This document shows positions 1 to 64,000 of a stretch of DNA of 64,000 bases, piece after piece. Made by a program: the position numbers and the translations under genes. The stretch comes from Pedobacter cryophilus (GTDB taxonomy: Bacteria; Bacteroidota; Bacteroidia; Sphingobacteriales; Sphingobacteriaceae): contig NZ_SWBP01000003.1 in assembly GCF_005116455.1 (NCBI RefSeq), forward strand, positions 186,012 to 250,011, in the 5' to 3' direction. The notes below the pieces were generated by a model. The model ran no database searches. It worked only from the letters and a program-made list of their open reading frames with translations, and was not told where the DNA came from. Every line of letters starts with the position of its first letter. Position 1 is the first letter of the stretch.

Positions 1-293
1 TTTTCATAAGGATGATCTTTCATAAACAAAACAGAACCACCGCCATGTACTACCAATTCTACTTTTAGCTTATCTTTTAAGGTAACATCAGCTAAGGAAT
101 TGCCAATATTATTTAAAGTGCTTTCAATCACCTGAGCGTTATCTGTATTTAACTGATAAACTACTTTATATTTTGACTTTTTTGAAACCGCATCATTAAA
201 CTGTTTAAGCTCTTCATTTGATTGAGCGTAGGTAGGTTTTACCATTACAATAGCTACCAGCAAAAAAAACAACACTTTAATATTCATCATCAT
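1..293 (-). CDS. DsrE-family protein with signal peptide (3' end cut by window edge)
   Basis: The reverse strand opens with three in-frame ATGs and a hydrophobic leader ending in a PTYAQ-type signal peptidase site, so the product is exported. The mature part contains the stretch VELVVHGGGSVLF, which resembles the beta-strand and loop of DsrE/DsrF-like folds used in sulfur relay. The reading frame is open to position 1, so roughly the last half is missing. It lies 30 bp beyond the MFS gene on the same strand, at the distal end of the sulfur locus. The DsrE assignment rests on about 95 residues and on context. Which of the three ATGs is used cannot be told. Confidence 0.65.
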   Translation of the reverse strand, partial: MMMNIKVLFFLLVAIVMVKPTYAQSNEELKQFNDAVSKKSKYKVVYQLNTDNAQVIESTLNNIGNSLADVTLKDKLKVELVVHGGGSVLFMKDHPYE

Positions 294-323
294 CTATATT
301 TTAAAAATTGTTAAATTAAATCA

Positions 324-1556
324 TCACTCAAAGCAAGATACAGTTTTCCATAAAACTTTTTTGGTGCAACACATTCTAAACTCCGAATATATGCCTGCCA
401 AAAGTGTAATTCCTGCTACTGTTATTAAGGTATAATTTAAACCTAAATAAGTATAAGTTAATCCGGCTAAAACGGCACCTGCAACATAACCCATATCTCT
501 CCAAAATCTAAATATACTTAATATTTGGGGTCTTTGTTTAGGATTTGAGTTTTCGGCAATTACGGTGATAAAGTTAGGGTAAACCAAAGCTGTCCCTAAG
601 CCTAAAACTACCAATATTACAGCGTGATAAATAAAACTTTGATTAAAAATAAGTAGAAAAATAGCTAAGGCCTGCAACATCATCCCTAAACTAATCAATT
701 GCTTTTTACAAAAAACATCGCCCATTTTGCCTGTAAAAAGTTGCCCAATTCCCCAAGCTGTTGGGTAAATACCTGCCAAAATACTGATTTCTGTGATAGA
801 GAAATTTTTAGTGAGTAATAAAATGGGCAAAATGCTCCATAAAACGCCATCATTTAAATTATTTGTAAAGCCACTTAAGGTAACAGCGCCTAAATTACGA
901 TGCTTAAAAGTGGTTTCTTTCCAAATATTTTTTAGCGGATTAACATTATTGGTTACGTTTTCTAAATCAACTAATTTCTCGGTGTTTTTTACAAAAAATA
1001 GGGTAACCAATAAACCCATTACGGCAAATAAAATCCCCGGAAAAAAAACATAAGTCCAATTAGAAAAAGTACTTAAGGTGTAGCCCGTTAAAGCACCTGC
1101 TAAACCAACTGCTAAATAGCCCGAAAACTCATTTAATCCCATGGCTAAACCCCTATTTTTTTCGCCAACCAAATCAATTTTCATCACCACTGTAGATGAC
1201 CAGGCCAAACCCTGGTTAAGCCCCAATAAAACATTAGCAAAAATAATCCAATTCCAACTGGGGGCGTAAATAAGGATAATGGGTACGGGTAAGGCAAAAA
1301 GCCATCCTAACATTAAAATACTTTTTCTACTTAATTTTAGAGTTAAATAACCCATAACCAAATTGGCTATAGATTTACTTAATCCAAAAGCGATGATAAA
1401 TGAAAATACAGCAAAGCCAGCATTGATATTGAATACTTGGGAAGCAAATTGAGGAATAACAGATCTTTCTAAACCTACCATTGCACCCACAAATGCATTC
1501 ACCAATATTAATAACCAAAACTGACTTAAATTTTCTTTTAATCCTTGCTGTATCAT
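324..1556 (-). CDS. Major facilitator superfamily transporter
   Basis: A 410-residue protein that is hydrophobic along its whole length, with the pattern expected for twelve membrane helices and a hydrophilic central loop near residues 190-215. An early loop carries SRKSILM and the mid-protein VGEKNRGLAMG, both like the conserved charged loops of MFS drug/solute carriers. The substrate is not readable from sequence. Its place inside a run of sulfur genes suggests an inorganic sulfur anion or a sulfur-containing metabolite, but this is inference only. The ATG at 1556 lies 15 bp after the end of the upstream YeeE/YedE-like gene, so co-transcription is likely. Confidence 0.85.
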   Translation of the reverse strand: MIQQGLKENLSQFWLLILVNAFVGAMVGLERSVIPQFASQVFNINAGFAVFSFIIAFGLSKSIANLVMGYLTLKLSRKSILMLGWLFALPVPIILIYAPSWNWIIFANVLLGLNQGLAWSSTVVMKIDLVGEKNRGLAMGLNEFSGYLAVGLAGALTGYTLSTFSNWTYVFFPGILFAVMGLLVTLFFVKNTEKLVDLENVTNNVNPLKNIWKETTFKHRNLGAVTLSGFTNNLNDGVLWSILPILLLTKNFSITEISILAGIYPTAWGIGQLFTGKMGDVFCKKQLISLGMMLQALAIFLLIFNQSFIYHAVILVVLGLGTALVYPNFITVIAENSNPKQRPQILSIFRFWRDMGYVAGAVLAGLTYTYLGLNYTLITVAGITLLAGIYSEFRMCCTKKVLWKTVSCFE

Positions 1557-1571
1557 AGAAGATAAATGATT

Positions 1572-1985
1572 TTAATGAGGTAATTTATCTTTTATTAAAC
1601 CGTAAAGGTAAGTACCAGATAAAGCCCCAAATATGACAACCAACATAGCAATGTAGCCATAACCTAAGTTTACAAACATTGGACCCGGACAAGCACCTGT
1701 TAAAGCCCAACCTAAACCAAAAATAGTTCCGCCTATGATGTAACGAGCATAAGATTGTTCTTTATCTTGAAATACGATAGGATTTCCTGCTGTGTCTCTA
1801 ATCTTTAATTTTTTGATAATAAAAACAGATATAGCCCCTAATATTACCGCTGTGCCAATAATGCCAAACATGTGAAATGATTGAAAACGAAACATTTCTT
1901 GAATTCTAAACCACGAGATAGCCTCTGATTTACTCATAATGATGCCGAAAAGTATCCCAGCTAAAATATATTTAATAGATTTCAT
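1572..1985 (-). CDS. YeeE/YedE-type sulfur transport half-protein (DUF6691-like)
   Basis: A 137-residue membrane protein with about four helices. It has the GACPGP motif (Cys99) late in the chain, which matches the cysteine-bearing reentrant motifs of YeeE/YedE thiosulfate transporters. It is about half the family length, so it probably pairs with the second half-protein at 3372-3932, whose motif is GGCTSGH. In the family, thiosulfate is passed along conserved cysteines; that knowledge comes from TsuA-type proteins, not from this sequence. It follows the porin gene by 4 bp, pointing to one operon. Confidence 0.82.
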   Translation of the reverse strand: MKSIKYILAGILFGIIMSKSEAISWFRIQEMFRFQSFHMFGIIGTAVILGAISVFIIKKLKIRDTAGNPIVFQDKEQSYARYIIGGTIFGLGWALTGACPGPMFVNLGYGYIAMLVVIFGALSGTYLYGLIKDKLPH

Positions 1986-1989
1986 TTCT

Positions 1990-3369
1990 TTAGAAATTAA
2001 GTTGTGTGATAAAATTTATATTGTGATAATTGATATTGTAATATTGATTAGCTAAAGGAATATTCTCTTTGCTCCCTTGTTTGCTAACATATAGCAACTT
2101 AAAGTTGAAACCATCTAGCAATTTAGTTTTTGGAGTATAAACTAAGTTTAACACTGCATTATGATAGCTAGATGCACTATATTTATTCTGCTCAAAATTA
2201 TTGTAGGAAGGAAGCCATCCCTCTCCTAAATCTAAATCCAACTCCCATTGCTTATTAAAATGAAATTTTGATTTAAACATTAAAACTGAGGTATTTGATA
2301 AACCCTCTATCCTACCCCTTGGTACGGTTACAAAAAATTGTTCTCTACCAAATTCTCTTGGGAATAAAAATCTCCCTTCATCTGTTATTTTCAAATAATT
2401 TAAAGACAATTCTAAATTATCCTTATGAAAACCTATTTTGGAACCGTAAAGAAAACTGTGGTTTTGTGCAAAATAAGTTTTAGATAATTCGTCATTACCC
2501 CCATTGTTCATCTGGTTTTGCTTTTGTACTTCTAAACCTAAATCAAACGAATTGGAAATCATCAGCTCGCTTTTTAAGTAAATAGTATTCACCACATGAT
2601 CTAACAAATAATCCCAAACCTCAATTTTTAAATGATTAGCTATGTTTTTTTCTATACCGGCTATAAATAAAGCTTTAGAATGTACCTCTTCTTTATAACC
2701 TGAAACAGTTCCATCAGGATTATTGCCAGTTGAATAAATCCCTAAAACTTCGTTTATATTATACCATTTTACAGTACCTCTAGGAGAAAAATTATTAAAT
2801 ACGCCCAATTTTAATTTGCTTGAATTGGATAAATTAAAATTAGCATTTAAACCTTGCAAACTATAAGGTTTCATTCGCCCATCCTGAGAATTAACTAAAG
2901 GAGAATCAAACGTAAACCTGCCTATAAGTAAATCAAATTTTTCATGCTCATATTTTAAGAACAGTTCATCTAAGCGGTCTAAATCAGATTTATTTGCTGG
3001 ATCTTCTATATCAAATAATTCTGTTTCTAATCTTGCAGTCTTATTTGTTACTGTATCTAATTTATCTAATGCTGAAGAAAAAGTATTAAATGTAAAAAGC
3101 CCTGCAATTCCTAAACTGAATCCTTTCACTTTAGCTGTTTCATAAGCCAATTCAAAACCAATTGCATTTGCATAATGATCTGTAAGTTCTTTATGGTTAA
3201 TGGTACTCATAAAATAATTTCTTAAATGCCCATTAACCTTTCCTTCCGCAAAAAACGATTTAGCGTTTTTAACGGTATCTATTTCGGACGGATCATTTAC
3301 AGAAAATCCATTTGCATTCACCAGTAAACTGAATCCTAAAAAAAGAAATGTTGCAAATAAAAATTTCAT
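1990..3369 (-). CDS. OprD-like outer-membrane porin
   Basis: Translated from the ATG at 3369, the product is 459 residues and starts with a clear signal peptide (MKFLFATFLFLGFSLLVNANG). A longer reading from 3495 would add 42 residues overlapping the upstream gene and would bury the signal peptide, so I reject it. The mature part starts with GKVNGHLRNYFMST, typical of OprD/OprQ-type porins. It then shows alternating-hydrophobicity beta strands throughout and ends in an aromatic-rich strand closing with F. It lies 2 bp after one YeeE/YedE half gene and 4 bp before the other. This suggests it is the outer-membrane entry route for the same sulfur solute. Confidence 0.8.
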   Translation of the reverse strand: MKFLFATFLFLGFSLLVNANGFSVNDPSEIDTVKNAKSFFAEGKVNGHLRNYFMSTINHKELTDHYANAIGFELAYETAKVKGFSLGIAGLFTFNTFSSALDKLDTVTNKTARLETELFDIEDPANKSDLDRLDELFLKYEHEKFDLLIGRFTFDSPLVNSQDGRMKPYSLQGLNANFNLSNSSKLKLGVFNNFSPRGTVKWYNINEVLGIYSTGNNPDGTVSGYKEEVHSKALFIAGIEKNIANHLKIEVWDYLLDHVVNTIYLKSELMISNSFDLGLEVQKQNQMNNGGNDELSKTYFAQNHSFLYGSKIGFHKDNLELSLNYLKITDEGRFLFPREFGREQFFVTVPRGRIEGLSNTSVLMFKSKFHFNKQWELDLDLGEGWLPSYNNFEQNKYSASSYHNAVLNLVYTPKTKLLDGFNFKLLYVSKQGSKENIPLANQYYNINYHNINFITQLNF

Positions 3370-3371
3370 TT

Positions 3372-3932
3372 TTAAAAAACTAGAGGCATAATTAAAAATG
3401 TCATTACTAATCCACCAATAAAAAAGCCAACAACCGCTATTAATGAGGGAACTTGTAAATTTGATAAGCCAGATATAGCATGCCCAGAAGTACATCCACC
3501 TGCATATCGGGCTCCAAAGCCTACTAATACCCCTCCTATAAGCAAGAGAGCAAGCATTTTTGGACTACTTAAAGATTCTAAAGAGAATAGTTCTGATGGG
3601 TTTAAACCTCCATTAAATGAAATTCCAAGTTTTTGTAAATCTTGGATGGTATTAGCCGACAATTCCATATCTGCTGGATTAGTCAAAAAATTTGAGGCTA
3701 TAAAACCTCCAATTACAGATCCTACTAAAAAGAATAAATTCCATTTTTGTGTTTTCCAATCAAAGTCAAAAAATTTAACTTTTTTACCGGCTCCGGCAAT
3801 GGTACACATGGTTCTTAAATTGGCTGAAAAGCCAAATGATTTTCCCCAGAATAAAAGAATGAGCATTACAACTACAATCATAATTCCCGAAAAATACCAC
3901 GACCAAGGTTGTTTAATTAGTTCAAGTATCAT
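3372..3932 (-). CDS. YeeE/YedE-type sulfur transport half-protein
   Basis: A 186-residue membrane protein with a long N-terminal helix, a hydrophilic segment around residues 48-65 and several later helices. The motif GGCTSGH (Cys147) is the hallmark of YeeE/YedE proteins; Cys43 is a second candidate relay thiol. Full-length thiosulfate transporters have two such halves in one chain. Here the second half is probably the 137-residue protein encoded two genes downstream. The gene starts 2 bp after the stop of the universal stress protein gene, so translation is probably coupled. Substrate assignment (thiosulfate or related sulfane sulfur) is by family. Confidence 0.85.
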   Translation of the reverse strand: MILELIKQPWSWYFSGIMIVVVMLILLFWGKSFGFSANLRTMCTIAGAGKKVKFFDFDWKTQKWNLFFLVGSVIGGFIASNFLTNPADMELSANTIQDLQKLGISFNGGLNPSELFSLESLSSPKMLALLLIGGVLVGFGARYAGGCTSGHAISGLSNLQVPSLIAVVGFFIGGLVMTFLIMPLVF

Positions 3933-3934
3933 AT

Positions 3935-4768
3935 TTATTTTAAATGAAAGGTTAATAAAGGTTTAAGGCAATGATTCACTAATCTTTCGGCAATGCTGCC
4001 AAAAAGTAAATGACTAATGCCTTTTCTGCCGTGTGTTCTAATACAAACTAAATCCATTTCTGCTTCTTTATTGAAGTTTCTTACGCCTTCTGCTATTTTT
4101 TTATCTCTGTAAAAATGGGTTTCAAATTTCACCAATTGATGCTCTTTAGCAAAAAACTTCATTTGTTCTAAAATCTCATCAGCATAAGGCTCATCTCCTT
4201 CTTTTAAAATTTGAAGTAAATGAATAGTGCTATCAAAGGCATCAGCTATTTGCTTAATCATATTGATTTGCTCACCTTTACCAAAATGCTCATAATCAGC
4301 AACTAAAAGAATATTTTTTAATTCGTTTAAAGATGTTCCTGGTCTTAAAGTAAGTACCGGAACTTCCAATTGTCTTACCACATGTTGTGCTTCTGATCCA
4401 GATATTTTCTCCATAAAACCTGATGATCCTTTGGTTCCCATAATCACCAAATTAGCGTTAAGCTCCCTTGAGGTTTTATTGATTTCTTTGGTTAATAATC
4501 CAATTTTAACGTGAGGTTCAAAATCTAAACCGGCTTCTTTTAAAGCATTAAATTTTTGGATTGCATTTGCTTCTTTTTTATGAAAAGCTACTAAATCAAC
4601 AGCTTCAGACAAATCTGGATTTTCGGCTATAATGGCATCATTTGCTTGAATTACATGCAGTAAATGAATGTTTGCATCTAAATTTTTAGCCAGCACAATT
4701 GCAGATTGAAACGCTTGTTCACTTTCGGCAGAAAAATCAGTTGGAATTAAAATATTAAAGGTTTTCAT
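3935..4768 (-). CDS. Universal stress protein, tandem UspA domains
   Basis: The 277-residue product carries two UspA domains. The first ends with the nucleotide-binding signature GTKGSSG followed nine residues on by GS. The second has the matching HGRKGISHLLFGS. Tandem Usp proteins usually bind ATP and act in stress adaptation. The apparent first codon at 4771 is TTG; the ATG immediately after it at 4768 (MKTFNILIPTDFS) matches normal UspA starts and is preferred. It heads the transporter-porin group after a hairpin at 4800-4840, which may separate its transcription from the rhodanese gene. Its role in sulfur stress is inferred from position. Confidence 0.9.
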   Translation of the reverse strand: MKTFNILIPTDFSAESEQAFQSAIVLAKNLDANIHLLHVIQANDAIIAENPDLSEAVDLVAFHKKEANAIQKFNALKEAGLDFEPHVKIGLLTKEINKTSRELNANLVIMGTKGSSGFMEKISGSEAQHVVRQLEVPVLTLRPGTSLNELKNILLVADYEHFGKGEQINMIKQIADAFDSTIHLLQILKEGDEPYADEILEQMKFFAKEHQLVKFETHFYRDKKIAEGVRNFNKEAEMDLVCIRTHGRKGISHLLFGSIAERLVNHCLKPLLTFHLK

Positions 4769-4799
4769 CAATTTTTTTTATTTAATAATGATAAAATTT

Positions 4800-4840
4800 A
4801 GAGAACGCTGCTGTTATATAATGGGTACAACAGCTTCTCT
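4800..4840 (-). terminator. Candidate hairpin terminator or attenuator
   Basis: An inverted repeat AGAGAA-C-GCTGCTGTT ... AACAGC-TTCTCT lies between the rhodanese stop (4855) and the Usp start (4768). On the minus strand the stem is followed by TAAATTTTATC and then an A-rich tract, so the U-run is imperfect. It could be a weak terminator that lowers expression of the downstream transport genes, or an mRNA-stabilising stem. Only the symmetry is seen directly. Confidence 0.5.
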
Positions 4841-4854
4841 AAATCTCATTGAGC

Positions 4855-5178
4855 TTAGTTTTTTGGAAATGCGCCAATACCGCCTACTAAATTAAAAGCA
4901 TTAAAGCCTTCTTTTTTCATCATGTTTACAGCATTGCCAGAACGATTTCCGCTTCTGCAGAAAACAAAATAGGTTTTAGATTTATCTAGCTTTGATAGCT
5001 TAGTATTAAAATCTGAAGCCATTACATCAATGTTTTTTGCTGATAAAATTGTTCCTGATTGAAACTCACCTGCCGTACGCACATCTAAAAGAACAGCATT
5101 TTCATCTGCTAAAAGTTGATTTTTGAATTCCTGACCATCCAGATCAGTTAGATTCTTTTTGAAAAACATTTCAAACAT
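4855..5178 (-). CDS. Single-domain rhodanese
   Basis: A one-domain rhodanese of 107 residues starting at MFEMFF (ATG at 5178). A longer frame to 5232 would overlap the upstream gene and is not needed. Conserved features are LLDVRTAGEFQSG and the active loop CRSGNRSG, in which the cysteine carries the persulfide and the following residues shape the pocket. Proteins of this kind move sulfane sulfur between thiosulfate, glutathione persulfide and protein acceptors. The gene follows the dioxygenase-rhodanese fusion by 32 bp and is expected to share its Crp-type promoter. Assigned from motifs; no signal peptide is seen, so it is probably cytoplasmic. Confidence 0.92.
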   Translation of the reverse strand: MFEMFFKKNLTDLDGQEFKNQLLADENAVLLDVRTAGEFQSGTILSAKNIDVMASDFNTKLSKLDKSKTYFVFCRSGNRSGNAVNMMKKEGFNAFNLVGGIGAFPKN

Positions 5179-5210
5179 ATTCTTGATTTTTAAATTCGTT
5201 AACCTTACAA

Positions 5211-6629
5211 TTATTTTAAAGTAGTTGGACAAACAAAATCAGTTACCTTAATTTTTTCGCTGTCTTTTATGGCTTTAAAGCCACCTTTTACATCTATTAA
5301 ATTATCAAAACCTCGGGCTCTTAAAATGGAGTTAAAAATCATAGATCTGTAACCACCTGCACAGTGCACATAATAAGTTTTGTTTTTATCTATAGCAGCT
5401 AAATGATCGTTAATATAATCTAAAGGAAGATTTGTAGCATTTTCTACATGTTCGCTTAAATATTCGCTGTTTTTACGTACATCTAAAATATTAATTTCTT
5501 CTTTAGCTAAGATATTGGCAAGTTCATCAGCATCAATAGATTTAATAGCATCCACTTCCATACCTGCGGCTTTCCAACTATCAAAGCCACCTTTTAAGAA
5601 ACCTAAAGTACGGTCGAAACCTACTCTGGCTAATCTGGTTACCACTTCTTCTTCTCTGTCTTTATCGGTTACCAATAAAATATTCTGATTCACATCTGGA
5701 ATCATAGCGCCTACCCAAGGAGCAAAATTTCCGTCAATCCCTATATTTATTGAATTAGGAATAAATCCTTTGGCAAAAGTTTGAGGATCACGAGTATCTA
5801 AAATTAGCGCATCAGTTTCATTAGCAACTAACTCAAAAGCTTCTGGCGTTAAGGCTTGCTGTCCGCGGTCTAAAACTTGATCTATGCTTTCGTAACCATG
5901 TATGTTCATCATTACATTTTGAGGAAAATATGATGGTGGAGGCAAAAGACCAGCTGTAACTTCTTTTATAAACTCTTCACGAGTCATATCAGCTCTTAAA
6001 GCGTAATTTGTTTTCTTTTGGTTGCCTAAGCTATCGGTGGTTTCTTTACTCATGTTTTTACCACAAGCACTACCTGCACCATGAGCCGGATAAACTGTAA
6101 TATCATCAGCTAATGGCATAATTTTGTTTCTTAAGGAATCAAATAAATAGCTTGCTAATTTATCTTGAGTTAAATCGGCCACAATTTTTTGAGCTAAATC
6201 TGGGCGACCAACATCACCAATAAATAAGGTATCGCCAGAGAATAAGGCTACATCTTTACCAGTTTCATCTTTTAACAAAAAGCAAGTACTTTCCATGGTA
6301 TGCCCAGGAGTATGCAATACTTTAATGCTGATGTTTCCTAGCTTAAATTCTTCGCCATCTTTTGCTCCGTAAAAATCAAAATCTGGACTTGCATTGGGGC
6401 CGTAAACAATAGTTGCTCCGGTTTTTTGAGCTAAATCTATATGCCCAGAAACAAAGTCGGCATGAAAATGCGTTTCAAAAACATATTTGATTTTAGCGTT
6501 ATTCTTTTCTGCTTTTTCCAAATAAGGTTGAACTTCTCTTAATGGGTCAATAATTGCAGCTTCGCCATTGCTTTGGATGTAATATGCACCTTGTGCTAAA
6601 CATCCAGTATAAATTTGTTCAATTATCAT
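5211..6629 (-). CDS. Persulfide dioxygenase fused to two rhodanese domains
   Basis: Residues 1-250 form a metallo-beta-lactamase domain of the ETHE1/persulfide dioxygenase type: HFHADFVSGH (H54, H56, D58, H63), H110, D133 and H183 would bind iron. Residues about 262-357 are a rhodanese fold whose active-site position reads TDKDREE, with no cysteine, so this copy is probably non-catalytic. Residues about 366-457 are a second rhodanese with CAGGYRS (Cys423) intact. The expected reaction is oxidation of glutathione or low-molecular-weight thiol persulfide to sulfite, with the rhodanese exchanging sulfur with thiosulfate. The start lies 49 nt downstream of a GTGA-N6-TCAC palindrome. Confidence 0.92.
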   Translation of the reverse strand: MIIEQIYTGCLAQGAYYIQSNGEAAIIDPLREVQPYLEKAEKNNAKIKYVFETHFHADFVSGHIDLAQKTGATIVYGPNASPDFDFYGAKDGEEFKLGNISIKVLHTPGHTMESTCFLLKDETGKDVALFSGDTLFIGDVGRPDLAQKIVADLTQDKLASYLFDSLRNKIMPLADDITVYPAHGAGSACGKNMSKETTDSLGNQKKTNYALRADMTREEFIKEVTAGLLPPPSYFPQNVMMNIHGYESIDQVLDRGQQALTPEAFELVANETDALILDTRDPQTFAKGFIPNSINIGIDGNFAPWVGAMIPDVNQNILLVTDKDREEEVVTRLARVGFDRTLGFLKGGFDSWKAAGMEVDAIKSIDADELANILAKEEINILDVRKNSEYLSEHVENATNLPLDYINDHLAAIDKNKTYYVHCAGGYRSMIFNSILRARGFDNLIDVKGGFKAIKDSEKIKVTDFVCPTTLK

Positions 6630-6678
6630 CTGTTTTTAAATTTGTTAATCAAATATCTTGAATATAGTGAGTGTAAAA

Positions 6679-6693
6679 GGTGACTTTGGTCAC
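6679..6693 (-). promoter_or_regulatory. Crp-type operator upstream of the persulfide dioxygenase
   Basis: The plus-strand 15-mer GGTGACTTTGGTCAC contains GTGAC-N4-GTCAC, i.e. GTGA-N6-TCAC, the half-site geometry bound by CRP-like proteins. It sits 49 nt before the ATG at 6629. Reading along the minus strand, a TTTG (-7-like box GATATTTG) begins 26 nt after the operator, so the operator is centred near -41, the place for a class II activator. A 14/15-identical copy with the same spacing lies at 8282-8296. Confidence 0.8.
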
Positions 6694-6742
6694 TGAGTTC
6701 ATTATTTCGAATAAAATATTTTGTGCTGATCTTTTATTTACA

Positions 6743-7207
6743 TTATGGTGATAAAGCTTTTAAACGAGGAAAAAATCTCCCAGTATGCTTTTGATAATTT
6801 TTATACTCAGCAAACTTATTAATGAGCATGGCTTCTTCATAGATACTTTTAAAAGAAAACAAGCCATACAAAAGGAGGGCTAAAAATAATCTTGGTAAAT
6901 GATGTGTATGTAGTGCGTAAAAGAAAACGAAAAAAATAATACCAGTATAAATGGGATGCCTTACGTAGCGGTACAAGCCTTCCTTAATTAAAACAGCATT
7001 AGCTTTTGGACTAGGAAAAGGTGTAAGGTTTTTGTTGAGTTGGATGAGTGCTAAAACAATAATAAACAAACCAAATATGGATAGAATTAGCGCAAAGATT
7101 TGAATATAATTGGGCAGTTCAAAAGCAAGAAAACGAGGGATAAAAAAATAGCCTAAAATTAAAGAGAATTGTAAGGTTACGTAAACCAAGTCTTTAATTT
7201 TAGGCAT
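6743..7207 (-). CDS. Small ICMT-family membrane methyltransferase
   Basis: A 154-residue integral membrane protein with about four to five helices. The C-terminal half shows the isoprenylcysteine carboxyl methyltransferase signature: LYRYVRHPIYTG (SAM-binding RHPxY), followed by an EEAMLINKFAEYKNYQKHTGRFFP segment containing the conserved Glu-Tyr-Arg pattern. Relatives methylate prenylcysteine, phospholipids or small thiols. The MddA methanethiol methyltransferases belong to the same broad fold, which is notable because this gene lies between a sulfite-exporter-type gene and a persulfide dioxygenase. The substrate is not known. It is the last gene of the 8232-6743 transcription unit. Confidence 0.78.
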   Translation of the reverse strand: MPKIKDLVYVTLQFSLILGYFFIPRFLAFELPNYIQIFALILSIFGLFIIVLALIQLNKNLTPFPSPKANAVLIKEGLYRYVRHPIYTGIIFFVFFYALHTHHLPRLFLALLLYGLFSFKSIYEEAMLINKFAEYKNYQKHTGRFFPRLKALSP

Positions 7208-7217
7208 ATCAATTTGT

Positions 7218-7427
7218 TTATTGTTTTTCTTTAATTGGGTTTGGATTTACTGAACAGCCATTTATCCCGCATGTAGAAACATTAAATATAGCTTGATATA
7301 AGAATAAGACCGCCAATATGAGCAAGAAGTATTGTTTTGATACTATGGCATCATAAGCTACGTAAATTCCTAAAAGTAATTTCACAACTCTCATGAAATT
7401 CCAATCGTTTAATAATTTATCTTTCAT
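7218..7427 (-). CDS. Small membrane protein, DUF2892-like
   Basis: A 69-residue protein with two predicted helices (about residues 13-30 and 33-50) and a C-terminal CGINGC pair of cysteines. It resembles the two-helix DUF2892/YgaP-type membrane modules that occur next to rhodaneses and TauE-type genes. The two cysteines could carry sulfane sulfur at the membrane; this is a guess from context. It lies 7 bp after tauE-like and 10 bp before the methyltransferase gene. Confidence 0.7.
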   Translation of the reverse strand: MKDKLLNDWNFMRVVKLLLGIYVAYDAIVSKQYFLLILAVLFLYQAIFNVSTCGINGCSVNPNPIKEKQ

Positions 7428-7434
7428 GTTCTAT

Positions 7435-8232
7435 TTACTTAAAAAATAATTCTTTAACAATAATGTAAACACCCATTACTAATACAAACCAACCAAATGC
7501 TGGTTTAAGTTTTTCTCCGTTAATTTTTTTAGATAGTGCAGTTCCTACAAATATCCCGACTATGGCAAATGCCGAAACGATGGATAGAAATTGCCAGTCG
7601 ATGATACTTTCTCCTCCTTCACCAAAAAAGCCAATTAAAGATTTTGCTGCAATAATAACCAGTGATGTGCCTACTGCCTCTTTCATGGGTAGTTTACTTA
7701 ATATCACCAAGGCTGGGATAATTAAAAAACCTCCACCAGCACCCACTAAACCTGTAATTATACCCACAACCGCCCCTTCTATCAATATTAATGGGTAATT
7801 AAATTTTTGCTCACCCGGCTTTTCATTTGCATTTTTCTTGTCTTTTTTAATCATACTGTAAGAAGCTAAAATCATAATTACAGCAAAAAACAACATGAGT
7901 AACAGGTTTTTAGAAACCATAAAATCGCCTATAGAAAACACTTCTTTTGGGATAGCCGGTACAATAAAAGCCCTGGTAGAAAAAACGGCAATAATAGAAG
8001 GAATACCAAAAACAATGGCTGTTTTAATGTTAACTAAACCTTTTCTAAAATAACCAACTGAACCTACTGCACTAGTAAGCCCTACTATAAAAAGCGAATA
8101 AGCAGTTGCCAAAACGGGTTCTACTGCAAATAAATAAACTAAAACAGGGACTGTTAAAATTGAACCGCCACCACCAATTAAACCTAATGCTATACCAATG
8201 AGAATTGATGCTAAATAACCTATGTATTCCAT
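7435..8232 (-). CDS. TauE/SafE-family sulfite or sulfur-anion exporter
   Basis: The 265-residue membrane protein has two repeats of four helices. Each repeat begins with a glycine-rich segment: GIALGLIGGGGSILTVPVL near the N-terminus and ITGLVGAGGGFLIIPALV after residue 155. These are the inverted-repeat signatures of TauE/SafE permeases, which export sulfite, sulfoacetate or related anions. In this locus it would remove sulfite made by the persulfide dioxygenase. A Crp-type palindrome lies 49 nt before the ATG. It begins a three-gene run with the DUF2892-like and methyltransferase genes. Confidence 0.9.
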   Translation of the reverse strand: MEYIGYLASILIGIALGLIGGGGSILTVPVLVYLFAVEPVLATAYSLFIVGLTSAVGSVGYFRKGLVNIKTAIVFGIPSIIAVFSTRAFIVPAIPKEVFSIGDFMVSKNLLLMLFFAVIMILASYSMIKKDKKNANEKPGEQKFNYPLILIEGAVVGIITGLVGAGGGFLIIPALVILSKLPMKEAVGTSLVIIAAKSLIGFFGEGGESIIDWQFLSIVSAFAIVGIFVGTALSKKINGEKLKPAFGWFVLVMGVYIIVKELFFK

Positions 8233-8281
8233 ATTTTTAAAATCTTATTCTACAAAGATTCTGAGTTTAATTTCTTTTAAT

Positions 8282-8296
8282 GGTGACTTAGGTCAC
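8282..8296 (-). promoter_or_regulatory. Crp-type operator upstream of the TauE/SafE gene
   Basis: The 15-mer GGTGACTTAGGTCAC differs at one base from the copy at 6679-6693. It again lies 49 nt before the start codon, with TTTG (AATCTTTG) beginning 26 nt after it. The site is also just beyond the 3' end of the regulator gene (8305), which is transcribed toward it. This layout suggests class II activation of both transcription units by the adjacent Crp/Fnr protein. Confidence 0.8.
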
Positions 8297-8304
8297 ATCA
8301 ACAC

Positions 8305-8943
8305 TTATTTTAACCATTCAATATAATTTCTTTGTAAAGAAAGTTCTCCTCTTTGCTCCATTTTTTTTAATAATCTTGATATCACCTCTCTTGAAGAGTT
8401 AAGATCTGTAGCAATTTCTTGGTGTGTGATACTTAATTGACGTGTTTTTAACTTTTTGTATTGATTGGTTAAATAAAACATTAGCCTTTCATCTAAACCT
8501 TTAAAAGTAACGCCATCTATTACTTCTAACAATTCCTGAAACCTTGTTCTATAGGTTTCTAAAACAAAATAATACCAAGTTTTATAATTCTTCATTAAAT
8601 CATCCATCATCCCTATAGGAATCATTAAAACGGTAGTATCTTCTAATGCTTTAGCCATTACTTCGCTAGTTTCTTGCTTGGTAGCACAAATTAATGACAA
8701 AGCACAAGCGTTACCCGGCTCTAGGTAATACATAAAAAATTCCCCTCCTTCTTCTCCTTGTCGGTATAATTTGGCTCTACCTTCTACAATAAGTACGGTA
8801 GATTTAAAATACTGACCAGTTTCCATCATCATTTCTCCGGCAGCAAATGTTTTTAAAGTGGCTACTTCGGCTAAAAGCTGTTTTAAAGCGGGCTCAAATT
8901 GAGGGAAAAGGTTATTGATATATTGGCTTATAGTGGTTTGCAT
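8305..8943 (-). CDS. Crp/Fnr-family transcriptional regulator
   Basis: A 212-residue Crp/Fnr protein with an N-terminal cyclic-nucleotide-type beta roll, a long dimer helix near residues 112-143 and a C-terminal winged helix-turn-helix. The recognition helix reads SSREVISRLLKK (R185, E186, R190). This matches the RExxxR of E. coli CRP that reads GTGA half-sites, exactly the half-sites found in front of the two sulfur operons. The only cysteines are C80 and C86, close together in the sensor domain (NACALSLICA). No Fe-S cysteine set of the Fnr type is present. A persulfide-responsive dithiol is a reasonable hypothesis; haem or ligand sensing cannot be excluded. Confidence 0.9.
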   Translation of the reverse strand: MQTTISQYINNLFPQFEPALKQLLAEVATLKTFAAGEMMMETGQYFKSTVLIVEGRAKLYRQGEEGGEFFMYYLEPGNACALSLICATKQETSEVMAKALEDTTVLMIPIGMMDDLMKNYKTWYYFVLETYRTRFQELLEVIDGVTFKGLDERLMFYLTNQYKKLKTRQLSITHQEIATDLNSSREVISRLLKKMEQRGELSLQRNYIEWLK

Positions 8944-9258
8944 AAAGATTTAATTGATGACTCAAATTTAGTATTTATAAATAACTTATGGTTTTATAAG
9001 CTTCTACTTTTATTAAGTCTTGTGGCTTGTAGCTTAGAGATTGCCCTCGTTGTTCTTCGCAATAACAATCTTTATATAAAAATAATCACAATTGTTGGTT
9101 TGGTAACATTACAACTTTAAAGGCAAACTTGAAAACCTTTAGTTGAAGATTACACTCTTAAACCTTTGAGTTTTCAAAACTGACAGCTAACAATTATTTA
9201 ATAAAAAGTTAATTTTTGAGCGAGTAGTTTTGATTTTTATTTATATAATTAAATTAAG
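8944..9258. other. Intergenic region between divergent regulator and TPR-HTH genes
   Basis: 315 bp without a supported gene. It holds divergent promoters for the Crp/Fnr gene (minus) and the TPR-HTH gene (plus; perfect TAGTTTTG -7 box at 9225-9232). A short inverted repeat ATTGC...GCAAT at 9040-9063 sits in a sequence (GAGATTGCCCTCG...TTCGCAATAAC) reminiscent of degenerate extragenic repeats common in this phylum. A long-range TTGAAAAC...GTTTTCAA pair lies near 9131-9178. A 73-codon frame crossing 8899-9120 has no features of a real protein. Confidence 0.5.
9225..9232 (+). promoter_or_regulatory. -7 box for the TPR-HTH regulator gene
   Basis: TAGTTTTG matches the Bacteroidota TAnnTTTG -7 element exactly and lies 27 nt before the ATG at 9259. 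A good -33 TTG at the usual distance is not obvious, so the promoter may need an activator or be weak. Confidence 0.55.
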
Positions 9259-10887
9259 ATGAAAATTTTAGCTGTTAGTTTTACCATTATCTTATTCAAT
9301 GGTTTCTCTTTAAGCCTTTTTGGGAAGACTCCACAAAATTTAAATTTTAATCAAACAGAAAAACTTTTACAATATGAGCCCTATTTAGCTTTTAATGTTC
9401 TAAACAAGTTGCTTCATCAATCCTTACAAAATAAGGATGAAAAAACAACGGCTCAATGCTATAGCCAGATTGGTTTAATATTCTATAATCAAGGTGCGTT
9501 TACACAAGCATTAGATTGCTACAATAAAGCTGGAAAGATTTTTAAAAATTTTAACGAATTATTTTACGCAGAAAACTTGAATAAGATTGGTCAAACCTAT
9601 TATTACAATAGCAAAAGAGCTACAGCTTTATCTAATTATAACAAAGCACTTCAAATTTTTAAGAAATTAAACTATAAAAAAGGTTTAGCTGAAACTTATG
9701 GACTTATAGGGCAGATTTATGAAAAGGAAAAGAAATTAGACTCGGCCTTATATTTTCAAAATATTGCTTTTAATGGTTATCTCAAATTAAATGACTTAAA
9801 AGGTTTAGCAAAAATAAACGAAAATTTAGGAAGCATTTACGAGGATAAAAGTGAGTTTAAAATTGCCTTAAACTATTATCAAAAAGCTTTAGCGATCAAT
9901 CAAAAAGAAAAGAATAAAATAGCTCAAATTGAAATTCTTAACAATTTGGGTGATATGTACCGAAAAACCAATCAGCTTGATACGGCTCTTAAATATAGTT
10001 TTAAAGCTAAAAATTGGGCATTAAATTACAAAGACTTTTACGAGCTGAGCAGTGCCTACAGAGATATTGCCAAAACCTACAATTTAATGGGAAGAGCTGA
10101 CAGTGCCTATTTCTACAGCCTTGAGGAGAAAAAAATATATGCTCAAATTTTTACTGAAAGCTCTAACAGACAAATGGCATTATTGGAAACCATTTTTTCT
10201 TTTCAGGAAAAAAATCAAGAAATACTGAAGCTTGAAAATGAGAAAAAAATCAACAAGATTGTTATTTATGGTACGCTAGTAGTAATTATGCTTATTGTTT
10301 TTATTGGGTTTAACACCATCAATAAACAAAAAATAAGTATTGCTAATAAATCAAAATTAGTGGAGAGCAAACGTGTTTTACATGAAACTAAAAAACGAGC
10401 TTTAGAGGTTGAACTTAGTAATAAATTGATAAAAGAAGATAGCCTTAAACTTGAATTAGAACTTAAAAGTAAAGAGCTCACTACCCACACTCTTCACATT
10501 ATCCAAAAAAATCAGTTGTTAGAGGATTTGAAATCTAAACTCAACCTAATTTTAAAAGATGATAAAAGAGACCAGAAAAAAGAAATAAAGATGGTTTTAG
10601 GCTTAATCAACCAAAACAATAATCAAGATAATAATTGGGAAGATTTCAGAATTATTTTTGAACAAGTACATGAGAAATTCTTTACTGAGCTTAAAAAGAG
10701 AGCTAACAATTTAACCCCATCAGATTTCAGATTATTAGCACTTTTAAAAATGAATTTAAACTCGGCTGATATTGCTACCATGTTAGGCATTTCGCAAGAC
10801 AGTTTGAGAACATCAAGATATCGTCTCCGTCAAAAACTTCAATTGGCAGAAGGCGAAAATTTATTACAATTTATACAGCAGCTTTAA
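9259..10887 (+). CDS. Membrane-anchored TPR protein with C-terminal LuxR-like HTH
   Basis: The 542-residue protein has an N-terminal signal sequence, then tetratricopeptide repeats over about residues 60-300 (for example ALDCYNKAGKIF, ALSNYNKALQIF, ALNYYQKALAI). A transmembrane helix follows at about 333-352 and a charged coiled coil at about 365-445. The C-terminal helix-turn-helix (about 490-540) contains SADIATMLGISQDSLRTSRYRLRQKL. The TPRs would be periplasmic and the HTH cytoplasmic. Such regulators commonly sit beside a TonB-receptor operon, so it probably controls the phosphate-scavenging genes that start 250 bp downstream. Signal and target are inferred from position. Confidence 0.85.
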   Translation: MKILAVSFTIILFNGFSLSLFGKTPQNLNFNQTEKLLQYEPYLAFNVLNKLLHQSLQNKDEKTTAQCYSQIGLIFYNQGAFTQALDCYNKAGKIFKNFNELFYAENLNKIGQTYYYNSKRATALSNYNKALQIFKKLNYKKGLAETYGLIGQIYEKEKKLDSALYFQNIAFNGYLKLNDLKGLAKINENLGSIYEDKSEFKIALNYYQKALAINQKEKNKIAQIEILNNLGDMYRKTNQLDTALKYSFKAKNWALNYKDFYELSSAYRDIAKTYNLMGRADSAYFYSLEEKKIYAQIFTESSNRQMALLETIFSFQEKNQEILKLENEKKINKIVIYGTLVVIMLIVFIGFNTINKQKISIANKSKLVESKRVLHETKKRALEVELSNKLIKEDSLKLELELKSKELTTHTLHIIQKNQLLEDLKSKLNLILKDDKRDQKKEIKMVLGLINQNNNQDNNWEDFRIIFEQVHEKFFTELKKRANNLTPSDFRLLALLKMNLNSADIATMLGISQDSLRTSRYRLRQKLQLAEGENLLQFIQQL

Positions 10888-10910
10888 TTAAAATTAAACA
10901 CACACAATTA

Positions 10911-10939
10911 CCTAACATAACGGTAACAGAATGGTAATG
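10911..10939. promoter_or_regulatory. Three 11-bp-phased direct repeats, Pho-box-like
   Basis: On the plus strand CCTAACA-TAAC-GGTAACA-GAAT-GGTAATG starts units at 10911, 10922 and 10933. The reverse strand therefore reads CATTACC, TGTTACC and TGTTAGG with 4-bp spacers. Tandem 7-bp units at 11-bp spacing is how OmpR/PhoB-class regulators bind. The sequence is not identical to the enterobacterial Pho box, so the assignment is an inference supported by the phosphatase and phytase genes downstream. Confidence 0.5.
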
Positions 10940-11029
10940 GAGTATTATATATTCATAAAGTACTGTTTTTCAATAATTTATATATCCTAATTTTTCATTG
11001 TTTACGGTCTGTTAACGCTTTAAAATTAC

Positions 11030-11087
11030 TTGTAGCTTTTTTGTAACGGTGTAAAATTGCCTCACAAATTTTACTGATTAATCTTTG
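11030..11087 (+). promoter_or_regulatory. Promoter of the phosphate locus with a second repeat pair
   Basis: TTGTAGC-TTTT-TTGTAAC (11030-11047) is another pair of 7-bp units at 11-bp spacing. It lies directly upstream of a -33 TTG at 11057-11059 and a -7-like AATCTTTG at 11080-11087 (20-nt spacer). The transcription start would fall near 11093, giving a leader of about 45 nt. The repeat pair is at about -46 to -63, suited to an OmpR/PhoB-type activator. Confidence 0.55.
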
Positions 11088-11136
11088 CTCAACAAACAAA
11101 AACTCTCAAAAATCAAAACAAAAATTAATTAGAATT

Positions 11137-14082
11137 ATGAAGAAGAATTACTTAAAATCTTATCGTTTAAAAGAAAAGCTTTCTAGCCTCATCACCATGG
11201 TTATTATGCTTTTTTGTTTTCAAGCTGTTGCTTTTCCGTTAGCTGAAGATGCAGTAGTTTCTGGTAGAATTAAAGACAAACAAACAGGCGAATATTTAAT
11301 AGGTGTAAATGTTCAGTTAAAAGGTACTACACTAAGATCTACTACAAATTCTGAAGGATTTTTTAGGTTTTCTAACTTACCTGAAGGTCGTCAAATGTTG
11401 GTAGTTACCTATTTAGGTTTTTCCAACAAAGAAGTTTCGGTTAATGCATCTCAAACTCCTCAAGAATTATTTGTAGAACTAGAAGCTTCAACCACAACCT
11501 TAGGTGAAGTTGTGGTTACTGGCTTGAGAAGAAGTCAGATTCAAAGTATCAACCAAAAAAAAGAAGCTCTAAATATTAGGGAAGTAATTACTGCCAACGA
11601 GGCTGGTAGGTTGCCAGATATAAACGTTGCAGAGGCTACTCAAAGAGTTTCGGGTGTTTCTATTGAAACTGATAGAGGTGAAGGTCAATTTGTATCTATC
11701 AGAGGTATTCAACCATCATTAAATAATGTTACTTTAAACAACAGTACGTTAGCATCAACTAGAGATAGCAGAGCTACTGGGTTAGATTTATTACCAACCG
11801 AAATTATCTCTAGTATTGAAGTGATTAAAACCAATACGCCAGATATGGAAGGTAATGCCATTGGTGGAACAATTAATGTAAACACCTTATCGGCATTTGA
11901 TAAGGCAAAGCCTTTTGTGAATTTTGCTGTTGATGGCTTAGTACAAACACAACAAGTAGATTTAAGTGGTTTTGATAATACTAGAGCTCCTTTTAGAGGT
12001 GCCGTAACTGCTGGAAAAAGATTTGGTAAAAATGAAAAATTTGGAGTTGTAGGTTCTGCAAATTTCTTTAGAAGAGATTTTAGTGCTTCTATACTAGACC
12101 CTGATGGATGGGAGTTTTTTAATTATTTTTACCCTAATGAAATTGAGTTACAAATAGAAGATATTGAAAGAGACCGTTTAGGTTTATCAGCTGATTTTGA
12201 ATATAGACCATCAAAAAACAGTTCTATTTATTTAAAATCATTGTACACTCAAACAAAAGAAACACAGTTAAATTCTGAATTTGAATTAACCTTACAAATT
12301 GGTAGTGCTAGACCAACTAACCAAACCCCAACAACAGGCAGATTTGTGAGAGGTTCTGGAGAATTAGACCAAGCTTTTACAAATGAAATAGAAAATTTAT
12401 ACAGTTATACGTTAGGTACCAAAAATCGTTTTGGTAAACTTTCAACAGATGTATATGGAACTTTCTCAAGAGCTAAAACCAACCTTAATAACTTTGACGC
12501 AACTTTTGAAAATCCAACTGCAACAGAACCTAGTTTATCTTCCACTTATGATACAGCTCCTTTCTTTTTCACAATAACGCCTGATAATATTGCAACGGCT
12601 AGTGATCCTGAAATTTACAAACTAAGGAATTTAAACTTTACAACTGGCTTATTAACAGAGAATATTTATGAAATAAGTACTGATTTAAAATACGATTTAA
12701 ATGTTGGTAAAACTAATGCGTTTATCAAATTTGGTGGTAGATACAGAGACAGATCAAAAGAATCAGACAGATCAAGAGATTCTTATGATTTGAGCTATGG
12801 CGGAGTAACCATACCAAATGCTAATGCCTATTCATTAACTCCATTCTATTTTCCTGTTTCTGTTCCTTCGCAAGGTGGAGCCACTCCTTTTGTTCACGGA
12901 AATGTAAATAAATTTAAAGAATTTGTTGATAACCCAGCGAACGTAAATAACACTTCAAAACTTGTTTTTGATAAGTTAGTAACTGATCAACAATTATATT
13001 TGAATGATTTTAAAAACAGTGAAACAGTAACTGCTGGTTATGCAATGGGTGTTATAGATTTTAAAAAATTAACCATTATTACTGGTTTAAGAGTCGAACA
13101 CACACAAACTACATCAGAAAACGCTGTAATAGCAACTAATAGAGGTGTTGCAACTCCTAGTACTACAATAGCATCAAACAACTACACAAACTTTTTACCA
13201 TCGTTACAATTAAAGTTTACACCTATTAAGAATTTTATCACCAGAGCTTCTTATACAAATACTTTGGGTCGTCCTAACTATTCTGATTTATCAGGTGCAA
13301 CAAATTTAAACTATACAGAATTAGCAACACCTGGGTTATTTACTGGTTCAGTAACTTTAGCAAATCCAGGATTGAAGCCATATTTATCTAGCAACTTAGA
13401 TTTAGCTTTTGAATATTATATTCCAAACGGTGGTATAGTGTCAGTTGGTGGTTTCTACAAAAAGATTCAAAACCAAATTTATAGAATAAGTCAGGTTCAA
13501 AGAGATATTTTTTATGATGGTAGACAATACCAACAATTAACTTTCTCACAAACCACAAACGCTGATGATGCTAATTTATATGGAATGGAATTTTCTTATG
13601 AGCAAACATTAATTTTCTTACCAGGATTATTAAATGGTTTAGGTTTTTCAACAAACTTTGCCTTAATAGACTCTAAAGTAACATTGCCAAATAGACCAAA
13701 CGAAACTCTACCATTATTTAGACAAGCAAACAATGTTTATAATGGTGCTTTATATTATCAGAAAAAAGGTTTCGAATTTAGATTTGCTACCAGTCATAGA
13801 AGTGATTTCTTAACTCAAGCTGCAAGTCCAGAATCTGCTAACGTTTTATTAGCAGTAGCAAGTGGTTATTCTGTGGCCGATTTTGATAGATATGATGCAG
13901 CCCGTACCACCTATGATATATCTGGTAAATATCAATTCCCAAAGAAAAAATTAAGTATTTCTGCACAAGTAAGGAATTTAACAAATGCTCCAGAACAAGG
14001 TTATCAAGGGGTAACGACTAGATATGATCGTCATGATTTAACTGGTAGAAGTTTCTTCTTAGGTTTAGCATTAAACTTATAA
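11137..14082 (+). CDS. TonB-dependent outer-membrane receptor of the phosphate locus
   Basis: A 981-residue receptor. After an unusually long basic leader and signal sequence (to about residue 37), a carboxypeptidase-regulatory-like domain occupies about 40-115, followed by the TonB box region LGEVVVTG. The plug domain has NVAEATQRVSGVSIETDRGEG and FVSIRGIQPSLNNV, a signature of the TonB-Xanth-Caul receptor group. A long beta barrel ends in SFFLGLALNL. No SusD partner is encoded, so it is not a classic glycan importer. The downstream phosphatases and phytase point to inositol phosphates or another organophosphate as ligand. A hairpin with U-tract follows the stop. Confidence 0.93.
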   Translation: MKKNYLKSYRLKEKLSSLITMVIMLFCFQAVAFPLAEDAVVSGRIKDKQTGEYLIGVNVQLKGTTLRSTTNSEGFFRFSNLPEGRQMLVVTYLGFSNKEVSVNASQTPQELFVELEASTTTLGEVVVTGLRRSQIQSINQKKEALNIREVITANEAGRLPDINVAEATQRVSGVSIETDRGEGQFVSIRGIQPSLNNVTLNNSTLASTRDSRATGLDLLPTEIISSIEVIKTNTPDMEGNAIGGTINVNTLSAFDKAKPFVNFAVDGLVQTQQVDLSGFDNTRAPFRGAVTAGKRFGKNEKFGVVGSANFFRRDFSASILDPDGWEFFNYFYPNEIELQIEDIERDRLGLSADFEYRPSKNSSIYLKSLYTQTKETQLNSEFELTLQIGSARPTNQTPTTGRFVRGSGELDQAFTNEIENLYSYTLGTKNRFGKLSTDVYGTFSRAKTNLNNFDATFENPTATEPSLSSTYDTAPFFFTITPDNIATASDPEIYKLRNLNFTTGLLTENIYEISTDLKYDLNVGKTNAFIKFGGRYRDRSKESDRSRDSYDLSYGGVTIPNANAYSLTPFYFPVSVPSQGGATPFVHGNVNKFKEFVDNPANVNNTSKLVFDKLVTDQQLYLNDFKNSETVTAGYAMGVIDFKKLTIITGLRVEHTQTTSENAVIATNRGVATPSTTIASNNYTNFLPSLQLKFTPIKNFITRASYTNTLGRPNYSDLSGATNLNYTELATPGLFTGSVTLANPGLKPYLSSNLDLAFEYYIPNGGIVSVGGFYKKIQNQIYRISQVQRDIFYDGRQYQQLTFSQTTNADDANLYGMEFSYEQTLIFLPGLLNGLGFSTNFALIDSKVTLPNRPNETLPLFRQANNVYNGALYYQKKGFEFRFATSHRSDFLTQAASPESANVLLAVASGYSVADFDRYDAARTTYDISGKYQFPKKKLSISAQVRNLTNAPEQGYQGVTTRYDRHDLTGRSFFLGLALNL

Positions 14083-14096
14083 TTCTATTTCTCTAG

Positions 14097-14135
14097 GAGG
14101 AAGCATTTTTAACAATGCTTCCTCTTATTTATTTT
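14097..14135 (+). terminator. Intercistronic terminator/attenuator after the receptor
   Basis: A perfect 11-bp stem (GAGGAAGCATT / AATGCTTCCTC) with a 6-nt loop is followed by TTATTTATTTT. It sits between the receptor stop and the first phosphatase start. It probably lets only part of transcription through, keeping the enzymes less abundant than the receptor. Confidence 0.75.
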
Positions 14136-14157
14136 ACCCGATTTTAAATATCAAATT

Positions 14158-15549
14158 ATGAAAAGATTACTTTTCACTCTTGTAGCACTAGCATGTCTTC
14201 ATTATTCATCACTAGTATTTGCACAAAATTCTATTTATGATGACTTACCACAATTTGCGAAAAATTGGAGTAAACCAACAGAACAGCCAGACCATATCAT
14301 TTTAACATTTTCAGGCGATCCATCAACACAGCAAAGTGTAACTTGGCGAACTGATGCAACAATAAAAAATGCTGTAGCCCAAATTACCATTGCTTACGCC
14401 GCCCCAAGACTAAGAAAAACTGCTGTTAATGTTATGGCAAAAACAGAAACAATGGATGCAACTGCTATAAAAACTGCTGAAGTTGTTTCAAACTACCACT
14501 CGGTTACTTTTGAAAACCTTTTACCTGATACACTTTATGCTTATAGAGTTGGAGATGGCAAAATTTGGAGCGAATGGTTCCATTTCAGAACTGCCAGTAA
14601 AACCGCAAAGCCATTTTCTTTTTTATATGTTGGAGATGCTCAAAATTTCATTTTAGAACTATGGTCAAGGTTGATAAGAACTGGTTTTAGCAAAGCACCC
14701 GAAGCAAGTTTTATCATTCATGCTGGTGATTTAGTTTCTGAAGCACACAGTGAACGCCAGTGGCATGAGTGGTTTACAGCCGGAGGATGGATTCATGGAA
14801 TGTTACCAAGTGTACCAGTTCCGGGAAATCATGAATACCGCCCATTAAGTGATGCTCCACAACCTGATAAAACTAAAAACCTATCCGTTCAATGGAAACC
14901 TCAATTTACTTTACCAGAAAACGGACCTAAAAGCCTATCAGAAACTACTTATTTTTTCGATTATCAGGACACAAGATTTATTCTTTTAAACTCAAACACC
15001 AATCAGCAAGAGCAAGTGCCTTGGTTAGAATCTGTTTTAAAAGATAACCCCAATAAATGGACAATAGTAAGTTTCCACCACCCTATTTTTTCTACTGCTA
15101 ATGAGCGAGACAACCAAGAACTGAGAGAAATGTGGAAGCCTCTTTTAGACAAATATAAGGTGGATTTAGTGCTACAAGGGCATGACCATACTTATGCCAG
15201 AGGACAAGCAGGTTCGGTTGCTAAAAATGAATTAGCTGGAATTAACAAACTCGACCCAAATGCTGGAACTGTTTACGTAGTAAGTGTAAGTGGTGGTAAA
15301 ATGTATAATTTTAGAAAAGACCTTTGGAATAATTATGATGCTAATTTAGAACGTAAAGCAGAAAATACGCAGCTTTTTCAAGTGATTAAAATTGATGGTG
15401 ACCAATTGCTTTTCGAGGCTTATACAGCAACTGGAGAGCTTTATGATTCATTCTCTTTGCAAAAAAAGCAAAACGCACCTAATAAATTTAAGGAGCAAGT
15501 GCCAAGCACCAGCGAAAGGTTACACAACAACACTATTCCCAAATATTAA
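14158..15549 (+). CDS. Purple-acid-phosphatase-type metallophosphoesterase
   Basis: A 463-residue exported enzyme (signal peptide ending near residue 22). A fibronectin-III-like N-terminal domain covers about 43-145 and a calcineurin-type catalytic domain the rest. Metal-binding blocks are GDA (D160), GDLVSE (D191), GNHE (N224, H225), FHHP and GHDHTYARG. In typical purple acid phosphatases the second block is GDxxY; here the tyrosine position is glutamate, which would remove the charge-transfer tyrosine. It should hydrolyse phosphomonoesters in the periplasm or outside. It lies 11 bp before a second enzyme of the same family. Confidence 0.88.
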   Translation: MKRLLFTLVALACLHYSSLVFAQNSIYDDLPQFAKNWSKPTEQPDHIILTFSGDPSTQQSVTWRTDATIKNAVAQITIAYAAPRLRKTAVNVMAKTETMDATAIKTAEVVSNYHSVTFENLLPDTLYAYRVGDGKIWSEWFHFRTASKTAKPFSFLYVGDAQNFILELWSRLIRTGFSKAPEASFIIHAGDLVSEAHSERQWHEWFTAGGWIHGMLPSVPVPGNHEYRPLSDAPQPDKTKNLSVQWKPQFTLPENGPKSLSETTYFFDYQDTRFILLNSNTNQQEQVPWLESVLKDNPNKWTIVSFHHPIFSTANERDNQELREMWKPLLDKYKVDLVLQGHDHTYARGQAGSVAKNELAGINKLDPNAGTVYVVSVSGGKMYNFRKDLWNNYDANLERKAENTQLFQVIKIDGDQLLFEAYTATGELYDSFSLQKKQNAPNKFKEQVPSTSERLHNNTIPKY

Positions 15550-15560
15550 AATCAAACGAG

Positions 15561-16988
15561 ATGAAACATATCAAATCAATCATAGTAATTCTTTTCTTTC
15601 CTTTGCTTTGTTTAGCTCAAGAAAATGCTACTGCTCCAAAACCTAAAAGAAAGCAATTAATGGGTGTTCAACCCGAATTATTGCGAGCACCTTATTTACA
15701 AATGGGTGGTCCAACAACTATGTCTATTCGTTGGAGAACCAATGTTTATGACAGAAGTAGAGTTAAATATGGATTGAACCCTAATCAGTTAAATTTTATA
15801 AAAGACGACTCTACATTAGTAAGTGAACATGAGATAAAATTATCAGGCCTAAAGCCGATGACTAAATATTATTATAGCATTGGCGGTATTGCCGATACTA
15901 TTTTACAAGGTAATGCTGATAACTATTTTTATACCTTACCAGAAAATGATAGTGAAGAACTGATAAGAGTTGCTGGGTTTGGAGATTGTGGTAATAATTC
16001 ACCAAATCAAATTTTAGTGAGAGACCAAGTTGAAAAATATATTAAATCTAATCCGTTAAACGCTTGGATATTAATGGGTGATAATGCCTATTCAGATGGA
16101 ACGGATGCCGAGTTTCAAGCTAAGTTTTTTAACATTTACAAAAACGATCTCTTAAAGCATTATCCGCTTTATCCAGTACCTGGTAATCATGATTACCATG
16201 ATTTTGCATCAGCGTCAGCTAAAGATCAAAATAAAATGGCTTATTATCAAAATTTCACAGTTCCAATAAATGGTGAATTAGGCGGTGTACCATCAGGAAC
16301 TGAATCTTATTTCTCTTATGATATTGGAAACGTTCATTTTTTAGCATTGGATTCATACGGACCAGATAACAAAGGGATGTATATGTATGACCAAATGGGA
16401 GAACAAACTGCTTGGGTGATTAAAGATTTAAAAGTAAACAAAAAGAAATGGGTTGTGGCTTATTGGCATCACCCACCTTACACTAAAGGTTCTCATGATT
16501 CGGATACTGAAACGCTATTGGTTAAAATCAGAGAAAATTTTCTCAAAAACATTGAAGAATACGGAGTTGATTTAGTTTTGAATGGGCATAGCCATGTTTA
16601 TGAGCGCACTAAATTAATTAGCGGCTATTTTGGTAAAGAAGCTGATTTTGACGCTAAAAAACATGAAATAAGTTCGTCAACTGCTAAATATGACGGTTCA
16701 AAAAATTCTTCTCCTTACCTAAAAACTGCTACTAACAACAAAGGAACTGTTTATGTAGTAAGTGGTTCGGCAGGTGCTTTTGGTGGTCAAAAAGAAACCT
16801 ACCCTCATGATGCCATGGTTTACTCAAATAACTCAATTGGCGGAGCAGTAATTTTAGAAGTAAAAGGCAATCGTTTAGACTTAAAATGGTTGAGTAGTGA
16901 TGGCAAAATTAGCGACCAGTTTACCATGATGAAAGATGTAAGTAAAGCCGATGAAAAACTACTTAAACAAGATAAAAGCTTAAAATAA
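15561..16988 (+). CDS. Purple acid phosphatase
   Basis: A 475-residue exported enzyme with an N-terminal fibronectin-III-like domain (about 40-125) and a catalytic domain carrying all classic blocks: GDCG (D142), GDNAY (D174, Y177), GNHDY, WHHPPY and GHSHVYER. Unlike its neighbour it keeps the metal-ligand tyrosine. The two enzymes are diverged paralogues in tandem, perhaps with different pH optima or substrates; one may act on inositol phosphates released by the phytase downstream. Transcription probably continues from the upstream phosphatase because the gap is only 11 bp. Confidence 0.9.
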   Translation: MKHIKSIIVILFFPLLCLAQENATAPKPKRKQLMGVQPELLRAPYLQMGGPTTMSIRWRTNVYDRSRVKYGLNPNQLNFIKDDSTLVSEHEIKLSGLKPMTKYYYSIGGIADTILQGNADNYFYTLPENDSEELIRVAGFGDCGNNSPNQILVRDQVEKYIKSNPLNAWILMGDNAYSDGTDAEFQAKFFNIYKNDLLKHYPLYPVPGNHDYHDFASASAKDQNKMAYYQNFTVPINGELGGVPSGTESYFSYDIGNVHFLALDSYGPDNKGMYMYDQMGEQTAWVIKDLKVNKKKWVVAYWHHPPYTKGSHDSDTETLLVKIRENFLKNIEEYGVDLVLNGHSHVYERTKLISGYFGKEADFDAKKHEISSSTAKYDGSKNSSPYLKTATNNKGTVYVVSGSAGAFGGQKETYPHDAMVYSNNSIGGAVILEVKGNRLDLKWLSSDGKISDQFTMMKDVSKADEKLLKQDKSLK

Positions 16989-17017
16989 ATATTAAAAACC
17001 TTTTCTTTTCTAGTGTA

Positions 17018-17048
17018 ACATGCAGTGTGAAAGCACTGTGTGTTTTTT
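17018..17048 (+). terminator. Hairpin with U-tract between phosphatase and phytase genes
   Basis: ACATGCAGTG pairs with CACTGTGTGT (two U-G wobbles) across a TGAAAG loop and is followed by six Ts. It is the second internal hairpin in this operon and would again reduce read-through into the phytase gene. Confidence 0.6.
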
Positions 17049-17061
17049 AAACAATTTTAAA

Positions 17062-18120
17062 ATGAAATATATCTTCATCCTATTTTTTTACGTATTTATA
17101 GTTTCTTGCAAAGGTCTAAATTCTAACTCTTCTGTTGATGCTGTTAAACCTTTATATGTTTCTGATGCCGTTGATTTTGATACAGATGATCCGGCAATTT
17201 GGATTAACCCTTTAGATTCTTCAAAATCATTGGTCATTGGAACTGATAAAGATGCCAATGGTGGATTATATGTTTTTGATTTAAAAGGAAAGTTAATTCC
17301 TGATAAAACAATCAAGAACTTAAACAGACCAGATAACGTGGATATAGCTTATGGAATAATAATAAACGGAAGTAAAGTTGATATTGCAGTTACAACCGAA
17401 AGATTTACGCACAAACTGCGCATTTATGAATTACCAAGTATGAAACCATTAGATAATGGCGGTATACGGGTTTTTGAAAGAGAAAAAGGAACCGAGTTTA
17501 GAGATTTAATGGGTATTGCTTTATATACAGATTCGGTTAATAATATTTATGCTATTGTTGGTAGAAAAACTGGCCCAACTGATGGTTCTTATTTATGGCA
17601 ATATTTATTATCTGATAATGGAAAAGGAAGTGTACAAGCTAAATTGGTACGTAAATTTGGAAAATATAGTGGCAAAAAAGAAATTGAAGCCATTGCTGTA
17701 GATAATGAAATGGGTTATGTTTATTATTCTGATGAGCAATTTGGGGTAAGGAAATATTATGCCGATCCAAAAAAAGGAAACCAAGAATTAGCATTATTTG
17801 CCACAGAAGGATTTACTGAAGACAACGAAGGCATCAGCATTTATAAAACTTCAAAAAACACAGGATACATTTTAGTATCAGACCAAAGTGCCAACGAGTT
17901 TAAGGTTTATAGTAGAGAAGGTAAAAAAAATCCACATGATCATCCATTAATAACATCTATCAAAGTTTCAACCAACCAAAGTGATGGTTCTGATATAGTT
18001 TCTGTACCCCTAAACAATGATTTTAAACACGGATTATTTGTAGCAATGAGCGATGATAAAACTTTTCAATTTTATAGATGGGAGGATTTAGCAAAAGCTA
18101 ATAACTTAAAAGTGAATTAG
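17062..18120 (+). CDS. Beta-propeller phytase lipoprotein
   Basis: Read from the ATG at 17062 the protein has 352 residues and a lipoprotein signal (FFYVFIVSC, lipidated Cys16). A longer frame to 17020 runs into the hairpin and hides the signal, so it is not used. Propeller-blade motifs typical of 3-phytase are clear: DDPAIWINP, GTDKDANGGLYVFDLKGK, RPDNVDIAYG, KKEIEAIAVD, YYSDEQFGVRKY and FTEDNEGISIY. The acidic residues in these motifs bind the calcium ions used by this enzyme class. It removes phosphate from phytate at the cell surface. Last gene of the phosphate locus. Confidence 0.93.
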   Translation: MKYIFILFFYVFIVSCKGLNSNSSVDAVKPLYVSDAVDFDTDDPAIWINPLDSSKSLVIGTDKDANGGLYVFDLKGKLIPDKTIKNLNRPDNVDIAYGIIINGSKVDIAVTTERFTHKLRIYELPSMKPLDNGGIRVFEREKGTEFRDLMGIALYTDSVNNIYAIVGRKTGPTDGSYLWQYLLSDNGKGSVQAKLVRKFGKYSGKKEIEAIAVDNEMGYVYYSDEQFGVRKYYADPKKGNQELALFATEGFTEDNEGISIYKTSKNTGYILVSDQSANEFKVYSREGKKNPHDHPLITSIKVSTNQSDGSDIVSVPLNNDFKHGLFVAMSDDKTFQFYRWEDLAKANNLKVN

Positions 18121-18140
18121 ACAACTAAAATAATTTCATA

Positions 18141-18177
18141 AAAAAAGCCCTTAAATTCTCATTTTAAGGGCTTTTTT
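18141..18177. terminator. Bidirectional terminator between convergent genes
   Basis: AAAAAAGCCCTTAAA / TTTTAAGGGCTTTTTT forms a strong stem with A/T tracts on both sides. It serves the phytase gene (plus) and the GH2-GH53 gene (minus). Confidence 0.85.
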
Positions 18178-18196
18178 ACTTTTTTAATAAACTTAT

Positions 18197-21100
18197 TTAC
18201 GGCTTTATCTCAAACTGCTTACTGATCTGATTATAAACTCCTAACAGAGAATTTGAATTTCCTTTTTCATCAAAAACCTTTTCCCAAGTGTTTAAGGGTT
18301 CCCAAATGCAAGTTCCTTTACCTTTGTTATTAGGTAGATTTAATACAATATCGTTCACTTCTTTTTTCAAAGCAGAGTACTCAACCAAAATAATATCTTG
18401 GTTATACTTTTTGCTCATATTGGTTAAATTGTCTCTTAAATCGGCTAATGTGCCATGCCATTTAGGGTAGTATGACATGCCAATTACATCAAAATTTATT
18501 TTTCGAGCTAACATTTGGTCGAAGAAAAACATTGATTCATCTTGCTGTCCGCCAAGAGCTACATGCAACATAATAGGAATATTTGTATCAATGGCTTTTA
18601 CACCTGAAATACCTACTTGAACCAACTGAGCCAAGCTATCTAAATTAGAAATATGCCCTTCTGGCCAAACCATTCCATGATTGATCTCATTACCAATTTG
18701 AACCATATCAGGCGTAGTGCCTTGCTGTTTCAAAGATTTGATTACGTAACTGGTATATTTGTTTAAAGAATCTTTCAAAACCGAGAAAGGCAAATTCTCC
18801 CAAGCCGCTGGTTTAAATTGCTTTTCAGGATCAGCCCAGTAATCACTGTAGTGGAAATCTAATAACAATTTCATTCCAGCTGCTTTCACCCTTTTAGCCA
18901 TTTGCTTGGTGTGCTCCAAATTACAAAAGCCTTTTTCTGGAGAATATCCTTTCGCATTGGCTGGTTGATTAAATATCCTTAATCTCACATAGTTAAAACC
19001 GTTTTCCTTTAAAATTTGAATGGCATCCTTTTGTACACCTTTATCAGAAAATTTCATTCCTCTTGCTTCTAATTGAGGTAAGAAGGAAATATCAGCGCCA
19101 ACCATGTTATTGACAGGTAATTTAGAAGTGCTTTTGTTAGTTACTGCAACAACATTGCCGGGTTGAATGGTATGAATGCCTGTACTTCCGGCTTTTAAAC
19201 CTTCGGCTTTAGCTTCAAATTTAATGATGTCTACTTTTTTTCCAGCTTGCAAAATCACTTGGGCTTTGCCATTAAAGAGTTTCCTGTAAGAATTTCCTTC
19301 AATAAATTTATCTACTTCATGACTACTTGGGTCGCCATTACCAACGCCTATTATTTTAGCATCTCCTGTAAAAGAAAACGAAACCAATTGATTGGCATCT
19401 GGCACTTCTCTACCTTCTTTATCTACTACAGAAATATTGATGATAGAAATATCTGTTCCATCAGCTTTCATGGTGGTTTTATAAGGAGTTACCACAATTT
19501 CATCGGCTTCGCCAGTTGTTTCTACTTTGGTAGCTAGTTTTCTACCCTTTTTGTAAGCAATTGCTTCTAAAGTTCCAGCCTCGTAAGGTACGTTCCAAGT
19601 TAAATGGCTATTTCTAGGCATCACTTTTTTACCTAAACTTTTACCGTTTAAAAGTAGCTCTACATCATCTGCATTGGTATTTACCCAAACTTCAATAGGT
19701 TCGCCTTCTTTGCCTTTCCAATTCCAATGCGGAGAAATATGGAGAACATCTTTATCTGTCCACCAAGATTGGTAGTAGTAATAAATATTTTTTGGAAAGC
19801 CGCAAACATCCATCACTCCAAAGTGCGAATTAATATTAGGCCATTTGTAAGGCGTAGGTTCTCCCCTATAATCAAAACCTGTCCAAATAAAACCGCCCAT
19901 CCAATAAGGGTTTTCTGCTGCTAATGTCCACCATGTTTCGGCTTTACTTGCCCACCAAGGCGCTGTAATATCCTGATCAGGAACATAAGCTCTTATGGAA
20001 TCTGCCACATAAATTCCTCTGGTAGTAACAGTACTTCCCATTTCTGTACCAATTACAGGCTGATTTGGATGTGATTTATGATAATCTGCAACAGCATATT
20101 CCCTGTAATTAAATCCTCTTATCGGAATTACTTCATTAACACCTTGAAAAACATTACCTAAATCTGCGGCGTAAGTGCTGGTACGTGTAGGGTCTAATTC
20201 TTTTTGCTTTGCTAATAAAGTTTGCGCTAATCTTTTACCAACAGAATTACTTTGAATATAACCTTCCTCATTCCCTATAGACCACATAAAAATGGAAGGA
20301 TGATTTCTATCTCTTTTAATTAATTTTTCAAATTGATTAATGTATTCAGGGCTGCTGTTTAACAAGCGTTGCTCATCCATTACCAACATCCCCAAACTAT
20401 CACAAGCGGCTAACAATTCTGGTGTTGGTGCATTATGACTGGTTCTATAAGCGTTAGAACCCATTTCTTTTAACAAGTTAATTCTATAATATTGTAAAGC
20501 ATCTGGCATTGCGCTACCTACACCAGCGTGGTCTTGATGGTTATTTGTTCCTTTAATTTTTACATGTTTATCATTTAAAAATAAACCTTGCTCAGCATCA
20601 AACCTAAAAGTTCTAATTCCTAATCGGGTTTGTACCGAGTCGATTACTTTTCCTTTTGATTTTACAATAGAAATTACTTTATACAAATAAGGATCTTCTA
20701 AAGACCATAATCTTGGGCTATTTAAACTCACCTTTTGTTTTACAGTGAATTGTGCATTAACTGCCAAGTTTAAAGGTTGTTCTGCAGTTTGAATAATTTT
20801 TTTGCCATTTCTATTTGTTACATAAGCATAAACACTTGCTGTTGACGGATAAAGACTTTGATTTTGTACTGAGGTTTCAATATTCACTGTAGCCATTTTA
20901 TTTGCAACAGTTGCATTTACAAATACGCCATTTTCTAAAATATTAACGTTGTTGAATTGATTTAACCAAACGTGGCGATAAATACCTGCTCCTTCATAAA
21001 ACCAACCTTCGTACTGGCTGGCATCTGCCCTCACTACAATTATATTCTCTTTTGTAAAGTTTAAATAGTCTGTAATATCATAGCTTACGCCGAGGTAACC

Positions 21101-21595
21101 ACTTTTGTTGTTTCCTAAATAAAATCCATTTATCCAAATGTTTGCATCTCTAAAAATACCATCAAATTGAATTTGATATCTCTTACCCGAATCGGCTTTT
21201 GAGATCAAAAAATGTTTTCGGTACCAGCCAATACTGGTCTCAGGATAAAGCCCGCCAACAGGTTTGTAACCATGTGCCATAACATCAAAATTATCTGAAT
21301 TTACAAAGGGAAGTTCTACTGCCCAATCATGCGGAAGATTTAATTTTCGCCAGGCTTTATCATTAAATTTTGGATCTATAGCGGTAGTTTCGGCTTTGCC
21401 AGATTTTGAAAAGATATTGCCAAGATAATAGTTAAAATCTTTTGGTGCATCGGCAGCATGCCCCAAACTAAAGCACCAATCTTCATCAAAATTGGTAGAT
21501 TTTCTAATATTTGTTTGTGCAAAAACAATGGAAGTAGTGAGGATAAAAATAGATAGGCTTAATGATATAAATTTAAAAGGCTGTTTTGTACTCAT
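18197..21595 (-). CDS. GH2 beta-galactosidase fused to GH53 endo-galactanase
   Basis: A 1132-residue secreted protein (signal peptide to about residue 27). Residues about 30-530 are a GH2 sugar-binding, immunoglobulin-like and TIM-barrel set, with acid/base Glu443 in GNEEG and nucleophile Glu518 in IGTEMGS. Residues about 640-815 hold DUF4982/GH2 C-terminal-type beta domains. Residues about 824-1132 are a complete GH53 barrel: VGADISFLP, LLLDFHYSDYWADP, acid/base IGNEINHG near 970, nucleophile VEYS near 1072. GH53 cuts beta-1,4-galactan internally and GH2 can trim galactose from the ends, so one chain could carry out both steps. It is a single gene with no SusC/D pair beside it. Confidence 0.92.
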   Translation of the reverse strand: MSTKQPFKFISLSLSIFILTTSIVFAQTNIRKSTNFDEDWCFSLGHAADAPKDFNYYLGNIFSKSGKAETTAIDPKFNDKAWRKLNLPHDWAVELPFVNSDNFDVMAHGYKPVGGLYPETSIGWYRKHFLISKADSGKRYQIQFDGIFRDANIWINGFYLGNNKSGYLGVSYDITDYLNFTKENIIVVRADASQYEGWFYEGAGIYRHVWLNQFNNVNILENGVFVNATVANKMATVNIETSVQNQSLYPSTASVYAYVTNRNGKKIIQTAEQPLNLAVNAQFTVKQKVSLNSPRLWSLEDPYLYKVISIVKSKGKVIDSVQTRLGIRTFRFDAEQGLFLNDKHVKIKGTNNHQDHAGVGSAMPDALQYYRINLLKEMGSNAYRTSHNAPTPELLAACDSLGMLVMDEQRLLNSSPEYINQFEKLIKRDRNHPSIFMWSIGNEEGYIQSNSVGKRLAQTLLAKQKELDPTRTSTYAADLGNVFQGVNEVIPIRGFNYREYAVADYHKSHPNQPVIGTEMGSTVTTRGIYVADSIRAYVPDQDITAPWWASKAETWWTLAAENPYWMGGFIWTGFDYRGEPTPYKWPNINSHFGVMDVCGFPKNIYYYYQSWWTDKDVLHISPHWNWKGKEGEPIEVWVNTNADDVELLLNGKSLGKKVMPRNSHLTWNVPYEAGTLEAIAYKKGRKLATKVETTGEADEIVVTPYKTTMKADGTDISIINISVVDKEGREVPDANQLVSFSFTGDAKIIGVGNGDPSSHEVDKFIEGNSYRKLFNGKAQVILQAGKKVDIIKFEAKAEGLKAGSTGIHTIQPGNVVAVTNKSTSKLPVNNMVGADISFLPQLEARGMKFSDKGVQKDAIQILKENGFNYVRLRIFNQPANAKGYSPEKGFCNLEHTKQMAKRVKAAGMKLLLDFHYSDYWADPEKQFKPAAWENLPFSVLKDSLNKYTSYVIKSLKQQGTTPDMVQIGNEINHGMVWPEGHISNLDSLAQLVQVGISGVKAIDTNIPIMLHVALGGQQDESMFFFDQMLARKINFDVIGMSYYPKWHGTLADLRDNLTNMSKKYNQDIILVEYSALKKEVNDIVLNLPNNKGKGTCIWEPLNTWEKVFDEKGNSNSLLGVYNQISKQFEIKP

Positions 21596-21776
21596 TTTTA
21601 AATGTACTTGTTATAATGTAGAAGCACAATCTTATTTCTCTAAAGCCTTAAAAATTTATAGATTAACTATTTAAATTTTATTTGCTTTTTAATGTTTAGG
21701 GGAGTTTAAGGATGAAAGTTGTAGGTTTTTATCCTTTTTCACATTTCAATTGCTATTTTGTTTTTCAATTGAAATT

Positions 21777-22082
21777 CTCGCCGCTCATAGCCGCGGTTTG
21801 CCTAGTCCTTTTGCTTCAGCGCAAAAGGACCAAAACGCCGCCGCTACCTGCCTGCCGGCAGGCAGGCGCCATTAGCTACAAAGTTTCTTCTTTAACCTCT
21901 TCATCACTACCGCTAATGCCAAGGCGGGATTAGACGGTGTACTTTGGTTTGTATGGCTACTTCTAAGGCTAATTTTGAAATTCACTATTCCAATGGAGTT
22001 TATGCCTTTGCAAAGTCGTTATGCAGAGTAACAATGCAGAGCGGCAAAGCAAGGCCGGCCTTTGAAGATTTGGAAAGGAAGG
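21777..22082 (+). repeat. Long direct repeat, copy A (with 20-bp palindrome inserted)
   Basis: Begins CTCGCCGCTCATAGCCGCGG, continues with a GTCCTTTTGC/GCAAAAGGAC hairpin, and then carries the perfect palindrome at 21847-21866 between CGCTA and CGCC. Copy B has CGCTACGCC uninterrupted. The conserved 3' part ends with GAAGATTTGGAAAGGAA. Confidence 0.85.
21847..21866. repeat. 20-bp perfect palindrome, copy 1
   Basis: CCTGCCTGCCGGCAGGCAGG is fully self-complementary. It is present in repeat copy A and cleanly absent from the same position in copy B, so it behaves as a discrete inserted unit. Confidence 0.85.
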
Positions 22083-22185
22083 CCAATAAATCTTTTTCAG
22101 AAACTTACCTAAAGCAGTGCCCTCAGCAAACCGACGAGTGTTGCATAAACTTTGTTGATTCACTGCCATTCCCACGGCTTCGGTT

Positions 22186-22203
22186 TGCCTGCCGGCAGGC
22201 AGG
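22186..22203. repeat. Palindrome, copy 2
   Basis: TGCCTGCCGGCAGGCAGG, the same palindromic unit as at 21847 short by two bases at the left. It lies between CGGTT and AGGTTAAAG in the spacer between the long repeats. Confidence 0.8.
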
Positions 22204-22376
22204 AGGTTAAAGATTTATTGAGGCTAACTGAACAAATATTCATCCGCCTTGATTTTTTGGTTACTTTTTTATCAAGAAAAAAGGAACTAGGCTTGTCCCG
22301 CCATTAGGGACGGAAAGCCCTTTGAGCGTTTGGGAAATTATCGTCAAAATTGAAATTTAGTATTTTATTTCATAAT

Positions 22377-22648
22377 CTCGCCGCTCATAGCCGCGGAGGC
22401 CTATTACTTTTTCTTTAGCAAAAAAGTAACAAAATGCCACCGCTACGCCGATTGCTACAAAGATTCTGCAAATATTTCTTCAATGCTACCCGCAATCGCC
22501 AAGGCGGAATTAGACGGTGTACTTTGGTTTGTCTGGCTACTTCTAAGGCTAATTTTGAAATTCACTATTCCAATGGAGTTTGTGCCTTTGCAAAGTCGTT
22601 ATGCAAAGCGACAAAGTAAGGATGGCCTATGAAGATTTGGAAAGGAAG
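22377..22648 (+). repeat. Long direct repeat, copy B
   Basis: Parallel to copy A, without the 20-bp palindrome. Its first hairpin has different arms (TTACTTTTT...AAAAAGTAA) in the same place as the copy A hairpin, so pairing is kept although the sequence changed. The conserved core at 22501-22607 is nearly identical to copy A. Confidence 0.85.
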
Positions 22649-22713
22649 ATTGTTTTTTTTTGGAATTAAATCGAATTTAGTTTTCTTATTGCGGAAAGTT
22701 GAGAACCAAAATT

Positions 22714-22747
22714 AAAAAAACGCAGGGTCCTCTACGAGAGACCCTGC
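22714..22747 (-). terminator. Terminator of the ppk-ppx operon
   Basis: GCAGGGTC...GACCCTGC with an inner CTCT/AGAG element forms a strong stem. On the minus strand it is followed by GTTTTTTTAAT. It lies 40 bp after the exopolyphosphatase stop. Confidence 0.85.
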
Positions 22748-22786
22748 CTGAAAATTAAGCCTTATAAAATTTAGGAAATCAGCATT

Positions 22787-23671
22787 TTACTTCTGATCAA
22801 AATTCTTCTCAATCAAAAGCTGAATAATCCCATCAACCAAACCCACTTTAGGCACAAATATGTGTTTAATACTGGCCCATTTCATAATGGTTAGGAAAAT
22901 TTCGCAGGCTGGTATAATCACATCGGCCCTATCTTGATTTAATCCTAAAGTGTTTATTCGGTCTTTTAGAGAAAATGAATTGAGATATGCAAAAAGAGCT
23001 TTTAACTTAACATAACTTAAAGGTGCACCATCTTTTTCTTCTGAAAGCTTAAATAACTTATTAATGTTACCACCCGTTCCAATGCCGGCAATTCCTCTAA
23101 AGTTTTTGGTTTCTACTTTTATCCATTCCTTTAAACTTTCCCAAGTTTCATCTTTATCCTGATTATCTAATATCCTAATGGTACCCAAATCAAAAGATTT
23201 TGAAGCCAACATTTCACCATCGCTAAAAACAGATAACTCTGTACTGCCGCCACCAACATCAATATATAAATAGTTCTTTTTTCTATCTAAAGTTTGCTCA
23301 AAATGACTAGAATATATAATATTGGCTTCTCTTTGTCCGCCTATAATTTCTAATTCAATATTGGCTAATTCCTTAATTTGTTTTACCAGTTCGGGGCCGT
23401 TTTCGGCTTCTCTAAGGGCTGATGTAGCACAGGCCATATAATCAGTCACCTTATAAACATCCATCAGGTTTCTAAAGGCCACCATAGATTTAATTAACTC
23501 TTCCGATTTTTTATCAGAGATAAAATGATCTAAAAAGGCATTATCTCCTAATCTTAAAGGCACTCTAATTAAGGTGTTTTTCTTAAAAGAAATAATTCCG
23601 TCATTATCTGTAATGTCGGCTATTAAAAGTCTAATAGCGTTAGAACCTATGTCAATTGCTGCGTATCTCAA
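22787..23671 (-). CDS. ppx: Exopolyphosphatase / Ppx-GppA family phosphatase
   Basis: The 294-residue product has the ASKHA-type ATPase fold of the Ppx/GppA family: AAIDIGSNAIRLLIAD at the start, YIDVGGGSTELSVF in the middle and GIGTGGNINKL later. It is the short, two-domain form without the HD-like C-terminal extension. It would degrade polyphosphate or act on (p)ppGpp; the partner gene favours polyphosphate. The start codon is TTG at 23671, one base after the ppk stop, and no ATG is available nearby. Coupled translation with ppk is likely. Confidence 0.9.
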   Translation of the reverse strand: MRYAAIDIGSNAIRLLIADITDNDGIISFKKNTLIRVPLRLGDNAFLDHFISDKKSEELIKSMVAFRNLMDVYKVTDYMACATSALREAENGPELVKQIKELANIELEIIGGQREANIIYSSHFEQTLDRKKNYLYIDVGGGSTELSVFSDGEMLASKSFDLGTIRILDNQDKDETWESLKEWIKVETKNFRGIAGIGTGGNINKLFKLSEEKDGAPLSYVKLKALFAYLNSFSLKDRINTLGLNQDRADVIIPACEIFLTIMKWASIKHIFVPKVGLVDGIIQLLIEKNFDQK

Positions 23672-23672
23672 T

Positions 23673-25724
23673 TTAGTTTTTGTTTTTTAGATAGTTGTAA
23701 GTATCTATTTGTGTACGGTAAGGAATCTTAATTTTAGTTTTGCGATATTTATTATTGTTATTGCCGTTTATTTCCCTTGACTTGGTATTATCCATCAGTT
23801 GAATATCAATCATATCTCTAATCTCCTGACGGATTTCAGGATCATAGATTGGAAAACCTACTTCTACCCTATGGTCTAAATTACGAGTCATCAAATCGGC
23901 AGAGAGCAAATAAACTTCTTCTTTATCCTGATTGGCAAAAATCCATATACGGGCGTGTTCTAAAAATTTATCGATGATAGAAATCACTTCTATGTTTTCG
24001 CTAAAGCCTGGTTTACCTGATACTAGGCAACACATTCCTCTAATAATTAACTTAATAATTACACCAGCATTACTGGCATCATATAACTTTTTAATGGTTT
24101 GTTCATCAGCTAAAGAATTCATCTTTAAAATGATATAAGCCTTTTTACCCGCTTTAGCATGTTTAATTTCTCTATCGATAAAGAAAAAAAGCTTTTTACG
24201 AGTTTCTAAAGGAGAAACAATTAAATGCTCATAACCTTTAGAAATACTTTTCTTTTCTATGTTTACAAACAGTTTATTTAGCTCGGTGGTAATTCTGGTA
24301 TCGGCAGTAAATAAGCTATGATCACAATAAATAGTAGCTGTTTTTTCATTGTAATTACCGGTTGACAAATTGGCGTAATAAACGTTTTTATCTTTCTCTA
24401 AGCGGGTAACCATACAAATTTTGGTATGCACTTTATAACCTGTAATGCCGTAATTTACTTTAATGCCTTCTTCTTCTAATCTGTTTGTCCAGTTAATGTT
24501 GTTTTGCTCATCAAAACGGGCTTTTAGCTCTACCAAACAAATTACTTTTTTGCCGTTTCGGGCGGCATTAATTAAGGCGTTTACAATTCGGGAGTTTTGC
24601 GCCAAGCGATATAAAGTAATGTGTATACTGGTTACCCGAGGGTCTATGGCTGCTTCTCTTAAAAAATGGATGATATAATCAAAAGTTTGATAAGGCAAAT
24701 TCACCATATAATCTCGCTTCTTAATCATCTCAAACATTCCTTTATAAATGCTAAGGTCTTTCACTAATAAAGGAGTGATTTTCTTATACTCCAGATAGTC
24801 TTCTCCTACATTAGGAAAACCAATAAAATCTTTAAAGTTATGGTATTTATTACCCGGTATTAAACTTTCTGAATGCAGTTCTAATTTAGAAACCACCGTA
24901 GTTAACATATCTAAAGGCATGGCGGTATCATACAATAAGCGCATGGGTTTACCTTTTTTTCTTTTTTGTAAACTCTTAGATAAAGCCTCAATAAAACGCT
25001 CACTCACATTTTTATCTAGGTCTAACTCCGCATCTCTGGTAACTTGGATAGAGTAAGCAACAATTTCATCATATTCAAAAACAAAGAAAATTTCGTCTAA
25101 GCTGTAGCGGATGATATCATCTAAAAGGATAATAAACTTTAAGTTATTGGTTTCTGGAAGTACCAAAAAACGATCTAAGCTTTCGGGAATTTCTATTAAA
25201 GCATATTTTACTTTATTTTTCTTTTGGTGACTAGTTAATTTCACCAAAAAATAAATTACCCGGTCTCTTAACTCTGGAAAAGGTTGCTTATCATCAATAA
25301 TGATGGGCACTATGGTTGATAAAATTTTCTCTCTAAAATATTTCTTTACAAACTGCCCTCGGCTTACGTTAAGTTGATGTTCATTTAAAATAAATATTTT
25401 ATTATCAGCCAGTTCTTTGATAATATCTTCATAAAGCGCATTAAATCTTTTTTCTTGCCTTACAACAATGTTTTTTATTTGATTTAAAATCTTTTTAGGG
25501 TTATAACCTAGTTCTTCTTTTACTTTACTTACCAAGTTAACCAACCTATTAATGGTGGCTACTCTTACTCGGTAAAATTCATCAAGGTTAGAAGAAAAAA
25601 TAGCTAAAAAACGTATTCTTTCTATCAATGGTACAGATTTGTCTGCCGCTTCTTGTAACACTCTGTCGTTAAAAGATAACCAGCTTATTTCTCTGTTAAT
25701 TAAGGGTATTTTAGATTCAATCAT
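23673..25724 (-). CDS. ppk1: Polyphosphate kinase 1
   Basis: The 683-residue protein matches PPK1 in length and layout. The N-terminal helical domain opens with NREISWLSFNDRVLQEA, followed by the head domain and two phospholipase-D-like C-terminal domains. Histidines in YKVHTKIC (near residue 433) and LEHARIW (near 590) align in position with the E. coli autophosphorylated and second catalytic histidines. It makes polyphosphate from ATP at the membrane. It forms a two-gene operon with the exopolyphosphatase. The nearby phosphate-scavenging locus makes phosphate storage a plausible shared theme, although the two loci are not contiguous. Confidence 0.96.
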   Translation of the reverse strand: MIESKIPLINREISWLSFNDRVLQEAADKSVPLIERIRFLAIFSSNLDEFYRVRVATINRLVNLVSKVKEELGYNPKKILNQIKNIVVRQEKRFNALYEDIIKELADNKIFILNEHQLNVSRGQFVKKYFREKILSTIVPIIIDDKQPFPELRDRVIYFLVKLTSHQKKNKVKYALIEIPESLDRFLVLPETNNLKFIILLDDIIRYSLDEIFFVFEYDEIVAYSIQVTRDAELDLDKNVSERFIEALSKSLQKRKKGKPMRLLYDTAMPLDMLTTVVSKLELHSESLIPGNKYHNFKDFIGFPNVGEDYLEYKKITPLLVKDLSIYKGMFEMIKKRDYMVNLPYQTFDYIIHFLREAAIDPRVTSIHITLYRLAQNSRIVNALINAARNGKKVICLVELKARFDEQNNINWTNRLEEEGIKVNYGITGYKVHTKICMVTRLEKDKNVYYANLSTGNYNEKTATIYCDHSLFTADTRITTELNKLFVNIEKKSISKGYEHLIVSPLETRKKLFFFIDREIKHAKAGKKAYIILKMNSLADEQTIKKLYDASNAGVIIKLIIRGMCCLVSGKPGFSENIEVISIIDKFLEHARIWIFANQDKEEVYLLSADLMTRNLDHRVEVGFPIYDPEIRQEIRDMIDIQLMDNTKSREINGNNNNKYRKTKIKIPYRTQIDTYNYLKNKN

Positions 25725-25735
25725 TGATATAAAAA

Positions 25736-25760
25736 GAAATCCCGAAATAGCATTTCGGGA
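25736..25760 (-). terminator. Terminator after the histone-like gene
   Basis: TCCCGAAAT-AGC-ATTTCGGGA is a 9-bp perfect stem. On the minus strand it is followed by TTTCTTTTT. It separates the histone H1-like gene from ppk1. Confidence 0.8.
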
Positions 25761-25829
25761 CTCAAAACTGCAAATTATTTTGTTAAATAAATATTAAATT
25801 AAAGTTAAATAAGGAGTTCTTAATATGCC

Positions 25830-26369
25830 TTAGTTTACCTTTTTTGGAGTGCTTTTTTTGGTAACTGGTTTTGCAGGAGTTTTTGCTTTTACAGCAACAG
25901 CTTTTTTCTTAACCGCAACAGTTGGTGTTGGAGCTGCTTCTGGTGTTACCGGTGATTTTAATTTTGGACTTACAGATTTTATAGAAGTAACCTGCTTTAC
26001 TACGGGTTCAATTTCTTTTTTCGCCTTGGTTTTAATTCCTTCGGCTTTTTTTTCTACTTGCTTTACAACTTTTTTAACTTCTTTTTTTGCTTTACTGATG
26101 TCTTTTTTAGTCACTTTTTTAAGTTTTGCGACATCTTCAGCAGCATTATTTAGCTTAGTATTAATTGTTTTTTTAACGTTTTTAATTTTTGAAGCTAGTT
26201 TTTTAGCTAAAATTTTACTCGCTTTTTTAATCTCGTCGCCAATTTCATCAGCATCATGACCTAAACTTTTTACAAATTCTTTTATTTTTTTACCAAGATC
26301 AACCTCAATACTGGCTTTAGCCTTTTTTTGAAGCTCTTTTTTTATAATTTTAGACTTTGGAGATTTCAT
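25830..26369 (-). CDS. Histone H1-like lysine-rich protein
   Basis: A 179-residue, strongly basic protein. Residues 1-125 are lysine-rich and helical with heptad-like spacing. After residue about 140 comes a low-complexity Ala/Pro/Lys/Thr/Val tail with repeats such as KAKTPAKPVTKKSTPKK, the pattern of eukaryotic H1 tails and bacterial Hc1/AlgP-type proteins. It has no signal peptide. The likely role is DNA or polyanion binding; lying directly upstream of polyphosphate kinase, binding of polyphosphate is another possibility. The composition makes homology searches unreliable, so the family name is descriptive. An opposite-strand frame here is a composition shadow. Confidence 0.75.
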   Translation of the reverse strand: MKSPKSKIIKKELQKKAKASIEVDLGKKIKEFVKSLGHDADEIGDEIKKASKILAKKLASKIKNVKKTINTKLNNAAEDVAKLKKVTKKDISKAKKEVKKVVKQVEKKAEGIKTKAKKEIEPVVKQVTSIKSVSPKLKSPVTPEAAPTPTVAVKKKAVAVKAKTPAKPVTKKSTPKKVN

Positions 26370-26441
26370 AGTTATTTCGTTAAATAATTAATTCTTTTAA
26401 ATCTATCTTTAATTTTTCTAAAATCAAATAAAATTCAAATT

Positions 26442-26936
26442 ATGCCTTCTTTCGATATTGTAAGCAAAATTGATGCTCAAACCTTAGACAACGCAATTAA
26501 TAATGCAAAAAAAGAAATTTTAAATCGTTATGATTTTAATACTTCTAAAAGTACGGTGGAGTTAGATAAGAAAACCAACACCATCACCATTATTACCGAA
26601 GATGATATGAGGTTAAAAGCAATTACAGATGCCATCATCTCTAGATTTGTAAAACAAAGCATAGATCCTAAAGCACTTGATTTTGAAAAACCTTTTATAA
26701 GTGTTACTGGCAACATGATTAAAAAAGACGTGATTGTAAAAGAAGGAATTGATAAAGAAGCCGCAAAAAAAATCGTGAAGAAAATTAAAGATTCGGGCTT
26801 AAAAGTGCAAGCTGCTATTATGGAAGATCAAGTAAGGGTAACCGCTAAAAAGATTGACGATTTGCAAGCTACTATTCAGCTTTGCCGTACCGACGATTTT
26901 GGGCAACCTTTGCAATATATTAATATGAGAAACTAA
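26442..26936 (+). CDS. yajQ: YajQ-family nucleotide-binding protein
   Basis: The 164-residue protein starts with MPSFDIVSKIDAQ and ends with FGQPLQYINMRN, both hallmarks of the YajQ/UPF0234 family. It has two ferredoxin-like halves (RYDFNTSKSTVEL; IKKDVIVKEGIDKEAAKKI). Some members bind cyclic-di-GMP or RNA and affect gene expression; the function in this phylum is not settled. Its stop codon abuts the stop codon of the convergent gene with no spacer. Confidence 0.95.
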   Translation: MPSFDIVSKIDAQTLDNAINNAKKEILNRYDFNTSKSTVELDKKTNTITIITEDDMRLKAITDAIISRFVKQSIDPKALDFEKPFISVTGNMIKKDVIVKEGIDKEAAKKIVKKIKDSGLKVQAAIMEDQVRVTAKKIDDLQATIQLCRTDDFGQPLQYINMRN

Positions 26937-28244
26937 TTACCCCTCGTCTTCTGGCTCCTTAATATCTTCTATATCAATAATATACTTATTTTGAATTAAG
27001 AAATCAAACAAAGGTTTGGCTGATGCCGATACATCTAAATTTTTGGTAGTGACGATGGTTTTATTTTTGATATCTCTATAAGGATAAGTTAACAACTTTA
27101 CGTTGCCACTAAATAAATCACTAATGTAAGCCAGTAATTGATTGGTGTAGTTTTCTCCGTAATTCTCTGAAGAGAAAATGTGTTTTAAGTTAGAAATGCT
27201 GGTAGTAATGCCCACACTTTTAGGCTTGCATTTGGCCAAATATTTAGCCAGTTTATTATGGCGGTTAAAATTAGAAATGATAACGGCATGTCCCATTTCC
27301 ATAATTTCGTTAGCTCTTTTTGCTACCCTGTTTAACAGATCACCATCCTCTACCTGAATTTTTTCCATCATGTTATTCAGCGTAAGCTCAGCCATGGTTA
27401 ATAATTCTACATCACCAATTTCCATATAAGCTTTATATTGAACTACGGCATGGTTAAAAAAATCAAAATCTGGTTTAGATTTTTGGTTAAACCGCGTTCT
27501 TAAAATCATTACATGTTGCTTATACATTAAATCTTTGGCCTGCATTACTCCCACTTTTGGAATAAAAACTGCGGCACTAGAGAAACCTTTTTCTATCAAA
27601 AAAAGATTTACCAAAACTTCATCTAAGTTTTCAAAAGCTGGGCCTTTAACACTTATTAAATCTATTTCTACAGAACCTGTACTTAAGTTATCAGCCAAAG
27701 ATTCTATCATTCTTTGCGGCTCGGCATAATAATTAAAAGCGGCGTAAACCAAATTTACCCCTAAAATACCCAATACATTTTGCTGTAATGATGCATCACT
27801 ATCTAACAACCTTACGTGGAAAATAATTTCATTAGCAGGGCCAAAAGGTTCTAACTGGAATTTGATACCCAACCAACCATGCGGATCATTAGATTTATTA
27901 TAATTTAAGGTAGTTACGGTATCAGCAAAGGAAAAGAATGTACGCGTTTTATATTTATCGCCTAATAATCTATCACCAAGTAATTGAAATTCATGATCAA
28001 GCATTTTCTCTAACCTAGATTTAGAAACATACCTGCCCGATTCTTCTAAACCATAAATTTCATTACTAAAAGTCATGTCATAAGCCGACATGGTTTTAGC
28101 AATTGTACCAGATGCAGCACCAGCAGTAAAAAAATTACGAGCCACTTCTTGCCCTGCACCTATTTCGGCAAAGGTTCCATAAATGTTCTCGTCTAAATTT
28201 ATTTTTAAAGCTTTACGGCGGGTATCTAATACTTCTAAGATCAT
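26937..28244 (-). CDS. Conserved protein of unknown function (long, cytoplasmic)
   Basis: The 435-residue protein has the strongly conserved N-terminus NIYGTFAEIGAGQEVARNFF, followed by AGAASGTIAKTMSAYDMTFS, HGWLGIKFQ and GILGVNLVYAAFNY. I recognise this as a widespread bacterial family that databases label inconsistently (sometimes as a TonB receptor or nucleotide adenylyltransferase). It has no signal peptide or barrel, so the receptor label is wrong. No catalytic motif can be named. A C-terminal acidic tail (EDIKEPEDEG) closes it. It lies alone on its strand between yajQ and hsp20. Confidence 0.8.
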   Translation of the reverse strand: MILEVLDTRRKALKINLDENIYGTFAEIGAGQEVARNFFTAGAASGTIAKTMSAYDMTFSNEIYGLEESGRYVSKSRLEKMLDHEFQLLGDRLLGDKYKTRTFFSFADTVTTLNYNKSNDPHGWLGIKFQLEPFGPANEIIFHVRLLDSDASLQQNVLGILGVNLVYAAFNYYAEPQRMIESLADNLSTGSVEIDLISVKGPAFENLDEVLVNLFLIEKGFSSAAVFIPKVGVMQAKDLMYKQHVMILRTRFNQKSKPDFDFFNHAVVQYKAYMEIGDVELLTMAELTLNNMMEKIQVEDGDLLNRVAKRANEIMEMGHAVIISNFNRHNKLAKYLAKCKPKSVGITTSISNLKHIFSSENYGENYTNQLLAYISDLFSGNVKLLTYPYRDIKNKTIVTTKNLDVSASAKPLFDFLIQNKYIIDIEDIKEPEDEG

Positions 28245-28280
28245 AGTTACAAATGTAGAAAATATTGAAGAATCTATCTA

Positions 28281-28315
28281 AAAAAAGCAATCCCAACTAT
28301 AAATAGTCGGGATTG
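28281..28315 (-). terminator. Terminator of the hsp20 gene
   Basis: CAATCCC-A-ACTAT-AA-ATAGT-C-GGGATTG forms a 12-bp interrupted stem. On the minus strand it is followed by CTTTTTTTAG. It lies 27 bp after the hsp20 stop. Confidence 0.8.
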
Positions 28316-28341
28316 ACTCACCTAAACCACCACACAAAATT

Positions 28342-28779
28342 TTACTTTATTGAAATTTCTCTGGTTTGAATTTTAGCTTCTTCTTTTTTAGCAATGTCTA
28401 TTTTAAGAATACCTGCATCATAAGTAGCCTCAATATTTGAGTGATCTATTAAATCTGGTAAATTAAAAGATCTTGTAAATGAATCATAGCTAAACTCCTT
28501 TCTATTTATTTTTTGCTGCGCTTTGTTTTCTTCTTTTTTACCTTCAGATGAAACCTTTAACACGTCTTTATCAATAGAAATTTTAAAATCTTCTTTTTTT
28601 AAACCTGGTGCAGCTAATTCAATATGAAAATGATTTTCTGATTCTGATATGTTTACTGCTGGCACTTTAAGCATTGGTCTTTCGTTAATAAATTCATCTT
28701 TTAAAAACGAATCAAACAAATGGTTAAAAGTTGAGTAGTGGTTTAATTTTTTACCGTCGTTAAATTTTACTAAAGTCAT
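28342..28779 (-). CDS. Small heat-shock protein, Hsp20 family
   Basis: The 145-residue protein has a short N-terminal arm, an alpha-crystallin domain over about residues 38-130 (VNISESENHFHIELAAPGLKKEDFKISID, with ATYDAGILKIDIAKK near the end) and the C-terminal IQTREISIK with an I-x-I-type anchor. It is a cytoplasmic holdase chaperone. Unusually for this window the gene has a full AAGGAGG ribosome-binding site, which implies strong translation on demand. Confidence 0.95.
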   Translation of the reverse strand: MTLVKFNDGKKLNHYSTFNHLFDSFLKDEFINERPMLKVPAVNISESENHFHIELAAPGLKKEDFKISIDKDVLKVSSEGKKEENKAQQKINRKEFSYDSFTRSFNLPDLIDHSNIEATYDAGILKIDIAKKEEAKIQTREISIK

Positions 28780-28787
28780 TTTTATAT

Positions 28788-28794
28788 CCTCCTT
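28788..28794 (-). promoter_or_regulatory. Strong Shine-Dalgarno site of hsp20
   Basis: On the minus strand AAGGAGG lies 8 nt before the ATG at 28779. Most genes here lack any such site; this one is fully complementary to the 16S rRNA tail. Confidence 0.75.
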
Positions 28795-28862
28795 ATTTTA
28801 TAATATTGTTAGATATTTAGACTTTTTCAACTCTTATACCAATGCCTAAAAACCTTATTATT

Positions 28863-28888
28863 ACAGACTTTTTGTCTGTTTAAGACAA
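28863..28888. promoter_or_regulatory. Two overlapping palindromes in the hsp20 / thioesterase divergent region
   Basis: ACAGAC-TTTTT-GTCTGT (28863-28879) overlaps TTGTCT-GTTTA-AGACAA (28872-28888). They share the GTCT arm, so only one hairpin can form at a time; as DNA they could be a compound operator. The block lies 84 bp before hsp20 on one strand and 24 bp before the thioesterase on the other. Function unknown. Confidence 0.45.
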
Positions 28889-28911
28889 GATAAAGCGACA
28901 TAATTACCGAA

Positions 28912-29343
28912 ATGAATAAAAACACCAGTCTAAACGACTTTAAATACAAAACACCCATTCCCATCAGGTTTTCTGATATGGATTTATTTGGACATGCAAA
29001 CAATGCTATCTTCCTCACCTATTTTGAACAAGCCCGCTCTAATTACTGGAACGAAATTATAAAGTGGGATTGGAATGAAATGGGGATAATACTGGCTAAA
29101 GCGGAAGTTGAATTTTTAAAACCTATTGTACTTGCTGATGAACTATTTGCTTACGTTAAAACCAGCAGAATTGGCAACAGCAGTTGGGATTTAGACTATT
29201 TATTAGTCACCCAAAATAATGATGATACTGTAATTAAAGCCAAGGGCAAAACCATTCAGGTTTGTTTTGATTATAGAAGTAACCAATCAGCTCCCATCCC
29301 CGAAAGGGAAAAACTAGCCATGATAAATTTTGAAGGCTTATGA
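28912..29343 (+). CDS. Hotdog-fold acyl-CoA thioesterase (4HBT type)
   Basis: A 143-residue hotdog protein with the catalytic-loop motif FSDMDLFGHANNAIFLTYFEQAR (D-x-x-G-H-x-N-N), typical of 4-hydroxybenzoyl-CoA/YbgC-type thioesterases. It would hydrolyse acyl-CoA or acyl-ACP in the cytoplasm; chain preference cannot be told. Its stop overlaps the start of a second thioesterase by four bases (ATGA), so the two are translated together and may form a heteromer. Confidence 0.88.
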   Translation: MNKNTSLNDFKYKTPIPIRFSDMDLFGHANNAIFLTYFEQARSNYWNEIIKWDWNEMGIILAKAEVEFLKPIVLADELFAYVKTSRIGNSSWDLDYLLVTQNNDDTVIKAKGKTIQVCFDYRSNQSAPIPEREKLAMINFEGL

Positions 29344-29729
29344 GTTTTAGTTTAAATTTTGAAGTGAGAGATTATGAATGCGATCTGCAAGGAATTGTAA
29401 ATAATGCAGTTTATCAAAATTATTTAGAACACGCCAGGCATAAATTCTTACAATCTGTGGGTTTAGATTTTGCGCAGTTGCATCACGAAGGTATAGACCC
29501 TGTGGTGTATAGGATAGAAATTGATTATAAAAAATCTTTAAAAAGTGGCGATCTGTTTTCTATTACCTTATTGGTAGAAAGAGAAGGAAATCTGAAGTTT
29601 ATTTTTAACCAAAGCATTTTTAAAAACAACAACGAATTGGTTTTAAAAGCTAAAGTAATAGCCGTTTTTACAGCTAACGGAAAACCTATTGTTCCTCCAC
29701 AAAAAGTAATTGATGCTTTAGCTATATGA
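29340..29729 (+). CDS. Hotdog-fold acyl-CoA thioesterase (second copy)
   Basis: A 129-residue hotdog protein. The active loop reads CDLQGIVNNAVYQNYLEHAR, keeping D-x-x-G-x-V-N-N with Ile where the first protein has His. It overlaps the upstream thioesterase by 4 bp and the downstream PAP2 gene by 4 bp. The tight three-gene arrangement suggests a link to lipid or acyl-CoA turnover. Confidence 0.87.
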   Translation: MSFSLNFEVRDYECDLQGIVNNAVYQNYLEHARHKFLQSVGLDFAQLHHEGIDPVVYRIEIDYKKSLKSGDLFSITLLVEREGNLKFIFNQSIFKNNNELVLKAKVIAVFTANGKPIVPPQKVIDALAI

Positions 29730-30430
29730 GGAAATTAATTTTAAGTATCCTTATTTTAGTTTCCTTCATTTCATTAACTTTTGCACAGCAAAAAGATTCT
29801 ACACGCTATAAACTTACTTGGAAAAAAGCCGCCCTGCCAGCAGCATTTATGATTGTTGGTTTTACACAAGTTGGGCATGAAAGCAAAGAATTACAAGTTG
29901 ATTTAAGAGAAGATTTTCCGTTTTTTAAATCGCAATTAGATAATGTAGCCCAATACATTCCTGCTGGTGCTTTTTTATTGAATGGATATTTACCTCATCA
30001 AAACTTTAAATCTAGGGCAATAGTTACCGCTATTAGTTATGCAACCATGGCCATAACGGTTAATATCCTTAAAAAAACAATACATGAAACCAGACCAGAT
30101 GCATCAGGCGATAATTCTTTTCCATCTGGCCATACGGCAACAGCATTTACCGGTGCCGAGTTATTTCATCAAGGATTAAAAAACAGTGCTCCGGTTTTAA
30201 GTTATGCGGCTTATCCAATAGCTGCCAGCGTAGGCATTTATCGTTTACTGAATAACAAACATTACCTGTCGGATGTTATTGTAGGTGCAGGAATTGGGAT
30301 ATTAAGTACAAAGTTAGCTTACAGCATTTACCACCCAAGAATGAGTATTAAACCAGAAAAATTCATTTTAAATTTCTCTCCTGCTAAAGTATTAGGACAA
30401 AATGGGTTTTCTATTTCTGGTAGGTTTTAA
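29726..30430 (+). CDS. PAP2-superfamily membrane phosphatase
   Basis: The 234-residue protein has a signal peptide (to about residue 20) and the three PAP2 blocks: KKTIHETRP, SFPSGHTAT and YRLLNNKHYLSDVIVG, where His and Asp form the catalytic pair. It probably removes phosphate from a lipid phosphate such as phosphatidate, undecaprenyl pyrophosphate or a lipid A group at the periplasmic face. It is the third gene of an overlapping set with two thioesterases. Its end overlaps the convergent FAD oxidase gene by 4 bp. Confidence 0.9.
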   Translation: MRKLILSILILVSFISLTFAQQKDSTRYKLTWKKAALPAAFMIVGFTQVGHESKELQVDLREDFPFFKSQLDNVAQYIPAGAFLLNGYLPHQNFKSRAIVTAISYATMAITVNILKKTIHETRPDASGDNSFPSGHTATAFTGAELFHQGLKNSAPVLSYAAYPIAASVGIYRLLNNKHYLSDVIVGAGIGILSTKLAYSIYHPRMSIKPEKFILNFSPAKVLGQNGFSISGRF

Positions 30431-31824
30431 AATATCTTATCGGGATTTAAAATTCCGTTTGGATCAAAAACTTGCTTAATTCCTCGCATTAAGTTTAAAT
30501 GAATTTCAGAGTATTTAATAGGCATGTATTCTTTTTGAACCAAGCCAATGCCATGTTCGCCAGAAATTGTACCTCCTAATTTTACAGTTAATTCAAATAT
30601 TTCTTTAATGCCATCTTTAAGCTTATGCGTCCAATCGTAGTCGCTCATGTTTCCTTTAATGATGTTCACATGTAAATTGCCATCGCCAGCATGGCCATAA
30701 CAAACAGAATCAAAACCGTATCTGAAACCAATTTCTTTAATTCCGTTAATCAGTTTAGGTAATTCGGCTCGGGGAACTACGGTATCTTCTTCTTTATAAA
30801 CCGAATTAGATTTTACAGAAACCGCCATGGTTCGTCGCATTTTCCATAGCTCTTCTTTTTGTGTAGCGGTATCGGCAAATAAAACCTCTAAACATTGGTA
30901 TTGTTCTAAAACTCCATTAATAATTTCACAATCATTAAAAAGCATATCCATATTGGCGCCATCAACCTCTATCATTAAAAATGCTTGAGCTTGCGGATTC
31001 AAATTAAAATTAATTCCATCATTTTCTACCACCCACTCCACTCCTTTTCTCTCCATAAACTCCAAAGCCGATGGGGTAATGCCAGCTCTAAAAATTGCCG
31101 ATACAGCTTCGCAAGCTATTTCATTAGTAGGAAATGACCCTAGCAATAATATGTTATGCAAAGGCTGTGGAATTAATTTTAAAACAATTTTGGTAATGAT
31201 CCCTAAAGTACCTTCAGAACCAATCATTAACTGCGTTAAATTATATCCAGATGCGTATTTTAATGTATTAGCTCCCGTCCAAATAATTTCGCCATTGGCT
31301 AAAACCATTTCAAAGTTTAAAACATACTCTCGTATGGTTCCGTATTTTACTACTCTGGGGCCGCCACTACCGTGAGCCATGTTTCCACCAATAAAACAAG
31401 AACCTTTACTAGATGGATCTACCGGGTAAAGTAAACCTTTATCTGCAACGGCATTCATAAATACTTCGGTTATTACGCCGGGCTCTACTGTTGCTTGAAG
31501 GTTTCTTTCGTCTATTTCAATAATTTTATTCAGTTTTTCTAGGGATAAAACTACGCCTCCATGTACAGGTAAAGCGCCACCACTTAAACCAGTTCCCCCG
31601 CCTCTTGGGGTAACCGCAATATGATGCTCATTACAGTATTTTAAAACAGCAGAGATTTCTTCGGTAGTTTTAGGTTTAAGTACCACTTCTGGAAAAAAAC
31701 TTAAATCTTCAGTTTCGTCTTTACTGTATTTTAAAAGGTTTTCTTCATCAGTAAAAACAGCATCTTTGCCTACTAAAGCAGTTAATTCAAGAATGATATG
31801 TTGACTTACGGGCGTAAATGGCAT
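30427..31824 (-). CDS. FAD-linked oxidase (glycolate oxidase GlcD / D-lactate dehydrogenase type)
   Basis: The 465-residue flavoprotein has an N-terminal FAD-binding domain of the VAO/PCMH type (TPRGGGTGLSGGALPVHGGVVLS; VDPSSKGSCFIGGNMAHGSGG) and a C-terminal substrate domain ending with GTISGEHGIGLVQKEYM and FDPNGILNPDKIF. It oxidises a 2-hydroxy acid such as glycolate or D-lactate, passing electrons to a quinone or another acceptor. No Fe-S partner (GlcF) is encoded nearby, so it is probably a stand-alone enzyme. It begins 1 bp after the folB stop. Confidence 0.92.
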   Translation of the reverse strand: MPFTPVSQHIILELTALVGKDAVFTDEENLLKYSKDETEDLSFFPEVVLKPKTTEEISAVLKYCNEHHIAVTPRGGGTGLSGGALPVHGGVVLSLEKLNKIIEIDERNLQATVEPGVITEVFMNAVADKGLLYPVDPSSKGSCFIGGNMAHGSGGPRVVKYGTIREYVLNFEMVLANGEIIWTGANTLKYASGYNLTQLMIGSEGTLGIITKIVLKLIPQPLHNILLLGSFPTNEIACEAVSAIFRAGITPSALEFMERKGVEWVVENDGINFNLNPQAQAFLMIEVDGANMDMLFNDCEIINGVLEQYQCLEVLFADTATQKEELWKMRRTMAVSVKSNSVYKEEDTVVPRAELPKLINGIKEIGFRYGFDSVCYGHAGDGNLHVNIIKGNMSDYDWTHKLKDGIKEIFELTVKLGGTISGEHGIGLVQKEYMPIKYSEIHLNLMRGIKQVFDPNGILNPDKIF

Positions 31825-31825
31825 G

Positions 31826-32194
31826 TTATTTTTTATAGTTTAACTCGATAAAAGAATATTGAATTTGGGCTTTAAGCGGTGGATTTAACTTTTTAATGCG
31901 CACCATAATTTCATCCACAAAAGTAAAATCACTTTTTATATTTTCTAAAATAGTTTGAGCTAGGGTTTCTATCAATAAAGCCTCATTTTCAAAAGCTTTG
32001 GCACAAATATCATATAAAAGGGCATAATTAACGGTTGTACTTAAATCTTCGGTATTTGAACCTTCTGCTTGTTCAAAAGCCACTTGCACATCTACCAAAA
32101 AGTTGTTTTTAAAAATACGTTCCTCAGCATAGTAACCTACAGCTGCGTTAAACTTCACTCCTTCTAAACCAATTCTTCTCGTGATCTTACTCAT
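31826..32194 (-). CDS. folB: Dihydroneopterin aldolase
   Basis: The 122-residue protein matches FolB: an early GLEGVKFNAAVGYYAEER (active-site Tyr, conserved Glu), the STTVNYALLYDI motif and a late lysine in KKLNPPLKAQIQYSFIEL. It cleaves 7,8-dihydroneopterin to 6-hydroxymethyl-dihydropterin in folate synthesis and works as an octamer. It is followed one base later by the FAD oxidase gene, an apparently chance operon. Confidence 0.93.
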   Translation of the reverse strand: MSKITRRIGLEGVKFNAAVGYYAEERIFKNNFLVDVQVAFEQAEGSNTEDLSTTVNYALLYDICAKAFENEALLIETLAQTILENIKSDFTFVDEIMVRIKKLNPPLKAQIQYSFIELNYKK

Positions 32195-32290
32195 TGCCTC
32201 AAAGATGAAAGTAAATCCAAATAATTCAAAATTATACCAATTTAACCTGATTTTTTTGTTTTGAATGCAATCCTTTGTTAATAGCAGAGA

Positions 32291-32366
32291 GCGTTAACGA
32301 TTGAAGCGGCATCCTTTATCCCCTTTTCGGGGATGAAGATAAAGCGGAAAGCGTGTTTAAACGCCC
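32291..32366. repeat. Dispersed extragenic hairpin element, copy 1
   Basis: Begins GCGTTAACGATTGAAGCGGC, has a central hairpin CTTTATCCCC-TTTTC-GGGGATGAAG, and ends AAAGCGGAAAGCGTGTTTAAACGCC. The outer GCGTT and AACGC are complementary. Same family as 52291, 56039 and 61766. Confidence 0.8.
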
Positions 32367-32394
32367 CCATTACAAAAAATTAAAATTGATTTAT

Positions 32395-32402
32395 TAGATT
32401 TG
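32395..32402 (+). promoter_or_regulatory. -7 box of gcdH
   Basis: TAGATTTG matches TAnnTTTG and lies 16 nt before the ATG at 32419, giving a very short leader. No good -33 element is evident. Confidence 0.5.
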
Positions 32403-32418
32403 AAACAAACCAATTGTT

Positions 32419-33624
32419 ATGCTAGAAGAAGCTATCCATAAATCTGCCAAGAAAGATTTATACGAACATCCAGATTATTATTTACTAGACGAATTATTAA
32501 CCGAAGAGCATAAATTAATAAGGAGTACGGTAAGAGAATGGGTTAAAAAAGAAGTGAGCCCAATTATAGACGATTACGCTCAGAAAGCTCAATTTCCTAA
32601 ACATTTAATTAAAGGCTTGGGAGAAATAGGTGCATTTGGACCAACCATTCCGGTAGAATATGGAGGTGCGGGATTAGATTATATTTCTTACGGTATTATT
32701 ATGCAAGAAATTGAAAGAGGCGATTCGGGTATTCGTTCTACCGCTTCTGTTCAAGGTTCTTTGGTAATGTATCCTATTTATGCTTTTGGATCTGAAGAGC
32801 AACGTAAAAAATACCTTCCAAAATTAGCTACCGGAGAATTGATGGGTTGTTTTGGTTTAACCGAACCCGATCATGGATCTGACCCAGGCGGCATGACCAC
32901 CAACATTAAAGATGCAGGGACTCATTATATTTTAAACGGAGCCAAAATGTGGATATCTAACTCTCCGTTTGCTGATATTGCCGTAGTATGGGCTAAAGAT
33001 GAAGAAGGAATTGTAAGAGGCGTGATTGTAGAACGTGGGATGAAAGGTTTTTCTACGCCAGAAACTCATAATAAATGGTCGTTAAGAGCATCGGCTACTG
33101 GCGAATTAGTTTTTGATAATGTAGAGATCCCTAAAGAAAATATTTTACCTAATGTAAAAGGATTAAAAGGTCCGTTGAGTTGCTTAAATCAAGCTCGTTT
33201 TGGCATTGCTTGGGGAGCTTTAGGTGCTGCGATGGATTGTTATGATACTGCTTTACGTTATACCAAACAAAGAGAGCAATTTGGAAAACCAATTGCTAAG
33301 TTTCAGTTACAACAAAAGAAACTAGCCGAAATGATTACCGAAATTACCAAAGGGCAGTTATTGGTGTGGAGATTAGGAATGCTTAAAAATGAAAACAGAG
33401 CTACTCCGGCACAAATATCTATGGGTAAAAGAAACTCGGTAGAAACCGCTTTAAATGTTGCCAGAGAAGCCAGACAAATGTTAGGCGGAATGGGAATTAC
33501 TGGCGAATACCCAATTATGCGCCACATGATGAATTTAGAATCGGTGGTGACTTATGAAGGTACACATGATATTCATTTATTAATTACCGGTTTAGATATT
33601 ACCGGGGAGAATGCTTTTACCTAG
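32419..33624 (+). CDS. gcdH: Acyl-CoA dehydrogenase, glutaryl-CoA dehydrogenase type
   Basis: The 401-residue protein is a complete acyl-CoA dehydrogenase with FAD-binding CFGLTEPDHGSDPGGM and WISNSPFADIAVVWA. The catalytic base is the glutamate of VVTYEGTHDIHLL, as in glutaryl-CoA dehydrogenases. The segment SGIRSTASVQGSLVMYPI carries the arginine and serine that bind the terminal carboxylate in that subfamily. It would convert glutaryl-CoA to crotonyl-CoA in lysine or tryptophan breakdown. It is monocistronic or paired with a small membrane protein gene 47 bp on. Confidence 0.93.
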   Translation: MLEEAIHKSAKKDLYEHPDYYLLDELLTEEHKLIRSTVREWVKKEVSPIIDDYAQKAQFPKHLIKGLGEIGAFGPTIPVEYGGAGLDYISYGIIMQEIERGDSGIRSTASVQGSLVMYPIYAFGSEEQRKKYLPKLATGELMGCFGLTEPDHGSDPGGMTTNIKDAGTHYILNGAKMWISNSPFADIAVVWAKDEEGIVRGVIVERGMKGFSTPETHNKWSLRASATGELVFDNVEIPKENILPNVKGLKGPLSCLNQARFGIAWGALGAAMDCYDTALRYTKQREQFGKPIAKFQLQQKKLAEMITEITKGQLLVWRLGMLKNENRATPAQISMGKRNSVETALNVAREARQMLGGMGITGEYPIMRHMMNLESVVTYEGTHDIHLLITGLDITGENAFT

Positions 33625-33671
33625 TAAGTGGTATAATGTTTGTTTCAGTTTAAAAAATTAAACCTTATATC

Positions 33672-33890
33672 ATGAACAAAACGCTAGGAATTATTTTAAC
33701 AGTTGTAGGAATTGCAATGTTAATTTGGGGAGGCTTTTCTTACACCAGAAAAGTAAAAGTAATTGATGCAGGCCCTATTCAGGTTTCGGCTGATAAACAA
33801 GAAAGTGTAAACTGGCCTCCTTTTGTAGGTGGAGCAGTTTTAGTAGTTGGAGTGGTACTTATTTTAACCGGCAAGAAAAACTCCAATTAA
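33672..33890 (+). CDS. Small two-helix membrane protein
   Basis: A 72-residue protein with two hydrophobic helices (about residues 5-22 and 51-66) around a 25-residue soluble loop with IDAGPIQVSADKQESVNWPP. It resembles DUF3185-type small membrane proteins. Function unknown. A clear terminator follows 56 bp later, supporting that it is a transcribed unit. Confidence 0.7.
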   Translation: MNKTLGIILTVVGIAMLIWGGFSYTRKVKVIDAGPIQVSADKQESVNWPPFVGGAVLVVGVVLILTGKKNSN

Positions 33891-33946
33891 TTTTAAGGAA
33901 CAAAAATTTAGTTCTCCTTAGAATAAAATCTTATGTTAATTTTGAG

Positions 33947-33980
33947 CATTCCAAACTTACAATTTGGGATGTTTTTTTTT
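33947..33980 (+). terminator. Terminator after the small membrane protein gene
   Basis: CATTCCAAA-CTTACAA-TTTGGGATG has a 9-bp stem with one G-T pair, directly followed by nine Ts. Confidence 0.8.
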
Positions 33981-34032
33981 ATTTAATCACTTAGCCTGTC
34001 GACTTTAGTCTGCGGACTGCGGACTCCCAAAC

Positions 34033-34416
34033 ATGAAAGATTTTAAAAAATATTATACCATTCCAGCTCCACCAGAAGAAGTTTATTTGGCTTTAACCAA
34101 CCCATTAAGTGTGAAATTATTTACTGGTGCAGAAGCAGAAATGAGTACTGAACCTGGTTCGGAGTTTTCTTTATTTGATGGAGATATTACTGGAAAAAAT
34201 TTAGAGTTTGAAGAAAACAAAAAGATAATACAACAGTGGTATTTTGATGGTCAGGATGAAGAATCTATTGTGACTATAAAAATTCATGAAAATAATAAAA
34301 AAGGAACTTCTATAGAGTTATTGCACACTAATATCCCCGATGAAGTTTATGATGAATTTACCGATGGTTGGAATACTAGCTATTTTGGAGAATTGGTAGA
34401 GTTTTTTCAGGAATAA
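34033..34416 (+). CDS. SRPBCC/AHSA1-like domain protein
   Basis: A 127-residue single-domain protein with the helix-grip signature IPAPPEEVYLALTNPLSVKLFTG near the start, QWYFDG in the middle and a C-terminal helix after GWNTSYFGELVEFF. These START/AHSA1-like proteins bind hydrophobic ligands or Hsp90-type partners; no ligand can be named. The final ten bases overlap the convergent glycosyltransferase gene. Confidence 0.85.
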   Translation: MKDFKKYYTIPAPPEEVYLALTNPLSVKLFTGAEAEMSTEPGSEFSLFDGDITGKNLEFEENKKIIQQWYFDGQDEESIVTIKIHENNKKGTSIELLHTNIPDEVYDEFTDGWNTSYFGELVEFFQE

Positions 34417-35411
34417 GGTAAATATTTAGCTTTTTTCTCTTGTTGAAGTGTAGGCAAACTATCATTCAATTTTTCTCCGTTTAATACCTTTTCATAAAGT
34501 TTTAGGTATTGATTGCACATTTCATTTGCCGAGAATGTATCTAAAGCATATTCACGGCATTTAGCCGCGTCAAATGACGATGCATTTTTAATAGCATTTG
34601 CTAATTCATCTTCAGAGGCAGATAGAAAGCCAAAATCGGCGGTAATTATTTCTTTTAAAGAGCCATAAGGAGTTGCAAAAACAGGGCAGCCAAAATATAA
34701 ACTTTCTATAATAGCTAAACCAAATGGTTCATGCCAAAGCACTGGGAAAATTAATCCTTTAGATTTAGAAATATATTTTGCTTTTTCTATATCATTCACC
34801 ATTCCTTTAAAGCGCACATGAGTGTCAAAAGTAAATCTCCAACCCATTTTAAAGTTGAATCTATCTCCTCCTAAAACAGTTAACTTTTCTTTAGCTTTTT
34901 TAGTGATAGCGATTGCTCCTTTTACATTTTTCACTTTCCAAGCGGCATTAGCTAAAAAATGAAATCCTTTTTTTGCTTGGTTTAAATCTGTTTTTGGATA
35001 ATTATCCCAATCTAAACCATTGTAAACAAAAGCTTTAGAACCATATCTTTCTGCATGGTTTTTACTTACAAATACAGTTTGAATATTTAATTTTTCACCA
35101 AATGAAGGGTTGCCATGCTCGGTAACCAAAAAAGGTTTTTTTATTTCTTCTAATGGATCTGTAGAAAAATGGACGAAATCAACATCATCAGGAATTTGGC
35201 TATTAAAGTCTTTTTTTGGATCATAAAAAAGCACCTCCGCAAAATCACAGTAAGAGCCTTCTTTTACTAAAAAAGAAACCTTAAAACCCTTATTAACTAA
35301 TGATTTACCTAAATCCCAAATTACCCGCTGAATTCCTCCGTAGAGTAAAGCGGGTATTTTGGCATTGTAAACAATTAAAATATGTAGTTTTTTATCCTTC
35401 TGAATAAACAT
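34407..35411 (-). CDS. Glycosyltransferase, GT4 type
   Basis: The 334-residue protein has a GT-B fold with an N-terminal PALLYGGIQRVIWDLGKSL (acceptor-binding loop) and the C-terminal donor signature FPVLWHEPFGLAIIESLYFGCPVFATPYGSLKEII, including the EPFGLxxIE motif of retaining GT4 enzymes. It is somewhat short for GT4. Product and acceptor are unknown. The start codon overlaps the end of lysA by 20 bp, so it is translated as the third gene of the lysC-lysA unit, although no functional link is evident. Confidence 0.88.
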   Translation of the reverse strand: MFIQKDKKLHILIVYNAKIPALLYGGIQRVIWDLGKSLVNKGFKVSFLVKEGSYCDFAEVLFYDPKKDFNSQIPDDVDFVHFSTDPLEEIKKPFLVTEHGNPSFGEKLNIQTVFVSKNHAERYGSKAFVYNGLDWDNYPKTDLNQAKKGFHFLANAAWKVKNVKGAIAITKKAKEKLTVLGGDRFNFKMGWRFTFDTHVRFKGMVNDIEKAKYISKSKGLIFPVLWHEPFGLAIIESLYFGCPVFATPYGSLKEIITADFGFLSASEDELANAIKNASSFDAAKCREYALDTFSANEMCNQYLKLYEKVLNGEKLNDSLPTLQQEKKAKYLPYS

Positions 35412-36600
35412 GTCTGATAGCCGACCTTAAATTATAAGCCGAAGCCATTACTTCTCCATAAGCACCTGCTGTTCTCAAAGCTATTAAATCTCCCCTTTTA
35501 GTTTCTGGTAAATTCACTTCTTTTCCAAAACAATCAGAAGACTCGCAAATTGGGCCAACCACGTCATAAAAGAGGTTTGAGGTGTGAGGTGTATGGTTTA
35601 AGCTACCTTCTACCGTCAATCCTAAGCCTTCAGCCTTACTCAGGTTCTCTATTTTATGATAAGCTTGGTATAAAGCTGGGCGCATTAACTCAGTCATACC
35701 GGCATCAATAATGGCAAAGTTTTTTTTGATTCCGTTTTTGATGTATAAAACCTTAGAAATTAAGCTACTGCATTGTGCAACTAAAGCTCTTCCTAATTCA
35801 AAATGAACTTCTTGATGAGGTTTAACCTCCAAGAAATCGTTAAATATTTTAAAATAACTATCAAAATCTGGAATCGAGTTTTCATCTGGATGATAATAAT
35901 CAACCCCTAAACCACCACCTACGTTTAATACTTTAACAGGCATTCCACGCTCTTCAAACCATAATTGCATTTCATTTACTTTAATGCAAAGGCTTTTAAA
36001 AACATTCATATCGGTTATTTGAGAACCCACATGAAAGTGGATTCCTAAAAAGCTTAAGTTTTTACAAGCTTTTAAAGTTTCAGAAACTGCAGGTAAATCC
36101 CAAGTGTTTATTCCAAACTTATTCTCATCTAAACCGGTAGTAATATAATGATGCGTATGCGCATCAACGTTAGGGTTAATTCTAATAGCTACCGAAGCAA
36201 TTTTTCCTTTTGCTGCGGCTAATTCATTAATCACCTCTAACTCCTGAATAGATTCTACATTGAAAGAAAATATATCCTGATCTAAGGCGAAATTAATTTC
36301 GGCATCAGATTTCCCTACGCCTGCAAATACAATTTGTTCTTTTTTAAAACCAATTTCAATAGCTTTATTTATTTCGCCACCCGAAACACAATCTGCACCA
36401 TAACCTTTTGATTTAATGATATTTAAAACCTTGTCATTAAAGTTAGATTTTAAAGCAAAATGTACGTGAAAATGGTATTGATCTGCCGCAGTTTTACACT
36501 CATTTAAAGTCTCTTTCAGTAAAGAAAGATCATAATAATAAAAAGGTGTTTCTTTAGCTTTAAATGATTCTACAATAGCAGAATTAAACATCTTTCTCAT
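35392..36600 (-). CDS. lysA: Diaminopimelate decarboxylase
   Basis: The 402-residue PLP enzyme shows the alanine-racemase-type barrel with FHVHFALKSNFNDKVL (PLP-lysine), GIHFHVGSQITD and LNVGGGLGVDYYHP. The C-terminal domain includes GPICESSDCFGKE (active-site Cys from the partner subunit) and GAYGEVMASAYNLR. It makes L-lysine from meso-diaminopimelate. A TTG at 36603 precedes the ATG at 36600; the ATG is preferred. It follows lysC with only 3 bp between stop and start. Confidence 0.95.
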   Translation of the reverse strand: MRKMFNSAIVESFKAKETPFYYYDLSLLKETLNECKTAADQYHFHVHFALKSNFNDKVLNIIKSKGYGADCVSGGEINKAIEIGFKKEQIVFAGVGKSDAEINFALDQDIFSFNVESIQELEVINELAAAKGKIASVAIRINPNVDAHTHHYITTGLDENKFGINTWDLPAVSETLKACKNLSFLGIHFHVGSQITDMNVFKSLCIKVNEMQLWFEERGMPVKVLNVGGGLGVDYYHPDENSIPDFDSYFKIFNDFLEVKPHQEVHFELGRALVAQCSSLISKVLYIKNGIKKNFAIIDAGMTELMRPALYQAYHKIENLSKAEGLGLTVEGSLNHTPHTSNLFYDVVGPICESSDCFGKEVNLPETKRGDLIALRTAGAYGEVMASAYNLRSAIRHVYSEG

Positions 36601-36603
36601 CAA

Positions 36604-37917
36604 CTATTCAAATAAACGATTATGTAAACTTCTTAAAGCTTCTACTTTATCATCAGATTTTACCAAAAGAGAAACGTTATAATTGCTACCCCCATAAGAA
36701 ATCATCCTTAAAGGAATATGCTTTAAGGATTCAAATACCCTAGAAGCAAAACCATGAGTGTTAGCCCCAAAATCACCCACTACGCAAATAATAGATTGGT
36801 TTACATCTACCTCTACAATGCCAAAATCACTTAATTCTCTGGTAATTTCGCCTAAATATTTAGTATCATCTATAGTTACAGAAACGGCTACTTCAGAAGT
36901 GGTAATCATATCAATTGGAGTTTTGTAACGTTCAAAAACTTCAAAAACTCGGCGTAAAAAGCCATAAGCCAACAACATACGGCTACTTTGAATTTTAATA
37001 GCGGTAATGCCATCTTTAGCAGCAATAGATTTAATTTTTCCTTTTTCGCTTTCGCTGGATATTAAAGTTCCATGTGCTTTTGGGTCCATGGTGTTTAACA
37101 ACCTTACTGGGATTTTATATTTCTGAGCCGGAAAAACAGATTGTGGATGCAAAATTTTAGCTCCAAAATAAGCCAATTCCGCAGCCTCATCAAAAGATAA
37201 ATTAGCAATGGGCTTGGTTCCTTTTACAATTCTAGGATCGTTATTGTGCATTCCGTCAATATCTGTCCAAATTTGAACTTCTTCAGATCTGATTCCTGCA
37301 CCAATTAAAGAAGCCGTATAATCACTTCCTCCTCTACGTAAATTATCAATCTCCCCAAAAGAATTTCTGCAAATAAAACCCTGTGTAATAAACAAATTGT
37401 TTTGAGGCGCAGCGTCTAACAAAGGTTGAATATGATCGGTAATGTAATCTACAATAGGCTCATTATCTTCATCAATTTTCATGAATTCTAAAGCAGGTAA
37501 CAAAACTGATGATACCCCAATTTCTTTTAAGTAAACATGATATAAAGTAGTAGAAAGTAGCTCTCCTTGTGCTAAAACGACTTTTTCTTCTATTGCAGTA
37601 AATAAATCATTAGAGAAAGCAAACAATAAATCAAAGTGGTAATCTATTACTTCTTTACCTTGCTCTAAAAACTCAGGTTTGTTAAATAACTCCTGAATAA
37701 AAAGTTCATACTTATCTTTGAGGGCTTTAATTAACAGGTTGGCCTTGGGTTTATCTCCAGCTAAAAAAGCCTGAGAAATTTCCACTAAACTGTTTGTAGT
37801 ACCAGAAACAGCAGATAAAACAACAATTTGTCTTTCTGTTGGGTTGATAATATCAAGGAGTTTTTTCATCCGCTCGGGACTACCTACAGAGGTACCTCCA
37901 AATTTTAAAACCTTCAT
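36604..37917 (-). CDS. lysC: Aspartate kinase, monofunctional
   Basis: The 437-residue protein opens with MKVLKFGGTSVGSPERM, the kinase signature, has RRGGSDYTASLIGAGI for substrate binding, and carries two ACT domains over about residues 295-437 that normally bind lysine or threonine for feedback control. It phosphorylates aspartate, the first step of the lysine/methionine/threonine branch. It is first in the lysC-lysA-GT4 unit. Its upstream region (37918-38303) has three perfect palindromes but no convincing lysine riboswitch. Confidence 0.95.
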   Translation of the reverse strand: MKVLKFGGTSVGSPERMKKLLDIINPTERQIVVLSAVSGTTNSLVEISQAFLAGDKPKANLLIKALKDKYELFIQELFNKPEFLEQGKEVIDYHFDLLFAFSNDLFTAIEEKVVLAQGELLSTTLYHVYLKEIGVSSVLLPALEFMKIDEDNEPIVDYITDHIQPLLDAAPQNNLFITQGFICRNSFGEIDNLRRGGSDYTASLIGAGIRSEEVQIWTDIDGMHNNDPRIVKGTKPIANLSFDEAAELAYFGAKILHPQSVFPAQKYKIPVRLLNTMDPKAHGTLISSESEKGKIKSIAAKDGITAIKIQSSRMLLAYGFLRRVFEVFERYKTPIDMITTSEVAVSVTIDDTKYLGEITRELSDFGIVEVDVNQSIICVVGDFGANTHGFASRVFESLKHIPLRMISYGGSNYNVSLLVKSDDKVEALRSLHNRLFE

Positions 37918-38303
37918 TTTTGATTAGAATTTGCCTTTTTTATTAATTTTTTAAAAGTGGCTAAAAATAGAAAAAACCTTGTGATTATAGGAATGGAACA
38001 CAAATTTTATTTGGAAAATGGCAATATTTATTGCCTATTTCAGATTTTAATTCTAAAAAAGTAAGGTTTGAAGTTTTATTTAGGAAAGTTTCCTAATCTA
38101 CAAAAGGATATTGTGTTTATCATAATTTGACAGAACGTTTAGGTGGATTACAAATCCTTCTCATTTGTAAGTTCGAGATGCGCTTACGCTAACATTTAGA
38201 ACAGTTAAGAATTAATGTTAATTAGTGGATAGGGTAGTAAAATTTTAAAAAAAATTAAATCTATCTTTAAACTTAAATTTCAAAAACATCAAAAAAACCT
38301 AAA
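37918..38303. other. Gene-free divergent region with three perfect palindromes
   Basis: 386 bp between lysC (minus) and an exported protein gene (plus). It contains GGCAATA-TT-TATTGCC (38020-38035), TTAGGAAA-G-TTTCCTAA (38080-38096) and TTACAAAT-CCTTCTC-ATTTGTAA (38148-38170). A weak -7-like TATCTTTA lies near 38263. No coding capacity is supported. Confidence 0.6.
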
Positions 38304-39032
38304 ATGAAAAACATTCTATTTGTAATTGTAGCTTTTTTATCGCTATCCGTAAATGCTCAGGATATGCAGAAATATTTAACCGATACTAGACTATTGATTA
38401 AAGAGGGAAAAAATGGAGAAGCATTAGAGCGTTGTATATGGTTTCATCATCACGCTTTAGAAAAAGAGAAAGAAATGACTGGAGTTAGGTTATCTTTTGC
38501 ATTATCTGACTGGAAGAAACTAGGTGAACAATACCCTCCTGCATTAGATTCTTTAAAACAAATAAGAGATCAAAAAACAAAACGATTACTAAATGGCGAA
38601 AAGTCAACAAGCTTATTTCAAGACGTTTCGGGTATTAACAGAACTTTAGATGAAAGCGATAAAACTATCGAACTCTTTAAAACCATACAAGCCACACAAC
38701 CAAAATTTGCAAAACTTTGCTGGTTATTTGTAAAAGACAAATTATTTCAAGCTAAATCATACGATATAATTAATGAATATATTGGAAACCCAGTTCGAGA
38801 ATTTAGTGTAATAAAAGAACGCTATGAACTCAATATTAAAATGCGAGAAAAAATATCTGTAGGGAAAGAGCATCTAAAAGCTTACCATGAAAACAGCTTT
38901 GTAGAAAAAAGCATGGAGTTAATTGAATTTGCCGTAGCCATGAATGATTCAAAAACAGCTAAAGAAATTAAAAAGATGGCTTTAAATGTGATTGATGATT
39001 ATCGTTTGAAAAATGCTTTAACTTCTAAATAA
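38304..39032 (+). CDS. Exported helical protein of unknown function
   Basis: A 242-residue protein with a signal peptide (MKNILFVIVAFLSLSVNAQ) and a mostly alpha-helical mature part, starting with LTDTRLLIKEGKNGEALERCIWFHHHALE, which resembles one degenerate TPR-like pair. No catalytic motif, lipobox or membrane helix is seen after the signal. I do not recognise the family. It stands alone between lysC and a convergent endonuclease-family gene. Confidence 0.7.
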   Translation: MKNILFVIVAFLSLSVNAQDMQKYLTDTRLLIKEGKNGEALERCIWFHHHALEKEKEMTGVRLSFALSDWKKLGEQYPPALDSLKQIRDQKTKRLLNGEKSTSLFQDVSGINRTLDESDKTIELFKTIQATQPKFAKLCWLFVKDKLFQAKSYDIINEYIGNPVREFSVIKERYELNIKMREKISVGKEHLKAYHENSFVEKSMELIEFAVAMNDSKTAKEIKKMALNVIDDYRLKNALTSK

Positions 39033-39050
39033 TCCACATAAACAATTCAT

Positions 39051-40109
39051 TTACTCCACTTTTATTCTTTGGCCAGCTGTTTCCTTAGCTTCGGTAATTA
39101 CTTCTTTATTTGGCGCTTCCTTTTTTTGAGTTTTCTTCAATTTTGGAGCGTAAATTAAATGGGTGTAAATTGGAAAATGATCTGACCCATTATATTTCAA
39201 TCTTTTCATGCTAATGAAACCAAAATCGGCAGAACAAAAAATATAGTCTAAAGGAAAGCGAATATACCAGTGATGAGCAGAAAAAGTACTGTAAAATCCT
39301 CTTCCCTTTCTAACGTCTAGCAAACCACTAGTTTTGGTTAACAATGAAGTAGTATTACTCCATGCCACATCGTTTAAATCGCCCATAACAATCGTGGGTA
39401 ATTTACATTGTTTCACTTTTAATGCAATAATAGCCAATTCTTTATCTTTAGCCGTTGAGGTTAAACTTTCACCAGGTACAGGCGGCTCAGGGTGTAATCC
39501 CCATATTTGGATGATACTTTCATCATGTAATATCACTTTACAACTAACAGAAGGAATATCATGTTTTACGATATAATTAATTTCTTTATCAATTAATTTA
39601 AACTTGCTGTAAAACAACATTCCATAAGTGTTTTCTTTAGGAACTTCGATGCTATGGGGATAATTTTCTTTTAAGCTTTTTACTGCATTTTGCCATTTTT
39701 CATCAGTTTCTAAAAGAAAAACTATATCGGGATTACTGACTGAAATCTGTTGTAATAATTTATTGTAAGCAGTATTATCTTGCAAAACATTTGCACTCAA
39801 TATTTTAATTTCTCTGTTAGCATTTCTTTTCTTTACTCGTTTTATTTCTTTAATACCGAAAATAGAATAGGGAATAATTTTGACCGTAAGATAAACCACA
39901 CATAAGGCATTTATACAAAAAGCAAAAATGTCAATTTCATTAAATAAAGCATAATAGATAATCCAAAGAAATACTATAATTACACAGATAATAAAGTTTT
40001 GAAAACGCGAATATTCTAAAGATCTAAATATCCAGAAGTCACTTTTTACTATTGGCAATAAAACAAAAAGAATGCATAAATAAGTGAGAATAGAAAGTGC
40101 AATTAACAT
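39051..40109 (-). CDS. Membrane-anchored endonuclease/exonuclease/phosphatase-family protein
   Basis: The 352-residue protein has about three N-terminal membrane helices (residues 1-85) and a periplasmic EEP domain: ILSANVLQDN, FLLETDEKW (catalytic Glu), VMGDLNDVAWS and a final GSDHFPIYTHLIY with the catalytic Asp-His. This layout is common in Bacteroidota and substrates range from nucleic acids to lipids and phosphoinositides. A basic, low-complexity tail (KLKKTQKKEAPNKE) closes it. Substrate unknown. Confidence 0.87.
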   Translation of the reverse strand: MLIALSILTYLCILFVLLPIVKSDFWIFRSLEYSRFQNFIICVIIVFLWIIYYALFNEIDIFAFCINALCVVYLTVKIIPYSIFGIKEIKRVKKRNANREIKILSANVLQDNTAYNKLLQQISVSNPDIVFLLETDEKWQNAVKSLKENYPHSIEVPKENTYGMLFYSKFKLIDKEINYIVKHDIPSVSCKVILHDESIIQIWGLHPEPPVPGESLTSTAKDKELAIIALKVKQCKLPTIVMGDLNDVAWSNTTSLLTKTSGLLDVRKGRGFYSTFSAHHWYIRFPLDYIFCSADFGFISMKRLKYNGSDHFPIYTHLIYAPKLKKTQKKEAPNKEVITEAKETAGQRIKVE

Positions 40110-40214
40110 AAAGTAATTTAAGATATTTAACCAAGGTAGAATTTAAAAACCAAGAATTATATAATCTTAGTAGATTTTAAAGCCATTTAAAAGTTAAGAA
40201 AATTCACTAAATAG

Positions 40215-41195
40215 CTACTTCTGCTTAACCATTACCCCATTTAATAATAAAGTAGAACCTGCATTGGCTTCAATATTATAAACTTTTTGGCTACCTTCTG
40301 TAAATTCCTTTTGCAGCAATACTTTAAATTCTTCTAGCTTTTGGGTAGCATCGTTAATACAAAAAACTTTTTCGCCTAAAGTTATTTTTCCTATTTCTTT
40401 ATGACCTAAATGAGTTAGCATAGGGTGATTTGGCGTAGCTTTTACCACCTTACTTTGTAAATAAATTTGATTGCCTTCTATCCTATCTTTAATTAAAACC
40501 AGCTGTGTAACCGCATAGTTTTTTGCTTCATGTATTTTTAATTCCTTAACTTTTACCAAAGTAGCTTCCTGAGTATTTGGATCAACAGAAATTACTTCAT
40601 CTCCAGCTTTAATATCTTTCAAAAACTTAGATTCGCCATTTTTCATGCTCACTAACTGGTCTCCTGGAAAACAGATATCATTTCCATAAGTAGCATGTTC
40701 ATCTTTAATTTCTTTGCCTCCGTTAATGTTCTTAAACTGCTGAAAAGAAAGCTCTCGTGATAACACATAAGAAAGTTTTAAAATAAAGTTTTGCTCTACC
40801 TTATCTACCGCATGAATGTCTTCAAAATATTTCTCCCAAACTTTACCATCAGCAGTAAAATTGGGAACTAATACCTGATAAGTTTTTGACTTTTCATTGG
40901 TATAAAAAACCATCAAACCCAATTCTTGCATCCCTTCTTTAGCAACCAGTTTATATAAGTCTATTCGCTTTTTATTGCCATCATCTCCGGTGATGAAAAC
41001 TGGTTTTTTACCTTCATAACGATCTAATATATAAGTATTTTCAAATTTCACATAAGTATCATTATCCAAACTAGCTATGGTAAAGGTTTTGGCTTTTTGA
41101 TATTCATCAATAGTTAAAGGTCTTGGATTAACAATTTGAGCAGCAACCCTAAAAGAGATAAATACAATGAAAATCAGACTAAAAAAACGTATCAT
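40215..41195 (-). CDS. Secreted protein with C-terminal Hint (hedgehog/intein) domain
   Basis: The 326-residue protein has a signal peptide (to about residue 19) and a 155-residue N-terminal domain of unknown type. A Hint domain then starts at Cys175: CFPGDQLVSMKNGESKFLKD and AGDEVISVD (block A), KATPNHPML (block B, T-x-N-H), GEKVFCIND and VYNIEANAGSTLLLNGVMV (blocks F-G). The C-terminus ends VMVKQK, without the His-Asn needed for Asn cyclisation and splicing. Cleavage at Cys175 by N-S acyl shift is therefore possible but protein splicing is not. It is the last gene of an operon with two Tat-exported enzymes. Confidence 0.85.
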   Translation of the reverse strand: MIRFFSLIFIVFISFRVAAQIVNPRPLTIDEYQKAKTFTIASLDNDTYVKFENTYILDRYEGKKPVFITGDDGNKKRIDLYKLVAKEGMQELGLMVFYTNEKSKTYQVLVPNFTADGKVWEKYFEDIHAVDKVEQNFILKLSYVLSRELSFQQFKNINGGKEIKDEHATYGNDICFPGDQLVSMKNGESKFLKDIKAGDEVISVDPNTQEATLVKVKELKIHEAKNYAVTQLVLIKDRIEGNQIYLQSKVVKATPNHPMLTHLGHKEIGKITLGEKVFCINDATQKLEEFKVLLQKEFTEGSQKVYNIEANAGSTLLLNGVMVKQK

Positions 41196-41222
41196 AATAA
41201 GGGAATGATTTAAATCAATAAA

Positions 41223-42398
41223 TTAAGAAATTTGTTTAAAAGCTTCAGCAAAAAGCTGCATTTCTGGTAAGGTTCCAATACTTACTCGGCAATAATGCTG
41301 CTTATTAAATTCCCAATTTCTAATTCCCACTCCTCTTTTTCTCATTTCAGAAACAAACTTATCACCATCCATTTTAATTGGAAACATCACAAAATTAGCA
41401 AACGAAGGAATGTAGGTATAACCCTCTTCTTTTAGGGTTTTATAAAGGAAATCTTTAGAAACTTGTGTCTTCTTTTTGGTATCGTCTAAAAACTCACGGT
41501 CTTGATGAGAAGCAATAGCTGCCATTAAAGAAGTTGCCGAAATAGACATGGCGCCATTGGTATAAGCGTCTAAAGTTTTAACCATTTCTGCTTGCGCAAT
41601 GGCATAGCCAACTCTTAAGCCAGCAAAACCGTAAAGTTTAGAAAATGTACGAGCCACAATCACATTTTGACCTTTTTTAACTGCCGAAAATAAGGTAACA
41701 GATTGTGGATCATCCAAATAATCTATATAAGCTTCATCAATAAAAACAGGAACTTTTGCAGAAACTCTTTCTACAAATGCTTTCAATTTAGCAGTATCCA
41801 CCACGGTGGCTGTTGGGTTATTAGGATTACAGATGTAGACCAATTTAGTATCGGTATTGATCTTTTTTTCCATCCCATCTAAATCTAATTTAAATTCGGC
41901 CGTTAACGGAACAGCAATAATTTGCGCTCCAAAACCTTCCGCTGTTGAAGGTAAATCATCGTAACTGGGGTCAGAAGTGATAATGTTACCTCCTTTTTTG
42001 GTGAAATGAATGGCTGCCGCTTTTAAAATTGGACTTGAGCCAGCATCTAACATAATTTGCTCGGGCTTAACCCCTTCAAAAACAGCAATTTTATTAACCA
42101 ATTCGCCAAAGTGGGCAAATGGGTATTGGTAGCTTTTATCAACAGCATCAAGAATGGCTTTTTTGGCTTTCGCCGAAGGTCCAAATGGGTTTTCATTGGC
42201 TAACAAACGGGCTTTAATTTCATTAGGAAAAGCCTGCGCTGCCGATTGATCGGATTCAAAAAATACTCGCTTTACCGAAGATTTAATTGCCTTAGTTTTA
42301 GCAATTGCCGAAGTAAATGTTCCACTAAAAAAAGTGATTCCTGCTGCCATAAACGCACTAGATCTAATCCAGCTACGTCTGTTCATAGAATTTGCCAT
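41223..42398 (-). CDS. Tat-exported histidinol-phosphate-aminotransferase-like PLP enzyme
   Basis: The 391-residue protein starts with MANSMNRRSWIRSSAFMAAG, a twin-arginine signal, then a fold-type I aminotransferase with ANENPFGPS, DAGSSPILK, CNPNNPTATV, IDEAYIDY and the PLP lysine in ARTFSKLYGFAGLRVGYA. These motifs place it with HisC-like enzymes. Export by Tat fits a protein that must load PLP in the cytoplasm. A periplasmic location makes histidine biosynthesis unlikely; it may act on an extracellular or envelope amino compound together with the oxidase upstream (gap 53 bp). Confidence 0.87.
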   Translation of the reverse strand: MANSMNRRSWIRSSAFMAAGITFFSGTFTSAIAKTKAIKSSVKRVFFESDQSAAQAFPNEIKARLLANENPFGPSAKAKKAILDAVDKSYQYPFAHFGELVNKIAVFEGVKPEQIMLDAGSSPILKAAAIHFTKKGGNIITSDPSYDDLPSTAEGFGAQIIAVPLTAEFKLDLDGMEKKINTDTKLVYICNPNNPTATVVDTAKLKAFVERVSAKVPVFIDEAYIDYLDDPQSVTLFSAVKKGQNVIVARTFSKLYGFAGLRVGYAIAQAEMVKTLDAYTNGAMSISATSLMAAIASHQDREFLDDTKKKTQVSKDFLYKTLKEEGYTYIPSFANFVMFPIKMDGDKFVSEMRKRGVGIRNWEFNKQHYCRVSIGTLPEMQLFAEAFKQIS

Positions 42399-42451
42399 AT
42401 TTTATTTTTTAAAAACCTTTATTTATAATTAAATAACCTAACCCTTTCAAA

Positions 42452-44038
42452 CTATTTATCAACTTTTTTATATTCTCCCCGCTGCTCGCTCAACCTATTA
42501 TTTACTTCTGTAACCACACTCCTAGCCGATTCAAATGCACCAGCCATCCAAGCGTTTAAATAAGTCATGTGTTCGCCAGCAAAATAAACCTGCTTATCTG
42601 GTTTTAATAATGCTTTATACATACTTTCTCTTGTTTCTGAGGTGTATAAAGCCCATCCGCCTAAACTACAAGGCGTTTTATGCCAGCTTACCGAAAAAGA
42701 TTTTTCAAACTCTTTAAGATATTGAGGATGAATTAAAGCTCCTTTTTCTAAAGCCAATTTTTCACGATCTATTAAAGAAAGATTACCTGTTTTTATCGCC
42801 TTATCATTAAAATTATAATAACCTAACAACACCCCTTTATTAGACTGATAATCATTAGAAGGATAAAATATTTGAGTTAAATCATTATTAGTATGAGTAA
42901 TACCACCATAAATTTGTTCGTCTTCTTCCCAAAAGCGGCGTTTAAATTGCAAGCCTATTTTTCCGGTGGCTATGTAAGATGCATAATCTATTGCCCTACT
43001 TACATCAGAAGAAAAATTATGGTTTAAATTGCTCAATACCGTTAAGGGGATGGTGCAAATACAAATATCTGCTGATGCTTCTTGTTTTCCTGTTGTATCT
43101 GTATAACTTACTTTTACACCTGCGTCTGTATTGATAATTGAGGTCACTTCTGCTCCTTTTTTGATGAGCGTACCTACCTTTTTCTCTAATGCGGTTGCAA
43201 TTTTATCCATACCTCCTACCGCCTGAAACATGGTCATTTGCAGTTCATAAGTATATTCGGCCACGTTATAAAAATCAGGGTCGGTTAAACCGGAAGAAAT
43301 TAAATCGGCCAAACGATGAGCTTCGGCAACTTTACCAGCTTGATTGCCGGTAGATGGGGCAACCGTATATCCTCTTCTTGCTGACGCTTTATATAGGTTA
43401 TCAATATCCAAACCTCCTTCGGCTCGTAAATATTCTAACACTTTCTCAATATCATCTTTACTTAAAGCCAAATCAAGCTTATCCTGACTGATAGATTTAT
43501 GCAGCAATTCGCTCATATAACCTCTCATATCATTATGCACTTCCCTCACTTTTATTTTTTGATTAGAAAGCGGTCCTTTTCCTTCACTAAAATAATAGGC
43601 ACCTTCATTCACATTATTATAAATTTGAAGTGGGACACCCAATTCTTTACAATAATGTAATGTTAATTCATGATGATGTGGAATACGACTTGGCCCAGCG
43701 TTAAAATACTGTCCGTCGTCTAATTGAGCTGTTTGTTTTGGTAAACCTGTTTCTGTATTGTGACTCCCTTTTCTCACGCTCCAACATCTGCCGCCCACAC
43801 GGTCTCTGGCTTCTAAAATGGTACAGCTATAACCTAACTTTGTTAATTCGTAGGCAGTAGTCATGCCGCATAAGCCACCGCCTAAAATGAGTACTTTTTT
43901 ACCTTTGCCATCTCCTTGAGGGTTAAAAGCATAAGATGGAGCCGCTTTTAACATTCCCAATGCGAGTAAAGCTGGGTAAGCTCCACCAGCAAGCAAGCTG
44001 CTTTTGGTTAAAAAATCTCTTCTACTTAAAGATTTCAA
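42452..44038 (-). CDS. Tat-exported flavin amine oxidase
   Basis: The 528-residue protein starts at a TTG codon (no in-frame ATG nearby) with KSLSRRDFLTKSSLLAGG, a Tat signal. The FAD site VLILGGGLCGMTTAYEL...EARDRVGGRCW and the C-terminal VYFAGEHMTYLNAWMAGAFESARS define the monoamine/L-amino-acid oxidase family. It would oxidatively deaminate an amine or amino acid and give H2O2 in the periplasm. It leads the operon with the aminotransferase and the Hint protein; all three are exported. Confidence 0.88.
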   Translation of the reverse strand: MKSLSRRDFLTKSSLLAGGAYPALLALGMLKAAPSYAFNPQGDGKGKKVLILGGGLCGMTTAYELTKLGYSCTILEARDRVGGRCWSVRKGSHNTETGLPKQTAQLDDGQYFNAGPSRIPHHHELTLHYCKELGVPLQIYNNVNEGAYYFSEGKGPLSNQKIKVREVHNDMRGYMSELLHKSISQDKLDLALSKDDIEKVLEYLRAEGGLDIDNLYKASARRGYTVAPSTGNQAGKVAEAHRLADLISSGLTDPDFYNVAEYTYELQMTMFQAVGGMDKIATALEKKVGTLIKKGAEVTSIINTDAGVKVSYTDTTGKQEASADICICTIPLTVLSNLNHNFSSDVSRAIDYASYIATGKIGLQFKRRFWEEDEQIYGGITHTNNDLTQIFYPSNDYQSNKGVLLGYYNFNDKAIKTGNLSLIDREKLALEKGALIHPQYLKEFEKSFSVSWHKTPCSLGGWALYTSETRESMYKALLKPDKQVYFAGEHMTYLNAWMAGAFESARSVVTEVNNRLSEQRGEYKKVDK

Positions 44039-44226
44039 ATTTTATTGACTTAATAAGAAAATAAATATATGATTTTTTAACTTTTATTTAAAAAATACTA
44101 ATGAAATTGTTACCTATTTAGCTAAAATTGTAAATTAGTGAAATAAAAAAGCCCTAATCCTTATCAATTACTTAAGTATTTGGTTTTTTAAGGGAAAGAA
44201 AAGGTTTAATCTTGAAAACTCATTCT

Positions 44227-45579
44227 TTATTTGGTAAACTGAACCGAGCTATCATTAATTTCAAAAGGATGCTGTTGCAACAATTTATAAGTTTCGGCAC
44301 CTGCTAAAAGTACCGGACCGTAACCATGAGCTGCAAAAACATTTACAGGGCGGTAATAATAAAAAGCAGGGTCAAAAGCCATTCCAGTACCTACGCAAGT
44401 TCCTTCTACTTGGCCAGAAGAGGTTACTTTTTTACTTACTGCATTCCACGCCAATAATGCCACCGGACCGTAAGCTTTGCTGTTTAACCAACCTTCATTT
44501 ATGCCTTTAGCAATACAATAAGCATAAATTGCAGTAGCAGATGTTTCTAAATAGCTATCATTTCTATCTACTAACTGATGCCAAAAACCTGTACCATCTT
44601 GGTAATTAGCCAAGCCTTTTACATGAGCTTTATACATTTCCATAATTAAAGCCCTACCTAGGTGATTTTTTGGTAAAGCCTCTAAAAGCTCTACTTTTGT
44701 CATTAAACCCCAACCGTTTGCCCTAGCCCAATGAAATTGTGGATGAGGATCCATTCCTTCTACCCAACCATGCATATACAAGCCTTTTTCTTTATTAAAC
44801 ATTCTTTGAGAGAACAGTTGATACTGTTTTACAGCTTCATCAAAATATTTATTATCACCCGTTAACACGCCCATCTGAACAATAGCCGGCAAACTCATAT
44901 ATAAATCATCAAGCCATAGTGTATTGGGTTGTGGCCTGTTGCGGGCTAATGTTCCATCGCTCAACCTAAATTCTTTAGTGAGTATATAATTCAAATAATT
45001 GTTGATAATAGGTTTTAAGTCTGCTTTTACTTGATTTGTTCTTTGCGCTTTAATCATTACCGCAGCCATAGAACCTGCATCATCTAAGGCTTGTGGCTCT
45101 AAAACCGATTTTACAGGTGTTACTGCTTTTGGATTTTTCTTAAGGTATTCTTTATAATTGACAACCACATCTGAAATAAAATCAAGTCGTTTGGTGGTAT
45201 AATCAATATATTTTTGATCAGCCATTATAGTACCAGCAGCTAACATTCCGGTGTAAACCACACCCCACTCATAGCTAATCAATCTAAAATCACCTTTTTG
45301 AAAAATACTGTTACCATTAGCTTCGTTTAATTTGCTTATGATTTTGCCAGAGCTTTGGTCTATCAAATTTACGGGCGTTCCTTTATCTAAATAATTAAAA
45401 ACTCTATCCAACACTAGTTTAATATCAGCGGGTTTAGTTTCTCCGTAAGGTGTAATATAGGCTGGTTTTAAAAGATGTAAAGGTGTAGTTACATCATTGC
45501 CAACAATAGTAGTATATTGAGAAAAAGCGGGTAAAGAGAGAAATAATGAACCAAATAGGCACAAAAATTTAATTTTCAT
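44227..45579 (-). CDS. GH105 unsaturated rhamnogalacturonyl hydrolase-like enzyme
   Basis: Read from the ATG at 45579 (a longer frame to 45621 adds 14 residues before the signal peptide MKIKFLCLFGSLFLSLPAFSQ), the product is 450 residues. It has the (alpha/alpha)6 layout of GH105/GH88. The catalytic aspartate lies in TLWLDDLYMSLP, with HWARANGWG, GTGFWHQLVDR and ETSATAIYAYCIAKG as further signatures. It removes unsaturated uronic acid from lyase-cut rhamnogalacturonan. With the GH2-GH53 galactanase at 18197 it suggests partial pectin use, but no lyase or SusCD is in the window. Confidence 0.88.
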   Translation of the reverse strand: MKIKFLCLFGSLFLSLPAFSQYTTIVGNDVTTPLHLLKPAYITPYGETKPADIKLVLDRVFNYLDKGTPVNLIDQSSGKIISKLNEANGNSIFQKGDFRLISYEWGVVYTGMLAAGTIMADQKYIDYTTKRLDFISDVVVNYKEYLKKNPKAVTPVKSVLEPQALDDAGSMAAVMIKAQRTNQVKADLKPIINNYLNYILTKEFRLSDGTLARNRPQPNTLWLDDLYMSLPAIVQMGVLTGDNKYFDEAVKQYQLFSQRMFNKEKGLYMHGWVEGMDPHPQFHWARANGWGLMTKVELLEALPKNHLGRALIMEMYKAHVKGLANYQDGTGFWHQLVDRNDSYLETSATAIYAYCIAKGINEGWLNSKAYGPVALLAWNAVSKKVTSSGQVEGTCVGTGMAFDPAFYYYRPVNVFAAHGYGPVLLAGAETYKLLQQHPFEINDSSVQFTK

Positions 45580-45828
45580 ATTGTAATAACATTTAAAGTT
45601 AAAAGCTAAATTCTCATTCAATAATTGAATTCAAAACAGCTAAAATAAAATAACAAGGATTTTTAGTTCACTTATAATTAGGTAATCTAAAATTAGCAGA
45701 AGTTAATATAAAGTCTATCCTGTTTTATCCTGTACAAATTTTTTAATTGCTTTTTGGATAATTGGCTTAAATTAATTCTTAATATGAATACTTTAAGCTT
45801 ATCTGCTTTGCTTTTTGTCTTTAAGTAT

Positions 45829-45836
45829 TAACTTTG
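45829..45836 (+). promoter_or_regulatory. -7 box of the phosphoglucomutase gene
   Basis: TAACTTTG matches TAnnTTTG exactly, with TTTG 18 nt upstream (45807-45810) as a -33 element. It ends immediately before an ATG at 45837, so transcription should start after that codon. The next in-frame ATG at 45858 is therefore the likely start. Confidence 0.65.
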
Positions 45837-45857
45837 ATGACAAGAAACCACCTAAAT

Positions 45858-47594
45858 ATGCAAGAATTAGAAAAAGCTACAGCTGATAAAATTAACCAAT
45901 GGCTTACCGGTAATTACGATAGCCAAACAAAAAAAGAAATTCAAGATTTAATAGATAATAAGGCTTACACCGATCTTACAGATTCATTTTACAGAGATTT
46001 AGAATTTGGAACTGGCGGTTTACGTGGCATTATGGGTGCGGGCTCTAATCGTGTAAATAAATATACTATAGGAGCAGCAACACAAGGTTTAAGTAATTAC
46101 CTAAAAAACAAATATCCTGGCGAAGTAATAAAAGTAGCTATTGCACATGATAGTCGTAATAATTCTGATGTTTTAGGCAAAATCACAGCAGATGTATTTT
46201 CTGCAAATGATATTCATGTCTACTTTTTTAAGGCTTTACGCCCCACGCCAGAATTATCTTTTGCGGTACGTGAATTAGGCTGTAAAAGTGGAGTAATGTT
46301 AACAGCTTCTCATAACCCAAAAGAATATAATGGATACAAAGCTTATGGAGCAGATGGTGGGCAGTTTGTTGCGCCAGATGATAAATTAGTGATGAATGAA
46401 GTGGCTAAAATTGCTAGTGTAGATGATATTAATTTTACTGCAAAGCCAGAAAATATCACCTATATAGGCGAAGAAATTGATGAAGATTATTTAAATAAAA
46501 TCACTTCTCTTTCTGTTTCTCCTGATGCCATAAAAAGACAAAAAGATTTAAAAATTGTGTTCTCTCCTATTCATGGTACCGGAATTACTTTGGTTCCTCA
46601 AGCTTTAAAGCGTTTTGGTTTTGAAAACGTAATTTTAGTAGAAGAACAATCTACGCCTGATGGCAACTTTCCTACTGTAATTTATCCAAATCCAGAAGAA
46701 AAAGAAGCTTTAACGCTTGCGCTGAAAAAAGCAAGAGAAACTGATGCAGATTTAGTTTTAGCTACCGACCCAGATGCTGACCGTGTGGGTATTGCCGTAA
46801 AAAATCATAAAGGAGAGTTTGAATTATTAAATGGTAACCAAACAGGTTCACTTTTGGTGAATTACATGTTAGAAGCTTGGGAAAAAGAAGGAAAATTTAC
46901 AGGTAAAGAATATGTAATTAAAACCATTGTAACTTCTTATTTGATTGATAAAATTGCCGCCTCTAAAAATGTAACCTGCTATAATACCTTAACAGGATTT
47001 AAATTTATTGGTCAGATAATGACCGAAAAACAAGGTAAAGAAACCTTTATTGTAGGTGGCGAAGAAAGTTACGGTTATTTGGTTGGTGAATTTGTAAGAG
47101 ATAAGGACGCCGTAATTTCTTGTGCTTTTATTGCCGAAATGACTGCTTTTTACAAAGACAAAGGAAGTAGTTTGTATGATGCCATGATTGACATGTATTT
47201 GAAATATGGTTTCTATAAAGAAAAATTAGTTTCTATTACCAAAAAAGGAAAAGCAGGCGCCGAGGAAATTGTTGCAATGATGGAAAGGTTTAGAAACAAT
47301 CCACCAGCAATTTTAGGGGGTTCTAAAGTGGTCACTTTAAAAGATTATACACTAAGAAAAGAAACTGATTTACTTACCGGAACATCTTCTGAATTGGCTT
47401 TCCCAAAATCTGATGTTTTGCAATTTATCACAGAAGATGGTTGCATTATTTCTGCTCGTCCGTCTGGTACTGAGCCTAAAATTAAATTTTATTGCAGTGT
47501 AAATAAACCTTTAGCTTCTAAAGCTGATTTTGATAAAGTGAATGATGAGCTAGAGCAAAAGGTAGATCAAATAATGAGCGATTTAGCTGTTTAA
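45858..47594 (+). CDS. pgm: Phosphoglucomutase / phosphomannomutase
   Basis: From the ATG at 45858 the protein has 578 residues (MQELEKATADK...). It shows the alpha-D-phosphohexomutase blocks: TASHNPKEYNGYK (phosphoserine loop), DPDADRVGIA (Mg binding), GGEESYGYLVG (sugar binding) and RPSGTEPKIKFY (phosphate binding). The frame extends upstream through ATG 45837 and TTG 45834, but a -7 box ends at 45836, so these are probably not translated. It interconverts hexose 1- and 6-phosphates. A strong terminator follows. Confidence 0.95.
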   Translation: MQELEKATADKINQWLTGNYDSQTKKEIQDLIDNKAYTDLTDSFYRDLEFGTGGLRGIMGAGSNRVNKYTIGAATQGLSNYLKNKYPGEVIKVAIAHDSRNNSDVLGKITADVFSANDIHVYFFKALRPTPELSFAVRELGCKSGVMLTASHNPKEYNGYKAYGADGGQFVAPDDKLVMNEVAKIASVDDINFTAKPENITYIGEEIDEDYLNKITSLSVSPDAIKRQKDLKIVFSPIHGTGITLVPQALKRFGFENVILVEEQSTPDGNFPTVIYPNPEEKEALTLALKKARETDADLVLATDPDADRVGIAVKNHKGEFELLNGNQTGSLLVNYMLEAWEKEGKFTGKEYVIKTIVTSYLIDKIAASKNVTCYNTLTGFKFIGQIMTEKQGKETFIVGGEESYGYLVGEFVRDKDAVISCAFIAEMTAFYKDKGSSLYDAMIDMYLKYGFYKEKLVSITKKGKAGAEEIVAMMERFRNNPPAILGGSKVVTLKDYTLRKETDLLTGTSSELAFPKSDVLQFITEDGCIISARPSGTEPKIKFYCSVNKPLASKADFDKVNDELEQKVDQIMSDLAV

Positions 47595-47614
47595 GAAAAC
47601 AAATATTTAAATTT

Positions 47615-47648
47615 AAGCTGTTGAGAAATGAGTCTCAACAGCTTTTTT
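47615..47648 (+). terminator. Terminator of pgm
   Basis: AAGCTGTTGAGA / TCTCAACAGCTT is a perfect 12-bp stem with a 6-nt loop (AATGAG), followed by TTTTT. Confidence 0.9.
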
Positions 47649-47709
47649 TGTTTTATGAAAGATCATTTTAAAATGATGTATTTCAATTTACTAATTTGTA
47701 AATTTGGTT

Positions 47710-47955
47710 ATGACAACAATTACGGTAGAAGTTGATAAAGAAAAAGACCTTCCGGCTTTAAAAGCTTTATTTAGTAGATTGGGATTAAAATATAAAATTG
47801 AAGAAAATGAATGGATAGGCTTGTCGGAAGCTGAAATTACTGGAATTGAGGCAGGTTTAAAAGATGTTGAAGCCAGAAGAGTATATTCACATGCAGATGT
47901 ATCAAAAATCATTAATGAAAAAATAAATAGATTAGGTACTAAAAATGAAGGTTAA
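47710..47955 (+). CDS. Antitoxin of a RelE/ParE-type pair
   Basis: An 81-residue protein starting at ATG 47710 (a TTG at 47704 precedes it). A short N-terminal strand TTITVEVDKEKD is followed by an amphipathic helical part and a C-terminal helix EARRVYSHADVSKIINEKINRL typical of antitoxins that wrap a ParE-like toxin. It overlaps the toxin gene by 11 bp. Antitoxin status is inferred from size and arrangement. Confidence 0.75.
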   Translation: MTTITVEVDKEKDLPALKALFSRLGLKYKIEENEWIGLSEAEITGIEAGLKDVEARRVYSHADVSKIINEKINRLGTKNEG

Positions 47956-48244
47956 ATCAATAATTTGGACACAAAGAGCTTTGTCTGAATATGATTTATT
48001 GGTAGAATATTTATTTGATGAATGGGGAGAAAAAATTACTATTGAAATATCTCAGTCAATTGATAAATATTTAATTCGGATAGAGAATTCCCCAAAACAA
48101 TTTCCAATAATAAACAGAGAAAAGATAATAAGGAAATGTGTGATTTCTAAACAAACCTCTTTGTTTTTCATGGTATTAGAAAATCGTATTGTCATTCTAT
48201 CTTTATTTGATAATAGGCAAAACCCTAAAAATCTAAATCTTTAA
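47945..48244 (+). CDS. RelE/ParE-family toxin
   Basis: The 99-residue protein has the ParE-like fold signature: IIWTQRALSEYDLLVEYLFDEWG at the start (W-T-x-x-A), PKQFPIINREKIIRKCVISKQTSLFFMV and a final VILSLFDNRQNP. ParE-type members poison gyrase and RelE-type members cut mRNA on the ribosome; the catalytic set of RelE is not evident, so ParE-like is more likely. It forms a pair with the overlapping upstream antitoxin. Confidence 0.82.
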   Translation: MKVKSIIWTQRALSEYDLLVEYLFDEWGEKITIEISQSIDKYLIRIENSPKQFPIINREKIIRKCVISKQTSLFFMVLENRIVILSLFDNRQNPKNLNL

Positions 48245-48248
48245 GCAA

Positions 48249-48692
48249 TTGAAGTCCCATTTTATAAATCTCTTTAACTATGAAGCTTGGGCAAACCAAC
48301 AAATTTGGACTTCTATTGAAGAGAAACCTTTGCTTAATCCAAAAATAGAATTACTCTTTTCTCATTTATTAACCGCTCAAAAGGTTTGGTTAAACCGATG
48401 TTTAAATCTACAGGCAGATATAAATATTTGGGAAGTACAACCCAATTTAAATGAAATGAAGCTTCAAAATAAATCAAATTGGACTAACTATATACTACAA
48501 TTAGAGGATATTGATTTTGATAAAATGATATCCTATAAAAACTCTAAAGGAGATTCTTTTAAAACCTCTTTAAGAGATATTTTAACACATTTGGTAAATC
48601 ATGGCACTTACCATAGAGGGCAAATAGTGCAACTCCTAAAAGAAGAAAGAACACAATTACCCGTTACAGATTATATCTTTTGGGTGAGATAA
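48249..48692 (+). CDS. DinB-family four-helix-bundle protein
   Basis: The 147-residue protein begins at a TTG (48249) with KSHFINLFNYEAWANQQIW, the DinB/YfiT N-terminus. Three histidines placed to bind one metal are in FSHLLTAQKVW and THLVNHGTYHRGQIVQLL. Many members are thiol-dependent transferases, but none of that can be read here. It starts 4 bp after the toxin stop, probably by read-through of the TA transcript. Confidence 0.85.
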   Translation: MKSHFINLFNYEAWANQQIWTSIEEKPLLNPKIELLFSHLLTAQKVWLNRCLNLQADINIWEVQPNLNEMKLQNKSNWTNYILQLEDIDFDKMISYKNSKGDSFKTSLRDILTHLVNHGTYHRGQIVQLLKEERTQLPVTDYIFWVR

Positions 48693-48732
48693 TTTTGTTT
48701 TCTTTGTAAATCTTTTTAAATATTATCTCAAA

Positions 48733-49182
48733 ATGATTCTTAAAATATCGAATTGCTTCTACGCATTAGTCTTCTTATTATTTGCTTTATCAGGATGCCA
48801 AAATCAAAAGGCCGAGCAACAAAAACTTCAAAAAGAAGTGATTGATCAGCATGATGTTTTAATGGGTCGGATGGATTTACTCCAAGAAAATAAATCGGCT
48901 TTAAGCCTGATAGAAAACAAATTAGATAGTCTAAAAAAAGTAAAGCCAGATTTAGATACTGTTCAGCTAAAAACAGAAATGATCGATTTAAAAATAAAAT
49001 TAACCAATGCTGATGAGGCCATGATGAAATGGATGAATAATTTTAATACTGATTACACTGGTAAAAACCATGATGAGGTGATGAGTTATTTAAAAGATCA
49101 GAAAATAAAAATTGATTCGGTTAAAACATTATTTGATCAATCTCTTTCTAAAAGTGGAGCTATCATTCAAAAATATAAATAA
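48733..49182 (+). CDS. Coiled-coil lipoprotein of unknown function
   Basis: The 149-residue protein has a lipoprotein signal (LFALSGC, Cys at about 22) and then an almost entirely helical, charged chain (AEQQKLQKEVIDQHDVLMGRMD, DSLKKVKPDLDTVQLKTEMIDLKIKL) with heptad spacing. This family is often misnamed viral A-type inclusion protein. It sits one base before a SCO1-like lipoprotein and a cytochrome c lipoprotein, so it may act in the same envelope process, possibly cytochrome oxidase assembly. Confidence 0.75.
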   Translation: MILKISNCFYALVFLLFALSGCQNQKAEQQKLQKEVIDQHDVLMGRMDLLQENKSALSLIENKLDSLKKVKPDLDTVQLKTEMIDLKIKLTNADEAMMKWMNNFNTDYTGKNHDEVMSYLKDQKIKIDSVKTLFDQSLSKSGAIIQKYK

Positions 49183-49183
49183 C

Positions 49184-49837
49184 ATGAAATATAATATTAA
49201 AAGCTGTATTCCTATTTTTTTTGTATTCATCATTTCTGCTTGTAATAACGAGACTAAAAAGCTGCCAATACTTGGTCAGAGAGAACCTATTGAAAAAATA
49301 GTTAATGGTAAAACTGTGGTAGATACTATTTATCAAACTATTCCCAATTTTAGTTTTATGAATCAGGATAGTATCATCATCAATAATGATTCATTAAGCA
49401 AAAGCATTTACGTTGCCGATTTCTTTTTTACATCCTGCCCTTCCATTTGCCCAATCATGAGCAAAAACATGTTATCTATATATAATAAATTCAAGGGAAA
49501 TGAAGAGGTTAAATTTTTATCGCACACCATAGACCCAAAGCATGATACCATTCCTGTTTTAAAAAAATACGCTACAAAACTAGGGGTAAGTTCAAAACAA
49601 TGGCATTTTTTACTAGGCGATAAAGACACGGTATATCAATTAGCTAAAACCGGGTACATGTCTTTTACTGCCGAGGATAATAAAGCGCCAGGAGGCATCA
49701 CTCATTCGGGTTATTTTTTATTAATTGATAAAGAAAAAAGAATTAGAGGCGCCTATGACGGGACTGATGAAACCCAAGTAAAACAGCTAATGGAAGATAT
49801 GGATGTACTTTTAAATGAGTACAAAACTAAGAATTGA
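49184..49837 (+). CDS. SCO1/SenC-family copper chaperone lipoprotein
   Basis: The protein of 217 residues starts at ATG 49184; a longer frame from 49112 only overlaps the previous gene. A lipobox FIISAC precedes a thioredoxin-like domain with the copper motif FFFTSCPSICPIM (CxxxC), later SHTIDPKHDT and the conserved His in GGITHSGYF. SCO1 proteins deliver copper to the CuA site of cytochrome oxidase or act as thiol oxidoreductases. It overlaps the cytochrome c gene by one base. Confidence 0.93.
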   Translation: MKYNIKSCIPIFFVFIISACNNETKKLPILGQREPIEKIVNGKTVVDTIYQTIPNFSFMNQDSIIINNDSLSKSIYVADFFFTSCPSICPIMSKNMLSIYNKFKGNEEVKFLSHTIDPKHDTIPVLKKYATKLGVSSKQWHFLLGDKDTVYQLAKTGYMSFTAEDNKAPGGITHSGYFLLIDKEKRIRGAYDGTDETQVKQLMEDMDVLLNEYKTKN

Positions 49838-50262
49838 TGCGTAACTATATTGTGTATTCTTTCTTTATTTTGTGTTCTGTAGCTGCTTTTATGAGCGCTT
49901 GTGTTAACGCCGAAAGTGTAAAATACCAACGTTATTATGCAGATGGCTCGCAGGTTTATAAAGTACATTGCCAAAATTGCCACATGGCTGATGGTAAAGG
50001 TTTAGCTCAATTGATTCCACCTTTAAATGATAGTACATTTTTAAGAACAAACCGAGCAAAACTGGCTTGTTATATTGTTTACGGTTTAAATGATTCTATT
50101 AAAATTAACGGAATAGATTATCAATTTGCTATGCCTGCCGAAAAGCATTTGGCGCCAATAGATTTAGCTAAAGTGTTAACTTATATCACAAATTCATTCG
50201 GAAATAAGCAAGGTATTTTTGATGTTAAGGAAGTAGATCAGAATTTAAATAACTGTCAATAA
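49837..50262 (+). CDS. Monohaem cytochrome c lipoprotein
   Basis: The 141-residue protein has a lipoprotein signal (FMSAC), a haem-binding CQNCH site followed by MADGKGLAQLIPPL, and a probable axial methionine in YQFAMPAEKHLAPIDLA. It is a class I cytochrome c anchored in the envelope. The codon at 49834 is TTG and the ATG at 49837 is preferred, giving a TGATG overlap with the SCO1 gene. Likely partner in terminal respiration or copper-dependent oxidase assembly. Confidence 0.92.
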   Translation: MRNYIVYSFFILCSVAAFMSACVNAESVKYQRYYADGSQVYKVHCQNCHMADGKGLAQLIPPLNDSTFLRTNRAKLACYIVYGLNDSIKINGIDYQFAMPAEKHLAPIDLAKVLTYITNSFGNKQGIFDVKEVDQNLNNCQ

Positions 50263-50271
50263 TTTTATCCT

Positions 50272-50279
50272 TAACTTTG
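50272..50279 (+). promoter_or_regulatory. -7 box of rnpB
   Basis: TAACTTTG matches TAnnTTTG exactly and ends 5 nt before the first paired base of RNase P RNA at 50284, the expected distance to the transcription start. Confidence 0.75.
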
Positions 50280-50283
50280 CAAA

Positions 50284-50668
50284 GCAAATTGCTCTATCGC
50301 TGTTCCGCTATTAGCGGGATGGAGGAAAGTCCGGGCAACATAGAGCATCCTGCTTCCTAACGGGAAGGCGCCCTTGTAATAAAGGCGACAGAAAGTGCTA
50401 CAGAAAACAAACCGCTTTAAGTCTTTGGGCTTTTAGTAAGGGTGAAAACGTGAGGTAAGAGCTCACGACTTTGCATGGCGACATGTATCGTGGTAAACCT
50501 CAGGAGTTGAAAGGTCAAATAAGTTTTGAAAGAGTTGCTCGCTCTGTGATGTGAAAGCATTGTCAAAATGGGTAGACCGATAGACCATAATAGCAATATT
50601 ATGGCAAGATAAATGGTAGAGACATCTTGAATTGTTTCAGGATGACAGAACCCGGCTTACAAATTTGC
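50284..50668 (+). ncRNA. rnpB: RNase P RNA, bacterial type A
   Basis: The P4 strands GAGGAAAGTCCGGGC (near 50322-50336) and ACAGAACCCGGCTTA (near 50645-50659) are the universal RNase P signatures. The ends pair as P1: GCAAATT (50284-50290) with AATTTGC (50662-50668). Internal segments GGCGACAGAAAGTGCTACAGAAA, AAGGGTGAAAACG and GGGTAGACCGATAGACC are also typical. The RNA cuts 5' leaders from tRNA precursors together with RnpA. A perfect -7 box and a strong terminator flank it. Confidence 0.95.
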
Positions 50669-50686
50669 ATTATTACAAGCATTTTG

Positions 50687-50717
50687 AAGTCCTGCAACAA
50701 TTTGCAGGACTTTTTTT
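50687..50717 (+). terminator. Terminator of rnpB
   Basis: AAGTCCTGCAA / TTGCAGGACTT is an 11-bp perfect stem with a 4-nt loop, followed by a T-run. Confidence 0.9.
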
Positions 50718-50732
50718 GTTTAAAATATTGTA

Positions 50733-50740
50733 TAAATTTG
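50733..50740 (+). promoter_or_regulatory. -7 box of the NtrC-type regulator gene
   Basis: TAAATTTG matches TAnnTTTG, 34 nt before the ATG at 50775. It is embedded in GTATA-AATTTG-TATAC, a small palindrome that might allow self-control. Confidence 0.5.
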
Positions 50741-50774
50741 TATACACTTTACCCCAAACCTTAAGAATTTAATT

Positions 50775-52163
50775 ATGGCCAAAATTTTAATCATTGATGA
50801 TGAAAGAGCAATTAGAAGCACTTTAAGAGAAATACTAGAATATGAAGATTTTAAAGTAGACGATATCGATAATGGCATTGATGGTCTGGAGTTAATCAAG
50901 AAAAATGATTATGATCTTGTGCTATGCGATATTAAAATGAACCGCATGGATGGTATGGAAGTACTAAGCAGCGGCTTAAATTTAAAGCCAGACCTCCCAT
51001 TCATCATGATATCTGGACATGGTACTGTAGAAACTGCTGTAGAAGCTTCAAAAAAAGGTGCTTTCGATTTTATATCAAAACCACCAGATTTAAACAGACT
51101 TTTAATTACAGTTAGAAATGCTTTAGACAGAGGTAATTTAGTTACCGAAACTAAAGTGCTGAAGCAAAAAGTTAATAAAACAAAAACGAGAGAAATTTTA
51201 GGAAATTCTCCTTCTATTGCTAAAATTAAAGAAACTATTGAAAGAGTTGCTCCTACAGATGCCCGCGTTTTAATTACAGGTGCAAATGGAAGCGGTAAAG
51301 AATTGGTTGCAAGGTGGTTACATGAAAAATCTAATCGTTCTAACGGACCTTTAATTGAAGTAAATTGTGCCGCTATCCCATCAGAACTGATAGAATCAGA
51401 ACTTTTTGGTCATGAGAAAGGATCATTTACTTCGGCAATTAAGCAAAGAATAGGAAAATTTGAACAAGCAAACGGCGGTACTATTTTTTTAGATGAAATT
51501 GGCGACATGAGCCAATCTGCACAAGCAAAAGTATTAAGAGCCCTGCAAGAAAATAAAATTACCAGAGTAGGTGGCGAAAAAGAAATTGATGTAAATGTGC
51601 GAGTAATTGCAGCTACTAATAAAGATCTTTTAAAAGAAATTGAGGCTGGTAATTTCCGTTTAGATTTATATCACCGTTTAAATGTAATTCATATACATGT
51701 TTCTCCTTTAACAGAAAGAAGAGATGATATTAGCTTATTATCTCAAAATTTTTGTGAAGAAATTTGTAATGATTATGGTATTCCGATTAAAAAAATAAAT
51801 AGTGATGCCCAAGAAGCATTAAAAGCTTTACCGTGGACAGGTAATATCAGAGAATTAAGAAATGTAATTGAGCGATTGATTATTTTGAGTGATAAAACCA
51901 TTACCGCTGATGACGTAAAATCATTTGCAAATCCTATGGGTAGTATTTACGAACCTCAAAACAACAACAGCACCACATCAAGTGGTTTTGATTACGATTC
52001 ATTTACTAATTTTCAGGATTATAAAGACCATGCAGAAATGGAATTTATCAAATATAAACTCGAAAAAAACAATTGGAATGTTTCTAAAACTGCCGAAGAT
52101 ATAGACATTCAAAGAAGTCATTTATATAGTAAAATTGAAAAATTTGGTTTAAAAAGAGAATAA
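50775..52163 (+). CDS. NtrC-family response regulator with altered sigma54-contact loop
   Basis: The 462-residue protein has a receiver domain (residues 1-120; IIDDERA, phospho-acceptor in LCDIKM, ISGHG, SKPPD), an AAA+ domain (about 140-375; Walker A GANGSGKE, Walker B GTIFLDEIGDM) and a Fis-type HTH (about 420-460; NVSKTAEDIDIQRSHLYSKIEKFGL). The L1 loop that contacts sigma54 reads GSFTSA where classic NtrC proteins have GAFTGA. No histidine kinase gene is adjacent. It activates sigma54 promoters by ATP hydrolysis if the changed loop is still competent. Confidence 0.93.
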   Translation: MAKILIIDDERAIRSTLREILEYEDFKVDDIDNGIDGLELIKKNDYDLVLCDIKMNRMDGMEVLSSGLNLKPDLPFIMISGHGTVETAVEASKKGAFDFISKPPDLNRLLITVRNALDRGNLVTETKVLKQKVNKTKTREILGNSPSIAKIKETIERVAPTDARVLITGANGSGKELVARWLHEKSNRSNGPLIEVNCAAIPSELIESELFGHEKGSFTSAIKQRIGKFEQANGGTIFLDEIGDMSQSAQAKVLRALQENKITRVGGEKEIDVNVRVIAATNKDLLKEIEAGNFRLDLYHRLNVIHIHVSPLTERRDDISLLSQNFCEEICNDYGIPIKKINSDAQEALKALPWTGNIRELRNVIERLIILSDKTITADDVKSFANPMGSIYEPQNNNSTTSSGFDYDSFTNFQDYKDHAEMEFIKYKLEKNNWNVSKTAEDIDIQRSHLYSKIEKFGLKRE

Positions 52164-52190
52164 TATTCTTCTCGTTTTCCTTTATAAAAA

Positions 52191-52221
52191 AATGCAAGCT
52201 GTTTATCAGTTTGCATTTTTT
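52191..52221 (+). terminator. Terminator of the NtrC-type regulator gene
   Basis: AATGCAAGCTG-TTTAT-CAGTTTGCATT pairs with one internal mismatch and is followed by TTTTTT. Confidence 0.8.
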
Positions 52222-52290
52222 TTGAATAGATATTCTTCTAATCTTAATTCTATTAATTTTTACACTTATTATTCTGAAGAAAAACGTTAT

Positions 52291-52402
52291 ACGTTAACGA
52301 TGGTAGCGGCATCCTTTTTGGCTTTTTTCGGCAAAAAAAATACCTTGCCTGCGGCAGGCAGGTAGCGGACAGCGTGTTATCCAGATAGCTATCGGGACGC
52401 CC
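52291..52402. repeat. Dispersed extragenic hairpin element, copy 2, with nested palindrome
   Basis: Starts ACGTTAACGATGGTAGCGGC, has a CCTTTTTGGC...GGCAAAAAAAA central hairpin and TAGCGGACAGCGTGTTAT at the 3' side. Between the hairpin and TAGCGG it carries CCTTGCCTGCGGCAGGCAGG (52343-52362), a near-palindrome of the type seen at 21847, absent from copies 1 and 3. Confidence 0.75.
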
Positions 52403-52552
52403 AAATTATTATACTACTCATTATTAATCATCAAAACATGTTTCTAAATAACCTTTTTAAATATATGTACTCTTAAAAATTACTCTTAAGTAAAAGGTTA
52501 AAAAATGATGAATGATTCAAAAAAATACTCAAAAAAAATAGCCTTAATAATC

Positions 52553-52560
52553 TATCTTTG
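52553..52560 (+). promoter_or_regulatory. -7 box of lepA
   Basis: TATCTTTG is an exact TAnnTTTG match, 8 nt before the ATG at 52569. The mRNA leader is nearly absent. Confidence 0.65.
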
Positions 52561-52568
52561 CAGATCAA

Positions 52569-54353
52569 ATGAAGCATATACGTAACTTTTGCATTATTGC
52601 ACACATAGATCACGGTAAGAGCACTCTTGCAGATCGATTATTAGAATTCACCAATACCATTACTCAGCGTGAGTCTCAAGCTCAATTACTGGATAATATG
52701 GATTTGGAAAGAGAACGTGGCATCACTATTAAAAGTCATGCTATACAAATGAACTATATTCATGAAGGGCAAGAATATACGCTTAACCTTATTGATACTC
52801 CAGGCCACGTAGATTTTTCATACGAAGTTTCTAGATCTATAGCTGCTTGCGAAGGCGCATTGTTAATTGTTGATGCTTCACAAGGAATTCAAGCTCAAAC
52901 TATTTCTAATCTATATTTAGCTTTAGAGCAAGATTTACATATCATTCCGGTATTAAACAAAATGGATTTACCTGGTGCAATGCCAGAAGAAGTAAAAGAC
53001 CAAATTGTTGATTTAATTGGCGGAAAAAGAGAAGATATTATTCCAGCATCTGGCAAAACGGGTTTAGGCATTCAAGATATTTTAACAGCCGTAATTAATA
53101 GAGTTCCTCCTCCGGTTGGAGATCCTGACGCCCCGCTTCAAGCCTTAATATTTGATTCTGTTTTTAATTCCTTTAGAGGGATTATAGCCTATTTTAAAGT
53201 TGTTAATGGTGAAATTAGAAAAAACGACAGAGTAAAATTTGTGGCCACAGGCAAAGAATACATTGCAGATGAGGTTGGTATTTTAAAATTAAATCCATCA
53301 CCAAGAGATGTAGTTAAAACCGGAGATGTTGGTTATATTATTTCGGGAATTAAAGAAGCCAGAGAAGTTAAAGTTGGAGATACTATTGTATTAAAAGATC
53401 GTCAAGCTCCCGGGATTCAAGGTTTTGAAGAAGTAAAACCCATGGTATTTGCCGGAATTTATCCTGTAGATACAGATGAGTTTGAAGAGCTACGTGAAGC
53501 CATGCATAAGCTGCAATTGAATGACGCTTCTTTAGTTTTTGAACCAGAATCATCAGCTGCTTTAGGTTTTGGTTTTCGTTGTGGTTTCTTAGGAATGCTG
53601 CACATGGAAATCATTCAGGAGCGTTTAGAAAGAGAATTTGATATGACAGTAATTACTACTGTTCCTAACGTTTCTTACATTGCACATACCACAAAAGGCG
53701 ATCCTTTCGTAATCAATAATCCTTCGGAATTACCTGATCCCTCAAAATTAGAATTTGTAGAAGAACCTTTTATCAAAGCAAATATCATTACCAAGGCTGA
53801 GTTTGTAGGTCCGGTAATGTCATTGTGTATTCAAAAAAGGGGGATGATTATGAATCAGCATTATTTAACTGCTGATAGAGTAGAGTTGGTTTTTGAAATG
53901 CCGATGGGTGAAATTGTATTTGATTTCTACGATAGATTAAAAACCATATCTAAAGGTTATGCCTCTTTTGATTATCATCAAATAGGATACAAACAATCTG
54001 ATTTGGTGAAATTAGATATTATGCTTAACGGTGAACATGTTGACGCACTTTCTTCTTTAATTCATAGAAGTAATTCTTATGATTTTGGTAAGCGTATTTG
54101 CGAGAAATTAAGAGAATTAATTCCTCGTCAGCAATTTGATATTGCTATTCAGGCATCTATTGGAGCTAAAATTATTGCTCGTGAAAACGTAAAAGCTTTA
54201 AGAAAAGATGTTACTGCAAAATGTTATGGTGGTGATATTTCTCGTAAACGTAAATTATTGGAAAAACAAAAGAAAGGTAAAAAACGTATGCGTCAGGTAG
54301 GAAACGTAGAAATACCACAATCTGCATTTATGGCTGTTTTAAAATTAGATTAA
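52569..54353 (+). CDS. lepA: Elongation factor 4 (LepA)
   Basis: The 594-residue GTPase starts [26 protein letters not shown] (G1) and has RGITIKSH (G2), [15 protein letters not shown] (G3) and NKMDLPGA (G4). The C-terminus with [26 protein letters not shown] is specific to LepA. It binds ribosomes and promotes back-translocation or helps late assembly under stress. Its leader is at most a few bases. A perfect palindromic terminator follows. Confidence 0.97.
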
Positions 54354-54426
54354 GTTTTTGTAATTAATAAATTACATGATAATAATTTAATAAAAAAACA
54401 AAGCACTCGTATTTTAATTTATCTAG

Positions 54427-54454
54427 AAGCATCATTTAAATGATGCTTTTTTTT
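54427..54454 (+). terminator. Terminator of lepA
   Basis: AAGCATCATTT / AAATGATGCTT is a 22-bp perfect palindrome followed by TTTTTT. Confidence 0.9.
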
Positions 54455-54588
54455 TGTAAATACTCATAAATTTCAGTTACAAAAAATCATTTTATTTTCT
54501 TTTGTAAATAATGATTTTTGTCAAAAAGTATTTTAATTAATATTTAGTATTTATAATGATATATTTGAACCTATTATAAATCATAGTT

Positions 54589-55992
54589 ATGCTTTCTTTT
54601 CAGCGTTTTTATTCTTTTGCAGCGCTTATCATTTTTATTGTTATAATTATATTATTTTATTTTCCAAATAATAGCCCACAACCTCAATTCATAAAATTAT
54701 CTAAAAATAGTGAAGCTAGAATCTCTGATTTTCTTTCAAAAAGAATATCCTATTCAAGTACAGATCCTATTCAGATTTATAGATTAAAACTTCCGCAAGA
54801 TGTTAAGCAAAAAAGAAATGTTTTAGAGATTGATGAAGTAAATATACATGAAGTAGCTATTTTTTACAGATTAAATGGCAAACTTGAAACAAAGGATTGG
54901 TTAAAATGCGAACCAGATGAAAATTTAAGTTTAAACTCTAATCCTTATTTTATTTTTGAAAATAAAATTCCAACCACCATTTTAATGGTTTCCACAGGTG
55001 CTTCTTACACCAATATCCCGATAAAACTTTACGATTTTAATAACTTCTTTAAGAAGAAAAACAATCAGGAAATGGTGAAAATCATTAACATCATTGTTTT
55101 ATTTTCATTTTTAATAGTATCGGTATTTGTTTATTTCAGACTGCGAAGTGTTTTTTCATTGTTTTATATTTACTATGCCATACTTAGCTTAGGAACATCT
55201 TTATTATACAACGGATTTTTAAATAATTTTTGGTTAGTAAATCAAGCTTATTTTGCAGATCATTCGGTTGGATTAATGCTTTCTTTACATATTCTATCCA
55301 TGTCTGTTTTTCTTTTACATTTAATTAAGAGGTCTCAGATTTATAAATTCTATTTATGGATATCTTATATATTGATAGTTATTTCAGCAGCTTTTTTTAT
55401 TACGTGTTTCTTTCTAAATAGCTATTACACCATCAAATATTTAATATTTTTATGTTTAGTTGTTTGTTTAGTTTTTCTTTTTTTATATCCTAAAATCTTC
55501 ACTCAGTATCAAACTAAATATGCTTATTGGCTTAATTATCTTTCCATTTTATTGTTTACAACCTTATTTAGCATATTAACTCTAAAATATACCAACATTA
55601 TAATTCCAGATTTTTTTATTCATGTAGTTGTTAAAACACTTTTTGTAGGTCATATTATTTGTTTATTTACCGCATTTATATTGATGAATAAAAACAAACT
55701 GCTCACCTCCTACCTTTATAATAATTTATTGCTGAATGAAAATGACAAGGAAATAGTAGATAGAAATCCTGAATTATTGGCTTCTTTAACTGAACGAGAA
55801 TATACCGTTTTAGAATTAATAGCTAAAGGTTTTAAAGATCAAGAAATTGCCGAACAGCTTTTTGTTTCTGTTTCTACAGTAAAAAGCCATAAGCAAAAAA
55901 TATACAAGAAATTAGAAATCAGCAATAAATCTCAGGCCACTCAGATCTACTTTAATTTCAATATAAAAGCAATGGATTTTTTAAATAATTAA
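54589..55992 (+). CDS. Seven-helix membrane regulator with LuxR-type HTH
   Basis: The 467-residue protein has an N-terminal membrane helix (about 8-26), an extracytoplasmic beta-rich domain (about 35-155) like the sensor domain of 7TMR-DISM proteins, and about seven membrane helices (160-370). The cytoplasmic LuxR HTH (about 400-455) contains LTEREYTVLELIAKGFKDQEIAEQLFVSVSTVKSHKQKIYKKL. There is no kinase or receiver domain, so it looks like a one-component regulator that must act on DNA while held in the membrane or after release. Signal and targets are unknown. It stands alone between lepA and folD. Confidence 0.87.
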   Translation: MLSFQRFYSFAALIIFIVIIILFYFPNNSPQPQFIKLSKNSEARISDFLSKRISYSSTDPIQIYRLKLPQDVKQKRNVLEIDEVNIHEVAIFYRLNGKLETKDWLKCEPDENLSLNSNPYFIFENKIPTTILMVSTGASYTNIPIKLYDFNNFFKKKNNQEMVKIINIIVLFSFLIVSVFVYFRLRSVFSLFYIYYAILSLGTSLLYNGFLNNFWLVNQAYFADHSVGLMLSLHILSMSVFLLHLIKRSQIYKFYLWISYILIVISAAFFITCFFLNSYYTIKYLIFLCLVVCLVFLFLYPKIFTQYQTKYAYWLNYLSILLFTTLFSILTLKYTNIIIPDFFIHVVVKTLFVGHIICLFTAFILMNKNKLLTSYLYNNLLLNENDKEIVDRNPELLASLTEREYTVLELIAKGFKDQEIAEQLFVSVSTVKSHKQKIYKKLEISNKSQATQIYFNFNIKAMDFLNN

Positions 55993-56342
55993 AAATTATT
56001 GTTAATCTTTTTATCAGATGCTTTTATAAATTAAATAAGCGCATTAACAATTGAAGCGATATACTTTTTGATATTTTCACTAAAAATATTTAGCCCCCGC
56101 CTAAATGGTACCAACAAGGAAAGCATATTAAAATATCCAAATCACCATTAATTATTTCGCTAATCCAACATGTATTTTAAAATTTAGCGTACATGTTATT
56201 TGGAACAATTAATGGCACTTATTCTATTAAAATTTTTAGTTTTGCAGGAGCTGATCAGAATCTAATGCTTTAGATTTGAGTAAAAAATAGATTAGCAATC
56301 ATAAAATTATTATCAAATTATCTTAAAAAGAATTAGCCAATC
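55993..56342. other. Gene-free region upstream of folD
   Basis: 350 bp holding a degenerate copy of the dispersed hairpin element (56039-56102). Otherwise AT-rich sequence with no clear promoter box and no coding potential that I can support. Confidence 0.5.
56039..56102. repeat. Dispersed extragenic hairpin element, copy 4 (degenerate)
   Basis: GCGCATTAACAATTGAAGCGATATACTTTTT... keeps the order of blocks seen in copies 1-3, with a weaker central hairpin (ACTTTTTGATA...ACTAAAAATAT). The right-hand AGCGGAAAGCG block is lost. Confidence 0.55.
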
Positions 56343-57224
56343 ATGACACTTTTAGACGGTAAACTAGTATCAGAGGAGTTAAAAAAGCAAATTGCAATTG
56401 AAGCTGCCGAGCTTCTTGAGCAAACAGGGAGAAAGCCACATCTTGTAGCTATTTTGGTTGGAAACGATGGTGGCAGTGAAACTTACGTGGCTAGTAAAAT
56501 GCGTAATTGCGAAAAGGTTGGTTTTAAATCTTCTCTTATTCGTTATAATGATTCAGTTTCTGAAAACGAATTATTAATCAAAATTCAAGAATTAAATTTA
56601 GACTCCTCTATTGACGGTTTTATTGTACAACTACCATTACCTAAACATATTAACCCCGAAAAAGTTACCGAAGCAATAGATTATAAAAAAGATGTTGACG
56701 GCTTTCATCCTATTAATTTAGGCAGAATGCAAAGAAATTTACCCTGTTTTTTACCAGCTACTCCTTTTGGGATTATGCTGATGTTAGAATTTTATGGAAT
56801 AGTTACGGCAGGAAAAAACTGTGTAGTGATTGGCAGAAGTAATATTGTAGGAAGCCCTATGAGCATTTTAATGGCTCGTAATGCAAATCCTGGAAATGCC
56901 ACCGTAACCTTAACACACAGTAAAACCATCAATTTAAAAGAGTTTACGCTTAAAGCAGATATTATTATTGCAGCTATTGGTCAGAAAAATTTTGTAACTG
57001 CTGATATGGTAAAAGATGGTGCCGTTGTGATTGATGTGGGTATGAACAGAGAAATTTCTACCGAAACAAAATCGGGATTTAAACTTTACGGTGATGTTGA
57101 TTTTGATAATGTAGCGCCAAAATGTTCATACATTACACCTGTGCCAGGTGGAGTAGGTTTAATGACCATTGTAAGTTTATTAAAAAATACTTTATCTGCA
57201 GCTAAAAAAGAATTTTACAACTAG
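56343..57224 (+). CDS. folD: Bifunctional methylenetetrahydrofolate dehydrogenase / cyclohydrolase
   Basis: The 293-residue protein shows all FolD marks: [22 protein letters not shown] (active-site Tyr and Lys), [43 protein letters not shown] (NADP binding) and [19 protein letters not shown]. It interconverts methylene- and formyl-tetrahydrofolate in the cytoplasm. A toxin-antitoxin pair lies 69 bp downstream. Confidence 0.97.
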
Positions 57225-57293
57225 TACGTATTTTAAATTTTAATTTTACGTGTAAACTATTTATCTTTATGACATAATAAAATTATTGATGCC

Positions 57294-57548
57294 ATGGATA
57301 CAAAATTAACTTTAAGCTTTGATGAAGATATCATCTTAAAAGCCAAAAAATATGCAGAGAAAAACAATATTAGTCTTTCTCGTTTAATAGAGTTTTTATT
57401 GGCTAACGTAGTAGAAAAGCAATATCAATCTTTAGAAGATTTCCCTATTTCTGATTGGGTTACCCAAGTAGCAGAAGGCGAAGCTATTTATAAAACAAGT
57501 AAAACTAAAAAATCAATAGATCATGATTTTTTTGCATCAAAAAAATGA
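57294..57548 (+). CDS. Ribbon-helix-helix-type antitoxin (DUF6364-like)
   Basis: The 84-residue protein begins with MDTKLTLSFDEDIILKAKKYAEKNNISLSRLIEFLLANVV, a ribbon-helix-helix DNA-binding fold, and a C-terminal arm with DWVTQVAEG. This matches DUF6364-type antitoxins. It overlaps the PIN toxin start by 4 bp (ATGA). Confidence 0.87.
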   Translation: MDTKLTLSFDEDIILKAKKYAEKNNISLSRLIEFLLANVVEKQYQSLEDFPISDWVTQVAEGEAIYKTSKTKKSIDHDFFASKK

Positions 57549-57967
57549 AAATTTTCTTAGATGCAAATGTTTTAGTAGCTGTTTTAAATAAAGAATATCC
57601 TGTTTTTTCTTACGCTTCTAGAATTTTAAGTTTAGCAGATCATCCACAACATACTTTATATACTTCTCCAGTTTGCTTAGCTATCGCTTATTACTTTGCT
57701 GAGAAAAAGACTTCGGCACATGCAGCCAAAAATAAAATAAGCATCTTGCTAGAACATATCAAAATTGCAGAAAATTCTAAAAATGCAATTTTGAAAACCT
57801 TAGAAAATAAAAAAATACTCGACTTTGAGGATGGTTTAGAGTATTATGCTGCACTAGAAAATAAATGCGATTGCATTGTGACTGAAAACCTAAAGGATTT
57901 TCATTTTTCTGAAATACAGGTAGTTAACTGCAAAGATTTTGCTTTAAAGTATTTTGTTAAATCCTAA
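57545..57967 (+). CDS. PIN-domain toxin (VapC-like)
   Basis: The 140-residue PIN protein carries IFLDANVLVAVL (first Asp), FEDGLEYYAALE (acidic centre) and CDCIVTENLKDFHFS (final acidic pair), the metal-binding set of PIN ribonucleases. With the overlapping ribbon-helix-helix protein it forms a type II toxin-antitoxin pair. Its end overlaps the convergent Rieske gene by 11 bp. Confidence 0.9.
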   Translation: MKIFLDANVLVAVLNKEYPVFSYASRILSLADHPQHTLYTSPVCLAIAYYFAEKKTSAHAAKNKISILLEHIKIAENSKNAILKTLENKKILDFEDGLEYYAALENKCDCIVTENLKDFHFSEIQVVNCKDFALKYFVKS

Positions 57968-58289
57968 ATAACCTCTTCCACCATTTCTCTGGTAATTCAA
58001 TATATAATCCATCATCACGTTTTTCAATTTTATAAACAGGCAAATAATCTCCTTGTCCGGCTGCTCCTCTCCCATCATTTAAATCATATTTATGCCTATG
58101 AAAAGGACAAACTATTTGATTGTTCTCTAACCAGCCATTAGAAAGATCAGCGCCTGCATGAGGGCATTTTACATTGCAAGCGACATATTTGCCATTAGTA
58201 TTAATGAGACAAATAATTTGATTATTAACCTTTATTTTTTGAATACTAGCATCAACTTTATTAGTTTCAGCTATTTTAAACCATTTCAT
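57957..58289 (-). CDS. Rieske [2Fe-2S] ferredoxin-like protein
   Basis: The 110-residue protein is a single Rieske domain with ligands in VKCPHAGADL (C-x-H) and VCPFHRHKYDLNDGRG (C-x-x-H). It is of the soluble NirD/biphenyl-dioxygenase ferredoxin type. No signal peptide and no oxygenase partner are nearby, so its electron partner is unknown. Transcribed opposite to queE from the shared 58290-58363 region. Confidence 0.9.
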   Translation of the reverse strand: MKWFKIAETNKVDASIQKIKVNNQIICLINTNGKYVACNVKCPHAGADLSNGWLENNQIVCPFHRHKYDLNDGRGAAGQGDYLPVYKIEKRDDGLYIELPEKWWKRLFRI

Positions 58290-58350
58290 AAACTTATATA
58301 ATTGTAAAAATGCTTGCGTGGTTACTTATCATTTATCTGCAAAATACCCT

Positions 58351-58358
58351 TATCTTTG
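58351..58358 (+). promoter_or_regulatory. -7 box of queE
   Basis: TATCTTTG is an exact TAnnTTTG match. It lies inside the longest open frame (from ATG 58310), six bases before a TTG at 58364, implying that the mRNA and protein start after it and that the transcript is nearly leaderless. Confidence 0.6.
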
Positions 58359-58363
58359 CCAAC

Positions 58364-58993
58364 TTGAAAACAAAAAATATAATTCCAGAAGACGGCACTC
58401 TTCTTCCCTTAATGGAAGAGTTTTATACCATACAGGGCGAAGGTTTTAACTCTGGCAAAGCAGCGTATTTTATTAGATTAGGAGGTTGTGATGTAGGATG
58501 CCATTGGTGTGATGTGAAAGAAAGTTGGGATGCAGATTTACATCCACTCACTCCTATAGATGAAATAGTTTCTAATGCTACTAAATATCCGGGTAAAGCT
58601 GTTGTGGTAACTGGTGGCGAACCTCTTTTGTATAATTTAGATGCGCTAACCAAAAAACTAAAAGAAGCTGGAATTGCAACTTTTATAGAAACTTCAGGTG
58701 CTTATCCGCTTTCTGGATATTGGGACTGGATTTGCCTTTCGCCAAAAAAATTCAAAGCCCCAAGAAAAGATATTGCACCTTCTGCAAATGAGTTAAAAGT
58801 AATTGTTTTTAACAAAAGTGATTTTAAGTGGGCCGAAGAATATGCAGAATTGGTAAGTCCTAATTGTAAACTATACCTACAACCAGAATGGTCTAAATCA
58901 GCCGAAATGATTCCTTTAATTATTGATTATGTAATGAATAACCCAAAATGGGAAATTTCATTACAAACGCATAAATACTTAAATATTCCATAA
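58364..58993 (+). CDS. queE: 7-carboxy-7-deazaguanine synthase (radical SAM)
   Basis: Read from the TTG at 58364, the protein has 209 residues, normal for QueE. The longer frame from 58310 adds 18 hydrophobic residues that are not part of the family and contains the -7 box. Family marks are MEEFYTIQGEGFNSGKAAYFIRLGGCDVGCHWCD (CxxxCxxC cluster), VVTGGEPLLY and IETSGAYPL. It makes 7-carboxy-7-deazaguanine for queuosine or related modified bases. Confidence 0.92.
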   Translation: MKTKNIIPEDGTLLPLMEEFYTIQGEGFNSGKAAYFIRLGGCDVGCHWCDVKESWDADLHPLTPIDEIVSNATKYPGKAVVVTGGEPLLYNLDALTKKLKEAGIATFIETSGAYPLSGYWDWICLSPKKFKAPRKDIAPSANELKVIVFNKSDFKWAEEYAELVSPNCKLYLQPEWSKSAEMIPLIIDYVMNNPKWEISLQTHKYLNIP

Positions 58994-59025
58994 AATTTCT
59001 TAGTTTTAATTTATAACCTTTATTA

Positions 59026-60933
59026 ATGAAGTCTCTCTGTTTTTTTGTGTTAATTTTTTTGACATGCCTCTGTGGTTATGCTCAAAAAAAGTATACTAGC
59101 AGTGATAGGTCAGCAATTAAAAATTATGAAATTGCCAGTGCTCAGATTGATTTAAATAACTTCAATGAAGCTATTAATGCTTTAAATATAGCTATCAAAG
59201 AAGATGATAAATTTATTGAAGCTTATTTATTACTAGCAGACATTCATAGATCTTTAGGTGATTATTTAAAAGCTAAAGAAGCCTATAAAAAAGCATTTAC
59301 AATTTCTTCTACTTTTGCTCCTGAACGACTTTTTTATTATGCTGAATCAGAATTAAATACAGGTGAATATGAAGCTGCCCTTTTACATTTTACATCATAT
59401 AAGAACAGTGGGAAAGCTCAATTCGATAAAATTTCAATTGTCGATAAATATATTAATGATTGTATTTTCTCTATTGGGGCAATTAAAAATCCAGTCGCTT
59501 TTAAGCCTGAGAATTTAGGTCAAAGTATAAATACCAATGACGAAGAATATTTTGCAGCTTTAACTTCTGATGAAAGTACTTTAATTTTTACCAGACAAAT
59601 AAAAGGTAAAGAAGATTTTTATAGAAGCCTTAAAGTAAATAACGAATGGACATCATCGAATTACCTTAGTCCAAACATTAATACTCCCGAATTTAATGAA
59701 GGTGCACAATGTTTATCGCCTGATGGCCAATTTCTGTTTTTTACTGGCTGTACAAGACCTGATGGTTATGGTAAATGCGATATTTATGTTTCACAAAAAG
59801 AAGGTAACGGTTGGAGCACACCAGTTAATTTAGGTTTTCCTATTAATACAAAAGGATGGGAGTCTCAACCATCATTATCTGCTGATGGTAGAACCTTATA
59901 TTTTGTAAGTGATAGAAAAGGCGGTTTTGGTAGTTATGATATTTGGAAAAGTACCATTAGTGATGATGGTAAATGGACAATGCCTGAAAATTTAGGATCA
60001 AATATTAATACTCCTTATAGTGAACAGTATCCATTTATTCATCCTGATGGAAGAACTTTTTATTTCTCCTCTACCGGTTGGACAGGTTTTGGTCGAAAGG
60101 ATTTATTTATTTCTAGATTAGACACTTCAAACGTTTGGTCAAAGCCACAAAATTTAGGTTATCCTATAAACACTTACGGAGATGAAAGTGGCTTAACCAT
60201 CAACTCCAGCGGTACAAAAGCTTTTTTCTCATCAAATAATTTTAATGGATTTGGAGGATTTGATATTTACTCGTTTGATTTACCACAGAATATCCGTCCA
60301 TCGGCTGTAAACTATGTAAAAGGAATTGTTTTTGATGATCATGATAATAAAAAGTTAGGTGCATTAATTGATATCATTGACTTAAAAACTGGAAATTCTA
60401 TTTATACATCTTATTCTGACGCCATTGATGGAACTTTTTTAGGAACACTACCCAAAGGAAACGAATACAGTTTAAATGTTTCTAAAAATGGATATTTATT
60501 CTACTCAGAAAATTTTTCATTAGAAAAGTATAAACCAGGTAAGCCCATTGTTTTAGAAGTGCCATTGCAGAAAATAGCAGTTGGTAAAAAAGTTGTGCTC
60601 AAAAACATTTTTTTTGACAGTAACAAGTTTGATCTTAAACCAACATCAAAAGCCGAACTTCAAAAGCTAATTGATTTTTTAGGAGAAAATCCAACTGTTT
60701 CTATAGAAATTGACGGTCATACGGATGATATTGGTGATGATCAATCTAATTTAACCTTGTCTCAAAATAGGTCTAAAGCTGTTTTCCAATATTTAATAGA
60801 GCATGATATTAATTCTGCAAGAATTAAATACAAAGGTTACGGAGAAACCATGCCAGTTGCAGATAATAAAACATCATCTGGCAGGGCAAACAACAGAAGA
60901 ACCGAATTTGTAATTATTGGAATTGGCAAATAA
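59026..60933 (+). CDS. PorE-like protein: TPR, PD40 propeller, CRD, OmpA domain
   Basis: The 635-residue exported protein (signal peptide to about residue 19) has TPRs at about 25-150 and a PD40/WD40-like propeller at about 165-425 with repeated LSPDGQFLFFTG, LSADGRTLYFVS and IHPDGRTFYFSS. A carboxypeptidase-regulatory-like domain follows at about 430-515, then an OmpA C-terminal peptidoglycan-binding domain (VSIEIDGHTDDIGDD; GRANNRRTEF). This order is that of PorE of the type IX secretion system, although several paralogues in this phylum share it. A T9SS role is possible but no other por gene is in the window. Confidence 0.9.
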   Translation: MKSLCFFVLIFLTCLCGYAQKKYTSSDRSAIKNYEIASAQIDLNNFNEAINALNIAIKEDDKFIEAYLLLADIHRSLGDYLKAKEAYKKAFTISSTFAPERLFYYAESELNTGEYEAALLHFTSYKNSGKAQFDKISIVDKYINDCIFSIGAIKNPVAFKPENLGQSINTNDEEYFAALTSDESTLIFTRQIKGKEDFYRSLKVNNEWTSSNYLSPNINTPEFNEGAQCLSPDGQFLFFTGCTRPDGYGKCDIYVSQKEGNGWSTPVNLGFPINTKGWESQPSLSADGRTLYFVSDRKGGFGSYDIWKSTISDDGKWTMPENLGSNINTPYSEQYPFIHPDGRTFYFSSTGWTGFGRKDLFISRLDTSNVWSKPQNLGYPINTYGDESGLTINSSGTKAFFSSNNFNGFGGFDIYSFDLPQNIRPSAVNYVKGIVFDDHDNKKLGALIDIIDLKTGNSIYTSYSDAIDGTFLGTLPKGNEYSLNVSKNGYLFYSENFSLEKYKPGKPIVLEVPLQKIAVGKKVVLKNIFFDSNKFDLKPTSKAELQKLIDFLGENPTVSIEIDGHTDDIGDDQSNLTLSQNRSKAVFQYLIEHDINSARIKYKGYGETMPVADNKTSSGRANNRRTEFVIIGIGK

Positions 60934-60941
60934 AAAAACGC

Positions 60942-61751
60942 TTATATTATAGCTTCTCTCACCCTAACTAATTTCACCAATAAATCTTCTAATAAATCTA
61001 AGTGAAGCATATTGGCACCATCAGATTTTGCGTTTTTTGGATCTGGGTGTGTCTCAATAAATAAACCATCTGCTCCTACAGCAATTGCAGCTTTTGCTAT
61101 AGTTTCAATTAATGCTGGTTTGCCACCAGTTACTCCAGAAATCTGATTGGGTTGTTGTAAAGAATGTGTACAATCCATCACCACAGGAACATTAAAGCTC
61201 CTCATTTCTGGAATTCCTCTAAAATCCACAATTAAGTCTTGGTAACCAAAAGTGTTTCCCCTATCGGTTAATATCACATTGTTATTTCCGCTTTCTATTA
61301 CTTTATCAACAGCAAATTTCATGGAGGCAGCTGATAAAAACTGACCTTTTTTCACATTTACTACCTTTCCCGTTTTGGCAGCAGCAACTAATAAATCAGT
61401 TTGTCTGCATAAAAATGCAGGAATTTGTAATATATCTACATAAGCAGCAGCCATTTCTGCTTCTATACTTTCATGAATATCTGTAACCGTAGGAATATCA
61501 AATTCTCTTCCTATTTTCTCCAAAATTTTTAAGGCTTTTTCATCCCCAATTCCGGTAAAAGAATCAATTCTAGAACGATTTGCTTTTTTGTAAGATCCTT
61601 TAAATATGTATGGAATGGAAAGTTTATCTGTAATTTTTACTATTTTTTCTACAATTCTTAAAGCTATTTCTTCGCCTTCAATGGCGCAAGGCCCAGCCAT
61701 TAAAAAGAAATTATTTGATTGGGTATTTTTTAATTTTGGAATGTTTAACAT
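60942..61751 (-). CDS. kdsA: KDO-8-phosphate synthase
   Basis: The 269-residue protein has the DAHP-synthase-type barrel with FFLMAGPCAIEGEE, FKGSYKKANRSRIDSFTG, TDIHESIEA, ILTDRGNTFGYQDLIVDFRG and DCTHSLQQPN. It joins phosphoenolpyruvate and arabinose 5-phosphate into KDO-8-phosphate for lipid A/LPS core. A dispersed hairpin element lies between it and recQ, which is upstream on the same strand. Confidence 0.96.
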   Translation of the reverse strand: MLNIPKLKNTQSNNFFLMAGPCAIEGEEIALRIVEKIVKITDKLSIPYIFKGSYKKANRSRIDSFTGIGDEKALKILEKIGREFDIPTVTDIHESIEAEMAAAYVDILQIPAFLCRQTDLLVAAAKTGKVVNVKKGQFLSAASMKFAVDKVIESGNNNVILTDRGNTFGYQDLIVDFRGIPEMRSFNVPVVMDCTHSLQQPNQISGVTGGKPALIETIAKAAIAVGADGLFIETHPDPKNAKSDGANMLHLDLLEDLLVKLVRVREAII

Positions 61752-61765
61752 GATGTTTTTGTTTT

Positions 61766-61841
61766 GCGTTAACGATTGCAGCGATATCCTTTTTGGTTTT
61801 TTCTACCAAAAAGATTTAGCGGAAAGCGTGTTAAAACGCCC
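61766..61841. repeat. Dispersed extragenic hairpin element, copy 3
   Basis: GCGTTAACGATTGCAGCGAT, central hairpin ATCCTTTTTGGT...ACCAAAAAGAT, then TTAGCGGAAAGCGTGTTAAAACGCC. The best-preserved copy, located between recQ and kdsA. Confidence 0.8.
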
Positions 61842-61857
61842 TTAAATGTTTAATTGG

Positions 61858-64000
61858 TTAATTCCCAAGTTCAGACATGAACTTTATCCGCATCAATTGT
61901 ATTTCTTCACGGTTATAATCGTCAGAGCCTAATTCATCTAAAGCTTTATCAATAGAATCTACATCGGCAGTTTTAAAATAATCAAAAACTTCATCCTGAC
62001 GATCTTCATCTATCATTTCGTCAATAAAATAACTCAAGTTAAGTTTAGTTCCCGAACCTACAATAGATTCTACCTCTTTTAAAATGTCTTCGTAAGAAAT
62101 ACCTTTAGATGCAGCAATATCTTCCAGTGATATTTGCCTGTCTATATTTTGAATGATAGAAACTTTTAAAGCAGATTTATTGGCAGTTGTTTTTACCACA
62201 AAATCAATAGGTCTGTCAATATCATTTTCCTCCACGTAATTCTTTATCAATTCTATAAAAGGAGTTCCAAATTTAGCCGCTTTTCCATTTCCAACACCTG
62301 AGATATTTTTAATCTCATCCATTGATATTGGATAATGGGTACACATTTCTTCTAAAGATGGATCTTGAAAGATAACAAACGGGGGAAGATTTTTTTGCTT
62401 TGCTAATTTCTTGCGTAAGTCTTTAAGCATTTGCAAAAGCTGAGTATCTACAGCACTTGTGCCTTGTTGTGCGCCATCCTCATCATCATCTGCTGTAGCA
62501 TCCATTTCTCTGTTCATTATAAAACGGATAGAGTGAGGATTTTCTAAAAATTTATTACCCGATTTACTTAGTCTTAATAATCCAAAATTATCAACGTCTT
62601 TTATCACAAAATTATCAAGCAAGGCTTGTCTGATTAAAGATTTCCAAAGAATTATTCCTTCTTCTTTTCCTGAACCAAAATATTTGGTTTGATGATGTTT
62701 GTATGATTGTATTTGAGCAGTTTCTAAACCTAATAGTACATTTATTAAATAATGATCATCAAACTTTTCTCCAAAATCTTTAATCATTTGAAGTACCAAT
62801 TTTAAAGGTTCTTCTGCATTAAAATGTTGCTTTTGCGATCTGCAATTATCACACATATTATTGCAACCAACTTCATTAAAATTCTCTCCAAAATAATGAA
62901 GAATTTGCTTTCTTCTGCAAACAGCAGATTCTGAATAATCTATTACTTCTTTTAAAATTTGAGTACCAATTTCTCTTTCAGAAACTGGCTTATCTTTCAT
63001 AAACTTGGCAAGCTTATCAATATCTTTTTCAGAATAAAATGCTATACAAACTCCTTCTCCTCCATCTCTACCAGATCTACCTGTTTCCTGATAATAACCT
63101 TCCATACTTTTAGGAATATCATGATGGATAACATACCGGACATCTGGTTTATCAATTCCCATCCCAAACGCAATAGTTGCAACTATTACATCTACATCTT
63201 CCATTAAAAATTTATCCTGCGTATCTGCCCTTACTTTTGGATCTAAACCAGCATGGTATGGTAAAGATTTTATACCATTTATTTCTAAAGCGTTAGATAC
63301 TTCTTCTACCTTTTTTCTACTCAAGCAATAAACAATACCTGATTTTCCGGTATTACTTTTAACGTATTTTACAATTTCTTTGATTACATCTCTTTTTGGT
63401 CTTACATCATAAAACAGGTTGGGCCTATTAAATGAAGATTTAAAAAGATTAGCATTAATCATTTGAAGGTTCTTCTGTATATCATATTGAACCTTTGGAG
63501 TAGCCGTAGCAGTTAAAGCTATTAAAGAAATGTCTTCTCTAATATTATTAATTACCTGTCTAATTTTTCGGTATTCAGGTCTAAAATCATGACCCCATTC
63601 AGAAATACAATGAGCCTCATCCACCGCAACAAAAGATACTCTGATTGATTTTAGGAAATCGATATTTTCTTGTTTGGTTAAAGATTCTGGAGCAACGTAA
63701 AGTAATTTTGTTTCCCCTAATAACACGTCTTGCTTAACTTTTGCTATTTCTGTTTTGTTAAGCGATGAATTCATGAAATGCGCAATGCTATCTCTCCCAC
63801 CAAAAGCCCTTAATTGGTCAACCTGATTTTTCATCAAGGCAATTAAAGGAGAAATCACTAAGGCTGTTCCTTCACTCATTAAAGCGGGTAGCTGGTAACA
63901 AATAGATTTACCACCGCCTGTTGGCATAATTACAAACGTATCATTGCTTTCTAAGATACTGTTAATGATAGCTTCTTGGTCTCCCTTAAAGTTATCAAAC
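61858..64000 (-). CDS. recQ: RecQ-type DNA helicase (5' end cut by window edge)
   Basis: The frame is open to position 64000, so the N-terminus is missing; the first visible residues, FDNFKGDQEAIINSIL, are the family Q-motif region. Helicase motifs follow: MPTGGGKS (Walker A), VDEAHCISEWGHDFRPEY (DEAH), TATATPKVQ, IAFGMGIDKPDVRYVIH and QETGRSGRDG. A zinc domain (CRRKQILHYFGE, CNNMCDNC), winged helix and an HRDC domain (LEEMCTHYPISMDEIKNISGVG) come after it. The tail extends about 110 residues past HRDC. It unwinds recombination intermediates. Confidence 0.95.
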   Translation of the reverse strand, partial: FDNFKGDQEAIINSILESNDTFVIMPTGGGKSICYQLPALMSEGTALVISPLIALMKNQVDQLRAFGGRDSIAHFMNSSLNKTEIAKVKQDVLLGETKLLYVAPESLTKQENIDFLKSIRVSFVAVDEAHCISEWGHDFRPEYRKIRQVINNIREDISLIALTATATPKVQYDIQKNLQMINANLFKSSFNRPNLFYDVRPKRDVIKEIVKYVKSNTGKSGIVYCLSRKKVEEVSNALEINGIKSLPYHAGLDPKVRADTQDKFLMEDVDVIVATIAFGMGIDKPDVRYVIHHDIPKSMEGYYQETGRSGRDGGEGVCIAFYSEKDIDKLAKFMKDKPVSEREIGTQILKEVIDYSESAVCRRKQILHYFGENFNEVGCNNMCDNCRSQKQHFNAEEPLKLVLQMIKDFGEKFDDHYLINVLLGLETAQIQSYKHHQTKYFGSGKEEGIILWKSLIRQALLDNFVIKDVDNFGLLRLSKSGNKFLENPHSIRFIMNREMDATADDDEDGAQQGTSAVDTQLLQMLKDLRKKLAKQKNLPPFVIFQDPSLEEMCTHYPISMDEIKNISGVGNGKAAKFGTPFIELIKNYVEENDIDRPIDFVVKTTANKSALKVSIIQNIDRQISLEDIAASKGISYEDILKEVESIVGSGTKLNLSYFIDEMIDEDRQDEVFDYFKTADVDSIDKALDELGSDDYNREEIQLMRIKFMSELGN

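What the first reader, a model, noticed from the sequence alone, without database searches (positions are those of the whole stretch)
40215..41195. Secreted Hint-domain protein that can cleave but not splice
The Hint domain begins at Cys175 and keeps the T-x-N-H block, but the chain ends VMVKQK without His-Asn or a C-extein. It resembles hedgehog-like or BIL-type autoprocessing: thioester formation and release or transfer of the N-terminal 155-residue domain to a nucleophile. The N-terminal domain is unrecognised.
Basis: partly seen in the sequence, partly recalled or inferred. Interest (0 to 1): 0.7.

Follow-up and report, generated by a model that had tools for sequence, protein, structure and literature searches.

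The report
Secreted Lys-ended Hint protein with oxidase-aminotransferase operon
A secreted bacterial protein carries a hedgehog/intein-like self-processing domain that almost always ends in the same lysine and sits in an operon with two exported amino-acid enzymes, which suggests that it may attach its own front half to a lysine rather than simply cut itself.

Summary
Window 40215-41195 (minus strand) encodes a 326-aa secreted protein: an unrecognised N-domain, then a Hint domain from Cys175 with a TPNH block, ending VMVKQK. The predicted Hint matches hedgehog 1at0 (Z 20.4, rmsd 1.6 A, 137 residues). New points: (1) It ends a cassette, Tat L-amino-acid-oxidase-like enzyme, Tat HisC-like aminotransferase, Hint protein, found across Bacteroidota (oxidase beside 123 of 149 loci, cassette-type aminotransferase beside 132). 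(2) Structure alignment puts residue 325 at the intein terminal-Asn position and Lys326 at the +1 acceptor position: a one-residue "C-extein", and the conserved one. Lys326 is present in 135 of 136 Cys175-bearing loci (the exception is frameshifted); 325 varies. (3) Of 15 loci without the N-domain, 13 have neither Cys175 nor Lys326; the other two keep both. Best reading: Cys175 thioester, then acyl transfer to an amine, most likely Lys326, as reported for Tetrahymena BIL2. No chemistry was shown. "Cannot splice" is partly right. Not a hedgehog, an intein or a pretoxin Hint. New variant of a known kind; substrate and purpose open.

The parts
40215..41195 (-). Hint protein gene, 326 aa plus stop
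   Evidence: ORF; PF01079 above cut-off; 149-locus table
41136..41195 (-). signal peptide, about residues 1-20 (ends ..RVAAQ)
   Evidence: read by eye; A19-Q20 conserved; helix 2-16 in the model; no signal-peptide program was run
40674..41135 (-). N-domain, residues 21-174 (strands then two helices in the model), no known family found
40218..40673 (-). Hint domain, residues 175-326
   Evidence: hedgehog 1at0 Z 20.4, rmsd 1.6 A, 137 aligned; Mtu RecA 3ifj Z 19.4
40671..40673 (-). Cys175, candidate N-S acyl shift nucleophile
   Evidence: 136 of 149 loci
40530..40532 (-). His222, candidate base (130 of 136 Cys-bearing loci, 0 of 13 Cys-less)
   Evidence: role inferred only
40425..40436 (-). T254-P-N-H257 block
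   Evidence: T254 and H257 in 136 of 136 Cys-bearing loci
40221..40223 (-). Gln325, at the position of the intein terminal residue (Asn)
   Evidence: varies outside the main clade
40218..40220 (-). Lys326, at the +1 acceptor position, last residue
41223..42398 (-). HisC-like PLP aminotransferase with twin-arginine start (27 bp upstream of the Hint gene); PLP lysine K254 at 41637-41639
42452..44038 (-). Flavin L-amino-acid-oxidase-like enzyme with twin-arginine start (53 bp upstream of the aminotransferase)

Best explanation
A secreted self-processing protein. Step 1 (inferred from fold and residues): outside the cytoplasm, Cys175 of the Hint domain takes over the Ile174 carbonyl by an N-S acyl shift, helped by Thr254 and His257, giving a thioester-linked N-domain. 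Step 2 (inferred): the thioester is taken by an amine. The best candidate is the protein's own Lys326, which sits where inteins hold their +1 Cys/Ser/Thr; the product would be the N-domain joined by an isopeptide bond to the C-terminal lysine, with Cys175 freed as a new N-terminus. Step 3 (open): whether the 325-326 bond then breaks to give N-domain-lysine. The exported aminotransferase (more constant partner) and oxidase (frequent partner) would act in the same compartment, on the product or on a small amine that enters the reaction. Shown by computation: fold, residue positions, conservation, cassette, joint absence. Not shown: any cleavage, any bond to lysine, any substrate.
For: Register: one search aligns 175-326 to hedgehog and inteins, with 325 ending on RecA 440, GyrA 198 and gp41-1 125, and 326 on Ssp DnaB 155, GyrA 199 (4oz6), Npu DnaE 138, VMA 738 (1jva) and BIL2 144; the sequence profile runs without gap to the penultimate residue of RecA. 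Conservation: Lys326 in 135 of 136 Cys-bearing loci while 324 and 325 vary. On a 70-row tree built without columns 175 and 323-326, position 326 needs 2 changes outside the Cys-less subtrees (tree length 32.5), which must lie at their borders since every Cys-bearing row has Lys; 325 needs 14 and 324 needs 12. Joint absence: 0 of 13 Cys-less proteins have Lys326; two N-domain-less proteins, L215 and L216, keep both, so Lys goes with Cys rather than with the N-domain. Precedent: Tetrahymena BIL2 is reported to form a bond to a lysine epsilon-amine without ATP (PMC8616854, passages of section 8). Cassette: oxidase beside 123 of 149 loci, cassette-type aminotransferase beside 132; PLP lysine in 144 of 144 aminotransferases aligned, paralogues included.
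Against: My calls show no bacterial Hint for which a +1 lysine has been demonstrated as nucleophile. Lys326 could be a charge or anchoring residue, or a C-terminal tag. The joint loss is two events at most; one event is not rejected (p-AU 0.064) and two pairs cannot reach significance. All 13 Cys-less proteins also lack the N-domain and an adjacent oxidase, and 12 of them the cassette aminotransferase; one, L254, has no counterpart to the first part of the Hint domain, so its Cys column means little. The scan selected on a Cys-bearing or a T-P-N-H peptide. Residue 325 is of many kinds, so Asn-type release is not general. Nine genomes with intact N-domain, Cys and Lys have no cassette-type oxidase anywhere (0 of 9, against 7 of 7 control genomes), so the oxidase is not required.
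Confidence: 0.42

Rival explanations
1. Hedgehog-like or BIL-like N-terminal cleavage: the Cys175 thioester is resolved by water or an external small nucleophile; Lys326 only stabilises the active site or holds the C-terminus next to Cys175.
For: Same fold and residues; Hh uses only the first acyl shift, and BIL domains give mainly cleaved products (PMC7664689 passages). Explains the joint absence of Cys and Lys equally well. His222 in 130 of 136 could be a base, as His at Hh position 303 can be (PMC9163320 passages; that the two positions correspond was not established).
Against: A merely charged residue might be expected to be Arg at times; Arg at 326 is seen only in Cys-less proteins (4 of 13, none of 136).
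Confidence: 0.36
2. No self-processing: the Hint fold is a binding or chaperone module for the exported enzymes and Cys175 is a metal, redox or structural residue (in the main clade it could pair with Cys279, the window protein's only other cysteine).
For: A clade keeps a secreted Hint fold of about 190-200 aa with neither Cys nor Lys, so the fold can be kept without this chemistry; Cys279 is in 74 of 75 main-clade loci; an amino acid oxidase would make peroxide (general knowledge).
Against: Thr254 and His257 stay in 136 of 136 Cys-bearing loci; Cys279 is missing in 59 of 61 Cys-bearing loci outside the main clade, and 49 of these 61 have the oxidase.
Confidence: 0.14
3. Ordinary amino-acid catabolism operon with an unrelated secreted Hint protein beside it by accident.
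For: The two enzymes look like a generic L-amino acid oxidase and aminotransferase.
Against: Adjacency in most of 149 loci with two different gene orders; broken Hint and aminotransferase pieces lie together in G412.
Confidence: 0.06

Closest known systems
Hedgehog C-terminal (Hog/Hint) domain, PF01079, 1at0
   Same: Only Pfam family above its cut-off and top structural match with its mutant 6tyy; starts C-F-P-G; TxxH block; no His-Asn; C-terminal to a compact secreted N-domain
   Different: No hedgehog signalling domain found; the chain stops where the Hint fold stops, so no sterol recognition region (its place is recalled); ends in a conserved Lys
Tetrahymena BUBL BIL2 domain (6tmm, 6y75)
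   Same: Hint fold with Cys1; N-terminal protein passed to a lysine amine without ATP according to PMC8616854 (passages); profile match E about 6e-7
   Different: There the lysine is in the following ubiquitin-like domain and a terminal Asn (N143) is present; here the lysine is the +1 residue itself, the N-domain has no Pfam match, and no reaction has been shown
Bacterial intein-like (BIL) domains, types A and B (2lwy)
   Same: Bacterial Hint domains said to lack the usual +1 nucleophile (PMC7664689 passages); structural Z 19.4; A-type ones can in some cases splice by another route (PMC5874633 passages)
   Different: Here one architecture and operon, no His-Asn, conserved Lys at +1
Secreted bacterial C-terminal Hint proteins noted by Burglin 2008 (PMC2362128, passages)
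   Same: Some have a signal peptide; C-terminal Hint unlike intein, Hog or BIL
   Different: Those listed are from myxobacteria and gammaproteobacteria with two conserved upstream cysteines; the window's N-domain has no cysteine

Membership tests
Hint (hedgehog/intein) fold superfamily | Hint fold with nucleophile at first residue and Thr-x-x-His block | tested here: met
Hedgehog protein | hedgehog N-terminal signalling domain | tested here: not met
   not among the six Pfam families listed at E <= 10; N-domain of the window has no Pfam hit at E <= 1
Hedgehog protein | sterol recognition region after the Hint part | tested here: not met
   chain ends at 326, aligned to Hh residue 401; place of the region recalled
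Intein (splicing) | terminal Asn (with penultimate His) and +1 Cys/Ser/Thr | tested here: not met
   Lys324-Gln325-Lys326 at these positions
Intein (splicing) | inserted inside a host protein whose homologues lack it | tested here: not met
   Hint is C-terminal in the 149 loci; among the matches listed for 399 family genomes the only N-domain piece without Hint belongs to a broken gene (G412)
BIL domain | self-cleavage at N- or C-terminus | not testable with these tools
   needs protein
BUBL-type Lys transfer | isopeptide bond to a lysine amine | not testable with these tools
   Lys326 position and conservation only
BUBL-type Lys transfer | ubiquitin-like N-terminal domain | tested here: inconclusive
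   no Pfam hit for the window's N-domain; the fold of the N-domain was not searched alone
Pretoxin Hint (PF07591) of polymorphic toxins | PF07591 above cut-off with a C-terminal toxin | tested here: not met
   24.6 bits against 27.7 and no residues after 326
L-amino acid oxidase (partner gene) | PF01593 and similarity to a characterised L-amino acid oxidase over its length | tested here: met
   (2jae, E 1e-99, residues 47-519); activity untested

The most novel reading that the evidence does not exclude
A secreted, ATP-free, ubiquitin-like conjugation system in Bacteroidota: the Hint domain hands its N-domain to the epsilon-amine of a lysine in the +1 seat (itself, or partner proteins mimicking it), and the co-exported PLP and, where present, FAD enzymes act on the resulting lysine-bearing conjugate, so that a protein tag and amino-acid chemistry form one pathway outside the cytoplasm.
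Probability: 0.12. Interest if true: 0.88.

Novelty: new variant of a known kind. Interest (0 to 1): 0.62.

Why it matters
Hint domains are textbook machines for cutting and joining proteins. Canonical splicing uses Cys, Ser or Thr as acceptor; some BIL domains are reported to ligate without one, and Tetrahymena BIL2 to use a lysine. A natural bacterial family with a fixed lysine in the acceptor seat, absent exactly where the catalytic cysteine is absent, is a direct test case for lysine as acceptor and might give a one-protein tool for isopeptide bonds. It also offers a concrete partner set (two exported amino-acid enzymes) for a class of secreted bacterial Hint proteins of open purpose.

Tried and rejected
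Considered and rejected or lowered. (a) Oxidase as the necessary enzyme on a lysine product. One search found no oxidase match (E <= 1e-30) in 18 genomes, nine L142-like and nine N-domain-less, but held no positive control. One search repeated it with seven control genomes at E <= 1e-20: 7 of 7 controls matched (49-100% identity); of the nine L142-like genomes eight had nothing and G1205 one partial 29% match elsewhere, so no cassette-type oxidase. Their nine loci (L142, L217, L230-L232, L250-L253) keep N-domain, Cys and Lys. (b) Gln325 as a substitute for terminal Asn: Gln in all 75 main-clade loci but D, E, N, T, V, K, R, A, G or P in nearly all other Cys-bearing loci. (c) Cys175-Cys279 disulfide switch: Cys279 is in 2 of 61 Cys-bearing loci outside the main clade. 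(d) A general lysine habit of Hint proteins ending HN-X-stop: a pattern search of 395 phylum genomes found one match, with Cys as X, and four matches of the reversed control; nothing learned. Relatives of the HN-K-ending L159 were not found in the 11 other genomes of its family except one weak Hint match. (e) Known fold for the N-domain: the PDB sequence search gave only a nanobody at E 0.011, Pfam nothing credible. The rows shown by the fold searches are taken up by Hint matches, so the N-domain's fold is untested, not new. (f) A designed TIM barrel (7mcd) matched by chance. (g) The aminotransferase 1.2-1.6 kb from 14 of the 15 N-domain-less Hint genes is another paralogue (73-82% identical to the far copy of L206, 38-42% to cassette ones), so the raw count of 146 of 149 falls to 132. 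The three loci without any are L228 and L236 (short contigs) and L248 (none in 13 kb). (h) Literature: eight searches on Hint domain with hedgehog, Bacteroidetes, autoprocessing, BIL, amino acid oxidase, isopeptide, Tetrahymena, genus names, aminotransferase and twin-arginine listed no paper on this cassette in the rows shown. I saw listings and abstract starts, and passages of PMC8616854, PMC7664689, PMC12487129, PMC9163320, PMC5874633, PMC2362128. The library lacks most subscription papers.

Limits. The 149 loci are the window, the 74, L143, L144, L236, L237 and one locus each for 70 of the 71 genomes hit (L140-L142 among them; G1139, a 2820-aa frame, left out; second hits in G1163, G1179, G1185 not used). 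Left out too: full-length homologues not, L128, L130, and Hint proteins with other front parts (L145, L159, L160). L222 (frameshifted) was dropped from the trees; the 70-row tree leaves out nine near-copies and all but six main-clade rows. L086 has its N-domain in another frame. The hits include Hint proteins of other kinds (4 of 15 and 12 of 22). Not every intein row could be checked for the terminal position, and a few end further on (such as 6zgq, 2jmz). Signal peptides were read by eye, Tat motifs by a simple pattern (137 of 144 aminotransferases, 117 of 121 oxidases).

Full report
What is there. The gene at 40215-41195 (minus strand) encodes 326 aa with an N-terminal signal sequence ending ..RVAAQ (read by eye), a 154-residue N-domain and a Hint domain from Cys175 to the last residue. 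PF01079 (hedgehog-type Hint) is over its curated cut-off; pretoxin Hint, Hint_2, Vint and Intein_splicing are below theirs. NCBIfam shows only sub-threshold intein models.

Fold. AlphaFold2 on a 48-sequence alignment gave mean pLDDT 82.5, pTM 0.50; the link between the domains (159-170) is poorly predicted. VIA-align over Foldseek's PDB candidates gives hedgehog 1at0 Z 20.4, rmsd 1.6, 137 aligned, BIL 2lwy Z 19.4, and inteins from 19.6 down to 14 in the 50 rows shown. In one search the aligned ends put residue 325 on RecA 440, gp41-1 125 and GyrA 198, and residue 326 on Ssp DnaB 155, GyrA 199 (4oz6), Npu DnaE 138, VMA 738 (1jva) and BIL2 144. That these are the terminal and +1 residues of those domains is recalled (for BIL2 partly shown by the entry title). 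Only range ends are printed, and a few rows end further on. The ungapped sequence alignment to RecA agrees.

Family and spread. One search found matches in 58 of 399 genomes of the window's family, in 6 of 25 genera, so it is patchy; in 5 of 60 relatives. A scan of species genomes returned 74 loci in Pedobacter, Mucilaginibacter, Hymenobacter, Pontibacter, Rufibacter, Adhaeribacter, Chryseolinea, Chitinophaga, Cnuella and others (the patterns were a Cys-bearing peptide and the T-P-N-H peptide, so this set leans towards conserved members). Profile searches hit 15 of 395 phylum genomes, 11 of them with all or nearly all of the protein, 22 of 395 class genomes with the Hint-only profile, including Hint proteins of other kinds, and 71 of 121 genomes of the family of G661. 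L095 is labelled Williamsia, probably a binning error (my guess).

Cassette. Among the window and the 74 loci, clustering of neighbour ORFs shows an aminotransferase family upstream in 74 of 75 and a flavin amine oxidase before it in 73 of 75; the next most frequent neighbour family is in 17. In the more distant group the order is aminotransferase-oxidase-Hint. The oxidase is closest to L-amino acid oxidase 2jae (E 1e-99; from Rhodococcus by recall); the aminotransferase to HisC-like enzymes, below the cut-off of all 25 NCBIfam models shown. A twin-arginine motif is near the start of 117 of 121 oxidases and 137 of 144 aminotransferases, and the PLP lysine is in 144 of 144 (the 144 include the paralogues named below). 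So all three products are predicted to be exported. Broken Hint and aminotransferase pieces lie together in G412, and only a Hint fragment was seen in G199.

Catalytic residues and Lys326. In 149 loci (recounted) Cys175 is present in 136; Thr254 and His257 in all 136; His222 in 130; Lys326 in 135, the exception being L222, whose frame is broken. The chain ends exactly at Lys326 in 121 of the 136 and runs on by one to four residues in 14. Residue 325 is Gln 77, Asp 36, Glu 9, and eight other residues in the remaining 13 readable ones; residue 324 also varies. C-terminal residues are often the loosest of a protein, so this is unusual.

Natural experiment. Fifteen proteins (L203-L216, L254) lack the N-domain; most are about 190-200 aa. 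Thirteen of them have neither Cys175 nor Lys326 (tails ANN, AQ, LDR, IEQ, FND, QDR, LGR); L215 and L216 keep both. L254 lacks a counterpart to the first part of the Hint domain, so the clean count is 12 of 12 plus one unclear. In a tree built without columns 175 and 323-326 the N-domain-less proteins form one clade (100/99), with L215/L216 joined to one of two Cys-less groups (97/93), which needs two losses of Cys and two of Lys. A single Cys-less clade is not rejected (p-AU 0.064), and two pairs cannot reach significance. At 326 parsimony needs 2 changes outside the Cys-less subtrees (length 32.5; these are the borders) and 3 inside them (length 5.8); at 325 the counts are 14 and 3, at 324 12 and 3. 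So the constraint on Lys326 goes with Cys175. The Cys-less proteins also lack the oxidase beside them and, except L206, the cassette aminotransferase, so other parts of the system went too.

Mechanism. Hedgehog uses only the N-S acyl shift, and BIL domains lack the +1 nucleophile and mostly cleave (passages of PMC7664689). BIL2 of Tetrahymena is reported to form an isopeptide bond to a lysine amine, without ATP, with the acceptor lysine in the next domain (passages of PMC8616854). The present family has a lysine in the +1 seat. The reading that uses every conserved part is a Cys175 thioester followed by aminolysis with Lys326 as acceptor; the close rival is hydrolysis or transfer to an external amine with Lys326 as helper. 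His222 might serve as base in the way that His at hedgehog 303 can (passages of PMC9163320), but that the positions correspond was not established.

What the enzymes do is open. A lysine attached by its side chain would offer a free alpha-amino acid end to an aminotransferase or oxidase. Two results speak against making this general: residue 325 is not of the Asn type in many members, so release of that end is not assured, and nine genomes with an otherwise intact protein have no cassette-type oxidase (0 of 9 against 7 of 7 controls).

Hint proteins with other front parts: L145 ends GAK; L159 (leucine-rich repeats by eye) ends VHNK and L160 ends VHNKSNQNK; L163, L164, L166 and L168 have VGTE, and L169 VGLN, at this place. 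So lysine at +1 also occurs with the normal His-Asn in two unrelated proteins; the numbers are too small to say more.

Verdict. Real and conserved; chemistry unproven; new variant of a known kind.

Noticed in passing
L203-L214, L254: Secreted Hint-fold proteins, most about 190-200 aa, without N-domain, catalytic Cys and terminal Lys but still recognisable: a possible non-catalytic Hint with a new role.
   Followed up: partly
L159 / L238:6393-8081 (-): Secreted protein (about 560 aa, leucine-rich repeats by eye) whose C-terminal Hint ends His-Asn-Lys at the stop codon, a splicing-type end with a single lysine as C-extein.
   Followed up: partly
L239:2875-7026 (+): Large protein (about 1380 aa) ending with a Hint domain and VHNKSNQNK.
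   Followed up: no
L145:4783-6480 (+): Secreted protein of about 565 aa with unrelated front part and a Hint domain ending LLVGAK.
   Followed up: no
L120-L124: HisC-like aminotransferase relatives with twin-arginine start (42-43% identical) without Hint or oxidase seen in the 4-kb loci; in all five an auxin-efflux-carrier-like membrane protein lies next to it (name by eye).
   Followed up: partly
L163, L164, L166, L168, L169: Other proteins with a C-terminal Hint whose end reads VGTE or VGLN, without His-Asn or Lys there.
   Followed up: no
window 38304-39032 (+) and 39051-40109 (-): A small protein with signal-like start and no Pfam match, and an endonuclease/exonuclease/phosphatase-fold protein; neither is among the conserved neighbours of the cassette.
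   Followed up: no
L146 (G412), L147 (G199), L222: Broken cassette or Hint genes; described only.
   Followed up: partly
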